From positions 248,001 to 312,000 of the forward strand of contig OX421966.1 in the NCBI GenBank assembly GCA_949128115.1: a stretch of DNA of 64,000 bases. The letters are read 5' to 3'. Below are positions 1 to 64,000 of this stretch, in pieces; position 1 is the stretch's first letter; every line of letters begins with the position of its first letter. The notes below the pieces were generated by a model that was not told the origin of the DNA, searched no databases, and saw nothing but the letters and a program-made list of their open reading frames with translations. The stretch comes from Anaspis maculata (lineage: Eukaryota > Arthropoda > Insecta > Coleoptera > Scraptiidae). A program made the position numbers and the translations under genes.

Positions 1-554
1 CGTCAACCCGAGAGCTCTATTTTTTGTTTGCAAGTTTTTTTTTATTGCGAGGTTGCAGCCCTGCGCCTTGAAACCCTGGGAAAATTCAAATGTTCATTAT
101 TTTACAGACCTATTTCAATTTTGGAGCCGCAAATAGCGCCGTAGCCCTTGCTTATGTATCAGGGCCCTCCCCAAGCTCGTGTTGCGCGCTTTTCAACCTG
201 AGTCATTGGAAAAAAAGAACTTTGTGAAACTCTAGTTGATTTGACAGAAGTCAGTTTGATTAGCTTCTACAAAATGGCTGATTTCCAGGAGCGTGACGTC
301 ACGCCGATACGACCTATTGCTGAGGACGTGAGAGCAGTATTCCAGTTTTCAGACGATAACGCCCTAACTCATCGCGCAGCAATTGTTCATAACACCATAA
401 CAGATTGGAATTGAACATTGAACAAAACAAAATTGTGCATTCTCTTTTGCCGCCGATGTCACAAGACTCGAATCCCATGGAACACATGTGAAATGTTCCA
501 AGAGCGTTAGATACCCACGAAACAGCTCCTACAACACTTTTGCAGTCAAGGGAG

Positions 555-749
555 GTGAACGGTCGCTTCAGCAGGTAGCTAGCATATTACATATCATATT
601 AGTTGCGACTTACACCTGTGAATCGTTTACCTGTCATGGAAAAATAACAACGAAAAATTGTCAACGAGAATCCGTTCCTCAAAAACATTCACATAAATCT
701 TTCCGTAATAAATCTGTTCTGACCTATATTGAAGTTTTACTCAAGAAGC
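555..749 (+). repeat. 5' LTR
   Basis: Direct repeat matching 1626-1668 plus 2006-2147 once the inserted MITE is removed. Shared blocks include the GGTCGCTTCAGCAGG start, the TTAGTTGCGACTTACACCTG middle and the ACTCAAGAAGC end. The left edge is set by TG at 555; the right edge is approximate. Confidence 0.65.
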
Positions 750-804
750 TTCCCTATTGTATGGTCCTTCGCGAGCCGCATCACACATCAGTGAATAGTG
801 GATA

Positions 805-920
805 ACCAGGAAAAAAGGAAGGAAGGAAGGGCCGGAACAGTGCAGTAAGGAAGGAAAGTAGAGATTCATGAAGGAAGGAAAGGCAAACGTCTCGTCAACA
901 AGAAGGAAGGAAGGCAGGAG
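805..920 (+). repeat. GGAA/GGAAGG-rich simple repeat
   Basis: Runs of GGAAGGAAGGAAGG recur at about 815-830, 850-860, 868-882 and 900-918, interrupted by short unique segments. It lies between the 5' LTR and the integrase remnant, so it replaces or interrupts internal retrotransposon sequence. Confidence 0.6.
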
Positions 921-934
921 GATCGTCTTACGCA

Positions 935-1510
935 ATGGATCAAAATGGAATCACGCGGGAGCTGAGCATACGAGGCATCGAATATAAATTCATCCCGCCG
1001 ACTTCGCCCTCAATGGGAGGAGCTTGGGAAAGTTTGATTCAATCAGTAAAAGAAGGATTAGCTAATATTCTCAAGGGCAAATTTCCGAAGGAAGAGATGC
1101 TGAAGACCGCCATTGTGGAAATCGAGCCTAACCATTTCCTCCTGATAAGAATAGGTAATTAAGGACCAAGAAACATAATAAGTGAAGAGAACTTCATATC
1201 TGGGAAGCAGTGGAAGCGAGTAAGAGGATTAGCAGATGGGTTTTGGCAACAATGGATCAAGGAATACACACCAGCGCTCATGAGAAAGTCAAAATGGTTT
1301 AAAAGGCGGATTAAGAAGTTAGAATAGGAGATTTTGTCTTGATCATAGACACTGGGATGCATAGGAACAGATGGATAAAAGGAAGAGTCGTGAAAATATA
1401 TCAAGGACGGGACCAGGTGGTAAGAGTAGCGTATGTACAAACACAATTCGGGACATACCGAAGACCGGCTTCTAAATTGGCCAAGTTGGACATTAGAGCT
1501 GAAGAATGAA
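935..1510 (+). pseudogene. BEL/Pao integrase C-terminal and DUF5641-like remnant
   Basis: The translation from 935 contains FIPPTSPSMGGAWESLIQSVK, truncated here to its diagnostic core PPTSP-GGAWE-L-SVK, which is the conserved stretch just after the integrase core of Pao elements. A TAA at 1160 follows, then the same frame resumes with a GPRN...QWKRVRGLADGFWQQW segment typical of the downstream DUF5641 region. Another stop (TAG, about 1325) and a frameshift precede the last part (IGDFVLI...GRVVKIY...), which ends at the TGA near 1508. The piece between PNHFLL and GPRN is shorter than expected, indicating a deletion. Three disablements make this a clear pseudogene. The family assignment is from motif recognition. 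Confidence 0.7.
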
Positions 1511-1668
1511 GATGTTGAAATCATTGTTGATGTTTAAGTTGAGTTGAAGAAAACGAAGGAGGACTGCTGCAGCTACAACCCGATGTGGTGTGAATTACAT
1601 ACACACTTCACACCAGGGGGGAGAATGAATGGTCGCTTCAGCAGGTAGCTAGCATATTACATATCATA

Positions 1669-2003
1669 CCGAGAGTTCATAAATTAAATGGGTCAAGGGT
1701 GCCTGTGAATTCAAAAACGTCTGTCGAAACTAGCGTAATCCTTTTGTAGTAAATTTGTCAAACTTTGACAAGTTACGTCCCATTTTATTGATATCTGATC
1801 TGCCATAAGTGCACGAGAATACTTCAAGTTTGAAAATATTCCTCGATCATGTAGGTTTTGTGCCCTGCCGTGAAAACCACATTTAAAATGTTTCGAAATT
1901 ACGATAACCAAGAAATTACAGACATCAAATGAACGATGCTAGTTCCGACAGATGTTTTCAAAGTCACAGGCACCCTTGACCCATTTAATTAATGAACGCT
2001 CGG
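1669..2003. mobile_element. TA-flanked MITE inserted in the 3' LTR
   Basis: A 335-bp segment begins CCGAGAGTTCATAAATTAAA and ends with the inverse (…TTTAATTAATGAACGCTCGG). The terminal inverted repeats extend over roughly 60 bp with few mismatches. TA dinucleotides flank it at 1667-1668 and 2004-2005. The left LTR provides the uninterrupted site (CATATCATATTAGTTG), proving insertion and TA duplication. It has no coding capacity; the TA target points to mobilisation by a Tc1/mariner-type transposase. Confidence 0.85.
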
Positions 2004-2724
2004 TATTAGTTGCGACTTACACCTGTGAATCGTTCATTTGTCATAGAAAAATTGTCAACCAGAATCCGTCCATCAAAAACATTCACATAAATCTTTACGA
2101 AATAAATCTGTTTTGACCTATATTGGAGTTGTACTCAAGAAGCCCCCCTTGAAGCCCTTTGCATCAAATCAGGGACAATATTCCCCAAATTACGAATGAT
2201 ACTTTGTGTATTGATACAAAGCATGACCTATCGTATTCAAGCCGTTCTGGCAGATAATGGTTGTCAAACTAGATGTTGAATCAATTTTTGTAATTTTTTT
2301 TTGTAACAAAATTATTGAATTTTTTTTTTGAGCTCAGAATAGTCGGCGCTTTACTGAACTATCATTTGCTTGTGTAGGATTCAGTATACTTTCTGAATAA
2401 GTATTTGAAAATTTGCTGCATATTCTCCTTTCAGCCGATCTTCCAATATACTTACCCTATTTTTAGCAGGCAGTTTATTTAGTTAAAGCATCCAAGAATA
2501 TATCAGTGACAAAATTTTGGCGAACTAGGTCCGACAATAATAATCTTCCTGTTAGTCAATTTGGTTTGTTACGACTGTGATTAACTCAATCCTTATGAAA
2601 GTTCCTTTTCAACCGGAAAACATGATCCAAACTTATATTGTCTCATCGATCGGTCATAATGCAGAGTTATTTGTGAATGATTTCAATTTATTCAAGAATC
2701 TCATTGTATAAAAGACTCTCTTAC

Positions 2725-5700
2725 TCAGACACGTTGGGACTTCTCCCGACCACTCTCCATTTATGCAAATTTGCAGCTCAGCTCCAGACAAAGCGTAACC
2801 GTCATTGCATTTGTATTTCAATGGCGCACCCGATTCCGTCTGATTTTCTGATGTGAACCACCTGGCTGAAATTTCCCATGTCCCATTGGCAAGTTGTGGA
2901 GGAGGTCCGCAAGTAGTTTCCCTGCAGATAGAGAACTAAATAGATTACATAACTGGAAACAGGAAAAGCATGAATTACAAAACTTCTGGTGAGGCTGTTG
3001 TCGTTGTAGATACAGTCGTAGTCCTACGAGTTGTATCTGGTTTGAACGTTGGCGGAGGTCCTATATAAAAAGACTCTCATCAAAATTCAATCAGACTAAC
3101 GAATCTTTCGTCGTTCTTCAAAACTATCCGTGACGTACTCACGAGGAACAGAGCTTTGATACTCGGCAGCTTTCTCTCGGATGAAATCGATGTAAGAATA
3201 CACTTCAGTGAAAAGCGAATACAATTGAGTGTTGCACTTGGCTCCAGGCTTGACATCCGGCGAAATACTGACGATTCCAGTCAAGTAGTGTCTGTTGTCA
3301 AAATCGCTTTTGAACACCAATGCACCTCCACTGTCGCCAGCGCAAACTCCTCTACCTTATTTCAAAATGTCTCTATATTACTCCTATATACGATCTTGTT
3401 ATCAGAGTAATGAGTAAATTTTGTTCCGCTCACTTACTTTGGTTCACATATCCCAAGCAAAGCTTGTCTTCAGTTAAATACCCTTGGTCGCGTTCGGAAA
3501 TGGCTTTGGCGCAGACATCGTTTGTCACGTACGGCAGTTCGATTTCTTGGAGCTCGTCCACAATGGCACCCGTTTCGGATACAACACCCCATCCTGAAAC
3601 CTTATCAAGAAAAGCAATTTGAAGCTTCAAAATACGGTGAAAAATAGAGTCTTATAGTGCATACATAACCGATGTTCATGGGCGTCAGAAATTTGCGCCT
3701 GTAGATTTTGTTCCAGTCCATGCAAATCGGTTGTAGTAGCTCATTAAACTTGAACGGTTCTTCCATGACAAGTATCGCCAAGTCGCCGTAGAAATTTTGC
3801 GACCATCCCTTGTATCTCTTGGGCACCAGCACTTTCTTTATCTGTCGAGGTGATTTGTGAATGCAAAAACTAAATAATTGACAAAACCTTATACAATATA
3901 AGTAACGAATATGATAACTGGGACTGAGACGGACGTAGATGGTGGTTATCACAGGTATCATTAAACAGTAAGTACAAAACTCACTTGCCTTGTTTGGCTG
4001 GAAATCTTCTGAATCTCTCTTGTCAGTCCAGTTTTGATAATACTTGCCGCCGGCTATTCTGAATGTGTCTATAGGCAGCACGTTTCCATCATTGTCAGCT
4101 ACGCAATGGGCGGCTGGAAATTGTGAGTTTTGTCTCTCAAATGAGCCCGATTTATAGCAGACGTAAGCATAAACAGAAACAAGCCTATAACTAAAATTGA
4201 CCAATGACCAACCACTATAATCAAATGCACCTTGGCTTCTCCCCATTTACCGATAGTGATTGGTCCATTCTCTTACGCTTGCGTCTCTGTTTGCACCTCC
4301 GTCGACTATGACTTGGGTTTCATACTGAAGTATTTATACATCAGGTAACCAGTGTCACGCTCAACTTCAAGGCGCAATCATTGCTCGCTCATCCAGCTCT
4401 CGAGTCTGTAATATCCTTAGGAATATCAGTCTGCTATTCAGGATGAGAAGAACCACCTTAGTGAGCAGATAAGCCTTGGAATAACAATACAGAGAGACAT
4501 CCAAGAAAAATGGTTGTCACGTTTGAATATCACCAGAAGCAACGTCACTTTCAAATTATACATGTACAATTGGTAAAACGTTCAGTTGTACTGCTTGATT
4601 AGCGCCAGCTTTTGATGTTTTAATGATATTATATTATTCAACAAGCGGTTATGATGGCTTCTTTCTCATGAGGATGCAGTTTGCCGAAACGAGCCTTGGA
4701 GAGTGTCGTGAAGCATCCGAATGAGTGATAGCCATTACCCGCGAATATAATATTATACTGTTGATTATTAGGATGTGCACTTCCACCCCTTTGCACAATT
4801 ATCGTTTGATTAAAGCCCACTCGAAAAGGATTTTTATTCCGTATGACAATACAAGAATAATGATTGAGTAGGTTGGTATCAAGAAGGTAACTAACCTTTA
4901 TGCCATCTGCCACTAGTAAATGATACACACTAGCTATCTACAGTCGGTTTAGCACTCTTGTTGATTTATTCTTGACGGATACGAATTTCCTCCGGCCACA
5001 CATCCGTTCGTGTGAATGCACCTGCACCAATCCCGCTACCCCATCTCCTTTTTTTTCGCCCTCTCTTCTTCTATCTTCCCTCTGAAGTGTTAAGACCCCC
5101 TGGCCTACAAGCCGGCTTCCCTGGATTGCGGCGCGACTACACCATCATCCCTTGTGCAATTTCGTTGCACGATCGCTCCCTAACGCCATTCTGAAAATTC
5201 CCAACCCAGGCTGAGTTATCCCAACTGTTAATTTTCTTTTGAGATTTTAAACTGGCCATCACAGTACCTACGAGACAAAGTGATTCACGCAAACAGAACG
5301 ACGATATGTTTCTGAAAACTTGCTGGAGGCAGAAATCAAGGTAAGTACCTGCGAGGTACTTAAAAAAATACGGAATAGGTACATATTTGAGTATGTGTTT
5401 ATTTAAAAATTTGGGCAAAGTGATTCTTTTTGCCAGCGTCGAAGTTAACACAATCTGGAACCTGACACCAAAAGTCTGCGTTCGGCGTTTTTTCGGCAGA
5501 AATTATTGGTCACCTCTTCACCATAACCTCTGGGATCTCTGGGGCTTTCTCCTCTCTAACTCGATTAGATATCCACATTTCCCTCATGCAACAGCTATCG
5601 TTTCATCAACACCAAGCAACAAATATTGATGTTGATTGACACACGTTGACTGTGGGCATGTGACCCATGTGGGCGTCAATCCTTACAATGTTCTGTATAT

Positions 5701-8700
5701 GAATCAAGTGACAAATAAATAATCACATTTACATTTACATGTTTCCTGACGTTCATGTGGAAACCCGGTACTGTTTTTTCCGCGCTTATTTATTGTATTC
5801 GAGCGAAAGGACTGTGATATGTATAATTTGTGGAATTATGATTCCTTCATCTGTGCCGGATATTTTTTAAATTTATTTCCAACTGGATAGTGGTTATTTT
5901 ACTAAGGCATCGACCCACTCCATTGAAATTATCTTGTTATTTTGTATAAGACCTCATTATCATCGGTATTTGAATACACAAGTTATTGTATATAAATATG
6001 CATACCTACCTGTTATAACTACCTTTTCGTTGATCATAGAGCCACCACAAGAAAAGCTTGACTCATCTTTTTCTTTGTCATAGCTGTAGATTGCCACTTG
6101 CCACGGGTAGCTGCCTTTTTTTGCCGTTTTGCCACGCACCGATAGGGTAGCACCCGTCAAGGATTTCAATCCGCATTCTGCAATGATTTTCCGTGAAAAA
6201 AATCAGCGTCAAAAACTGTATTTTGAGGTCGTCTCAAGAATCCCGGAAGCTCATACTTGGATTACAATTCGGCCTGTCCGCGGTCCATTTTCCGTTCCTG
6301 CACTTGCTCAGTCCTGATCCTCCGCTGCGGAAGCTTTCCGTAGAATTTTCCACCGTTATCGTGTAGTGTTCCGCGCACTCGAATTGAGCCACGGTTCCGT
6401 CGGTTGCTTCTGAGCATTTCACGTGGTCGATGTCACCCGTCGACTCATCTTTCAATCTGCAAATTACTCTGACCTTTTCAGTTTCGGTCAGTTCTGGACA
6501 CGTTTCTGTGAAAAGTATATCGTTAATTCGTTGCAATTATTGTTTTCGGCTCTCGGCGATTACAATCGCGAGCAAACGCGGGGGTATACAGGTGTCCTGA
6601 AATTAGACCGCAATATTTGATCAGCTTATTCTACGTCGAAAAATAGGGAGAAAAGCTCCTATAAACAGGGGTCAAATAAATTCCCCTAAGGGACCAGAGT
6701 CCTTTGAAGAAGTGAAACCTGATGATGTTTTTCTGCATGAACGAGATCTTCACATTTTCACAAGAGACGTCTAACTGAAGAGGGACGGGGGATGGATTTG
6801 ACCCAATTTTTTCTCTGACTTTTTTGAAATTTGATGAAAAAATCAGAAAAATCAGAGTTTTCATAGAAAAAGGTACTATTTATATGGTACCACTTCGATC
6901 CGACGCACCGTTCCCGAGATAAATAATTTTGAAGAAAACTTTACATGGGGGTTCTCCCAAAATTTCGGAATCCCAAATACAGATATCAGAGCAATAACGC
7001 CAACTGTGTTCTTTTGGACTAAAAACAGGAAAAAACGTTCAAATGGAGGTGGGTTGAACATGCATACTAGCGGACTTAGAGCCTCTTGGAATGGGAAACC
7101 TGGTGTTCCACATTGTTATCGGGGAAGTCCAACTGAGGGGGGACGGGTGATAGATTTGACCCAATTCTTTTGTCCGTGACCTTTTCTGAATGTAGTATGT
7201 AAATCTGGAAAATCATAGTTTTTTATGAAAAAAAGGTACTCTTGTACCATTTCGATCCGATGAAGCGTTCTCAAGATAAACACTTCAAAAAAACTTCACC
7301 TGAGATTCTCTTCCAAAATTTTCAAATCCCAAATACTGATATCAGAGCAATAATAACACCAACTTTGTTCTTTTGGACTGGAAATGAGAAGAAGCCGTTC
7401 AAATTGAAGTGGATTGTGGAATGCAAGGGGGACTTCAATAAGACCCCCTTCGGAGGGAGACTTGTCTCCGAAACTTGCCGAGATAAAATGACAAAGTTTG
7501 ATATGACGTCTTCATGTTGGGAAAGGATGACAAGCTGATGCTGTGGAAATATCTCCAAATTTTCATCAGGGACGTCTCGAAGGAAGGGAATGGGGGCAAG
7601 TGAATTTGGAGTAAGAAGTGTCCTTGGCGAATCATGTGGAAACGTAATTCATGAAAAGCTTTTTTTTGCAAAGATTACAACAAGTGCTCAAACAAATTCC
7701 CGTTTTCTTGGATGCACAGTATCGATCGACGCTAATGTCAGGAAGTGGCTTGATGTCCGTCTTCTTGGCAGTTGTATTAGAAGAAGTGCTCCCATACTGT
7801 GTTCACCTTGATCACCTGATCTGAATCCTTTGGATTTTTACTTTTTGGGACGGATGAAAGATACTGTATACTCCATTGAGATTGATACCCAAGAAGTTTT
7901 TCAGCAACGGATAAAATGTGTCTGTAAACGAGATTCAACAGAAGCCACTCAAGATTTTGCGTTCTTTTGGAGGCAGTTAGACGTCGATCAGTACTGCGTG
8001 GATCCAAGAAAACGGGAATTTGTTTGAGCACCTATTGCAAAGAAATCTTTCCATAAACCACGTTTCCACATGATTCTTCAAAAAACACTTACTTCAAATT
8101 TACTCAGCCTCAATCTCCCACCTTTGAGATGTTCTTGATAAAAATTTGCACATCTTTTCACAGCAACTTCTCATTCTAACATGAAGACGTCAAATCAAAT
8201 TTCGTCATTTGGGATATGGAAATTTTGAGTGAATCTCAGGTGAAGTTTTTTTGAAGTGATTTATCTCAAAACAGTGCGTTGGATCAAAATGGTACAGAAA
8301 TACCTCTTTTCCATAAAAAACGCTGTTTTTCCAAATTTTCTCTCTATCTTAGGTTTTCACCTAGTGGAGGTCAAACCAAATTTTTTTTTTTATCTTGCCA
8401 AGTTTCGGAGATATTTGCAAAAAAACATCATCAGGTATCTCTGTTCAAAGAGCTCTAGCTCCCTCAGGGGAGGTATAATTCGACCAATGTTTATGGAAAC
8501 TTTTCTCCCTATTTTTTGACGTAGAATGAGCTGGTCAAATATTGCGGTCCAATTTCGGGACACCCGTATACAGGTATATTCAAGGTAGTGGTTCTGGAAC
8601 GTTAGAGAAAACTGAAGATCGCGCAATTGAGGCAGAGCCTGTCACCTGTCAGTCCGTCATTCAGTCTACAAGTTACTTTGACCGTGTCAGTTTTTGTCAG

Positions 8701-11002
8701 TTCTGAAAAACAACTTTTCTGTAAAAGCAAAAATTTTTATTGTCCAGTGAATTCAACATCGTTACTGAAACGTTTGAGATATAGAAAACCAAACGTCGGA
8801 AGCGTTCAAAAGTAACGATAAGAATACGGCCGGATGTCGCGCATTCCGTTTCGCTCATTTCCGAACGTTTCTGTCAAAATCAAATATACAACGTCTATTC
8901 TCCAACCAAAAACTGACGGAAGGTTCCTCAAACACTGTTTAACCATTGACGTTGCCAGTTTAACTTGGAAAATTAGGTTGTGTAACCCAAAACTTTCCCG
9001 ACTAGTATCCAAGAAGCTATGAAAATTTTTGTTCGAAACGTCTCTTTGAGTGCGAAGTTGGAATAAGAGAGAAATTGAAAATAAGTTGCAGAAAATTGAT
9101 TTTTTTTTGTCAAAAGAATGTTACCTATTTTTAAAATGGATACATCAAGCGAGATCTCAGAACTTTCTTCTGCACGATCACAATACTTTCCCTTCCATGT
9201 TGATGGGGAGCCGGGGAGTAGAAAGAAACAATACAAATTCCAAACGTTCATACAGGGTGATCATTTGAGAAAAATTGTCACCCCTGATTTCTCGTCATCA
9301 AAATTTTCCACAGAAAAACGCCGAAACATGTCGATTTTTGTTTCGAGGGGAACATGTAGGACACATACCGCCAAATTTTTATCTTCAACCCCTTCGCCTC
9401 CACCCCACCTTACTTTAAAATTTCAAATAGCATCAGGTATCCTGATATGATACATCAAATTGAAGGCAACACAATTCTCTTCTCGCCAAACATATTTCTA
9501 ATTCTCTCAAACCACCCCCTAACCCTTGTGAAAATCCTTTTTTTGTTGATAGAAGGAAAATTTTTGCCTTGTGAACTCCCGATTCTTGAGAAATAGACTT
9601 TCCAGCAGGAACGGATGGATTTTCATCCCAATGGGGTCATCTAAGACGCGTATGTTCAAATTTCCATCTCCAACCCCTTCGCCTTAAAGAAATTTCAAAT
9701 TCCGTTGACAAAAAGAAAATTCTACTGTTTTTCGTTTGATATGTCACAAGATATAGGTGATGCTGTTTGAAATTTGAAAGTAGGGTAGAGTGGGGGAGGG
9801 AACAAGGAGAAGAAGATGAAAATTTGGCCATACGTGTCTTAGATGACCCCCTTGAAATAAAAATCGACCTGTTTTCGCTGTGAAGCCTGTTCTCTAAGAT
9901 TGGGAGTTTATAAGGGAAATATTTCCCTTTCATTCAAAGAGAGGATTTCTACATAGGTCGGGGAAAGATCCAAGAAAATTTGGAATTTGCACGACAGAAA
10001 GGGAATTTTATTGCTTTTAATTTGATGTATGGGTATCACAAGTTAGGTAATGCTATTTGGAATTTTAAAGTAGAATGGGGTGGGGGCAGAAGAGCTGGAG
10101 ATAGAAATTTGGCAGTATGCATGTGTCCTAGATGTCACCCTTGGAACAAAAATCGACCTGTTTCGGCGTTTTCCCATGTAAAATTTTCATGACGAGAAAT
10201 CAGGGGTCACAACTTTTCAAACAGACACGCTACATAATTATTGATGTACACGGTTTTTGAACATCAGTTCGACAGACCCGTGCTCACCGAGCGTACAATA
10301 AGTATTCATCATGGAAGAATACTTACTCAAACAGTGTCCCATTTCGAGTTGCCATTGAAACTTTTGTCCAACACACAACCCTACATTACTGCCCCAAAGC
10401 TTGTAGCCTTCATCACAGGTCACAAAAAGCCCACTTCCGGCTGAAACCGTGTCGCCTGGTGAAGGAACGGGGGTCAATCCAGGAACTTGCCATTTTCCAT
10501 TTGCTGGATGCTCAGGCAGTTCACATCTGATGAAAGCACAAAAAATATTATTTATTTGAGAAAGCTATCCCAAGTTTGCAAGCACCCTGGTATAAACCTT
10601 CTTCGCACACCCATACCCCCATTTTCATGAGTTTGTTGGTCGTTATTGCTCCATAATTCACTTTGTATCATTGTATCTATACGTGGTTTCTTTGTATAAA
10701 TACTAATTTAGATAGCTGTTTCGAAAATATTATGCTCAAGTTGGATCACCTCTATATGCGAAAACATTGGCTGTTTTCATATATTTTGCGAATTCATTTC
10801 TAGCGAACGATAGTGGTAAAATGAATAGCGGAATTATAGGTACTCTGCTGATCATATACCCAATAAGTTTCACTTTGTGAATATTGCTTACCCTGTGGTT
10901 AGGGACGATTGGTTTTCAACTGGAAATGACATTTTTGAGTTTACTCTTATTCATCTGAATACCATACTTACAGATACACAATAAAATAATGAAAAGTAAC
11001 AT
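2725..11002 (-). CDS. Modular serine protease (copy A), sushi-Wonton-S1-Thr linker-sushi; 3' end outside window or lost
   Basis: Secreted S1-family protease resembling insect modular serine proteases (HP14/MSP), predicted to act in haemolymph zymogen cascades. Coding exons in transcription order: 10972-11002, 10892-10919, 10327-10526, 6257-6505, 6010-6177, 3989-4113, 3665-3841, 3438-3600, 3143-3355, 2979-3060, 2725-2921. Phases agree at every junction. The start was chosen because it gives a signal peptide (MLLFIILLCIF) in the frame that joins exon 2; two upstream ATGs open a two-codon frame or one that stops at once. Domains: sushi about residues 20-86, a CCP-like Wonton domain 87-169, S1 domain 170-451 with His228 (AHC), Asp287 (GDLAILV) and Ser389 (AGDSGGA) all present, Thr-rich linker 452-478, second sushi to 544. 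The chymotrypsin-189 position is Gly, so specificity is unlikely to be tryptic. Exon 6 uses a GC-AG intron. The last exon ends on a donor (GTAAGAG), so more exons must follow below 2725; none were found in 1-2724. Confidence 0.82.
4312..5606. other. Copy A-specific 1.3-kb insertion in the protease intron
   Basis: Copies A and B align on both sides (A 4246-4310 with B 19555-19620; A 5607 onward with B 19640 onward), but A carries about 1.3 kb absent from B. The insert holds an imperfect hairpin at about 4617-4765 (ATTATATTATTC near the left, GAATATAATATTAT near the right). I recognise no transposase and no clear terminal repeats for the whole insert, so it may be composite. Confidence 0.55.
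6587..8568. mobile_element. TA-flanked inverted-repeat element with mariner-like transposase remnant
   Basis: The ends are TACAGGTGTCCTGAAATTAG and the inverse of TACGGGTGTCCCGAAATTGG, flanked by TA at 6585-6586 and 8569-8570. The terminal inverted repeats match for at least 90 bp, and longer degenerate inverted blocks lie inside (the 7240-7330 block recurs inverted near 8220-8300, and a direct relative lies at 6890-7020). At 7805-8020 the plus strand encodes a degraded segment with PDLNPLDFYFLGRMKD-Y, which resembles the last catalytic Asp block of IS630/Tc1/mariner transposases (PDL-PLDFF-WG-LK). Copy B lacks the element at the same intron site. It is not intact. Confidence 0.75.
8585..8725 (-). 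pseudogene. Relic of a duplicated Wonton exon (copy A intron)
   Basis: On the minus strand this stretch resembles the first half of the functional Wonton exon (6257-6505): the acceptor-proximal part (AGAACTGACAAAAACTGACA) and the block corresponding to the conserved GGCTC-CAATT region align, but the Cys codon after the acceptor is lost and the frame is not kept. The same relic is in copy B at 20525-20680, so it predates the A/B duplication. It is most simply an old tandem exon duplication that decayed. Confidence 0.55.
9251..10232. mobile_element. Foldback-like element with long terminal inverted repeats
   Basis: The left end (TACAGGGTGATCATTTGAGA) and the right end form inverted repeats over more than 200 bp; recognisable paired blocks are CACCCCTGATTTCTCGTCAT, the AAAATCGAC segment and the CAAATAGCAT segment. 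A third partial copy of the arm lies at about 9640-9930. Copy B lacks the element (A flanks 9250 and 10235 join in B near 21415). No coding capacity is visible. Confidence 0.7.
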
Positions 11003-11028
11003 CGTTCATAACATGCTAGTCGTTGTAA

Positions 11029-11074
11029 CACTAAATAGCTCATCTGCTTATTAAAATTGGTCAGTTTTCACGTG
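11029..11074 (-). promoter_or_regulatory. Candidate core promoter and E-box of copy A
   Basis: On the minus strand a CACGTG E-box (11069-11074) is followed by a TATA-like TTTTAATAAG (11056-11047) and, about 24 bases on, an initiator-like TTTAGTG (11035-11029), about 27 nt before the chosen ATG. The same string is conserved in copy B. TATA spacing and conservation support a promoter; the exact start site is inferred. Confidence 0.4.
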
Positions 11075-11929
11075 TGATTCTGATCTTCACATACATACCT
11101 TATTAACATAACTTGAATTTCACGGTCTCTGGGTGAGGTACTCCAATTCCTATTTTACCTGAACTGATGCAGAAATTGTTCGATTTGGAAGGCCAATAAT
11201 ATTTTCCTGGTGAATCGGCCGATTCCAATTCTGTCAATCGAATTAGTCAGCTCAATCTTGCTTTTATCTATTCTATCTGGAAGAACATATTCTATAGTGA
11301 AAAATTCTTTGGGAAAATTTGCCGCAAATTCCAGACGTACTTTTGTCTGATGAAATTATTGTTCGATCTTCTTTGTGATATTTGTTTACGTCTTTCAAAG
11401 GGGTAGGTACTTTATTGGCCTTCTTGAGAGATTGTGTGATGTGCATGCCAAGAGTTAAATTGCTCAGACAATCGTGATCAATTTAAATCTTTCACCATAG
11501 CAACTTCAGTTGCTCTTCTGCCTTAAAGTCAAATCTTCATCTCTCAATATTGAGATATTTGTTGTGGCGCCCAAATACTTGTCCGACTAGTACCCAAAAA
11601 GACTATGTAAATTATTGTTCAAGACGTCCGCCTTCCTTCGAATGGAAAAGTGGAACTTGATAGCGAGATCGAAAAAAAAAACTGCAATCTTCCCATACTC
11701 TGCAAAAAGTTTGTAGCGGCCGAACGAGAAATGGTGGGGAATCGCGGCTACCGAATAGCAATTTATATCGTCGAGCTCAATTTTGAGTCGAGTTGCGATA
11801 GCCAGGCCGGATTCACATCTTTAACTTACTTGAAAACACTCGGGAAATCAATGAAACGGCCGAAAAAATGTTCAAGAACCAATAAATAATAATGATTATT
11901 CACTGCCTTTTTCATTGTTAGTTAACTAT

Positions 11930-12330
11930 TGCGGTTGTATAAAAACCCTTTTGATTTCCTTTCAGCAGCGTATCCACCATTTTTGTGCGACTCTGACATG
12001 ATTTGCATAACGTGTTTTTCCACTCAAGGAACCTGTCCTGAAACACTGTGGGTTGATAAGCTCGAACTGGGGCAAAAAGTGATTTTCCAGTTAACACCAT
12101 CGGTTCAATTCTCAACAGCGCATCCACCATTTGAACGGTGCATACACCATTTCTTGTAGGTACAGGAGATTGATACGATTTGTAAGGTGCGTTTTTCATC
12201 GTCTGGAATTGTAACGCAACTGTATTGTGAATAAATGAGCTCGAGCTTGTTCCAGCTCCTATAGTGATCATTTATTCACAGCGCATCCACCATTTGAGCA
12301 ACGCAATCACAATTTTTGTGGAATATTCAA
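11930..12330 (-). repeat. Satellite-like monomers with GCGCATCCACCAT motif
   Basis: About two to three degenerate monomers. Each carries a pair of GCGCATCCACCAT-like boxes about 25 bp apart (for example 12118-12150 and 12278-12312), followed by a GTGGGATT/GACTCTGACA-like block and a GAGCTCGAACTGG-like block. The same family is abundant at 38.1-41.3 and 48.6-51.7 kb. No gene is visible from 11,240 to 12,400 otherwise. Confidence 0.6.
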
Positions 12331-12394
12331 TGATTCGTTTGGTGAGTTTTTGACCCTAGGAACCTCTCCTAAGGGTCTTACTTTACTTTTACTT

Positions 12395-15300
12395 CACTCC
12401 AAAATAGAATGATGGACAGTTGCTTTTCCCCCGGAGAGGGGTTGAATTTGGTGGTTCTGACGGCTCGAAAATGATATTCTAACGTGAATAGAAGTTTTAT
12501 ACTTGGATTTGCTTCAAGCTGTGTCTCATGCCAATTGTATTGATTTGAGGAAAAAATTTCAACCTCCTAATTAACCTTCAACCCCTATCTAACTTCATAA
12601 AATTCTAGATCACTCTCAAAAGTCATGCAAATGTTCTCTGCTGTGTTATGAATTTTGAAATTGAAATTATTTTCTACCCCTAATGTTGAGGTGACGATTT
12701 CCCAACTTTTCTGTCCCAATTTGGCTGAATCTTTGGTATTATGTACTTCTAGCTCTGCTGAACAAAAAGTTCCCCTGCCAAAACTTATTTCTATGAACAG
12801 TTTTCTATCTACTGGAGTTGAATATTTTCGAGAGCATAAAAATTGAAACTCAATCCCTTGTAGAACGAGAACTGCGCTCAGAGACAAGTTTTGGTATGAA
12901 AACTTTTTGTTCAGCAGAATTAGGAGCATACAAAACCCAAAATTCAGCCAAATTGATCGAGAAAAATCGAAAAATCGTCATCACCCCCATTAGGGGTGGA
13001 GAATAACTTTCATGTCAAAACTCAGTTTGAATCACGGAAGTAATCTGCATGGCTTTTGAGTGTGATCCCGAATTTTATTATGGTAGACAGGGGTTCGGGG
13101 TAAAGGAAGAGATTGATATTTTTCTCTCAAATGAATACAATTGGCATTGGTGTTGCCGTCTAGACAAGACAAGACAAGAGTTGCCCTACACTTGTCTTGT
13201 CTTGAAATATCAAGATAATTTAAAAATTTCAAGACAAGACTCTAACTCTTGATGGAAATTTTTCAAGAATCTAGATAGACTCTTGAAATTAAATTACTGT
13301 AAAACCCCTCCTTTCAAGAAAAATACGTGGAAGAAATATAAACATCTTTTAGCAAGAAAAACAGAGAAACTGTGAGGAGCAAGGAGCACCCTTCGAATAG
13401 GGACTGCGCTTCAATAAAATATTCTACTTGGGTATAATTAAGTTCAAATTCCAAAACAAAGACTTACTTTTATTACAGATAAATATTACTTACACAGAAA
13501 TTTATCATTGGTGTGAATGCTGGAAGAAGAGGTTGTCACCGCCACCCCCGACCTGTTAGTAAACGTATTTCTGCAATGGGGTCTTATACATATAAAATGA
13601 CAAGATACGATTTTATAGCCGTAGGTTGATGCCTGAATGAATATAGTCAACTACTCTCCATTTAAAAAGTACTCGAAAAATCTGGCACCGGGGAAGGATT
13701 TAGAAATTTAACCCACCGCAGTTCATAGGCTTGAATTGAATGAATAAGCAAATCAAAAAACAACACCAGGTTGCCATGAACGTCAAGAAACAGTCAACGA
13801 AATAGTCACAGTAAAGAAAAAGTTAAACAATCAACTTCAATATCATTTTGCTGTTTGGTGTTCGAAACATTGCTGCTGGACGAAGAAATGTGAATAATTG
13901 GGTTTAAACAGGACCCAGAGTTCCTAGATGTCGTAGTGCAGACGTGGTCTAATATTTTTGTCGAAAATATACCGATTATTTGCAGACCTGTCTCAGGTTC
14001 CCGCTTGTGTCAACCTAACGCAGGCAGAAAGACTAACTTCACTAAAGTTGTTAAAAGAACACCAGTCTAATCGGCATTTCGCCTTGGTACATTGGAAGGA
14101 TATCTGGCTGCAGCATGCTGTCTGAATCATTCTCTTTTTATTGGCAAGAAACACTTTGTTTCGCAGCTATTGACCAAAAGTCTCATAGAGCTACCTAATT
14201 TTTCAGAAGTTGCGATCTGAGAAGGCGCAGCTATTTTTTGGGAAAGTAGAAATGAAGATGTTGGAGCAGCCCTTGAAAAAAAAATCACTTGGACGAAACT
14301 TTCGCATGAGAACCGGAAAAAAAAACAGTAGAGACATACAGAGTCTGAAGGAGATGTCATGTGAATATATAATCACAAGACATTAACATAATTCGACATG
14401 GCATCTCTCTGGCAACGCTATCCCGTTCTCTGATGCAAAATTGATAAATCTATAGTGAACTGCCACCACAAACCGAAAACCAAATTGTCTTCTAATATAT
14501 AAAATTCACAATATACAGGAAAATGCTGCTATGTGTTATTTTGTTTCTCCTAATTTTCAAAATATTCATGGACTGTAGACTGCCTTTCAGACACAGCCTG
14601 ACAACAACAGTCAATGCATAATGACATGATGGCCTGCCTAGTGCGCAAACGCAGAACAGGTTTATTGCTTCATTATTCTCCCAATTTAAACTCCCAAATT
14701 ACCAGATTTTTTTCTGAAAAAAGTAGGAACTATTGAGACGAGATATTTCATATCGTCTGTAGTGATTTCGGTACTTTGATTTCAACAAATGAGAGAAAAA
14801 TAGTATAAGAACCCTTTGCAATCATTTTCATTTCAAGTAGATATAGTTTTGGATAGCATTTTGTCATACCGTTTATCCTTATTTATGTTATTTTATGTTG
14901 TCAATAAACTATGTAAGAAATCTCCAAGCTAATCACACATTCAGTAGAAAATAAAAAGCATCAACGGAGAGGAATATATATGATTTTTTCAATTTTTCCT
15001 TCTCAAGAGTCTAATCAAGACTTTTGATCTTAACAGCCCTACTCTTGTCTTGTCTAGAAATTTCAAGACAAGAGTTTCTAGAGGTCTTGTCTAAGTCTTG
15101 ACGCCTTTTCAAGACAAGAGTCTAGAAAGTCTAACTCTAGACGGCAACACTAATTGGCATGAAACACAACTTGAAGAAAAACCAAATGAAAAAATTTCAT
15201 TCACGTCATGATATCATTTTCAAGCCGTCAGAGCCTCCAACTTTGACCCCTTTCGTTAAAAAAACTATCCGTTATTCTTTTTTGGGGGTTGACGGAATTT
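12395..15300. mobile_element. Palindromic element, split by an hAT-like insertion
   Basis: The arm at about 12395-12640 reappears inverted on the right as 15290-15153 joined to 13139-13040. Paired blocks include CTGACGGCTCGAAAATGATA with its inverse near 15215-15235, and CCAATTGTATTGATTTGAG with its inverse across the insertion point. The right arm is continuous only when 13148-15152 plus one 8-bp duplicate are removed, which shows the order of insertion. No coding region is recognised. Confidence 0.65.
13148..15152. mobile_element. Non-autonomous hAT-like element with 8-bp target duplication
   Basis: Flanked by perfect direct repeats ATTGGCAT (13140-13147 and 15153-15160). The ends are TGGTGTTGCCGTCTAGA and the inverse of TAGTGTTGCCGTCTAGA, close to the (C/T)A(G)TG-TTGCC ends known from hAT elements. 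Subterminal regions are packed with direct and inverted AAGACAAGA/TCTTGTCTT repeats (13160-13270 and 15010-15130), another hAT trait. About 2 kb long with no open transposase frame that I recognise. Confidence 0.82.
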
Positions 15301-15708
15301 GGTATCTCATGAGCTACAACGTATCAAAAATTTAGAGAATTTAGCCGGGAGCCATTTTCCACAAGAATCGTGCGGGGTTCTCTGAACAGTTCTTTTTTCA
15401 ATGATTTTTGTCTTAGAATTTGTCAAGGGATCTACCCTTGACAGGAAAATCACGGTTTGTAAAGTAATTTTCCGACTCACTTGCTCAGAAATATACCGTG
15501 TTTTAAACTTTTAAAGAGAGTCTTTTTAGAAAAGTTAAACTGAGGGGGGAAAGGTGAAAGGTGGGTTTCTTTGGTTATAAAGACAATAAAATCGCTCTAT
15601 TCTCTTGCGGCTTGCGACACAATTGGAGTTTAATAGCGGTATTAATGTTGCCAGATTATGAGACGTGAAATATTCCAAATACTATTATTCCGAGGAGAGA
15701 GGGGCAAG

Positions 15709-17235
15709 TTAACCGATCAAGGAGATCACAGCCCTAGTCAGCGGCGTTGCTCCACTTATACCATTGCTGAATATAAAAGTGTCAGGGTCTCGTCCAAATG
15801 GATCATTCTCTTCCACATCATCGCTCACCAGGAGCGAAGCACATGATTCTCTGGAAAAATCAATAAAGTTAGGTATACTTGTTGATGGCGGATTATGCAG
15901 AAGAAGAAAAATCTTACTTGCTGGGTAAGTACGATAGAAGAGCTTCGATGATGAAATACTCCATATAGTCAGAAATTCTGTTGAAACGGTTCATGTCCCC
16001 GCAAGCTTCGTCCTGAGCCACGCTCGCCAAACCAAGAACGTAATGTCTACCATCTCTTGGATTTTTGACTACGAGCCCGTTGCCTTCATCTCCAGTGCAA
16101 ATTCTTTTGCTTTCTGAAAGTTTACATTGGACGGGTAGGTAGCCGAAAATTTTATGAACATTTCAAATAAGTTCCAAGGAGTATACCGTCTCTGGGATAT
16201 CCAACGCAGATGTTTTTCATGCCCAAGAGAGACGTTGTGTTATCCCCTTTGAGCTGGCATTTTTCCATTGACACGGTTTTCACTTTCACCACTTTGACTT
16301 CTCTGGATAGCTCTACGTTATCCTTTGGATTGCTTGAATTGAATTTGTTGTCACCCCATCCGACTACCTGGCACCATAAAAATATATCTCGGTGAAATTC
16401 TGCTGTTTGATTTGATTCTGATTCAAAACTCACCAAGCCTTCAAGCTGCCGTTCTGCCAGTTCGCTGAGGTGATCAAGACACGCCGGTTGAACATTTTCG
16501 GTCATTTCCACGCATTTGTTCGTAACCAGCACGGCGATGTTTCCCAAAAAGTACTTGTAATCCTTTCCGCTGAGGGTTTGCGGAATCCTCGCTTTTTTCA
16601 ACTGATTGGCGAACAAAAATAAAATTACCAGTTTGAAACACGAATTCACTCTGAAAATCAACCTTAAAAATTTGAATAGTAGAAGCATCCCTGGTGTCGT
16701 TGAAATCGACGTAGTTGTTTCCAACGGCAACCGTGTATTTTTCAAGACGCGATTTGTCAGATTCAATGTCGGAAACGCAAGCATACTCTGAGGAAGCATT
16801 TGTAGAATATAAAAAATCAACAAAAAAAAAACAATCAAACCTGTCAGGATGATTCTTTCGCTTATCAAAACGCCACCGCAGATAAACTTGGGAGATGCAC
16901 CGTCAGCTTCTTTGTAAATCGCCACTTTCCATGGATGAGCAGTTTCGTCGCCTTTTCCACATTCTTCAAACATTTATTTGTTACTTTAGATGTTGAATGC
17001 ATTTGAAAAAAATGTTGTTCACCTTGATTACAGTTTACAGTGGACCAGTTACCATGGGAGCAAACGCTGAACGCCTTTTTTTTGTCGAGTACGCTTGTGT
17101 CTCCTCCACCAATGTTTGTGTCACACTCTACCGTAGCTATAGTACCGTCAGTGGCTGTACTACAATTGGTTGGTGCCCAAGTATTTGTTCCTCCTCTCTC
17201 GCATCTATATACGGTATCCAGCGGAGGACATAGTC
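15709..17235 (-). other. Second module of copy B: Wonton-like domain plus dead S1 domain
   Basis: Seven exons (17023-17235 to 15709-15850). The first encodes a six-Cys CCP-like domain (LCPPLDTVYRC... ending NWSTVNCNQ) related to the Wonton exon of the first module. The S1 part keeps the fold landmarks FICGG, VVGWG and the C-x-GD-GN loop, and exon lengths parallel the active module (125-nt exon around the His site in both). The usual R-IVGG activation region is missing: the domain begins CGKGDETAHPWKVAIY. All three catalytic residues are replaced. It therefore cannot be a zymogen or a protease. It has no signal peptide of its own, which favours being part of the same transcript as the upstream module. 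If the terminal intron is retained, translation stops at the TAA overlapping the donor (15915-15917). Confidence 0.75.
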
Positions 17236-20200
17236 CTGAAATTTCAAGTTTGAAATCAACTTTATCGGATGTAAGTTTCAGAAAAGAATTGATTTGATGT
17301 AGATGATCAAATTTCCTGCAAGCCTGCAAGCTAGATATTGCAGGTTGGACAATACCGTGAGCCAATACTGAAGAATTTTAAAAAACTCATGATTATCAGG
17401 AAAATGAATCAAGATTGATTGTTGGGGGGTGTCAGGTGTCAGGGTATTGACCGTAAGCTCATTCCAAAATACAGAAGAGCAACAATGAACGTTGATAGCA
17501 CTATAAGGTATCGGAGGAACGAACATTAGAGCCTCGATCAGAGCCAGGTCTACCGTTTCAATCAACTTTGAACTTCAAGGTCAAGATGAAAACTCTCGGG
17601 CGAATCGAAAACGAAGGATTACTAGAAATGTAATATTCGCGTGAGCGCCATAGCGACATTCGAAATCCTCCAATAAGAGGTTCCAAAGCATGGTCCAGGC
17701 AGAATAATGAAGGCGTGTTTCCCAGAATTTTCCCCGTGTACTTGACTATTCATTGATTCCTCCAAGCTCTTCTTCTACAAGTTCAAGTTTCTCAAGTAAC
17801 GAGTATATTCGCCAAAGACGGAACTGTCAGAAGATTTATAATATAAACTGCCGGCAAAGAAATAGGTGATATAGGATCTTCGCCAATGAATCGGAATACT
17901 TCAATTTTTTGGCATAGGTAGTGCCGAAGCTTTTCCTTTATCCGGGAAACTTGATTCAAATTTTTAATTGTCTCATCGGCTATTGTGTAGAGATGATTGT
18001 GAATGATTCCATTTTAATCAAGGATCTTATTGTATGAAAGACTCTCTTACTTAAACACGTCGGGACTTCTCCTGACCACTTTCCAGCCATGCAAATGTGC
18101 AAGCTATCTCCAGACAACTTGTAACCGTCATTGCATTTGTATTCCAATGGCGCACCCGATCTCGTCCGATTTTCTGATGTGAACCACCTGGCTGAAATTT
18201 CCCATGTCCCATTGGCAAGTTGTGGAGGAGGTCCGCAAGTAGCTTCCCTGTGAATAGAGAACTAAACAGATTACATAACTGGAAACAGTAAAAACATGAG
18301 TTACAAAACTTCTGGTGAGGCTGTTGTCGTTGTGGATACAGTCGTAGTCCCATGAGGAGTTGTATTTGGTTTGGACGTTGGCGGAGGTTCTATATAGATA
18401 GATTTCATAATTAAACTTCGGTTAGACTGACAAATTGTTTGTTGATCTTCAAAATTATGTACTCACGAGGAACAGAGCTTTGATACTCGGCCGTTTTCTC
18501 TCGGATGAAATCGATGTAAGAATACACTTCAGTGAAAAGCGAATACAATTGACTGTTGCACCTGGCTCCAAACTCGACATCCGGCGAAACACTGACGATT
18601 CCAGTCAAGTAGTATCTGTTGTCGAAACTGCTCTTGAACACCAACGCACCTCCACTGTCGCCAGCACAAACTCCTTTACCTTATTTGAAAATGTCTTTAT
18701 TATTTATCTTGTTATTTGGATGTTTTTTATTCTCTCTTTGTTAGTATAGGTGGGCTGTTCCGTTCACTTACTTTGGTTCACATATCCCAAGCAAAGCTTG
18801 TCTTCAGTCAAATATCCTTGGTCGAGTTCGGAAATGGCTTTGGCGCAGACCTCGTTCGTCACGTAGGGCAGTTCGATTTCTTGGAGCTCGTCCACAATGG
18901 CACCCGTTTCGGAGACAACACCCCATCCTGAAACCTTTCGAAGAAAAGCATTGGAAAGCCCCAAAATATGGCGCAACACAGAGCACTAGTTCATACATAG
19001 CCGATGTTTGAGGGCGTCAGGAATTGGCTCCTGTAAATTTTGTTCCAGTCCATGCAAATCGGTTGGAGTAGGTCATTGAACTTGAACGGTTCTTCCATGA
19101 TGAGGATTGCCAAGTCGCCGTAGAAATTTTGGGAAGTTCCTTTGTATCTCTTGGGCACCAGCACTTCCTTTATCTGTTGAAGTAATTTGGAATTGCAAAA
19201 ACAAAATTATTTACGGAACCTTTCAATATAAATAATAAATGTAACAACAGAGAATGGGGCAGTTGGTTATCACGGGTATCATTCAACAGTATAAAACTCA
19301 CTTGCCTTGTTTGGCTGAAAATCTTCTGAATCCCTTTTGTCAGTCCAGTTTTGGTAATACTTGCCACCGGCTATTCTGAATTTTTCTATAGGCTGTACGT
19401 TTCCATAATTGTCAGCTACGCAATGGGCGGCTGGAAATTGTGATTTTTTTCTTTCAAATAAGCCCGATTCATAGCAGACGTAAGCGTAATGAACAGAGAC
19501 AAGCCAGACTAATGAATATGGACCAATCACTATCATCAATATGCACCTTGGCTTTTTCGAATTCACCGTGTGATTGGTTCATTCTCTCACGCTTGCGTCC
19601 TCGTTTGCGCCTCCGTCGAGGCTTTCGTCGACTTTTTCAAACAGCAAATATTGAGGTTCATTGAAACACGTTGATCGTTCCCTAACATTCATGTGAAAAC
19701 CCGATACTGATTTTTGTGCGCTTATTTACTGGATTTAAACGGATGAGGTGTGATAGGCTGAACTTTTATTCATCTATGCTGAGGATTTTCTGGATATTAT
19801 TTCAACTGGATAGTGATTAGTTCTATTTGCTTAGGCATAGGCCCACGCCTCGGGCCACGCCATCAAAATCGTGTTTTGTAATTTTGCACAACACCCCATT
19901 ATCATCGGTATTTGGAGACACAAGTTGTATATTATAAATATTCATACCTACCTGTTATAACTACTCTTTCGTTGATCATAGAGCCACCACAAGAAAAGCT
20001 TGACTCATCTTTTTCTTTGTCATAGTTGTAGATTGCCACTTGCCACGGGTAGCTGCCCTTCTTTGCCGTTTTGCCCTGAACCGATAGGGTAGCACCCGTC
20101 AAGGATTTCAATCCGCAATCTGCAATAATTTTCCGTGAAAAAAAATCAGCCTCAAAAACTGCATTTTGAGGTCATCTCAAGAATTCCGGGGCTCATACTT

Positions 20201-22533
20201 GGATTGCAATTCGGCCTGTCCGCGATCCATTTTCCGGCCTTGCACTTGCTCAACCCTGATCCTCCGCTGAGGAAGCTTTCCGTAGAATTTTCCACCGTTA
20301 TCGTGTAGTGTTCCGCGCACTCGAATTGAGCCACGGTTCCGTTGGTTGCTTCTGAGCACTTCACGTGGGCGATGTCACCCGTCGACTCATCTTTTAATCT
20401 GCAAGTCACTTTGACCTTGTCAGTTTCGGTCAGTTCTGGACACGTTTCTGTAAAAAGTATATCGTTACAAGACAGGTTGTTTTAGGCTCTCGGCGATTCC
20501 GGTCGAGTAACAGGTATTTTCCAGATGGTCGTTCTGAAACGTTAGAGGAAACTGGAAATTACGCAAATGAGCCACAGCCTGTCATCTGCCAGCTCGTTAT
20601 TCAGTCTACAAGTTACTTTTATCTTGTCAGTTTTTGTCGCGGATCTTGTCAGTTCCGAACATTTTTTTGTAATAACAAAAATTTCCATTGTTTAGTGAAT
20701 TCGACAGCTTAAATGAAACGTTCGAGACAGAAAAATAAACGTCGGAAGCGTTCAAAAGTTACAATAAAAATACGGCCAGATGTTGCGCATTCCGTTCCGT
20801 TTCTTTCCGAACGTTTTTATCAAAATCAAATACAAAACGGTCATTTTCCAACCAGAAACTGACTGAAGGTTCCTCAAGCACTGTTTCATCATCAACAGTG
20901 CCAGTTAAACCTGAAAAAATCAGGTTGTGTCACCTCAAAACTTTCCCGACTAGTATCCAAGAACATATGGAAGTTTTTTCTCGAAACATCCCTTCGGGTG
21001 GGAAGTTGAAATTGGAGAAAAAGATTGAGAATTATTTGTAGGAGAGTAAGAATTTTGTCAGGGAAACTTAAGGGAAACTTAAACTTCTCGGGGAAACCTA
21101 GAATATTTCTCCCAATCACCTTATTGTGAAAGTTCTAAATCAAGGCTTCATTTTGAGCCCCATCATCTAAGTCTGGTCCCGATAACCCAGGTCGGTTTCA
21201 CACTTTCGACAGGAAAATTCCCGGGAAATTGGAAAAAAATGTTCCAAAATGTTCAAGACCCATGCAGTTACCTATCCTTAAAATGTATATATTTGGCAAG
21301 ATATCAAAACTTTGTTTCTGCACGATCACGGTAGGTACTTTCCCTTCCATGTTGGTGGAGGGCCAAAAAGTGGAAAGAAACGTTGAAATACAAATTTCTA
21401 ACGTTTATATATTGAAGTACAGTTGTTGTACACGGTTTTTAAACATCAATTTGACAGACCCGTGCTTACCAAGTATACGATAAAAATTTATCATGGAAGA
21501 ATACTCACTTAAACAGTGCCCCATTTTGATTTGCCATTGAAACTGTTCTCCAACACACAACCCCACATTACTGCCCCAAAGCTTGTAGCCTTCATTACAG
21601 GTCACGAAAAGCCCACTTCCGGCTGAAACCGTGTCGCCTGGTGAAGGAACGGGGGTCAATCCAGGCACTTGCCATTTTCCATTTGCTGGATGCTGAGGGA
21701 GTTTACATCTGATGGCAGTACAAAAAATATCATTTATTTGGAATATCATCACCAGATGGAATGTTATACAACTTGAACTTTACAATGACAGTACTGAATT
21801 ATGTTTAAAATGGCAAGATATTTGTCGAACTCAAAGTGATTTCTCTATTATACCTATACACAAGAATCATAACAACACAGGATGTTTGCAAATCGGGGTA
21901 GAAAATTGAACCTCAGTGATGATAATGCTCTGAAAGTGCCAGAAAAATGATCAAAAAAATGTATGACTTTTATTCTTGGAAATAAGCATGGAGGGTCAAA
22001 AGGTTCTTCGACCACTTTTATTCTCGTTTTTTTGAAAATTCCTATCAGTAAACTCTGTTGCCTTGACTTCAGCATTTCCGTAACTGCAGTTAATTTGCTA
22101 TCCCAAGTTTGCAATCACCCTGTATACATTTTTTCGCACACCCATATTTCCAATTTCATGAGTTTGTTGGTCGTTATTGTAATTGCTCCATAATCCACTT
22201 TTTATCTACGTGATTTCTATCTACAAATACACTACTTGAGATAGCTGTTTTTAAAATGTGCTTAAGTTGGATTAGCTCTTTATGTAAAAGCCGAGATAAA
22301 AGCATTGATCTTTTCATAATTTTCGGATTCATTTCTAGCGAGCAATAGTGGTGAAATGGAAAGAGGAATTACATAATCTGCTGATAATAACACGCAATAA
22401 CTTTCACTTGTGAACATTGCTTACCCTGAGGTTAGGGACGATTGGTTTCCAACTGGAAATCACATTTAAGTTCATCATTATTCAGCTGAATACCATACTT
22501 ACAAATACACAGTAAAATAATGAAAACTAACAT
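15709..22533 (-). CDS. Double-module serine protease (copy B): active S1 module plus inactive S1 module
   Basis: Complete 927-residue model. Exons in transcription order: 22503-22533, 22425-22452, 21509-21708, 20199-20447, 19952-20119, 19306-19430, 18997-19173, 18772-18934, 18467-18679, 18305-18389, 18051-18247, 17023-17235, 16841-16963, 16663-16787, 16434-16601, 16187-16367, 15918-16113, 15709-15850. All phases agree. Order: signal peptide (MLVFIILLCIF), sushi 20-86, Wonton-like 87-169, S1 domain 170-451 with intact His228/Asp287/Ser389, Thr-rich linker 452-480, sushi 480-545, Wonton-like 546-616, second S1 domain from 617. In the second domain His is Ala660 (EYAC), Asp is Asn720 (GNIAVLV) and Ser is Glu825 (GDEGN). 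The last exon adds a 46-residue tail with no recognised domain. The first eleven exons are near-identical to copy A. The join of exons 11 and 12 rests on matching phase and orientation; the region could instead be two genes. The first module resembles HP14/MSP initiators, without their LDLa repeats. Confidence 0.8.
20525..20680 (-). pseudogene. Relic of a duplicated Wonton exon (copy B intron)
   Basis: Counterpart of the copy A relic at 8585-8725, about 80 bp upstream (in transcription) of the functional Wonton exon. It contains a second short internal duplication (CTTGTCAGTT occurs twice, about 20630 and 20648) not present in A. No open frame is kept. Confidence 0.5.
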
Positions 22534-22559
22534 CCTTCATAACATGCTAGTCGTTGTAA

Positions 22560-22605
22560 CACTAAATAGCTCATCTGCTTATTAAAATTGGTCAGTTTTC
22601 ACGTG
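22560..22605 (-). promoter_or_regulatory. Candidate core promoter and E-box of copy B
   Basis: Conserved with copy A: CACGTG at 22600-22605, TTTTAATAAG at 22587-22578 and TTTAGTG at 22566-22560, just ahead of the ATG at 22533. A/B similarity continues to about 22765 and then stops, so the duplication carried roughly 230 bp of upstream sequence with it. Confidence 0.4.
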
Positions 22606-23629
22606 TGATTCTGATCTTCACATACGTACCTTATTATCATAACTTGAATTTCACGGTGTCCGGGTGAGGTACTTCATTTCTTGTTATGCCTGAGCTGATG
22701 CAGAAATTGTTCGACTTTGAAGGCCAATAATGATATCTTCTTGGTTAATCGGCCGATTCCAATGAACAGTGGACAGCGAATATTTTTTAGGCTGAATTTC
22801 AAATTTTCTTTGCGCTGAGTTCCTAGGAGTTTTTAATTGATTGAAAAATAGTAGAAACCAATAATTATTTATTGTCTTTATTGTCTCGAACAAGATTGGT
22901 CTCAATAAATATGACTGGAAACGCCAAATTTAGAAATTTTTTAGTAATTTAGCTTCTGGTGCTATATTTCTAACATGAAAGTAGTACAAAATCAGTATCG
23001 TGACACTCATTAAATGGAGGTTAAGACAACGATTATTACGTACTTCACCTTCGGGCTTGTCGCTTGTTCGCACGTTGAAGTCGCCATTATTGAACATATT
23101 GTCGAAACTGAAAAGTGAAGTGGTCGGAATGGTTCATTGACACGATTTTCCCAGATAATGCTTCCCGCCAAGAAATGGCCAACACCTACGGCTTGATTCT
23201 TGAAACAAAATATCCTCGAAACAAAACAAGACACTGCAAAATGGATAGGGCGAATATTCGAGGAAGTGATGAAATAAAATAAGTCAGACATCGTAAATTT
23301 TCAACTTCAAGCTTTGAGGTCGCCAGAAGTATCGTTTATCACTAATTTGGGGTGACAGATTACAGATTATCCCGTGGCTGGTGAGGTGACATTTTTGTCA
23401 CGTAACCAGTGAGGTGAAGTTTCACAAACCCCAAAGCAAAATCCCCATTTTTGGCGAGCAAATTAAGAAAAATTTTGTATAATTTACGTTTATCTATTTC
23501 CGTATCGTACTGGCCACTTTTGGACAAGCAAATGCGTGTCGTACTGGCGCTCAACTTTCATGACACTGAAAGGCACTTCTACCTTCAGAATTTTCCAATT
23601 TCTTACAAATATTTGCGGCAAAATAGATA

Positions 23630-23910
23630 AACTAGTATATTACACTCGTTCAATAAGACGTTTCGTCACACTCCTTTCATTGGGAGGTGGGACTCTCATC
23701 ACTGCGTTCGTCGTGCCCCAAAAACAGTCGTGTGACAAACTTCGTCTTATTAAACATGTACCGGGTGTTTATAAACGACTGTGATCGCATCGCCTTTGGA
23801 ATCCGCTTTCGATCACTACAATTGCGTCTGTTACTGCGTTTTTCGGCCTGACCCATGCCTGCCGCGATCACAGTTTCTTATAAACACCCCGTATAATAAT
23901 ACTGTTACTG
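23630..23910. mobile_element. Hairpin MITE, host of a nested MITE
   Basis: Left arm AGTATATTACACTCGTTCAA-TAAGACG and a right arm that reads the inverse (CGTCTTATTAAACATGTA, then after the nested element TAATAATACTGTT). GTCACAC and GTGTGAC pair inside. Removal of 23761-23893 restores a near-palindrome of about 150 bp. Confidence 0.6.
23761..23891. mobile_element. Nested 131-bp TA-flanked MITE
   Basis: Terminal inverted repeats CCGGGTGTTTATAAACGACT...AGTTTCTTATAAACACCCCG with paired GTGATCGC/GCGATCAC inside; TA at 23759-23760 and 23892-23893. It sits inside the right arm of the surrounding hairpin MITE. Confidence 0.75.
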
Positions 23911-24111
23911 TTACATGTTACTGATGGACTCATTATTACACCGAAAGCGGTACTTTAATGGGGAATCTTGATAAACTGCTTTTCAATCAATAGCAACAAT
24001 TTATTCTCAATAGAAGTTGAGCGGACTTCAGTGCAGAGGTGTCACATGTCAAACGTTCTTATTTTCAGCAGCCAGAATTTACAATATAGGCGATTATCGA
24101 GTGAAGTAGAT

Positions 24112-24250
24112 GAAATAGTATATTACACTTGTTGATTAAGACGTATTGTCACACGACTGGTTTTGGGCACGACGAGCTTGCGAGGAGTGTTCCAAAGGAA
24201 GGAGTGCAGGAGGCAATGTCTTATGAAACTCGTATAATAATATACTATTA
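24112..24250. mobile_element. Second copy of the AGTATATTACAC hairpin MITE family
   Basis: Starts AATAGTATATTACACTTGTT and ends with the near-inverse AACTCGTATAATAATATACTATT; the TAAGACG and CGACGAG blocks match the element at 23630. Short and non-coding. Confidence 0.6.
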
Positions 24251-26548
24251 TTATTATAGATACCGTTGTTAGTGCATCAGATAAAACAAAGAGGTGGACT
24301 TGCTCAGTGAATGATTATTTCTTTAAAGCACTTGACTATAACTAGGCTGCGCGAATCGGCTAGGCCATATCAAATTGGCAAGAAAGAAGCTAAAAAAAAA
24401 AACGGGAAGAAACAATGTTAAGTTTTGAAATTTTGAACTGTATTATGACCGATGAATGCACAATCCAATTATTACATTCACAATAACTAATATCATTGAC
24501 TACGTTTGACTTTTGTATGTTTAGATATCTCAGAATCTTGGCCAAAGTTTGGTCATTTAGAGAGTTTAGAGAAAAAAAAGTGTAGTAATAATTACTTTGG
24601 AGAAAACTACTCGACTCAGGTGAGTAGAAATTGCTGAGTATAATTTAGGTCAATGGGAAATGATACAATAAAACTAATGTAGTACAATATAGAAATAAAA
24701 ATTGTGAATTGAATGTGTTTTACAAAATGAAACTTGGCGTAGATCAAGGAAGACTGGAGAATAAATTCATTGGTGATTTTGACAAGGTGGGTAGCGTTCA
24801 GATTTGAAGAACGTAAATATGCCACTTAGCTGGTATTTCCGTCCGGTAGTGAGCGATGTCCAGCAAGAGCAAAATATGGTGGATGCGCTGGTTGTTCCGT
24901 ATGGAAGCAAGGGAGGCGTCGTCAGGGCGTATTGGGCTATCATTGTAACTTGGCAATTCTCAATTTCCCAGGCCACGTGAGTCGAGACAGACAGAACGAA
25001 ATTGCGTTGGTACCTATCGGCGATAGGTAGGTAACTCGGTCCAGACGAAGTACAGAATAAAAGTCGATGACTTCGGACGAAATAAGAAGGAAACCAAAAG
25101 AGAAAATTTTAATCCAATTATGGTATTGGGTGTTTTTTTGAAAACTGGGGCTTCCTATTTCCTTCACCAGAGTTGCCCAACCGTGGTGTGATGTGGTGTG
25201 AATTTTTTGCTGGAAAATTACACAATTTTCACGAGCTTGGAACTTTACGGCGTTGTATCACACCACCAAAAAAGCGACAACAGAAAATTCCGGTATGAGA
25301 ACCCAGTTCGGTGAAAAAAAGTACGATTGCCAATCAAACGGACATGCCCATGCCCTCTCTTATCTTTTCACACGAACTTGTTCTTCTTTAAAGATTCCGC
25401 TGCTTCTGTTTCCCGCGGCAAAACATGAATTAAGACATTCCTCTCATGCTTGCGCTCCTCCCCAGCCTCCAACGGAGCCAGCAGATGGACTCAAATTATG
25501 ACGCAAAAATTTCGCTGAACATTTCTCTGAAGTCTGAAGCTAGCTTGACAGGCAACTTTCAGGTAACATTATGTGACTATTTTTCACTTCACCATTTGGT
25601 TTACACGAAGGACACAAAAATCATAAAATAATACGAGTTGTTATGATAATTCTATTACTCTTTATATGGACTACACAAATTGCTGTAAAATGTCACATTC
25701 AGAGAAATATTTTTTCATAGGGAAATGAAACCAAATTATAAACAATATCACTTTCATGTTTTTTTTTTCCAAATGATTTTGCAACAACCACAAAGGGTTA
25801 TTAGCGATGACAAGGAGGTTTGAGTACCTGATCTAAGAACAGCTGGTTGGGATAATCGAACAATAAGGACAGCAACAGACAAGGACACATTTTTCACGCC
25901 AATGGGTCTATATTGGCGACTTTCAAACATACAAGCAAATAAGACCACGGAAAAGGATGATGGGTTAAATGGCTTACATGGGATCAAATCTAGCTAAGTG
26001 TTGTTCATGGTATTATCAGGCCCATTTGAAGCGAAGACTAGACAAAATATGAAAGAAAACGAAAAAAAATATCTGAAAGAACACACTTTTTGAGCAACTT
26101 TTACTGATAAAATTCTATGCATCGGCTTACAGCTAGAATTCGTGGATCATTATGTTCTCCCCAATATTTCTTTCAGCACTTCCGCTAGAACGGGCCTGCG
26201 CTTGAACGTCAAAATGTTTTTCATCCTCATTGCATGATCTATGATTGCATGCGTCCATAGTGTCAAACGTCATGCAGAGAGCAAATCTCCCCAGATTTGT
26301 CAAAATGGGACAGATCATGCGATTTCTCCAAGTTATTATTTATCAATAAAAAATAATTATCTATACGTTACGATATTTCCTGCTTCCTCTGTGTTGATGG
26401 AGTAAGAACTCGGTGATGCAATAAAACAAGATGTTCTTGGTTAGTTTCCACTTCACGACTTAGACTATAGAACATAATGATAATAGGTATAATACAAAAA
26501 CTGTTGTGATGATGTAAATCCGCAAAACATAAAAATCAATAATTTGCC

Positions 26549-27244
26549 TTATTGGTGCAATTTCTTTGATCCGTTGTTTTGTTGTTGCGTTATATTGACT
26601 GGTATGTACGTAGCAAGACAATCCAAAACTTTTGGCCAAATCTCATCAGAACTGCGACCTTGAAACTCCCGCAGTACACCAACCTTCCGATAAAAATCGA
26701 CGACAGGTTGTGCAAGCTTCCTGTACTGCTTCAACCTCTCCAAAACGACCTCGGGCCTGTCGTCATCTCTCTGCACCAAATCTTCGCCGGTAACGTCGTC
26801 TTTGCCAGGCACTTTCGGAGCATTGAAGTCGGTGTTGTACACCCGGCCGCTCGGCAAATGAATCCAGCGACCTCTGACCCTCTCGATGATAACTTCGAAC
26901 GGCACGTCCAAGTTGATGGCGACGTCCACCGGTTGGATTTCCCACAGTTTCTGCGCCTGCGCCAGAGTCCTCGGATATCCATCCAGCAACCAGGAACGGT
27001 TGCCTACCTGACGAATTTCGTCCGCGATGAACTTGATCATGACGTGGTCGGGCACCAGTTTGCCGACTTTTACATATCCGTCGGCTTCCCTGCCTATGGC
27101 GGTTCCATTCTTGATGTTTATTCGCAACTTGTCTCCGCTGGAAATGTGCTGAAGATTGAAGGTGTTCACGATGCGCGACGAAATCGTGCCTTTGCCGGAT
27201 GCGGGAGGCCCCAGGATCACAGACTTGAACGGCTTCGTTGCCAT
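26549..27244 (-). CDS. AK3: Adenylate kinase 3 (GTP:AMP phosphotransferase), intronless
   Basis: A 231-residue nucleoside monophosphate kinase that transfers phosphate from GTP to AMP, a mitochondrial-matrix role in the AK3 family. The P-loop GPPASGKGT is near residue 12; the AMP-binding region has SSGDKLR and LLDGYPRT; the LID follows GRWIHLPSGRVYN and contains DDVTGEDLVQRDDDRPE. The LID lacks the four zinc Cys of bacterial enzymes, as usual in animal AK3. Length fits the family. The start at MATKPFKS matches the usual N-terminus; the same frame is open to an ATG at 27325 (a Gly-rich leader MQGGGGGIM), which is probably 5' UTR. The absence of introns in a window of intron-rich genes suggests a retrocopy or intron loss, but no poly(A) tract or target duplication was seen. 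The frame is intact, so it is probably functional. Confidence 0.93.
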   Translation of the reverse strand: MATKPFKSVILGPPASGKGTISSRIVNTFNLQHISSGDKLRINIKNGTAIGREADGYVKVGKLVPDHVMIKFIADEIRQVGNRSWLLDGYPRTLAQAQKLWEIQPVDVAINLDVPFEVIIERVRGRWIHLPSGRVYNTDFNAPKVPGKDDVTGEDLVQRDDDRPEVVLERLKQYRKLAQPVVDFYRKVGVLREFQGRSSDEIWPKVLDCLATYIPVNITQQQNNGSKKLHQ

Positions 27245-27785
27245 TTCGATTGTATTCGACTTTTGAGCTGTTGAATAAATAGTCTGGATGTTAATCGTCA
27301 TAATACCACCACCACCACCTTGCATTCAATGATCAAGAGGTGCCGTTTGGTACGAATGTTCACGTACCCATGATTTGATTCTAAGAGGTGTCGCGAAGAA
27401 TGCAGCCGGGCAGATGCCGTATGCAGAGTGATCAAAAATGCAAATGCTTCAACTCATGATCCAAAAAAGTTGGAGTCATGAAAATCGAAATTCAGGATGT
27501 AAATTCAGAATTACAATTCAATCCTTATTATAATAATCCAGGCGTACAAATAGCTCCCAATTGAAAAAAAAATCACTGAATTAATCTTTCAGTGAAGTTG
27601 TTGTTGAGCATGGAAATCCCGTTTGCAAAAAGCACGTGACGGTATACTCACGTTATGTTTTTTTTTTCAAGGCGACTAGAGTATCCGATCGCATTTTTGA
27701 ATCATGAACATAGATCGGTGAATACCTAATTCATCAGACCAAAATGCCAATGGATGAAACAGAACCAAGTTAGGTGGGTACATAC

Positions 27786-27843
27786 CTTTGGTTTGATGTG
27801 CGCCAAGGGTCATCAAAACAAATAACAATAATAAATTTGACAT
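27786..27843 (-). other. Orphan signal-peptide exon, paralogue of the clip-SPH first exon
   Basis: On the minus strand ATG encodes MSNLLLLFVLMTLGAHQTK and then a consensus donor (GTATGT). The coding part and the bases before the ATG match exon 1 of the clip-domain homologue at 35199-35259 (both have TTATTGTTATTTGTTTTGAT and the preceding GATGAGTAG segment). No further protease exons occur between here and the adenylate kinase gene. It is probably a duplicated fragment (promoter plus exon 1). Its phase-1 donor could splice in frame to an acceptor at 27268-27269 ahead of the kinase; that is speculative. Confidence 0.6.
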
Positions 27844-28296
27844 CTTTCTTCACTCGCGATCTACTCATCCGCACATATCAACATCTATGACTGGTATCTA
27901 GTTATCCGATCTCGCGTGACGGCGACTACCAAAGAATTTCCACTGTAGCTACTGTTTTGATCTAACGCAAGTGTAAACAAAATAAAAACAACTCAGCCCT
28001 AGTAATTATTCCAAAGACCTGTACCATCGCGGGCAGAAAATTTAGCATGATGTAAGAGCTATTTAGATACCTTGCCTGGCTTTTGTACACCGTGCTTGAC
28101 TTTGACTCAATTTGCTGACCTATAAATATGATCTGTGACTAACCGTCAGTTCTACAAAAAAGATGATCAGCGATCAAGGCTGATTGTAGATTAACTAAAA
28201 TTTTTCTGCTGAATGGTAGGTAATTACTGACAACGGTGCGACTGGTCTGCAAGACTAACGAGCAACCTAAATTTGGCATACATAATGTAATATTGA

Positions 28297-28842
28297 TACA
28301 CAGGTGAGCCAGATGTAATCGTGCAAACTTCAAGGGTAGTTTTTTTCTAGACGCACTGATTCAGAAAAACTTGTATTGTATGCCTCTATCTTGCTCCCGA
28401 AGAAAGATACAGGGTGTCAAAATTCACTTTTTCAGTTTTTCTTTTCAATTTCTAACTTGCGAACTATTCAACCAAATAAGCTTAAATTCAGCATAGGCTG
28501 CTCTGTCGGAAACGTCCACCTACTTGCAAAATTTCGAAATAATCCAATTTGTAGCGTAGGAGTTATGTGGGGGGTCATCAATTTGGAAACAACTGAAGAT
28601 ACTTTGAAATAATGTTCTCTCCAGAACTCCTACACCACCGAGTACACCACTGATTGGATTCCTTCGAAATTCAGCAGGTTGGTTGACAATTCCGATAATT
28701 TTAAAAATGAAAAAAGTGAGCTTTGACACCCTGTACCTTTCCAAGGAAGCGAGATAAAGGCATACTATACAGGTTTTTTTGAATCAGGCCGTCTAGGAGG
28801 AACTACCCTCAAAGCTAGCACGATTACATCTGTCACCCTGTA
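28297..28842. mobile_element. Palindromic MITE hosting a second MITE
   Basis: Outer arms: TACACAGGTGAGCCAGATGT at the left, and the inverse of TACAGGGTGACAGATGTAAT at the right; AATCGTGC, GGGTAGTT and CTAGACG blocks all pair in order. The arms run about 110 bp each and are separated by the nested element at 28408-28735. Confidence 0.7.
28408..28735. mobile_element. Nested TACAGGGTGTC MITE
   Basis: Ends are TACAGGGTGTCAAAATTCAC and the inverse of TACAGGGTGTCAAAGCTCAC, with TA at each edge. Inverted similarity continues inward (TTTTTCAGTTTTTC / ATGAAAAAAG and the AATAATCCAATT / TGATTGGATT blocks). Confidence 0.7.
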
Positions 28843-28879
28843 TAAAATAATTATGATGATGAATAATCAGTTGAGAAAT

Positions 28880-30660
28880 CACATGTAATGAGCAATCGAG
28901 TGAGCGATATTTACTGAAAAATAATTTGGAATGTTCTCAGTGGAACAGTGCAAAATTTGAAACTGGAATCTTTTCTGCATGGAAATTGGTGATAAGTTTT
29001 GGAGAATCAAAAAAGAAAGTCTTGCAAGTTTGAGAAAAATACTTCTCAAAATACATCTTCCTGATTGCCTTGGTGACAGTGACAGAGAAATGATGTGAGA
29101 CTTTTTCCTCAAAAGAGTCGTGCAAAGTATCTCAAATTTTGAAGAACTTTCTCAATAGAAATTCGACAGGGCCGGAGAAAATCTCGGCGAAAAAATGTGG
29201 AATATCTGAAGCTGATAACTTTATTGGCTCACGAAGATATCCCCATTTGAAATTGCATAAGACATAATTTTCACAATAAAAGTTCTCACAGTGGAGACCA
29301 TGCAGAATGTTTCGGATGATAATGAGCAAAAATCTATATTTCTTGGAAAAATTTCATTCCCAAAAATTCCAGTTCTAAAATCCCAAAAAATTCGGCCGAA
29401 GGCAGCTTTGACAGGCCTGAGAAAATCTTGAAAACATTTTAGGGCAAAAAATGGTTCACAAGACGTCCGTTTGAGAAATCGCCTGAGAATTCCATTGAAA
29501 CGTATTTTTTAAATTTCATCGTAGTCGCTAAGAAATCTTGTAGATTAATTTCAAAATAGACTCGAAAATAGACAAGACTGAAGACACTCTTCTCAAAAAG
29601 GGCTTGAAATTTTCCAAATAGGCAAGAGGACACTGATAAGAAATTTTGTGGGTGTTATTTTCCGAAAACTGGTTTCGGAATATTGATAGTACTTATCCCA
29701 CAAAATAGGAATAAATACATGAAAATTATCAATACTGCGTGTACGTCAATAGGTACATTCTTCACGATGAAGTCTCTGGAAACATTGATGAAAAATTGAG
29801 AGAAATATTCTAATAAAGGAGTTCGTGTGGAAGACTCTTGCGGAATTGGTGAGAAATTTTCAAGAATAAATACTGAGGAAACATTGATAAATAAATACTG
29901 AGAGAAAATTTTGCGAGGCCAGAGAGTAGAACACGTTTTCAACCCTTATTCAATGACCCCCCACATCTAAATATAATGATATTGGATATTTTTGAGAAAG
30001 TTTAACCGTGGGATATGTCAAGCAAGGATTGTGCGAAATATCTCTAGAATGTGAGGGGAAATGCTCCTTCAATTTTAGCGACCTTGCCTCTGCTAAAATC
30101 ATACGACGAAATTAACTATATTTTGCGTATTCCTTAGTTTCACTTTTTTTTTCATATTGTCCTACTTATAAACTGTGTCTTCACTTTTATAAATATTGTA
30201 GAAATTTTATTACTATTGGGAAGTTTCAAGAAATATTTCTGAATAAAGCTTCGGATTTGGCTCAAAAAAACCCTCAAGAGACCAAAGTTCAAGAGAGATA
30301 TTCATAAGGAACAGTGTGCAAATTATCACGCCTCGCGGAATAGGTACTTATTCCCAGAGTCGTAAGAAATCCATCAGATTGATATTTCTCAGAAGAGCTT
30401 CTCTTAAAAATGACTAAAATTATTTTTAACGAAATTGGAGATACCGACGAGAAGTCGCGTGAGCCAATATCCACTGGAAAAGTAGTTGAAATGTTCTTGA
30501 AATATGGGTAAGAAATTTTGGACCTGAAATCTTGTCTGGAGTTCGATGGAAAATTTTAAATAATAATTCTCAAGAAAATCTTGCGAAGCAACCCTGGAGA
30601 AGTGCTCCTCAAAAAGACGATTCCATCAAAGCCTCGAAAGCATTAATGAGAAATCATGTG
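28880..30660. repeat. Degenerate tandem repeats rich in GAGAAAT/TCTCAAGAA
   Basis: Motifs such as TCTCAAAA-AAG, TTGAGAAAT and GGAAACATTGATGAAAAATTG return at irregular intervals of several tens of bases. No gene or transposon terminus is recognised. A short relative lies at about 32280-32520. Confidence 0.45.
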
Positions 30661-30960
30661 AAAATGTTCGGGTAACAGAATATCCCAGCCAAAAATATTC
30701 CGCCAATAAATATTCCAATCATAAAATGTCCCCGCGACAAAATATGCCATGACCAAAATATCCCCGCCAAAATATTATCGCGGCCAAAAATACCCCGGCG
30801 ACCAAATATCCCTTGCCAAAATATTCCCGCTGAAAATATCCTTGCAACAAAATATCCCAGACCAAAAATATCCCCGCCAATAATATCTCAGCCAAAAAGA
30901 CCCCACCCAAAAATATCCCCGCGACAAAATTTCCCAATCTGGAAATATCGCAAGGAGGTA
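30660..30960. repeat. Minisatellite with AAAATATCCCCGCCAA unit
   Basis: About fifteen diverged copies of a unit near 20 bp, for example CCAAAAATATCCCCGCCAAT and CGACAAAATATCCCAGACC. Homopurine/homopyrimidine bias is absent, so it is a simple unit expansion. Confidence 0.75.
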
Positions 30961-32280
30961 ACAGCACTAACAGCTCTTCAGCCACCGGATCACTGGGTAC
31001 TCTGAAACCCAATAAAAGGCTGAGTGGGCTGATAAGAGCTCCATACTACACATGAGGATACAAGGGTGCCCGATAGGGCTCCGAATATCACATTGAGGCA
31101 CAATGTGCTCACCTCGATGCTCACTCATGCTCCGGAAGTCTCGGAAAGATGCAAGGTGGCTCAACAGGGCTTCAAAAGACGTTAAAGAAACAAGGGGGCC
31201 TAATTTTGGGCCAAATGGAGCCATGTGTGACATAAGAAAGCAGAAGGGTGCTTACTTGAACTCTGAGAGTCTTGGAAAAACACAAGGAAGCTGATAAGAG
31301 CTCCAAACCACACACGCTTACACAAGGGATTTACACTAAGATTTCCAAGTCTGGGGGCTAACTGGAACTCTGAAAGCCACGAAAAAACATAGAGGGGCTT
31401 ATCAGGGCTCCAAACAACATATAAAGACACAAGGGGGCCCAATAGAGATCCAAATGCCACAAAAAATGCAAGGCAGCGAGGCTTTAAACGATGATGAAGA
31501 CACAAGGGAGCCCAATGGAACTTTACACAACAATGAAGGGGAAAGGGAGATTACTGGTACTCTGAAAGCCAATAAAAACATAAGTGGGCCAATTTGGCTC
31601 CATCTTGGGCTCTGTACTACATTTGAGGACACAAAGGGACCAGATAGGGCTCCGAATATCACATCAAGGCACAAGGCGGAAGATATAAGGGGGCTCAGCA
31701 GAGCTTCAAAAGACATTAAATAAATAAGGGAGCCCAATGGAGCTCTGGATAACAAGTAGGCAACAGGGGGCTTACTGGAATTCTGATAGCCACGAAAAAA
31801 CACAAGGGGGCCAACTAGGGTTCCAAACTACATTTCAGACATAAGAGGCCCGATATGGCTCCGAAAGCCATAGAAAAACTATAAAGGAGGCCCAATGAAG
31901 ATACATATATAATAAAAGAAGGAAAATGGGGGCTAGGTACTGGAATTTTAATAGCCATGGAAAAACATAATTTGGTTCATCAGGGCTCCAAATTATACTT
32001 GAAAATACAAGGGGACCCGATTTAGGGCCGAATATCACATCAAAGCCTAAGGGGCTTACTAGTGCTCGGAAAGCCTCGGGAAAGTGGAAAAAGGCTCAAC
32101 AGAGCTTGGAACGTTATTGAAGACACAAGAAGGCCCAATGGAGCTCTGTGTAACAAAACAAGTCAAAATTGGACTTCCTGGTACCTATTCCGAAAGCCAT
32201 GGAAAAACATAATGGAACACAATAGGGTTCCAACTACACTTAATGACACAATGATGGGAATGTTTCTCGCGAAACGGTCA
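30960..32280. repeat. Minisatellite with GGGCTCCAAAC...CACAAGGGGGCC unit
   Basis: Repeated cassettes of about 80-110 bp built from AGGGCTCC-AA, ACACAAGGGGGCC and ACTGGAACTCTGAAAGCCA-GAAAAA blocks, diverged 15-30% by eye. Related blocks occur at about 52410-52690 in the same orientation and inverted at about 37690-37840. Long frames here are by-products of the repeat composition. Confidence 0.7.
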
Positions 32281-32734
32281 TGAAAAATATTCCTGATGAT
32301 GAGGAAGAAACGAGTTCTCAGAATAATTTGTAAGTAGAAATTCCATCATAGCTGGAAAAACTCTCATTGAGAAGACTTTGAAATGTTCAGTATGGCCTTG
32401 AAAACACTAACGAGAGATCGAGTGGGGTGAATTTTCCGGGAAAGTCATGCAAAATTTCCTCAGTAGATTGACAAGAAATTTTGGAGGTGATTATAAATGA
32501 ACGCTTCAAGAATAATTAATTTAGAGTGAAAACAAATTGTGGTACATTTTCCAGATTCAAACTTCGGACAACTGTATATGGAATGGCAGTTCACTTGATG
32601 TTCATTTTCTTTTTCAAACTCTATTTTTGCTGTTTTGATTGCTCACTCTGTTATTTGAAAGAGAGTACTTGATGCGATTTGAATTACAACACAAATCAAA
32701 AACCAATGGCCCATTAGCTAGGAACCAAAATTGG

Positions 32735-33465
32735 GCATGATTGACGGAAAAGTTAACTTTGTTGAACGTTGAACCGTTGGTCAAATAATTGACTCCGTTA
32801 ATTGTTGGTCTGTTAACTGATCAAAAATGAGCCAAGCTACCGTCTAAGCTATTTATTATTACCGTTAATTATCATTAGCTACCTTCAAGAAGTGTTTGGA
32901 CGTCGTCGAGGAACCCATCTCACAAGCACAATCCACGAAACTGCGTCCTGTTCCAGGAGCAGGTCAAGTTAGGTCAAGTCAGGTCAAAGGAAAGAAAGAA
33001 GAGGTCAAAGCTAGGCACTAGACCGTTAATCCGTTAAACTTCCGTTAACTTAAAGTCGTTAACTTGAAGGAAAAATGAAGGAACGTTTAAACTGTGGGTA
33101 TAAAACCTGTAAAAGATCACTCTATCGATCACCAGAAGCATTTTTAGAATCGGTCAATTTTTTCTCAAGATATCCTCATTTCAACCGAGGCAATATTTTC
33201 AACTTGGCTTTCAACTTCAATCTTGGCCCAGTTCAGTTAGGGATTACCTATATTGCTGGTGTAGGTATTATAGTTTGGTCGCTTTCAAGGCGGTGTTTGG
33301 ATGATTTTGAAGATGATTCTTTTGGTTTACAAATTGAAAAGATATTGTTAACGGTTAAACGTTAACTTCCGTTACATTTCAAATCAATTAACTGATTAAC
33401 GAAGTTAACTTTTTTGTCAACGATTGACCGTTTAACAAAGTTAATTTTTCCGTTAACGGTGCCCA
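32735..33465. mobile_element. hAT-like remnant with GTTAAC subterminal repeats
   Basis: Both ends are dense in GTTAAC/CCGTTAA words in inverted arrangement: left TTGGGCATGATTGACGGAAA-AGTTAAC, right the inverse of GGTGGGCACCGTTAACGGAA. Many copies of GTTAACTT follow at 32750-32880, 33020-33065 and 33345-33465. The arrangement resembles hAT subterminal repeats. I could not confirm a target duplication, and the central 290-bp frame has no recognisable domain. Confidence 0.5.
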
Positions 33466-33565
33466 CCTTTGGAAGAGGTATGATATCATATTTTCATCAG
33501 GCAATTGAAAAGAAAATTCATGTAATCTTGATTGTACATGAGTAAATCTATTTTGTGGACGAATG

Positions 33566-35259
33566 CTATAATGGCCAGACGATATCTTCAATCCACTTGA
33601 TGTATCCAGAAACTCTGGTAAAAACGTCAGGACTTCCGCCGATTCCGCACGCCCTTCCAAACGATATTATCCCCACAACGTCGTACATGCATTGCACTTC
33701 CCCATCGTCATGATGATATATTTGTAGTGGCCCACCGCCCTGTAAAAATGCAAATGCCGTTCAATCAAAGCAATCGGGCATCAGGTGCTGAATCAGCATT
33801 ACTTGACAAAGACCCGTTCCTACACCACTGACTTTGGCGCAAACTTGAATTTCTCCCGCAATTCCGTTCTCCAACTTCCTGCCGATTTGGCTGCGATACG
33901 ACTGGTTGCAGCTGTTCTGATCGACGAATTCCAGACGGTGTTTGTGAAGGTCGTCGCTTCTTTCACCGGCATAGCTCGTCTTGCCCCAACCGGTAGCTAT
34001 TGCACGACTGGTGGGGATTTGAAATTCGGTGAAGAGACACGCCGGTCTGGCGAAAGAGTTCAATTCGGCTTGCGTTTCCAGCTTCAATAGACCAATGTCG
34101 TTGTAATACGATGTGGGCTTGTAGTCGGGATGACGTATGCGTTTTGCTATGTTGAATTTTTGGGTGTTGCTGTTGTTTTCGTTGAGGTCCGTCATGCCGA
34201 TTCTTACGTATTTGCTATCGCCACTGAAACAGTATTGCTTTTGTATGGAAAGATATGAAATTCGTGAAATTCGTTTTACTATTCTCTAGTTGTTAGGCAG
34301 TAAGCAGTCGTCATGACGTACGATTCGCTTATCAGGGATCCTCCACATAGCCATTTTATATCATCTTGTTCATATTCAAATCCGATTATTGCCTGAAATG
34401 TTGTAGTCATTATAGTAAAGATGTAACAAAATATTGGTCAACGAACGAACGTAGTATAATAATTGCTATTGCTAAAAAAGATGCAGCTAGCTGAATCGAG
34501 CTCCAGCGAGTGTTGTAAAGCACTCAAATGAGTAATTTACACTACACAAGAGTGGAATACGATGCTTCATTCAACTGATAAAAGTATATTTTTACAATTT
34601 ACCATATGTGGAAACTCTTTTTTTCTGGCTTTTCCAGCCCATATCAACGACGGATATACAAATTCACATTCACTTTTTGTGGTTTCTAGATCTTCACCGC
34701 TGTACAAAACTGGCTGTACTTTTTGTTGGTATGCATATTTGCTGTATTCCTTGCATTCTGAAAAAAAAAATAATTCAGAGTTTCTGAAAAAAAAAAACGA
34801 CTTTCTTATACACACTTGCTTTACTGATTTGTCCAGGTACACGCTGTTGGGATTGTGAAGCAGCGGGAACAGGACAGCACACAATCGGTTCTGTACCTTG
34901 GAATCCACAAATTTGAGGGGGCTTGGACCCTTTCACATTCCTTAAAGCTTGTAGGGCATTGGGGCATTTGTTCAGTATCTTACATTCGCCTGGTGATCCG
35001 CTTGATTCAATTGTGCATTTATCTCCTGTAAGGAAACATTACATGATCTTCTCACATCACATTCTGGTATTATTTTATTATACTGCGGCTATGCAACTTC
35101 AGTAGGTACTGTTAGATTGCAGTTAGTAAATTAAACAGATCAAAATGAGAATAGTCCCGGTCAAACTCAGATGAAACTAAAAGAATTCAGATAGCTACCT
35201 ATGGCTGAGTTAGCTGCGACAGAGCTGATCAAAACAAATAACAACAATGAATTGAACAT
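33566..35259 (-). CDS. Clip-domain serine protease homologue (catalytically dead)
   Basis: Secreted clip-domain S1 pseudo-protease, 377 residues; relatives act as cofactors in prophenoloxidase activation. Exons in transcription order: 35199-35259, 34816-35025, 34603-34757, 34280-34392, 33803-34223, 33566-33739; phases agree throughout. Signal peptide MFNSLLLFVLISSVAANS. Clip domain about residues 24-71 with six Cys in the standard pattern, ending ICGFQGTEPIVCC. S1 domain: the activation region reads SLIWAGKARKKEFPHM instead of IVGG; the His site is TAYC (His to Tyr173); Asp222 is kept (YYNDIGLL); the Ser loop is CQGGGPLQ (C319-L325) where active relatives have CQGDSGGPL, so two residues are deleted and no Ser remains. 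The 63-nt intron before the last exon holds no alternative supplying them. The C-terminus is canonical (SPDVFTRVSGYIKWI). Its exon 1 has a duplicate at 27786-27843. Confidence 0.88.
34450..34560. repeat. Short repeat shared with 4620-4765
   Basis: GCAGCTAGCTGAATCGAGCT...GTTGTAAAGCACTCAAATGAGTAA matches GCAGTTTGCCGAAACGAGCC...GTCGTGAAGCATCCGAATGAGTGA near 4670-4725 at about 70%. Both lie in protease introns and are bordered by TATAATA-rich sequence. Family unknown. Confidence 0.4.
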
Positions 35260-35839
35260 CTTTCTGCATTCACTGGTTGGATGGCTACTCATCTACACAA
35301 ATAAACATCTCATACTGGTATCTGGTTGTCCAATTTTCTTGTTATATTGCCGTTTAGTGTTTACCCTCCCCGTTTAAAAGTGCCTCAACCAGTGTGGTTT
35401 TCCACAACATAATTACATATTATGCTGATTTTTGACAGGTATTTTCTTTCTGATTGACGAGTAAAAAAAGTTCTCCAAAAAACTGTAACGTAAATATCCG
35501 AGAAAAACCGCTCTGGAGTATACGTACCTCAAGTGCCCCACGTGACTACGAGGACAATAATAATCTGAGCGAGTTTTCGTGATGACATGACCTCCAGCCA
35601 TAAATTTTACCAACTAAGAATATTAACGTATAAAATTGAATAGTTCTTGGAACATGGATTAGTGAGAATAGTGAATAATGCTACTAAATTGAATAATGCT
35701 GCTTGCTTTTTTCACTTATTCGGTACCTACTTACTTCTCAATTATAATAGATATGACGCGACTACGGATTTCTACTCTCTGGTCGTGCACTTGCACTTCG
35801 CCTGGAAAGCTGTAGAAACCGCGACTGAACCAAGCACCT

Positions 35840-36480
35840 AAATTTATCAGCGCATCCACCATAAAAATTAGATTCATTTTCTAATCATTTTTTCTTTATT
35901 ATTATAAATTATAGGATACTAATTATAGAAATAATTCATAGAATAAGCATAAACATCTGTGGAAACTTCAACCAAACTGAAAATTCACAATTTTTAGTTT
36001 CAATTAGCGCACTCGCCATGAAATCCAACGCGGGTTCACATTTTACTCGTTTTTGTCCATTCATCATCCAGAAGCCATACCAACAGTTCCCTTGAAAAGC
36101 TGTAGAAGCTGCGACTCAAATCTAGAACTGGGATTTTCTAGTTCTACTCGTAATATTCACCACTGAATCCAGAGGAGCACCTCCACCATTCTCTCGTTTT
36201 TTTTTGCGCATTCCACGCCATATCGCAAAGTCCCAATGCATTTTGCTAGGGAAATTGTGGAAGCTTCGACTAAACTGGAGGCTTGATTTTGCTTATCTTT
36301 TCAGCGCATTCACCATAATTGAAGCGTAGCCATATCATCGTTATACTGGTTTTTACTGATCTCACACCATCCCAGCGCATCTTACCAGGACTTGATGTAG
36401 AAACCTTATTCGGAAGCATTGACTGAGAACCATAGACTGAATTTTTCCAGTCTTACTCAACGCATCCACCATAATAAATC
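35840..36480 (-). repeat. Scattered GCGCATCCACCAT satellite-like monomers
   Basis: Diverged monomers with CAGCGCATCCACCATAAA (35848), GCGCACTCGCCAT (36005), CCTCCACCATTC (about 36180), CAGCGCATTCACCATAAT (36302) and CAACGCATCCACCATAAT (36457), each separated by about 120-160 bp. No gene is visible between 35,260 and 36,600. Confidence 0.5.
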
Positions 36481-36689
36481 TAGCTGAAACCGAACGTAAT
36501 ATTGAAGTAGTTTTCCGTTGGTTATTCAACCTAAAAATGTCGCGTAGATCGAACGATACAATTATTGTGTGGGGGGAACGTTACAAATAACAATGATAAA
36601 TAATTTTGCAGCAACGTTTATATCAACCACAACAACAACGTCGAGAATAACGTTTATATTTCAGCAAGTTTGAGAAAAATGTCGGAAAT

Positions 36690-37063
36690 AATGAAGAATA
36701 GAATAGTATAGAATAGAATAGAGTTTATTAATGCTTATTACATTTCAGCAGAGACGCAATTCGACAGATTCTTCAGAAGGAAAATGTTTTTTGACAGTCT
36801 AGCTGCCAGTACATCAACATGTCTTTCCCACCGCAGTCCCGAATCAAGACCAATGTTTTTTGAACTACTGGAATATTAGTGTCATTGACATATTTATGGA
36901 TTTTAAATGAGGAAGATACTGGAAGATCATTGATAAATATCAGAAAAATTGAAGGTCCAAGAATGGACCCTTGAGGGACACCCAGAGACTGAAGTTTCTT
37001 TGAGGACATAAGAACGTTGATTCGATCTAAAATTATTGTCGCACGAATCAACGTAGGAAACAA
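36690..37063 (-). pseudogene. Non-LTR retrotransposon fragment (reverse transcriptase)
   Basis: Minus-strand translation contains LGVPQGSILGPSIFLIFINDLP, a hallmark of LINE reverse transcriptases (shown only as the motif GVPQGSILGP...INDLP). The downstream catalytic block that should read YADD/FADD is YVNDT, so the enzyme would be dead. The frame breaks soon after. The fragment ends in a repetitive tail (TTCTATTCTATACTATTCTA on the minus strand), typical of a LINE 3' end, but only about 70 bp separate the RT piece from the tail, so most of the element has been deleted. Confidence 0.75.
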
Positions 37064-37209
37064 CGTTATAAATTGATGACTGAATGAAACGTTATAAATT
37101 ATGATGAGAACAGCTTCAAAACAACGTTTATGTCGTTCATATCAACTTCAAAAATAACTTCGCACGCAACGTTACTATAAACGTTTCAACAAAACGTTGA
37201 AACAACATT

Positions 37210-37640
37210 GAACATTCGGAATTTTGGTTGACACAGAAAATAGAAATTGCATAACTTTGGTGATACTTCCTGAACTGTGGTCAAGAATTACGGAATTATT
37301 ATTGTAAATTACTAAATTTTGTTGGAATATGCTAAACTTTGGTTGAGAGCTGAACTTTTGCTACATATTGCTGAACTCATTTTTATAATAGCTTCATCTT
37401 ACTGTAAAACTTGCTCATTCAGGTGCAAACTTGCTAACCTATAGAAAATAATTGCTGATTTCCGCTGAAACTTGCTGAATTATTCTCGACAACAACTGCT
37501 CGATGTAAGTATGTTGAAAATTGCTGATTTCCAACTACAAATTTGCGAGCTTTGCTGGAACTTGCTGGATTTAATATTGCTTAACATTGCTGCCGTATGG
37601 TGAAACTGCTTTTTTCATAATTATGGTGAATGAAGAACAA
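37210..37640. repeat. Degenerate TTGCTGAA-unit array
   Basis: About fifteen copies of a 25-35 bp unit built on TTGCTGAA(C/T)TT and AACTTGCT, for example around 37310-37350 and 37440-37480. The unit is similar to the inverse of the GATGAATTCAGC array at 59.4-64 kb. Confidence 0.55.
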
Positions 37641-38089
37641 CTATTATTGTAATGTCGTGTGCAACCCAATAAGCGTATTGCGTGTACTTTTGTGGCTTTT
37701 GAAACTGTTGTGCTTCCCTTACTTGGGTCTCCTTGAGTCTTTCAAAGCCTCCAATATAATTTGGAGCCCTGATGAATTACTTCCTGGCTTCTTGTGTCCA
37801 TCGAAATTCGAGCCTAATTTGTGTCTTCTTGTGTCGTGAATCCTTCCAGCTGAAAAATGAGCACAGAGAAAGTCACATGAAAAACTTTGGATGTCTATAT
37901 GGTATTTGAAGAACTTGCGACCTACTTCTCAAAATAGCATAAAAATTGTGAAAGCGTTGCTCAAATGGCGGATCGGCTTTTGAAAAATTAATAAAAAGGA
38001 TCATTGAGACGTCACTTTGAAACCCATTTCGAGCTCAATTGCTCAGAATAGAGGAAATATATTCAAATCCTGTGGTTAAGAATCATATG

Positions 38090-41000
38090 TCACAAATCCT
38101 CTTGAAATCCTACAAAATGAAAGATGCGCAGCTCAAATGGTGGATGCGCTGAACAAAAATCAATCTAGGGGGCCCATTTCGAAATAATTCAATTTAGATC
38201 AATTTTCTTGATCACGCGGGCAAAAAATGCATTTCCGAAAATTTCACAAAAATGGTAAGTTCTCCACTCAAATGGTGGATGCGCCGTGAATAAATAAATC
38301 AAAAAAGTGATTGAAAGGACCTCTTGCTAACTCAAAATACAGTCTCTGCAGCATCTAATTCTTGTGATAAAAGATTGCACCTTGCAACTCGTATCAATTT
38401 CGTAATTTTCGGAAAAAAAATAATTTATGCAGCGCTCGAATGGCGGATGCACTTTAAAAAAATCAAATGTGTTTGTTGAATGCGTCATTCAAATGGTGGA
38501 TGCGATGCTGAAAGGTAATAAAAAATATTGTTGGAACGACACTTTTAGCCCCGGTTCGATCTCATTCAACTCACAAGTTTTTGAGACAAGTTCCGTGGCT
38601 AAAAATCGCAGAAAACAAATCATTGAGAATCTCACAAAAATGGTTGTTGCACTGCTCAACTGGTGGATGCGCTGCTAGAAATATAAGGGCGGTTGATGGG
38701 GTCACACATTCAGTCACAGCTCAAGCTCACAATGCAGATGCCCATCGGTAGAAATCACGTCACAAATTGCATCAATATGCTGAAAAAAAAAATAAGAAAA
38801 CTGTTGATGTACCGCTCAAATATGGTGGAGGCGCTATGAAAATCAGTTGAAAAGGTGGCTGAAACAAAATCAGGCTCATTTCCCCAATAGTTTTCATCAA
38901 TTTTGTCGATAAAAATCGCACCTTGCAAATCGTTTTTTCAATCTTCTATAATAAAAAATGATGTATGCGTCGTTCAAATGGTGGATGCGCTATTGAGAAA
39001 TTGATCATGATTGCTGTTACTGGCATCAGTGCAAGCTTATTCCAATATTCACCCTAAGTGATTCTCAGGACAGGTATGTATTTGTGACTGGGAAGGGCAA
39101 CTTACAAACGTGTCGAAATTCCACAAAAATGGCGGATGCGTCGCTCAAATGGTGAACGCGATTCTGCAATTAATGCAACGTCACTTTTGGTCCTAGGTCA
39201 AGTTCGTTCGACTACAATAATTCCAAGGGCAGGCTCCGTGTGTGAAATTTCATTCAAATCAGTCAAAATCTCATGAAAATTATAGTTGCTGCGTCGCTCA
39301 AATGGTGGATTCGGTGTTGAGATGGATCACAAGTGTGATTGGAGCGTGAATATTGGCTCCAGTTGAACAAGCTCATCCACACACAATGCAGCTTTGATGA
39401 CCCCTCGGTGGGAATCGCTGTTCACAAATTTCATTGAATTACTAAAGAAGATATCTATTTATTTTTTTATTAGTCGTCCTTCTTTTTTGTAAGATTGCAG
39501 TGTGGTTTCCGCTTAGCAGTTGTTCACTTAATCTTTATCTTTTATCACCTGTTTGACATAATGTCATTATGTGGCGAAAAGTTATTGTTTAGTATGCTGT
39601 GATTGTTGAGGTTAGAACATGGGTAATAGAGATTAGTGTAATTACTTCGGCAATCAATGGAATCAAAATGTGGATGTAATTATAAGTGGAGTATTATTCA
39701 TATTTATGAGTCTGAATACAATTTCGATCATTCAGGCTATTTTATAAGAAATAATATTGAGCCAAAAAGGCGACTGTCCTTTGAATCTCTGTTTCATCAA
39801 AACTAGATGGCATCGATCACATAATGCTACCAAGATAAAAAGAACTTGTTGTGGTGTGTGTCATGAAGAATCCATTTTTTTTTTGTGAAAAGTGTAGTGT
39901 TGTACTTCACTCAAAAGAGTCGGAAGACTATTTCTTTGTCTCATTGTCTCATACACAAATTGAATGTTATAGGACAAAGAATAATAGCCTGGCGGAATTG
40001 CATCTTTCCAATTTTTCTATTCTTAGTTGACTACCGCATAGTTGCTTATTTTTCTGCGACAAGACCCTTTTTACTTCAAATAGATAAATTTCACTCTATC
40101 AATAATCGTCAAAATTATAATATGCACTGTTTAGTATTTTATCGTGCATAAAATATTTTATACTGGATAGACGGGTATAGCGCCACCGTCCTTTTAAAAG
40201 GACACCTCTTTGAGAAAAAACTACGACTTTTTGAAAAAAAAAAACACTCACTAATTTTAATTAGTTACACTATGATGAGCCTACATTTGAAATGGTTTGA
40301 AAATCGGGAGAAAAAAAGTTTCGGTCTCATCTGTGTTACTCAGAATACAGTGTTTACCCAATTCCTGTCGATGAAAGAGGCACCTTGCAAATTGTGTCAA
40401 TCTTTTGCAACAATAGCTGTATGCACGGTTCAAATAGTGGGTGCGCTGTTGGAAAATAGATCAAAATTGTCTTTAAAACGTCACTTTTGACCCCAGTTTG
40501 AGCTCATTCATCCATTATGATTTCCAGAACAGGCACCGTTTAAATGTCAAAATTCCACTGGAGTATGCGCTGATGCTCACTTGGTGCATGTGCTGCAAAA
40601 AATCTCATGAATTATTGTTGCTGGAGTCACTTTTTTGTCCCCAAAACACGGCCATTCACCTACAGTACCGTCTTTTAACTGGTTGAATAAAAATCGCACC
40701 GTTAAAATTGTATCAAAATGCAAAAAAAACCTAGTAAATGATATATCACTCCAATAGTGGATGCGCTAGAAGAAATGATCAAAAAAATAGCATAGAACAG
40801 CTCGAGCTACTCCATCCACAATACAGTCTCAATTCAATTTTTGTCGATGAAAATCGCACCTTGCAAATCTTGGGTATCAATCTCTCAACAACAATGGTGT
40901 AGGCACTCTCCAAATGGTGGATGCGCTGATAAAAACTGAGCCAGTATCATCGTTGAAACGTGACTTTTGACCCCAGTTCAGGCTTATTCATGTTAGGACA

Positions 41001-41300
41001 AGTCCCGTGAGTGGAAGTCGCACCATGCAGATCTTGTTGGAGTCACAAAAGAATGGTGGTTGTGTCGCTCAAATGGCGGATGCGCTGCTGAAAATATTTC
41101 ATTGTTGCAGTCTTACTTTCAGTCACAGCTCAAGCTCATCCACTCGCATTACAGCCTCAATGTTCCATCGGAAAAAATCGCATCTAACAAATTGCATCAA
41201 GAAGCTGAGAAAAAGAATAGGTCATGCATCGCTCAAATATGGTGCAGGCGATATGAAAATCATTCAAAAAGTGATCTGAGACAGTCTAGAGTTCATCCAA
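38090..41300 (+). repeat. Satellite-like array, GGTGGATGCGC orientation
   Basis: At least fourteen degenerate monomers, each marked by GCTCAAATGGTGGATGCGCTG or a close variant (38136, 38268, 38478, 38650, 38818, 38968, 39147, 39297, 40428, 40752, 40910, 41070 and others) and by a GACTTTTGACCCCAGTTCGAGCTCATTCA-like block. Spacing is mostly 130-200 bp. The same family occurs inverted at 48.6-51.7 kb. About 39430-40200 is less repetitive and holds no recognisable gene. Confidence 0.7.
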
Positions 41301-41314
41301 ACTACTCAACAAAA

Positions 41315-44170
41315 GAAGTGGTCCACCCAAAATTTTCAATAAAGTTCAAAGTGCCCTAGCTCCCGAAAAAATAGGATTACATGATCCCAAATTTTTTCAT
41401 TTCCCACATACCTGCGCTCTTTGCCTATCAGAGGACGGACACAAAATCAAGTTCAAATCTTCCTTGTTGGTTATACAGGGCGTCACGTAAAACCCTTCAA
41501 AAATTCAAAAGTTGGAGTAACTCCCAATTCGGAAAATCATGTTTTTGGATATTTTCAACTGGTCCAGGGAGGATGGTACACCCATATCTCAAAACGGTTT
41601 TTTCAATTTTCTGATTATCTCTTTTCACTCCAGGGTGATTCGAGAAAAACAAATTCTTGGTTTTTTGGTCACAGCTTTTTTCCTTCATGTAGCTCGTGTT
41701 GAAGCAGAAGCTTCAGGGAACAAGAATATGTTTTTGAAATTGATGCATAAGAAAACTTAGAATTGAGACTCTGCATCAAAAATTACACAGATCTGAAAAA
41801 CCCCCAAAATCAGATTTGGAGATGGAACTCGTCCGAAATCAATTTGCTTTGAAGTCAACCATTCAAAATGATCATTTTTAGATATACCTGTATATGTATA
41901 TTCTTCCTGTATATGAGAAGATTTCTTGACGAGGGAATTAAATTATGGCTGCATGTTTTCAGAAGAAAATCTGTGTCCCTCTTACCTGAAAACTAATGTA
42001 ACCTACGTTACGAACAACAAAGCTGGTAATTTAATTTAGAAACATTGTTGGATTTTTCTCGGTCAAAAATAATTACCAACTTTTATATTCGTAACGTAGG
42101 TAACATTAGTTTCCAGGTGAGAGGAACACTGATTTTCTTTTGAAAACATGCAGCCATAATTTCGCTGTGCTAGAATGATAGTAAGATATACTCAAATTTC
42201 TGATTTTCGGATTACTCCAAAATCTATAGCTCCAAGCTATTCTCTACCTGGTAAAAAAATCGAACTACTCAGAATCATCATGGAAGTACATAAAAAATGA
42301 ATATCTCACTGTTATAATTATTTGTTTTCCAAACAGTTCTGGTCTAATACTCGGACATCTCAAAATGTTCTATTTCTTCTACTGAGAAATAGATCGAATT
42401 TGATCTTGCCTTCTGGTATAATACAAAGACATTTCAACATGTCCCAATTTCACAACAAATCTGATTTGGAAATTTCAAGTTGTCCTTGTTTTCCATGTTA
42501 TCTCAGTATTTTACTGTGAAAGATGTCTCACTCTTATACCAAAAAACCAACTGATTCAATGAAAGTCTTCAGATATTTCATTTTAACTCACTATTGCACC
42601 AACATACTCTCATGCGTTTGTGAAATATCTTACTTTTCTCTAAGTTGTCCCACTATTTGACCAGAAATGTTCCGTGATTTGTTTGAAATGACTTGATAAT
42701 TTTAACTTATCTCCAATGTACATTGCCATGATTTTGTTATCCACAGGTCAGTTTGTATTGGGTAAAACTGAACCAAAACAATGGATAGATGCGGAGGCAG
42801 ACTATATTGGTTATAGCTATGGCCAAGACTGCCAAAAGTAAAAGAAATCGTGAAAATCGGTTCACAGGATGGAATGTTTGATGAAAAATCTTGAATAATT
42901 GAATGACAAAGTTATGAACTTTGACATTTTTCAATATTTGACACATGACAGTTAGCGAAACACTATCTACTGTTCTAAATACAGTTTTCCAAGGACTTCC
43001 AAATGAATTTCCAATTTCTGATAGTGACACTTTTATTTGTCAGATGACAGCCAAAAACTAATGGGCTTATTCCATGTCATACAATACTTAAGGATAACTA
43101 TGAAAAATATGTTGAACTGCTATGTGCAATATGCAAACTGCAATATGTTGCTATGCTTATTGTGCAATACTCGGACAACTTTGAAAAAAAAAGAGATGAA
43201 TTCAAAATCACTCTACGAATTCCTGACGAATAGTAGGATCACTTACATGAAAAAACGGACAACTTCCAACAGAACTATTATTTCTAGCGATATACAAGGA
43301 TATGTTCACTTTTTGATTTTTTTCTCAAAGAGTAAATGTGATTTCATAATGAATTCCGCACAGGTCTATCAAGAGCGAGATCAGGAGCGATATAATACAA
43401 CTGGGAAATTAAAAAATCTCAGAAATTTCGAGAAGAAGAGTGTCTTTCGTTCTTCTGAAATGTTCAAGTGGCGATTACTCGAAACTATGTTTTTCAAGTT
43501 GTCTTACTATCATTCTAGTACAGCGATTTGATTCCCTCGTCAAGAAATCTTATTTAATTCAGAAAGAGGTATATCTTAAAATGATCATTTTGGATGGTTC
43601 ACTTTGAAGCAAATTGATTTCCGACGAGTTCCATCTCCAGATCTGATTTCGGGGGTTATTCAGATCTGCGTAATTTTTTATGCAGAGTCTTGATTTCAAG
43701 TTCTCTTCTGCATCAATTTCGAAGAAATATTCTTGTTCTCCAAAGCTTTAGCTTTAACATGAACTACAGATTATAAAAATCGGGTGATAAGGAATAAGGG
43801 AAAAGGCTATGACCAAAAAAGCTAAAAGTTGTTTTTTTAAAATCACCCTGTAGTGAGGTAAGATAATCGGAAAATTGAAAAACTGATTCGAGATATGGGT
43901 GTAGGAACCTTCTTGGACCAGTTGAAAATATTCAATAACTTGTTTTTCCAAATAATTGGGAGTTACTCCAACTTTTTTATTTTTGCAGAGTTTTATGCGA
44001 TGCCCTGTATAACCAACACGGAAGATTTGAACCTCAATCTGTATCCATCTTCTAATAGACAAAGAGCGCAGGTATGTGAGATAAGAAAAAAATTAAAATT
44101 AGTTCTCTTTTTCGGGAGCTGGGGCACTTTGAACTTCATTGAAAATTTTGGGTGGGCCACTTCAATTGTT
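41315..44170. mobile_element. Large palindromic element (arms about 0.8 kb)
   Basis: The left end GTGGTCCACCCAAAATTTTC with CAAAGTGCC and GCTCCCGAAAAA blocks is mirrored at 44170-44100. Further paired blocks: CATACCTGCGCTCTTTG with its inverse near 44060-44080, AATCTTCCTTGTTGGTTATACAGGG with its inverse near 44005-44025, and TTTCTTGACGAGGGAAT with its inverse near 43535-43550. The centre (about 42,200-43,480) is unpaired and holds no recognised coding region. The left arm has an inserted mini-palindrome (41944-42158) absent from the right arm. Confidence 0.7.
41944..42158. mobile_element. Mini-palindrome MITE inside the left arm
   Basis: TATGGCTGCATGTTTTCAGA at the left is the inverse of the right end (…TTTTGAAAACATGCAGCCATA); AACCTACGTTACGAA and TTCGTAACGTAGGT pair inward. 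The right arm of the host palindrome (near 43525) reads straight through the site, giving the empty form. Confidence 0.75.
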
Positions 44171-44598
44171 AAGTAGTTTTTTTTCGACAGTTTTTATACA
44201 ATTATTTTGGTGAATGGGCTGTTGAGAAACAATTTCCGAATGTTGTTGGAACGTCGCTTTTGGCCTTCAGCTTGAGCTCATCCACCTAGTCGCCGGAAAA
44301 AATTTGTAGTAACACAACAGATTTTCTTTTGGACAAATAAAGTTTTCCCACAGTTTCTTTGTTTCCAGTTTATTCATGATCGTCCCATTGGTCCAGGTTT
44401 GAATTCCTATACAACTAGCTAAAGTTTGATTGGAGATTTATCTATCTTCTTAACACGTTCACTGCTACGCTGGTCTCATGCTAGGGTCCCATGGGACTAG
44501 CAGGAGATTTTATTTTTTTCAAGTTCATAGCAGGTTTTGAGATGACAACGTCGAGAGACGAAAATGTCAGAGTGGTGCGTCAGTTTTCACTCAGAGAA

Positions 44599-47500
44599 AT
44601 GTCGCGTTTTCATTTTTTATCGCCGAATCTCAGTGCTTTTCTAACAACGCTCCTGTTCGTTCTCTTGAGTTTCAATTCTTCGTCATCGGCACCGCCAGAA
44701 GCCCGAATCGTCGGCGGTACCCAGTGTTTCGTAGACGAGCACCCCTTCATCGTGTTGATTGTGTTTCGACAACGGAAAGACTGGAAACAAGTCGGCGGTA
44801 CTCTGATACATCCGAAATGGGTCCTGTCCATAGCCATAAACTGGCTCATCTTCCTCAAGAGCGGGTTCGATCCAGTTGAAATCCGGGCGGGCTCGTCCGT
44901 AGTAGAGCGAGACACTCCCACAGACCATCGTCCGGGCGAAGAGCTCCAAGTCCGTCGCTTATCCAACGTGTATTTCCATGACTCGGATGTGAGGTCGTTA
45001 TCAATCCACGATATCGCACTGATCGAACTCGATGACGCGTTCGACTTGAACGACGGCGTCGGTTTGGCGGAACTGCCGCAACCGCAGTCGGGTCCTGACC
45101 AGTTTTGTCCCGAAACGCTCATGATGGGTTGGGGAGGAACTGAAGTCGTGGACTCTGTCCAAGTTCAAGCGTCAAGTTATTCCCACAGCAAGTGGCTGCA
45201 GTGCTTGGAATTGTCCATGGTGGCCGCTTCGTTTTGTGAGTCGTCTTCGAACATCGTGGACGAGATACTGTGCGCCAAGTTCGATGAGAAAGGCATAGGC
45301 AAGTGCATGGGAGATAACGGAGGACCGATTGTGTGCACGGATCAACCCAACGTTGTGATTGGGATAGTGAAACAAGGTGACTGACTTGGACAGTTTCTCG
45401 TAACATAACATTTCATAGAGTATCCAAGTGGCAATCCTGTAAGTAAACCGTTTGAATTTTAAGCCACCGTTGGAAATTAAATTTTAACTGACTACTCCCA
45501 GCTTCCGCGAGGCATAACGGAATTGGATTGAATTATTAGCCCAGGCATTTTAGATCAAAATTGACCAAAACCTGGAAAAAAATAACGTAAGTCTGAAAAT
45601 TGGTAGAACGCTCCCACTTCAACCCCTCAATCACATACTGAAAGTCCTAAAATATCCTATGTCCGCTTCATCGGTTTTTGGCGGCAAAACGGTGTAAGTG
45701 ACAATAATTTAGAGACTATCTATTAGAATACGCGATGAAGCTTCGATACAACTGAAAATTGCTGAAAGTGGTCTCCTCGGTCAGTTGAGCAACATATTGA
45801 GAGTCCTAAAAAATCCTTCAACAGCTTCATCGTTTTTTAGCGGCAGAAAGGTATAAGTGACATTGCTTTGCAAACTGATGATTAAATCACGCGTTGAAGT
45901 TTCAATACATCTGAAAATTGCTGAAAATGGTCTCCTCGGTCAGTTGAACAACATGTTGAAAGTACTAAGAAATCCTATGTTCGCTTCATTTTTTTTTCAG
46001 CGGCAAAAAGGTATAAGTGACATTGTTTTGAAAACTATTCAATTAAACACGCGTTCAAGTTTTAGTACAGCTGAAAATTGCCGAAAATGGTCTTCTCGGT
46101 CAGCTTAACAACATATTGAAAGTCCTAAAAAATACTATGTCCACTTCATCGGTTTTTGGCAGCAAAAAGGTTCAAGTGACATTATTTTGGAAACTATTTA
46201 TTAAAACATGAGTTGAAGTTTCAGCACAGCTGAAAGTTGCTGAAAAATAGTATCCTTTGTTAGTTGAATAACATACTGAAAGTTCTGAGAAATCCCATGC
46301 TCGCTTCATGTTTTTTGGCAGCAAAAATGTATAAGTGACATTATATTTATTAAAAACTATTTTTTTGGAATACGGGTTTAAGTTTCAGTACAGCTGAAAA
46401 TAGTCTTCTGTGTTAGTTGACTGTACTAGTCCGAGTAGACCATTTTTAGCAATTTTCAACTGTATTGCAGCTTCAACACATATTTTGAACAATAGTTTCA
46501 AGAAATGGTCTTATATCTTTTTGCCGCCAAAAGACAATGAAGCGGACATAGGATTTCTTGAGACTTTCAGTATGTTGTTCATATGATCGAGGAAACCAGT
46601 TCCAGCAATTTTCACATGAATTGGAACCTCAACGCCTACTTCAATAAATAATAGTTTCCAAAACAATGTCACTTATACCTTTTTTCCGCCAAAAAACAAT
46701 AAAGCGAACAGGGATTTCCCTAGTATTTTTAGTGTGCTGTTCAACTACTGACCAAGGAGACTATTTTCAGCAATTTTCAGCTGTGTCGAAACTTCAACCC
46801 GTATTTTAATAAATAGAAACAAAAAAAAAATTCACTTATACCTTTCTGCCGCCAGGAACTGATGAAACAGAAAGAAGATTTTTCAGGACTTTCAATATGT
46901 TTCTGAACTAATCAAGGAGACCATTTTCAGCAATTTTTAGCTGTATCGAAACTTGACCGCCTGTTTGATTGAACAGTTTCTAAAACAATGTCACTTACAA
47001 CTTTTTGCGGCCAAAAAACAATGAAGCGGATATAGGATTTCTTAGGACTTTAAGTATGCTGCTCAACTGACCAAGGAGACTTAATATTTTCACCTGTATC
47101 AAAACTTCAACCCGTATTTTATTAAATAGTAACAAAAAAAAAGTCACTTATACCTTTCTGCCGCCAAAAAACAATGAACCGGACATAGGATTTTTGACGA
47201 CTTCTGGTATGTTGTTCATCTGACGAAGGAGACCAGTTCTAGCAATTGTCAGCTCTACTGAAACTCCAACTCGTATTTTAATAAATAGTTTCCAAAATAT
47301 TGTCATTTGAACCTTTTTGCCGCCAAAAACCAATGAAGCGGAGAGAGGATCTTTTAGGACTTTCAATATGTTGTTCAACTGACCGAGAAGATCATTTTTG
47401 GGAGTTTTCAGCTGTATTGAAACTTCAACGCGTATTTTAATAAATAGTTTCTAAAATAATGTCACTTACACCTTTTTGCCGCCAAAAACCGATGAAGCGG

Positions 47501-47990
47501 ACATAGGATTTTTTAGGACTTTCAGTATGTGGTTGAGGGGTTGAAGTGGAAGCGTTCCACCAATTTTCAGACTTACGTTATTTTTTTCCAGGTCAAAACC
47601 TAAAATGCCTGGGCTATATGTTTGAGCAAGTGAAAACCGTTTTTGTTCTATATTGAACGCCGCGCCAACTTTAACATTCATCTCACTCTCGTTTTTTCTT
47701 TTGTATCAGCTGGACTTGGCGGTTGCGGCATGGGCAATTATTCTGTGTACACGAGAGTAGATGCGTACGTGGAGTGGATCCTCGAACATGTTCCAAATGA
47801 CGAAGTCAAGCAAAGAAAATTGGAAGATGGGGAGTACTACGAATTGGAGCTGAATGGTTCCGAGCAGGATCATGTAGCATATGTTTGGCTAGTTCTGTCA
47901 CTACTAATAAACGTCATTTTCTTCTATTCAAATCCTTTTATCTCGAGCCAGAGCTGCGATCCTTGGACCGGTCTGAATTATCTAAAATAG
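44599..47990 (+). CDS. S1 serine protease homologue with C-terminal hydrophobic segment
   Basis: Exons 44599-45376 and 47710-47990 (donor GTGACT, acceptor TTTGTATCAG, phase 1), 352 residues. I chose the ATG at 44599 because it begins a signal peptide (LSAFLTTLLFVLLSF); in-frame ATGs at 44491 and 44542 would add an unlikely leader. The mature S1 domain starts after Arg36 (R-IVGG). It is a pseudo-protease: where active enzymes have CGG...AAHC this protein has QVGG...IAIN, so the catalytic His is Ile80, and the two Cys of the conserved disulfide (42-58) are both lost (Val65, Asn81). The Asp is kept (HDIALIEL) and the Ser is Asn (CMGDNGGP). After the usual C-terminal helix (YVEWILEHV) come about 70 extra residues, including a hydrophobic stretch (YVWLVLSLLINVIFF) that could be a membrane anchor or GPI signal. 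The intron is almost filled by a 2.1-kb inverted repeat. A possible poly(A) signal is at 48252. Confidence 0.87.
45537..47616. mobile_element. 2.1-kb foldback/hairpin with internal tandem repeats, in the SPH intron
   Basis: The segment begins TAGCCCAGGCATTTTAG and ends with the exact inverse CTAAAATGCCTGGGCTA. The two arms (about 45537-46430 and 46430-47616) are inverted copies; the outer 150 bp pair closely, including AAAAATAACGTAAGTCTGAA and CACTTCAACCCCTCAA. Each arm is built of about five to six tandem copies of a 150-165 bp unit containing ATCCTATGTCCGCTTCATCG, TTTTGGCGGCAAAAAGGT and GAAGTTTC-ATAC-GCTGAAAATTGC. No coding region. TAT borders it on both sides and may be the target duplication. 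Confidence 0.82.
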
Positions 47991-48251
47991 GTCTTCACCA
48001 AGTACCTGCCAACTAACTCAGGCCGTGAGTATACTGATTGGAGTTCTCTTACCTAATTCAGCATCCTAACATGTGGGGAAATCTTGGGTGCATTCCTTTT
48101 AAAACCTGAACTAAGTATTCTGACCTTTGTAAGTGGTTCTCACTCTCGCGCATGTGATTTCTCGCTCTTTCTCTCTCTTACTCAGATAAGATCAGTGAGT
48201 TTTGTGCTAAAAGGAAAGCACCTCTTGTTGGTCATTGGCTGTTGCCTAGGT

Positions 48252-48257
48252 AATAAA
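48252..48257 (+). terminator. Candidate poly(A) signal for the plus-strand SPH
   Basis: AATAAA lies 262 nt after the stop codon of the SPH gene. It is the first canonical hexamer seen downstream on that strand; no cleavage-site evidence. Confidence 0.35.
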
Positions 48258-48639
48258 CGCGTGATATGAAATGATATTGTTCAGAGAATCGCAGCATTGA
48301 TGATTCGGACTGACTGAAGAATCGCATCCCTGAACTGTTACAGAACTATAATCTTTTGTACAATACTGTCGGAAAGATGCATGGGGGTGACCACTGAAAA
48401 GTCCGCAGAACAATGTCGCGCCATGCAGTCAGGATAATACCTGTGACATTGATTGGTGTCATGTGGAGTTCGGAACAATTCTTCAGTTTCTGACACCAGC
48501 TGGAGAATTGTTATTCGGCTACAACTTCCGAAATTGCTCTTGTTTTTTATTAACATATCGAACTCGGGCGTAGGCCCTGTTCTCCCGAACAGTATTGACT
48601 TTCACACTTCACACAAAAAACATCATGGGTGAATACTCC

Positions 48640-51600
48640 AACAAACCGTATGACATTTTCAGCAACGCATCCACCAATTATGCATGACAATCATCATTTT
48701 TATGAGATGTTTACAGGGCTCAATATGATGCAATTTCATCCACGTGACGTTCAAACAATACTTTCATTTTCTTTTAGCAGCCCACTATTCAAGCGATATA
48801 ACCGCCATTTTTATGGTATTTCGATATAATTCTTATGGTGCGCTTTTCACTTACGAAACCTGTCTAAAAAATCACTTAGATTTATCAAGCTCCAACTGAG
48901 GCCGAGAGGTTCCAGTGACTCTACTGATTCAAGCTTCAACGGCGCATCCACCATTTATTTTGAGCGGCGCAATCACTATTTTTGTGGGATCTATTGATGA
49001 TTAGTTTGATGCGTTTTTACCAAAAAGAGCTCAAACTGGAGCCTCAAGTGATGTCTCAAATATCCATCTGATACTTCTTCAACGCCGCATCCACCATTCA
49101 AAGGGCGCATTTATAGTTTGCATGAGATTTTGCCGTTTTTTTTTCTAGATAATTAGAACAAGAATTAACGTCCGTGCTACATGGAAGGCTCAATCAGATA
49201 AGGAACAATAGGAATACTCAATAAAAACAACTACTTTTTTTTCCAATATAACACTTCATTGTTTTGGGTGGGTGAGCTTGAACTGGAGACAAAAGTGATG
49301 TTACAGTAACAACAACCATTTCGATTTTCTTCCAACAGCGCATTCAGCATTTAAACGAAGCATCCACCATTTTTGTGTGACTCCGAAATTATTTGTACAG
49401 TGTTTTTTAACTCAAGAAACTTGTCCTAACTGTGGAGAGATGAACTCGATTCGAAAATGACGTGCCAACGACACCACTGATTCAACTTGCGCCATGCGAT
49501 TTTCACCGATGCAACACCAGGACGGTACTGTGAATAAATGAGCTTGATTTAGGGCCAAAGTTCTGATTACAACAGTATTTCATGATATTTTCTGCAGCAC
49601 ATCCACCAATTGAGCGACGCAGCTACCATTTTTGTGGGATTTTAACAGGATTTGCATGGTGCGATTTTTACTAACGGAAGCTGGAAGCTGTCCGAACTGG
49701 TCAGCGTATGAGCCCAAACTGAAGTCAAGAGTGACGTATCAACGACACTACCGATTCAGTCGAAGATTCAGCTTTCAACAGCGCATTTACCATTCAAATG
49801 GCGTCTACACCGTTTTCTTTTCAAAATCATTGGTACGATTTGCAAGGTTCGATATTTATCAAGAGAAATTGAGTGAAGACCGAGGTGAGATTGTATGGTG
49901 AGTAAATGAGCTTCATATTTCTCCAGCCACATTTTAGATTATTTTTCCACAGCACACTTACCATTTGAGCTAGGTATCACCATTAGATATAAGTATATCG
50001 ACAGTTTTTCTCCAGCATTTCGGTATGAATACGATTTTCACCGACGGATTATTAGGAATTCATTGCTGTTGTATGAGCTTGAGCTGTGGTCAAAAGTGAC
50101 ACTCCAGCAAAACCTGTGATATTTTCAGCAGCGCATTCATCAATTGAGTGGCGCCATTACCAATTTTGACGGATTTCAACAGAATTTATATGGGGAGCTT
50201 TTTAGTCACGTAACCTATCGTAAAAATATGTGAGAATGAATACGTTCGAACTGCGCATGAAAGCAACGTTCCAACAAAATTCTTGGTTAATTCTTCAACA
50301 GCGCATCCACCATTTGAACGACGGATCCACAATTTTTGTGAGACTCCGGCACAATTTGTGAAACGCCATTCTCATCCACAGAGCCTGTTCTGAATATTAT
50401 CCGTTTTACCCTTATTTGCCACACAGCAAGCCATGATATTGTTTTGTTAGGCTTAGCATACCGACGAAACTATCAGTTTATTGACAAATTTTGACAATGT
50501 CAGGTCAAATCAGTTTTCAAGATGCCAAATCATCCCGCATCGAACGAAAATACAAGTTTGCGGCATATTTAGCACGTTAAGCGCCTACAGTCAGGCATGG
50601 CCAAAAACATGACGGTGAATGGGACCGTTTTAGTCTTGGGGTAAGTAAAAACTTACGGTTTTTTTACTCTCAGCTCAAGTTTGACTTGGAGTCAAGCAAT
50701 TCATGTTTAAGTTTCAAATATTGATTCACCTGTGCTTTTTTCTTGCTTTCCTTGAGCCTAGACCCCTGGCCCAAATTCTTCTCCACGGCGCAGTGTCATT
50801 GCGGTATCATTGTGGCGATATTAGTGAGAAGTCGGTTTGACAGCTTTGAAAAAATCGATCCTCGGATTATCAATGTCAGAGCTACATAACCTTCACGGCG
50901 TGAAACCACGTGTGTGTCTCAAGGATACCAACGTAACTAAAAATTTCCATAGCTTGCTGAGTGGCAAATAAGGGTGAAACGGATAATATGTCTGTAGATG
51001 AACAAGCTTGAACTGGGTCCAAAAGTGACGTTTCAACAACAATTTTGATTAATTTTTCAAAAGCGCATGCACCATTTAAGCCAATCAACTACAATGTTGC
51101 AGGCGATTGGCAAAAATTATAATAATATGGTGCGCTTTCCAAACACGGAACCTGTCCTAGAGTCTGTTGTTGGTAAATGAACTTGTACTGAGGTCAAAAA
51201 TAAAGTTTCACCAACGGTTATGATATTTCCTCAGCAGCACATTCACTATTCGAACAGCGCAACCACCATTTTTGTAAGATGAATGAGCTCAAACTAGAAT
51301 CAAAAGTGACGTTACAGCGACCCTTTGGATTCTCCACTACCTTTGAAATAGTTTGTTTACGGCGCATCCACCATTTGAGTGATACATCATCATTTTTTTC
51401 AGCATTCTGATACAATTTATGAAGTGCAATTTCTATTGGCGGAACATTGAGACTGTATTGTGACTTGAAGCAAAAAAAGAACCAACCTTCCGTATATCTT
51501 CAGCGGCTTATGTAATTTTTATTGACAGGAGTCAGATGGAGAGTGCATTATGAGTGAATGAGTTCGGAATCGTTTCGAATTCATCAACAGCGCATTCGCC

Positions 51601-51660
51601 ATTAGAGCGGCGGATCCAAACATTTTGTGAGATCCCTAGAAGTACATCTTTTTCCCGCCT
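48640..51660 (-). repeat. Satellite-like array, GCGCATCCACCAT orientation
   Basis: About fifteen diverged monomers of the family seen at 38.1-41.3 kb, inverted. A typical monomer has CAGCGCATCCACCATTTGAGC, about 25 bp later a second CATCCACCATTTTTGTG box, then GATTTGCA-GGTGCG-TTTT, CGGAACCTGTCCT, GAATGAGCTCGAACTGG and AAAAGTGACGTT-CAACA blocks. Anchors are near 48664, 48941, 49083, 49365, 49602, 49780, 50128, 50300, 51063, 51240, 51361 and 51588. The 50400-50990 part is less repetitive and shows no gene. Confidence 0.7.
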
Positions 51661-51669
51661 GACCTAAAA

Positions 51670-52400
51670 AATTCATCGTAGTTGATTCAATGTGAACTGG
51701 CTCAAGGAAGATCCCCAAAACCATTTATATTGTCGCAAATGACAATCTGAACCTAGGATTCACCCGGTATGTCTCGGTGTAACCGACTTACGGCGCACCC
51801 GATACAGTAAATATAAGTACGTTGTACCTCTCGCATCGCAATGATCCGGGAACGCAAAGTTGCGATTTTTGCAAAGATGAGCAGAATCACCACATCCGGC
51901 ACAATCTACACCGTCCACCGACCTTCATGGAAAAATCCAAAGGAGGGGTGAAGAATGAACCGAGGTGATAAAACCTTTGGAGAAAAAGAGGAAGGCCTCT
52001 TTTGCTTCTTTTTGGTCGGGGCTGATCGCGTGGTAGTTGTGCGGAACTGCCGGGGGCAAATCCGAAAAGTATCGTTGCGATGTACGGGGTCGACGTGGTG
52101 TTCCTTATGATGTAAGTACTCTAGTCATTTAACCATTGTTATCGTTTATTTTCAATAATCTTTGATGTTCAATAAACGTCTAAAACGTCCCCCTTTCTGG
52201 ATCATTAAACTTGCGTCACTTGAACCGAAATTTACTGAAAAAGCCAAGCGAGTGAAATCCTATGCCGCCCAGTTGAAGGCAACGATCGTCCGGTATTCGG
52301 GAATATCAGAATGTCCCGAAAAGAAGCCAAGATAAGGTAAGATCACGGTGACCTTTGACAATATTGATGAGTTCCGAAAGTAATTATACAAAAGAGATTG
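51670..52400. other. Gene-free stretch with a possible LINE C-terminal scrap
   Basis: On the plus strand 51826-51925 reads LSHRNDPGTQSCDFCKDEQN, with a CxxC and nearby His residues reminiscent of the Cys/His motif at the end of some non-LTR retrotransposon proteins. It is short and broken by stops. Nothing else was recognised. Confidence 0.3.
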
Positions 52401-52409
52401 GGTCAGGGC

Positions 52410-52690
52410 TCCATACGAGCTTAATAGCGCTGCAAATGAAACGTTTCAAATTACACAGCAAGTTACTGGGAAGTAGAAAGGAGCACGAAGACAAGAGGAG
52501 GCTCAGCAGGGCTCTCAACAAAACAATAAGAAGAAACGCAAAAGCTAGCTCAAGCTCTCAAAATCACAAGAAGGTACAAGAAGCTCATCAAAGCTCCGCA
52601 AGCTCCACACAAGATATGGAGATACACGATGGCCCACAAGGATTCCAAACGACACAGCAATTTCATGCACATATCAAGTCATAGGAGAGC
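52410..52690 (+). repeat. Copy of the GGGCTCC minisatellite
   Basis: CAGGGCTCCATACGAGCTTA, GAGGCTCAGCAGGGCTCTCA and ACACGATGGCCCACAAGG blocks match the 30.96-32.28 kb array. A 109-codon open frame through it is low-complexity and follows the repeat, so it is not called as a gene. Confidence 0.5.
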
Positions 52691-52968
52691 CATTGGTCCT
52701 TCGTGGAAGAGGAGAGTATGCTCTGAACTGCACCAGATGATACAATGGGTCCTTTGTTTCACATCTGAAGCATGCAATAGCTTCGAGCTTTCTGAAATTG
52801 AGAAAGCTCTCTGTGGTGTTACAATTATTGTTATAGTCTGTTCGGTGCCTTTTTGACACTTCCTGAACCAAGCAGGATATATTTCAATAGCCGAGAGCAA
52901 CAAACTTCTAGTTTATGCTACAAAAATGGTGGATGCGCTGCCCACGAGAGAACCAGATTGCTTTCTGG

Positions 52969-53012
52969 ACGTCGCCGTCGCGTCGCCGTCGCGTCGCCGT
53001 CGCGTCGCCGTT
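52969..53012 (+). repeat. Tandem 12-bp CGTCGCCGTCGC-type repeat
   Basis: Almost perfect head-to-tail copies of CGTCGCCGTCG over about 44 bp in an otherwise AT-rich region; adjacent to an isolated GGTGGATGCGC motif at 52930. Confidence 0.85.
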
Positions 53013-53834
53013 GAGCTCAACTTGGACGCTTTGGGTTACCATTAACGCATTCGCGGTACCAGGCAAAGATGGAGATGCTGCGAAGACCTTTCAGGTTTCG
53101 ATGATGGTGCAGCCTTATTGCTGGGGTTGAAATAATTATATACTTATATTATTTACACTTTTTATGATTATTATTGATGTTATTATAATTATGGCAATAA
53201 ATATTTACATAATTATAACGAATCACTCCAAATTGTACAAGATTTTGGTGGATGCGCCATACCCAAGTAAGTCGTTCGAGAGCTTTGTTTTCCAAAGTAG
53301 CTCAAATTATTCGATAATATACCGCTCGTTGTGAAATACCCACTGATTATTTTATTGAAATCTGTTGTACAAAAACTTCCTGTGGCGTAACAAATAAGGC
53401 TATGGAAAACAAGCATGCTTTACGGTATCTACGCTACTGGGAGATTCCAACTGTTGCTTCTCAAGAAAGCATTTAAGACAGGAGTTTCATCTATTTTTGA
53501 CTTTTGAGTTTAAATCTTCTGTATTTTGAAATTTAAATGATTGAAGTGGATCATGTGTTTAAATTAGAAAATAAGAACAAATTGGGTGATCTGAAAATCA
53601 TACCCTGGGTTGTATCAAGAAGGTAATACGCGATTAACGCTAATACGAGATTAAATGAATTTGTTTCTGGTCACTCCGAGTGGGTTGACCATGGGAAATG
53701 CATGAAAGCTTCAGCTAATTAATGATTGGATCATTTTCTAATGTGAAACAAGAATTTCTGTTATTCATCAAAGAGAAGGTACTGGCCGAAAGAAATTTCA
53801 CCAATCTCGTATTATGATAACAACTGAGCGTTGG

Positions 53835-54589
53835 TACAGGGTGTTCACGATAAAATTCACCCCCCCTCTAGGAGATTCCCCTTTGAGATATTTTGAAAAA
53901 CTAAAAACTTTTTCTTAACAATTTTTTGCAGGGATCTTGAATCGATCGTCTGCAAGTTTTCAATTGGTACCGTATACAGAGTGTGACATGTAACTTTTTT
54001 ATTTCAAATGCAACACCCTATATTTTATTACGTCATTTGGTGAAACCTTTTTTTCTGATTGCAAAAATATATGACATTTATGATTTATTTTGACAAGGAA
54101 ACTGTCAAAAAAATAATAAAATAGGTAGTTAAATAGATTAAAACTTGAAAATTACGCGACACCCTGTATTAGAAACGAATTGGACCATTTATCTATGCAG
54201 AGTTGAATTCTGCAGATAAAGTGCTGTGAGAAGAACTTTTTTTCAAGTAAACTGTAGAAACCATAGCCATCTTACCGCGAAACAAAATTATTTGACTACC
54301 TATTTGATTATTTTTTCGACAACTTACTTGTCAAAATAAATCATAAGTGTCATATATTTGTAATCAGAAAAAAAGGCTCAATCAAATAATGGAATAAAAT
54401 ATAGGGTGTTGCATTTAAAATAAAAAAAGTCACATATCACACCCTGTATATACTGTACCAATTAGAAACTTTTAGAGGATCGATTTAAGGTCCCTGGGAA
54501 AAATCGTGGAGAAAAAGTTTTGAGTTCTTCGAAATATCTTGAAGGGGAATCTACTGGAGGGGGGTGAATTTTATCGTGAACACCCTGTA
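53835..54589. mobile_element. Palindromic TA-flanked MITE, TACAGGGTGTTCACG ends
   Basis: Both ends read TACAGGGTGTTCACGATAAA (right end inverted), and the arms stay paired for about 300 bp each: GATCTTGAATCGATC/GATCGATTTAAGGTC, TGCAACACCCTATATTTTAT and TGACATTTATGATTTATTTTGAC all have inverted partners. The loop is at about 54175-54290. No coding sequence. The termini belong to the same TACAGGGTG group as 6587-8568, 9251-10232 and 28408-28735. Confidence 0.85.
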
Positions 54590-54599
54590 CAACCAAAGA

Positions 54600-57570
54600 A
54601 AAGTGTTCGCTGCTGAAAGTCAAACTTTTGAAGAAAATAGTCGAGTAGTTGTATTTCAAGACAAGATTGAGATTTGAGATTTTGATCGCAAAGTGAAGAT
54701 TCTTCATATTTAAAGTTGAATTTTGAGATAAGGTCAAAGTTTCCCATATTGAACGTCGCATTTAAAGTCGGCATTGTATTTCTGAAGTCAAAATTTTGAT
54801 GCGAAAAGTCGAAATTGTAAGATACCTATTAGTCGAAGTGATTTGTGTTCTGGAATTTTCCGTGTCGGAAGTTTTCCGGTATCACCAAAACGTTCCATTC
54901 CACGTTTGGAAGCGGTTGAATTGGAATTCAAAATTTTAAGAAGAATGTCCAAATTTCTTGAAATCAAGATTTGAGTGTGGAATCGAGGATTCAAATCGAA
55001 TGAAATTTTTGAACAAAGAACAAGAGTGGAATTTCCCGTGTACCGAGACTCTGATATTGGATTTCGAATTCAAGGTCAAAGTTTGAGAATGGTTGAAGAC
55101 GAAATCATTAGAGAAAATAGTCAAAATTTTGTGTTGAAGGTCAAAAAGCTCAAAATTTCTGCGTTGAGAGTCGGAAATTTGAGATACCTACATTATAAAA
55201 GATTCCCGTGCTCAAAGTGCAAAGTTGAGGCTTTTTGTGTTGAAGTCAAACTTTTATCGTGTCGAAGACAAAGTTTTCTGTATTTAAAGTCGAAATTACA
55301 AGTAAACCGTCTAGATTGTTGTTGATTCTAAGATTTTTAGTCCAAAGCTGAGATGTTTCCTATTTAAGGTGGAACATTACATAAGAAAGTTGAAGTTTTC
55401 CGTGTTTGAACTCAAAATTCTGAAATAAGTCAAAGTTGCCATCTTTTAAGTCAAAATTTTCAGTCCAGAATTGACATATATTCAAAGTTTTCACTGTTGA
55501 AAACTGAAATTTTGATGGAACCTTTGGAATTTTGTTCCCCAAATTGAGGTTTTGAGTGTATTGCTGAAATTTTCCTAATTTCAACTCGAAATTTCGGGAA
55601 AAAAGTTGTAGTTTTCCGTGATCAAGAATCCGAGATTGAAGTCAAATTTTTGTGTGTTTAGGGTAGAAATCCAGAGAGAATTTACAAGTTTCGGGATCAG
55701 AATCAAAATTTCAACTTGAAAATTAATATCCTCCGTGTTCAAAGTCGAAGTTTTTTGTGTTTAGAGTCGGAATTCAGAAATCAAAGTGGGAGTTTGTTAA
55801 GTTGGAATTCGAATAATCTTTGCTCAAAGTCAAAGTTTTGACATAAATTCCGAAGTTTGGAGCAAAAAGTTTCCCATGCCTAAAGTCGAAACTCTGAGTT
55901 GAAGGCAAAATTTTGAGTTGAGAATCTACATCTCTCATGATTGTATGAAATCAAAGTTTTTTGTATTTCAAGTCAAAAGTGGTTCTTGTAGTCATATTTT
56001 TGTGACAAAAGTGTCCTGTCCCCAAATGCGGGAGTTCGACTTCCAAATCAAACTCTTTCTTGTTTGATGTCAAAGTTTTCATCGTAAAAGTCGAAATTTT
56101 AATTTCAAAGTCGAGATTTCAAGTGGCTAGTCTACGTTTTTTGTGTTAAAAGTGGCAATTTTGATACTTAAGTTAAAGTTTCCGGCGTCAAAGGTTCAAA
56201 GGTCGCTGCGAAGGTCGAGATTTTGCATTGGAAGTTGAAGTTTTGAGGGAAAAGAGGCAGTTGTTTGTATTTCAAGCCAAAATTTCAAGTTAAAAGTCGA
56301 AGTTACTCGTGTTAGGAGTCTGGAGAGGTGCAAGTAATTTCGAGATAAAAGTCAAAGTTTCTATGATTTAGGTCAAAAATTTGAGCCAATGCGACGTTTT
56401 TTGCGTTTCAAATTCTCATCTCATGTTTGAAGTCAAAACTTCGTGTTGAAAATTGAAATTTTGATATTCAAGTAGAGTTTTTTGTGTTTTGTGTTGAGAG
56501 TCAAAATTTTATTTTCAATGTCGAGAATCTGATTGCTGAGAGTTTTCCGCGTCTGAAGTCAAAGTTTCTGGTGTTTTAAGAAACTTTCTTACCTTGAAAG
56601 ACGAAATATCGAAGATTCCGTCTGAATATGTTCCCAAAATCGAGATTTCCACTGTAAAGTCAACGTTTCTTGCATTTGGAGTCAAAATTCCTCGATCAAG
56701 TCAACCGACGACGTCCTTCGTGATGGAAGTGGGAATTTTGAAAAACCTCAATTTTTTTCACAAGGTCTTGATCACCAGGGTAAAGTCGACGTTTCCGTCT
56801 TCAAAGTCAACATTTTGAGATAAAAATACAGGTTTTTCTTGTTTTGATATTCAGAGATGAAAATGGTACTCCATTCAAAGTCCAAACTTTGTGTTTGAAA
56901 ACAAAATATTTTGTGTTCCGAGTCAAAATCTCTAGGTCTAGAGTCTAAATTCTTTGTGTTCGAAATGGAAGTTCTTCGATACAAGTGAAAGTTCACCATG
57001 TTCCAAAATTCCAAAATAAAACAAAAATTGCGTTTGAAGTTGAAATTTCGTATTCAAAATTGGAACTTCGACACAGAGAATCGGAGTTTCTCTTGCTTGA
57101 AGGTCAAGTTTTTTGTGTGGATCGTCGCAACTGCTATCAAAAGATCAAGTTCTTCAAGTCAAGATCCAGAATTTCACGTTGAAATTCGAAATTTTACGAA
57201 AAATTCAAAAGTTGTTTTCAAAGTCGGAAATGCTTTTCATAGTCATATTTTGGTGATGCAATTTTTCTGTGTTCAAATGCGGAACTTTGAAATAGTCTTT
57301 CGTGATTCAAGTGGAAATTTCAGTTTGAAAGTCGAAATTCTAAGTGTTGAGTCAAAGTTTTTGGATTGAAAGTCTCTGGAAGCAGAAAGATTCATGTTTC
57401 AGGTTTGAATTTCAAGTGAATCGATTTTTCCGTGTTTCAAGTCCTCGTTATTTCAAGTCGGAATTTCGAGATAAAAGTCCAAGTTTTCCGTGTTTTGTGT
57501 TGAAAGCCGGAGTTTTGTTCTCAATGTGGAGATATTTGAAGTTTTTCATATTTAAAGTTGATATTCCAAG
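54600..57570. repeat. 3-kb degenerate AAAGTC/AAATTTTGA minisatellite
   Basis: Continuous array of 30-45 bp units based on GTCAAAGTTTTCCGTGTT and AAAGTCGAAATTTTGAG, strongly diverged but unmistakable in every line from 54,600 to 57,570. Chance frames arise within it; none has a domain. Confidence 0.75.
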
Positions 57571-57579
57571 ACGAAAGAA

Positions 57580-59440
57580 TTCTACAATTAGACTTATCCC
57601 TAATATGTACAAAATTAGTATATTATAAGCTCCGCTAGTACTTACCATTTCAATATCCTTAGTTTCCATGATGAACTCAGCGATTATAAGTTTTGAAACT
57701 GCTCTTTTATAATCAGCTTATTGTGTGCGTTGTAAGGTTAGACAATAACTCACAAAGCTTTGCATAAAAGGTCCGGTTTTCCAAATTCTGTAGCAAACTT
57801 CCCATGAGAAAAAAAAGCTCTCGCATACTCAACTCAGACATTTATTCCATACTACAGTCACAGTGTTTTTTTTTTTAATACAAAAAATATACAAGTGTAG
57901 GTAGGTACACGTTTTTTATATTATATCAATATATTTACACCATGAATGCTTACACACTATCAAGGAAACATGACAAACAAAACATAATACTTCATATATA
58001 ATACTGATTGGTCGAATTTCGGACCGCACTCAAGCTTTTCAAAAGGATTGCGTGATGTTCGTGATGCTGCAGAGGGCCTTAATCGGAATCGTTATAATTG
58101 CAAAGAAGATGGGAAAATGATGGATATGTGCGATGGTGTGGAGGAATGAAAGGAAAGCTGGATATGTTCACGCATTCTGTTATCATCTATAAACATACTA
58201 GGTATTTTTTTTTCCATTAAGTTTGAAGCTTATGCGTTTTCCCCTTGACGTTTGAGGGAAACCAAATCAAACGTCGGAACTAAACAAGTCGTGGGTATAT
58301 ACTCCAAAGATTTCGCACATTAATATTTACACTACTACAATATATTTTGTTGTTGCCGATTCCGCTTTCAGTAAAAAAGTTGAGTATAAATTGTCCTGAA
58401 GCTTAACCGGAAGGATTACAAAAGCTTCCTCGACGTAATTCAGCTGTTGCCAACTTCATGAACGCAAAACTTGCTTTGTTGAACAGCTAACTACAGACTA
58501 GTGGAAGGAAAACAGCCATAACATTGTGTGTGTGTGTGTGTAGAGACGGAAAAAGCTCAGAGGAAAGTAGGTGGGTACATAAAAAAACACTTATCTAGTG
58601 TGGGTGTGTCATTATTCATTATATACGGAAAAGCTCGTAGTATCACTGGAAGTTCCACGTCGTCTTTTTTCCATGCAGCCCTCTGTAACAAAAAAAAAAC
58701 AGATACTCACAAATGTAGAACATGTAAAGTGCGTGACAAATTCAGGGAGAGCTAATTGTTTTTTTTTGTGAGGGTACGCCAAGAACGGGAACAGTAGAGA
58801 AGCGATACGCCGAGGCCGGACGGGGTGAAAACAGCGTTTACTTCAACATCACGTCCGGAAAATGTATTGTTTTATCATCTAGGGTGGCAGCCAAAAGGCA
58901 GAGAGCGGTATTTTCTCGCGAGGGTGATAAATCGTCCGGTATACGGAGCGAAAGAACTGAAAAGAGCCAGCAAGAGAGTCCGCACAGCAAAGAGATTTGT
59001 ACGACGCAATAATGTGTGTGTGTGTGTGTGTGTGTGGGTGGGCAGTATCAGAAGAAAGGCTATTCATAACAAATGTTTTCATGTCAATTTCGCATGAAAT
59101 CCGGAAGGCATCCGGACACTATCGAATGAGAAATAAAAGAAAAAGACGCTTTCTAAATTGCTCAATTGAATTTTGTTTGGATAATAATGATAAATGGACA
59201 TTGGACGGAAAGATAAATGGAGTCGGCGGAATGCGGAGACGAAAGGGTTTCCGAGCGAGAAGTCTATTTATTTTCTCGCTGGATGGAGTTGTAAGTTTTC
59301 CCGTTCCCTCGCCGAATTTTACTCGCCGAGTGCTCTCTTGGAGCCGGTTTCAAGCTCTGAAATGCTCATCAGCAATTTTTGCGACGCTCAAGTTAGTACA
59401 TTATCATCAGCATAGTCACAGTTCCTGAAATGCAGTGGGT
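57580..59440. other. Non-repetitive island between two minisatellites
   Basis: No gene is called. This 1.9-kb block lacks the flanking tandem units, is more GC-balanced from about 58,500 to 59,400, and carries two TG microsatellites (about 58525-58541 and 59011-59035). Several short frames lie on both strands without recognisable domains. It could contain a 5' or 3' untranslated exon of a gene extending beyond the window; the sequence alone does not show it. Confidence 0.35.
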
Positions 59441-62400
59441 TTAGTGAGAATTCAGTCAAAACAATGAAAAAGTCAGTGGAAATATCTTTTGATTATAGTG
59501 AAGATCTTATCAGTCACAAGTAGTAACAATCAATGTTTTTCTTCTGAGTTTGAGAAAGTGCCTCCAGCACTGGCCGTCATGATTTTTACTCAGTTACAAT
59601 TCAAAATTGATGATTCAAGCAAAATTTTCACTACGGGATTATTGAATTCAGAATAATTCTAGCTATGAAGCTCATACATGAACTTGCAAAAATTTTCATT
59701 GCAAGTGAAGTTGAGTTGCAAGCAAGCAGGTTGAGTTGGCGGAACTTTCACTACGAAGTTGATAAATCTAGCACCATTTGTGCTATGAAGTTGATAAATT
59801 CAGAGAAACTTGCGCTTTGCACTACAAAGTGACGGCTTCAGTGAACCTCTTACCGAAAAGCTCAAAAATGAAGCAAAAAAGTGCTATGGAGTTGAACAAT
59901 AATTCAGCTACCAAAATTCTTGCTACCAAGTTGATAAATTGAGATATCATCGCTATGAAGTCGATGCATTCAAAGAAATCTTTGCTACGAAGTTTCACTT
60001 TGACGATGGTGAGAGTTTTACCATAAATTTGAGGAATTTAGCAAGACTTCAACTAGAAAGGTTGATTTTTTTGTCAGGATTCTTGATATGAAGTCGACAA
60101 ATTTTGCATAATTCCCGCTTTGAAGTAATAAATCCCGACACAATCTTGCTACAAAGTTGATCGTTTTTGCAGTAATTAAACTATGCAAATGAAGTACTCA
60201 GTGCCAGTCCCACTTCGAAGCTGGTGGACTCAAGAAAATTCCTGCTATCGCTATGACGTCGTCAACTTTGACGGAATTTACACCACAAAATAACTGAGTT
60301 TAGCAAAATTCTAGAAAGGGAGTTGGTGAATTCAGCAGAATCTTACTATCAAAACGACAAAATCTCTCGCTTTGAAGTTGATGAGCTAGACACTCACAAC
60401 ACAGTTTATGGATTAAGCACAATCCGGGATGAGCAATCGATGAATTTTAAGAAATTCTCAATCTAAAATTGATTTGGCGAAAGCCCCACAACGAAGTCGA
60501 TGAAATTTGCTCAATCATCGAAATATGAAAAGTACGGAGTGATCAGTCGACAGAAGTCCCAGTCTTGCTAGAAAGTTGATAGCTTGAGGGACATTTCCAC
60601 TATGGAATTGAAGGATCCAGATTAGTTCCAGCTTATAAATTTAATGAATTTAAAAGACTTTTCACTGCGAAGTTTATTGACCTTGATGAACTATAACTAT
60701 GAAGTTGATGAATTTAGCAACGTTTTCACTGTAAGGTACAAAGCTGATGAATTCAGTGAAGCTTTTACCAAAGAAGTTCATGTGCTCAACAAAACTCTTG
60801 CTATTCAGTTGAGTTCAGCAAGATTCTTGCTATAATATCATTAGGACATCTTGACTATATGAACTTGATGAGTTCAGAGAAATTTTTGCTACAAAGTTGC
60901 ACAGTTCTAGGAGTTGATGAGTTCAGAGAAATTCAGACTACAAAGATGAATAGTTTGGCATACCAAGCTCGCACCACAAAGTTGATGAATTCGGCACAAA
61001 TGATGCTATGAAGTGACGAATTTGGATAGAATCCCGCTACAAAATTGTTGACTTTGACAGAATTTTCATGATAAAATTAATTGACTAACGATAAACCAAG
61101 CTATGAAGCTGATCAGTGATCACTCTGGCAAAGCTGTCAGTGCAAAATTCACGGAATTAGCACAAATTGTGTCTAAATTGATTAATTCAGCAAAATCTTC
61201 GATATGAAATTGATGACTTTAGCGAAAGTTTCGCAACAAAGTTGGTGACTTCAGCAAAAATCCTTACTTGAAATTTGTATAATGTGGCACAATTTTGCTA
61301 CGAAGTTTATGATTAGGAAAAGTTTCCATTACAATTTTGGTGAATGCAGCGAGAATATTACTATAAAGTTGAAGGCTCTCTTGAAGTTTCCCACTATGCA
61401 GTTTATGGATTGGACAAAACTGTTACAACAAAGTTGATAAATCATCAGGCTCCATACCAGCTGAGCAACTGATGTTTTGGGAGAATTTCTCGATATGAAA
61501 TTGATTGATATGGCAAACAAGAGTCTTACGAAGAAGCTGAAGAATTTTGTGGAATTATTGCAATATAAATAGCATGAAGCGATGGATATGAAAGAAGTCT
61601 CGCTTGGAAATTGAGAACTGGCACAAATCTTTTTCTATGGAAATGATGAATTCAGCTCAATTTCCACTATATAGTACATGAATTTTGACAGATTCTCACT
61701 AAAAAGGTTCCTGATCTGGCAAAACTATCACTACTTGGTCGATGAATTCGGGATCATTTTTGTTATAGAGCTGATGAATTCAGAAGAATTTGTGATACGA
61801 AGTTGATAGCTTCAGTGAAACTCTCGCAAAAATGTTTATAGGGTTAACAAAACTCATGCTTTTCAAATTCCAAGTTGTTTCAGTCACGCCACGTTTTGTT
61901 GTTTCGGAAAAAGCGAGGAAAAAGGTTTCCTATTTGACAATTGTTCCGAGAAAAAACCCTTATTGACTATGAAGTGCTTGTTCTGAAGTGATTGACGTTG
62001 ATGAATTTTGATGGAATTTAGAGAAGTTTTTGCTACGGAGTTGTTCGTTTGACGATGGCGAGATTTTTTCTATAAAATAGACTAACTTAGCAAGAGCTCA
62101 ACTGCAAAGTGATTATTTTCTAGAGTTCTCGTTATAAAGTTGAACTGTGGACATTTTTGCTCCAAAAAAATTAATTTGAGCGAAATCTTGCAAAGTTGAC
62201 AAGTATTGCGGTATTTAATGGTTGAAAGTGACCTACTTTGTGCAATTCTCACTTCAAAGTTGGTGAATATAACACAGTTGTTGCTTTAGAACTGCTGGAT
62301 TCAGCAAAATATCAAATATAAGGTTGATAAATTCCGTGTGATTTCTACATGGATGTGGAATCCAATAAGATTCTTATCACATAGTTGATGAGTGCACTAC

Positions 62401-64000
62401 AATTCCTGCAACGAAGTTAAGGAATTCAGAGAAATGCAAGGTATAGAGTTGAAGTACTTAAAAAAACTCGCTATAAAGTTCATAGATTAAGCTTGATTGA
62501 CGCTTTGGAGTGATGAATTCGTAAAGATTCCGGCTACAAAATTGTTGGCTTCAGCGGAATTCTCAATTTCAAATTGATGGGTTCACACAATTCCAGCTAT
62601 GGAATTGATTACTTTGACCAAATTCTTACAACAGAAATGACAAAATTAGCACAAATTCTTGCTACGGAGTGACCTACGGAGTAATAAACTCTGGGTGGAA
62701 TCTCACCATGGAATTGATGAATTTGAAAAAAACCTTCGATATAATACGAAGTTTATGAATTAAAAAAAAAATCGCTACAAAATTTATCATTTCAGCGAAG
62801 TTCTCTTTGTTTATTCGATTATCTTGGTGAAACTCTCACTGAAAGTTGATGAATTTTCATGAAAAGGAAAGAAGCCTCGCTAGAAATTTGATGACTTCAA
62901 GGAAATTCTTAATATAAAAATGTATAAATCCGCTCAATTCCAGCTATTGACTTGATGAGTTTGGAGAAACTTTCATTACAAATTTGAATAATCTAGTGAA
63001 ACTATCACTACAAAGTTGATGAATCTATCACCATTTTTGCTATAAAGTTGATAAATTCAGAGAAAGTTGCGCTACAAAATTGATGGTTTTGATAAAACTC
63101 AGCAAGATTTCTGCTTGATTGATGAATCAACATATCATCACAATAAGAATAAATCACGAGAAATCTTTGCTACGATTTTGATGACAATGGCAATAATTGT
63201 GAGACTCAGTTGACGAACCTAGCGGAATCTCAACTACGGATTTGATCACTTGTCAAAGTTCTCAATATGAAGCTGATGGATTTATGAATAATTATTCTCC
63301 TTTAAAAGTTATGAGTTTGGACAAAATCTCGCAAAGTTGATCAGTGTGGCGAGATCCGAACTTTGAAATTGGTCTATTGAGTGTGATTCTCATTTTAAAG
63401 TTGGTTTGATGACTTCCCTGGAATTCTCACGTGAATGTTGAATTCAACGGAGCTCAAATCACAAAATTGTTCATTTGTCAAAACTCTCACTACAAAGTTA
63501 ATAAATTCAGAACAGTTACAGAAATTTTCACTGTAAAATCATTGAGCTGAGCACACTTCTAGCTATGTAAATGATCACTTTGGCGAAGTTCTCACTAGAA
63601 AGACAAGAGAATTAGAACAAATTCTCGCTACCAAGTGATGTAATTGGCTAAAATCTTGCTACAATATTGATGAATTTTGAAAATTCTTTGGCACCAAGTA
63701 AATGACTAACGGAATTTTCGCTATGAAGTTAATGAATAAACAAAAATATCACTACAGAATCATGAGTTTAGCAATATTTTCACTGTGAAATCGAGAACTT
63801 TCTTAAAGTTCTTACTATGTAGTGAATTGAGTAAAATCTCCACAGCAAAAATAATGAATTGGACACAATTCTAGCTGAGCAATTTAAGGACAAGGAATTA
63901 TTCCCAATAGAGAATTGATTTATATTGCGTAAGCCTTACTACGGAGTAGACAAAACACACACAATTATCGCTATAATAATCATAGCATAAAGTCATCGAA
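59440..64000. repeat. 4.5-kb degenerate AAGTTGATGAATTCAGC minisatellite, runs off the window
   Basis: More than one hundred diverged units of about 35-45 bp: (G)CTACAAAGTTGATGAATT-CAGCAAAATTCTCGC. The unit appears in essentially every line to the window end. No gene is visible. Confidence 0.8.

Follow-up and report, generated by a model that had tools for sequence, protein, structure and literature searches.

The window analysed here, a stretch of 64,000 nucleotides (C6:248001-312000; the assembly has 758 Mb and 50 contigs), contains a minus-strand gene (22533-15709) in which a modular protease unit with an intact catalytic triad is followed, in the same reading frame, by a second unit whose triad is lost. 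The 18 exons, rebuilt from the genomic sequence, encode a product of 927 amino acids followed by a stop codon, in the order of leader, sushi, Wonton, S1, Thr/Pro linker, sushi, Wonton, S1, and C-terminal tail (Table 1). Judged from its sequence, the presumably transcribed gene probably specifies a secreted two-unit protease of the sushi-polypeptidase type, related to MSP/HP14, that carries an activation-locked dead copy as a putative docking unit.

Table 1. Exons of the two-unit protease gene (copy A), with positions in the window and the basis of each assignment.
Feature	Position	Strand	Basis
Exon 1, start codon and hydrophobic leader MLVFIILLCIF	22503..22533	-	Model; similar leader in copies B, C, D, F, H
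Exon 2, leader end (..GNQSSLTSG)	22425..22452	-	Model
Exon 3, sushi domain 1	21509..21708	-	Model and PF00084
Exon 4, Wonton domain 1	20199..20447	-	Alignment and cysteines; no Pfam match
Exon 5, activation segment CGLKSLTGATL|SVQG and S1 domain 1 start	19952..20119	-	Model and alignment
Exon 6, unit 1 His57 (AAHC), then GC-AG intron	19306..19430	-	Model and alignment
Exon 7, unit 1 Asp102 (GDLAI)	18997..19173	-	Model and alignment
Exon 8, S1 domain 1 middle	18772..18934	-	Model
Exon 9, unit 1 Ser195 (GDSGG) and S1 domain 1 end	18467..18679	-	Model and alignment
Exon 10, Thr/Pro-rich linker PPPTSKPNTTPHGTTTVSTTTTASPEV	18305..18389	-	Model
Exon 11, sushi domain 2	18051..18247	-	Model and Pfam
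Exon 12, Wonton domain 2, joined across 815-nt intron	17023..17235	-	Model
Exon 13, S1 domain 2 start, activation segment shortened (CGKGDETAH)	16841..16963	-	Model and alignment
Exon 14, His57 replaced (EYAC)	16663..16787	-	Model and alignment
Exon 15, Asp102 replaced (GNIAV)	16434..16601	-	Model and alignment
Exon 16, S1 domain 2 middle	16187..16367	-	Model
Exon 17, Ser195 replaced (GDEGN), S1 domain 2 end	15918..16113	-	Model and alignment
Exon 18, C-terminal tail and stop codon	15709..15850	-	Model

The splice phases agree at all 17 junctions of the model, and 16 of its introns are of the GT-AG type, intron 6 being GC-AG with a GC donor that is also present in copies B, C, D, F, H, and C5a of the gene family described below. 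A Pfam scan detected Sushi and Trypsin domains in both unit 1 (3e-4 and 5e-39, respectively) and unit 2 (3e-9 and 1e-23), and gave no match for the Wonton domain in either half, which was assigned from the cysteine pattern and by alignment to modular proteases. The two units align with each other from the sushi domain to the end of S1, with 28% identity (E, 2e-47). By alignment, unit 1 has an intact H/D/S triad, and the corresponding positions of unit 2 are occupied by A/N/E. A hydrophobic N-terminus is found in unit 1 only, as judged from hydrophobicity rather than with a signal-peptide predictor. The initial annotation, which had described an 18-exon minus-strand two-unit model with the phase kept at every junction, an active unit paired with a dead one, and a signal peptide on the first module alone, is borne out in these respects. 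The same gene structure was found again in paralogues, which rules out a chance or mis-assembled model. The six best database matches are beetle proteins, namely those of Tribolium, Zophobas (three), Henosepilachna, and Asbolus. A protein search with residues 480-927 gave 10 sushi or trypsin proteins, with no beetle two-unit protein among the matches listed, and a search with residues 18-200 gave no match. The assembly also contains (TCAGG)6 in 15,758 exact matches, overlapping ones included, with the first listed at C1:1018; TCAGG is a beetle telomere motif, and the host is taken to be a beetle.

The gene is a member of a family of at least 11 two-unit copies, as found by a search of the same genome (49 of 342 candidates scored) and spliced modelling. 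Eight copies form an array on C6 at about 156-271 kb, in which the gene under study is copy A, and three are dispersed (C5:1.49 Mb, C5:35.1 Mb, and C2:41.8 Mb). In all the 11 modelled copies, unit 2 comes after unit 1 with the same orientation, and a third unit, a candidate part of the same protein, is present downstream in the C2 copy, so that the downstream units considered below number 12 (11 second units and the C2 third unit). Outside copy A, the 5' and 3' ends are modelled with less certainty, a clear leader being present in A, B, C, D, F, and H; the exon 10 linker is also present in copies B, C, and D, and is more diverged in the remaining copies. The models of E and C5a contain one in-frame stop each in unit 1, that of C5a arising via an apparent frameshift, so that some copies are possibly pseudogenes or assembly errors. 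Search matches also mark LDLa-type candidate loci elsewhere in the genome (C2:45.37 Mb and C6:18.84-18.86 Mb), and the two-unit family therefore probably adds to the initiator rather than replacing it.

It is very likely, from the sequences of the paralogues, that both units are encoded by a single gene. In the C2 copy, the Ser195 exon, the linker, and the second sushi domain constitute one open exon of 136 codons, placing the join inside an exon. The join is spanned by introns of 56, 53, and 56 nt in C5b, and of 45, 61, and 167 nt in H (45 nt being the aligner minimum), among which a second promoter and leader would scarcely fit; copies E and G have introns of 49 and 55 nt, respectively, ahead of Wonton 2. 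Furthermore, the trees of unit 1 and unit 2 (11 copies each) have seven of eight splits in common, a level matched by none of 20,000 label shuffles, showing that the units duplicate together, and the mean dS between copies is 0.44 for unit 1 and 0.47 for unit 2 (r, 0.78; six of the 11 copies). Two neighbouring genes or alternative transcripts, comprising an active protease that ends at the linker and a separate downstream homologue, are conceivable in view of the long intron 11 of copies A (815 nt) and B (3008 nt), and read-through of intron 10 would lead to a stop directly after PEVL, giving a product of 480 amino acids. We nevertheless regard this arrangement as very unlikely on account of the paralogue evidence above and of the lack of a convincing leader or start close to exon 11 or 12: among the five ATG...GT phase-1 candidates for an alternative first exon in intron 11 of copy A, none was convincing, the best having a 10-residue hydrophobicity of 1.8 (the real leader has 3.7), and G is missing at donor position +5 in all five. 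Tenebrio relatives are, moreover, single open reading frames in transcripts, according to PMC11172050. With the leaders in intron 11 and the read-through ends examined, a separate gene for the second half is not favoured. A separate start with a signal peptide just upstream of position 17235, which the initial annotation had named as evidence that would separate the halves, was sought in intron 11 and was not found; the joining that it had proposed now has strong support from the paralogues (the single exon of C2, the short introns of C5b, and the shared tree splits).

In marked contrast to unit 1, in which His, Asp, and Ser are all kept in the 11 copies, Ser195 is absent from all 12 downstream units. 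Only Ser is lost, with His and Asp kept, in the second units of D, E, F, G, and C5b; Ser and His are lost in those of B, C, H, and C5a; and the whole triad is lost in those of A and C2, the C2 third unit retaining His and Asp. A graded series of triad losses, from Ser only to all three residues, is thereby present within one genome. The stretch from Cys1 to Pro-Trp, which includes the cleavage site for activation and the N-terminus created there, consists of 23 residues in every one of the 11 unit 1s and of only 7-12 residues in the 12 downstream units; with most of the activation segment deleted, the usual route of activation should be closed to unit 2. At 17 of the 18 cysteine columns of unit 1, the cysteine is retained by 11 or 12 of the 12 downstream units; the remaining column is probably merely shifted in the alignment. 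Neither the loss of the unit 2 activation segment nor the gene family had figured in the initial annotation.

Substitution rates were compared among copies A, B, C, D, F, and H (six of the 11, the rest being left out as diverged or carrying a stop). The omega values by NG86 were 0.16-0.30 for unit 1 and 0.30-0.69 for unit 2, and those by YN00 were higher, 0.21-0.38 and 0.38-0.94, respectively; by NG86, the omega of unit 2 is roughly double the unit 1 value. The NG86 bootstrap interval for unit 2 was below 1 in 14 of the 15 pairs, the exception being A-B with 0.69 (0.47-1.07). Unit 2 hence seems to be under constraint and the second half kept, whereas drift may have set in within unit 2 of the youngest pair, A-B. 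A decaying relic without function would be in line with the stepwise triad losses (Ser195 in all 11 second units, His57 in six, and Asp102 in A and C2) and with the faster amino-acid change, for which A-B gave an omega of 0.69 by NG86 and 0.94 by YN00. Such decay is, however, decidedly unlikely, considering that the models show an open frame in all 12 downstream units, with stops confined to unit 1 of two copies, that the omega interval lies below 1 in all pairs but one, that the cysteines are retained, and that unit 2 is present in every modelled copy. A pseudogene second half is not favoured on the basis of omega and the open frames, with the A-B pair as the weak spot.

In the mechanism that we propose, unit 1 would be a zymogen that is cut at Leu|Ser-Val by a P1-Leu (chymo-elastase-like) protease, possibly by itself. 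Leu precedes the would-be N-terminus in all the 11 unit 1s (site, L|SV), and Drosophila ModSP is described in PMC10732536 as a chymoelastase-like enzyme that prefers P1 Leu and autoactivates. Because the predicted cleavage site is located upstream of S1 domain 1, the active enzyme would retain unit 2, held on the flexible Thr/Pro linker. The presence of Ser instead of Ile/Val at position 16 after the cleavage could reduce the activity of unit 1. Unit 2, catalytically dead and with most of its activation segment deleted, would stay folded as a zymogen-like scaffold and act as a docking module in cis, to which a ligand, a partner, or a downstream zymogen would bind. This docking role is a tentative assignment, to which we give not quite an even chance; a cofactor or docking function had been raised in the initial annotation and is plausible. 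Its main rival is an in-cis brake, in which unit 2 would be a dominant-negative, substrate- or inhibitor-binding copy limiting unit 1, a proposal that the Tenebrio authors made, with human polyserases as the analogy, for the published proteins closest to this one (PMC11172050, section 2.7). Although the cysteine scaffold retained in unit 2 would suit a brake, the altered residue-195 motif and the short activation segment suggest that the substrate cleft is formed otherwise than in an active enzyme, and we consider a brake rather unlikely.

In this design, the enzyme and its dead partner would be one chain at a fixed 1:1 ratio. How dead proteases (SPHs) assist live ones is an unsettled question of insect immunity that has mostly been addressed with separate proteins. 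The single chain, the lost activation site, and the graded copies together allow a direct test, by deletion or swap, of what the dead unit does.

The origin of the two-unit design was surveyed with a tree of 40 of 41 units, Heno_u2 being left out beforehand as truncated, and the groups for the origin tests were named after the first tree had been viewed. The full 40-row tree places unit 1 and unit 2 of the family together (95/91) and separates them from the tenebrionid units (96/92). Alternative groupings were examined by four AU tests, of which three assumed a shared tenebrionid origin and one united unit 2 with the Tuta unit 2; the p values were 0.005-0.009. The values were 0.031 and 0.149 with five rows left out, and 0.23 and 0.25 with 11 rows left out, where holding the family's two units together gave p 0.43; the signal separating the family from the tenebrionid units is thus weakened or lost in the smaller sets. 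An independent origin of the design in this beetle lineage, followed by amplification to at least 11 copies with diversifying dead units, therefore appears doubtful, though with an appreciable chance. If true, it would have given rise to an array whose initiator-like proteases differ from one another in their built-in recognition or docking module.

The novelty implied in the initial annotation did not hold: polypeptidases of Tenebrio molitor have been published from transcripts, and predicted proteins of Zophobas and Tribolium are alike. PMC11172050, the only source in the literature covered (most subscription journals being outside) in which the two-unit architecture was found described, reports seven polypeptidase transcripts of Tenebrio. 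Four of these have an active chymotrypsin-like first unit and a dead second one, mostly with two Sushi domains before each, i.e., the Sushi(2)-SP-Sushi(2)-SPH polypeptidases known from transcripts; the remaining three are a three-unit protein, one with two dead units (pSerPH608), and Nudel (PMC11172050). Most of them share one clade with MSP, and an L|I activation site is predicted before every unit in all six secreted Tenebrio polypeptidases (PMC11172050). Like pSerP448, pSerP900, pSerP333, pSerP382, and pSerP614 as described there, which have two or three S1 units per open reading frame, the present gene model joins its two S1 units in one open reading frame, each after sushi-type modules (the second Tenebrio Sushi domain is taken as a Wonton module), with a first unit that is predicted from its residues to be an active chymotrypsin-like SP and an SPH as the second. 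It differs from them in the activation region, which in place of L|I before every unit has L|SV in all the 11 unit 1s and is cut down to 7-12 residues, with most of the segment lost, in the 12 downstream units, and in the number of copies (at least 11 here vs the six secreted Tenebrio polypeptidases in that text). The active-plus-dead two-unit architecture is, therefore, already known, and the present family departs from it in its shortened activation segment and its greater number of copies. Tribolium 'SP14', named by PMC11172050, gave no match in a word search of PMC2375007, its guessed source.

Among the predicted proteins, Zophobas morio P0004 and P0005 and Tribolium castaneum TC031984 (P0001) have two or three sushi-(Wonton-)S1 units, with the first triad intact and triad losses in the later units, as here, and the Thr-rich linker between units is also found in P0004 and P0005. 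They show 30-34% identity and, unlike the family described here, have downstream activation segments of 20-23 residues; in the full tree, their units make up the clade set apart from the family, a placement that was less firm in the smaller sets. P0007 of the moth Tuta absoluta has two units with a 12-residue segment before the second one, but retains H, D, and S there. An NCBIfam search with three relatives yielded nothing useful. The AlphaFold model of Zophobas P0004, a relative and not the copy A protein, has a mean pLDDT of 73 and a pTM of 0.46; its second S1 domain is mostly at pLDDT 55-90 (low at 757-771) and the linker is below 50, and the unit-to-unit arrangement is not interpretable.

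MSP, HP14, and ModSP autoactivate on recognition complexes and start the Toll or proPO cascade. They have the same sushi-Wonton-S1 order as that found here, and MSPs contain 4-5 LDLa repeats and one unit (PMC1761132), whereas the present protein has two units and no LDLa domain in the Pfam scan of the 927-residue model. Sushi and Wonton domains precede S1 with Leu at the activation site (the Wonton being assigned by alignment and the cleavage predicted), and Leu is located before the activation cleavage also in the aligned MSPs of Aethina and Nymphalis, as in all the 11 unit 1s.

A comparison of unit 2 with PDB entries identified 2b9l (prophenoloxidase activating factor; E, 2e-15) as the only such insect entry among the matches listed (60 of 241), which we take to be PPAF-II, a dead insect clip-domain SPH cofactor. 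Clip-SPHs are separate proteins that have a clip domain and act in trans, and no clip domain was detected in either half by the Pfam scan. The dead S1 domain is shared with a clip-SPH cofactor, a parallel that applies only if unit 2 is a cofactor; unlike in a clip-SPH, the dead unit is here tethered in cis to the protease that it follows.

Copy A, the gene comprising two successive sushi–Wonton–S1 units, has a complete two-unit neighbour, copy B, which is 90% identical to it in unit 1 and 78% identical in unit 2. Copy B starts within the window and crosses its left edge, with the remainder lying outside. In both genes, relic-like Wonton pieces are located in the intron preceding exon 4, the exon for the Wonton domain of unit 1. 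Two of the other paralogues, copy E of the C6 array and the dispersed copy C5a, contain irregularities in the first S1 domain, and in the spliced model of copy G, another member of the array, the intron preceding the Ser195 exon (exon 9 in the copy A model) extends over 16.3 kb.

Features identified in the window and irregularities in other copies
Feature	Location	Strand	Basis
Copy B, complete second two-unit gene	window 11002 to 1, on to C6:246188	minus	spliced modelling
Partial Wonton-exon duplicate, relic-like, copy A	window 20667-20563	minus	alignment, 35 aa, ~49% identity, E 0.02
Partial Wonton-exon duplicate, relic-like, copy B	window 8754-8620	minus	alignment, 45 aa, ~49% identity, E 3e-4
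One in-frame stop, S1 domain 1, copy E	C6:206.8-220.5 kb		spliced model
Apparent frameshift, S1 domain 1, copy C5a	C5:1.49-1.51 Mb		spliced model
Adenylate kinase ORF, intronless	window 26552-27325	minus	PF00406, E 1.5e-42
Additional S1 protease gene	window 33764-34392	minus	E 2e-21
Reverse-transcriptase fragment, weak	window 36776-37141	minus	PF00078, E 1e-4, under curated cut-off
Another dead S1 protein	window 44485-45381, perhaps to 47987	plus	trypsin domain, E 1e-19
Possible last exon of the dead S1 gene	within window 47634-47987	plus	weak trypsin match, E 0.04

Measured between its flanking stop codons, the adenylate kinase ORF is 258 aa long, and it is perhaps a retrocopy. Elsewhere in the host's own assembly, telomere-like TCAGG blocks occur near the end of contig C1 (positions 1018-25752) with a spacing of ~2250 bases rather than forming one continuous array, as judged from the first 100 matches listed.

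In the plus-strand dead S1 protein, Ser195 is replaced (GDNGG), and the AAHC motif is absent. On a by-eye reading, the two possible exons of its gene are separated by numerous diverged ~150-base repeats (window 45600-47540), seemingly in both orientations. The additional minus-strand S1 protease shows a weak likeness to the family of copy A.
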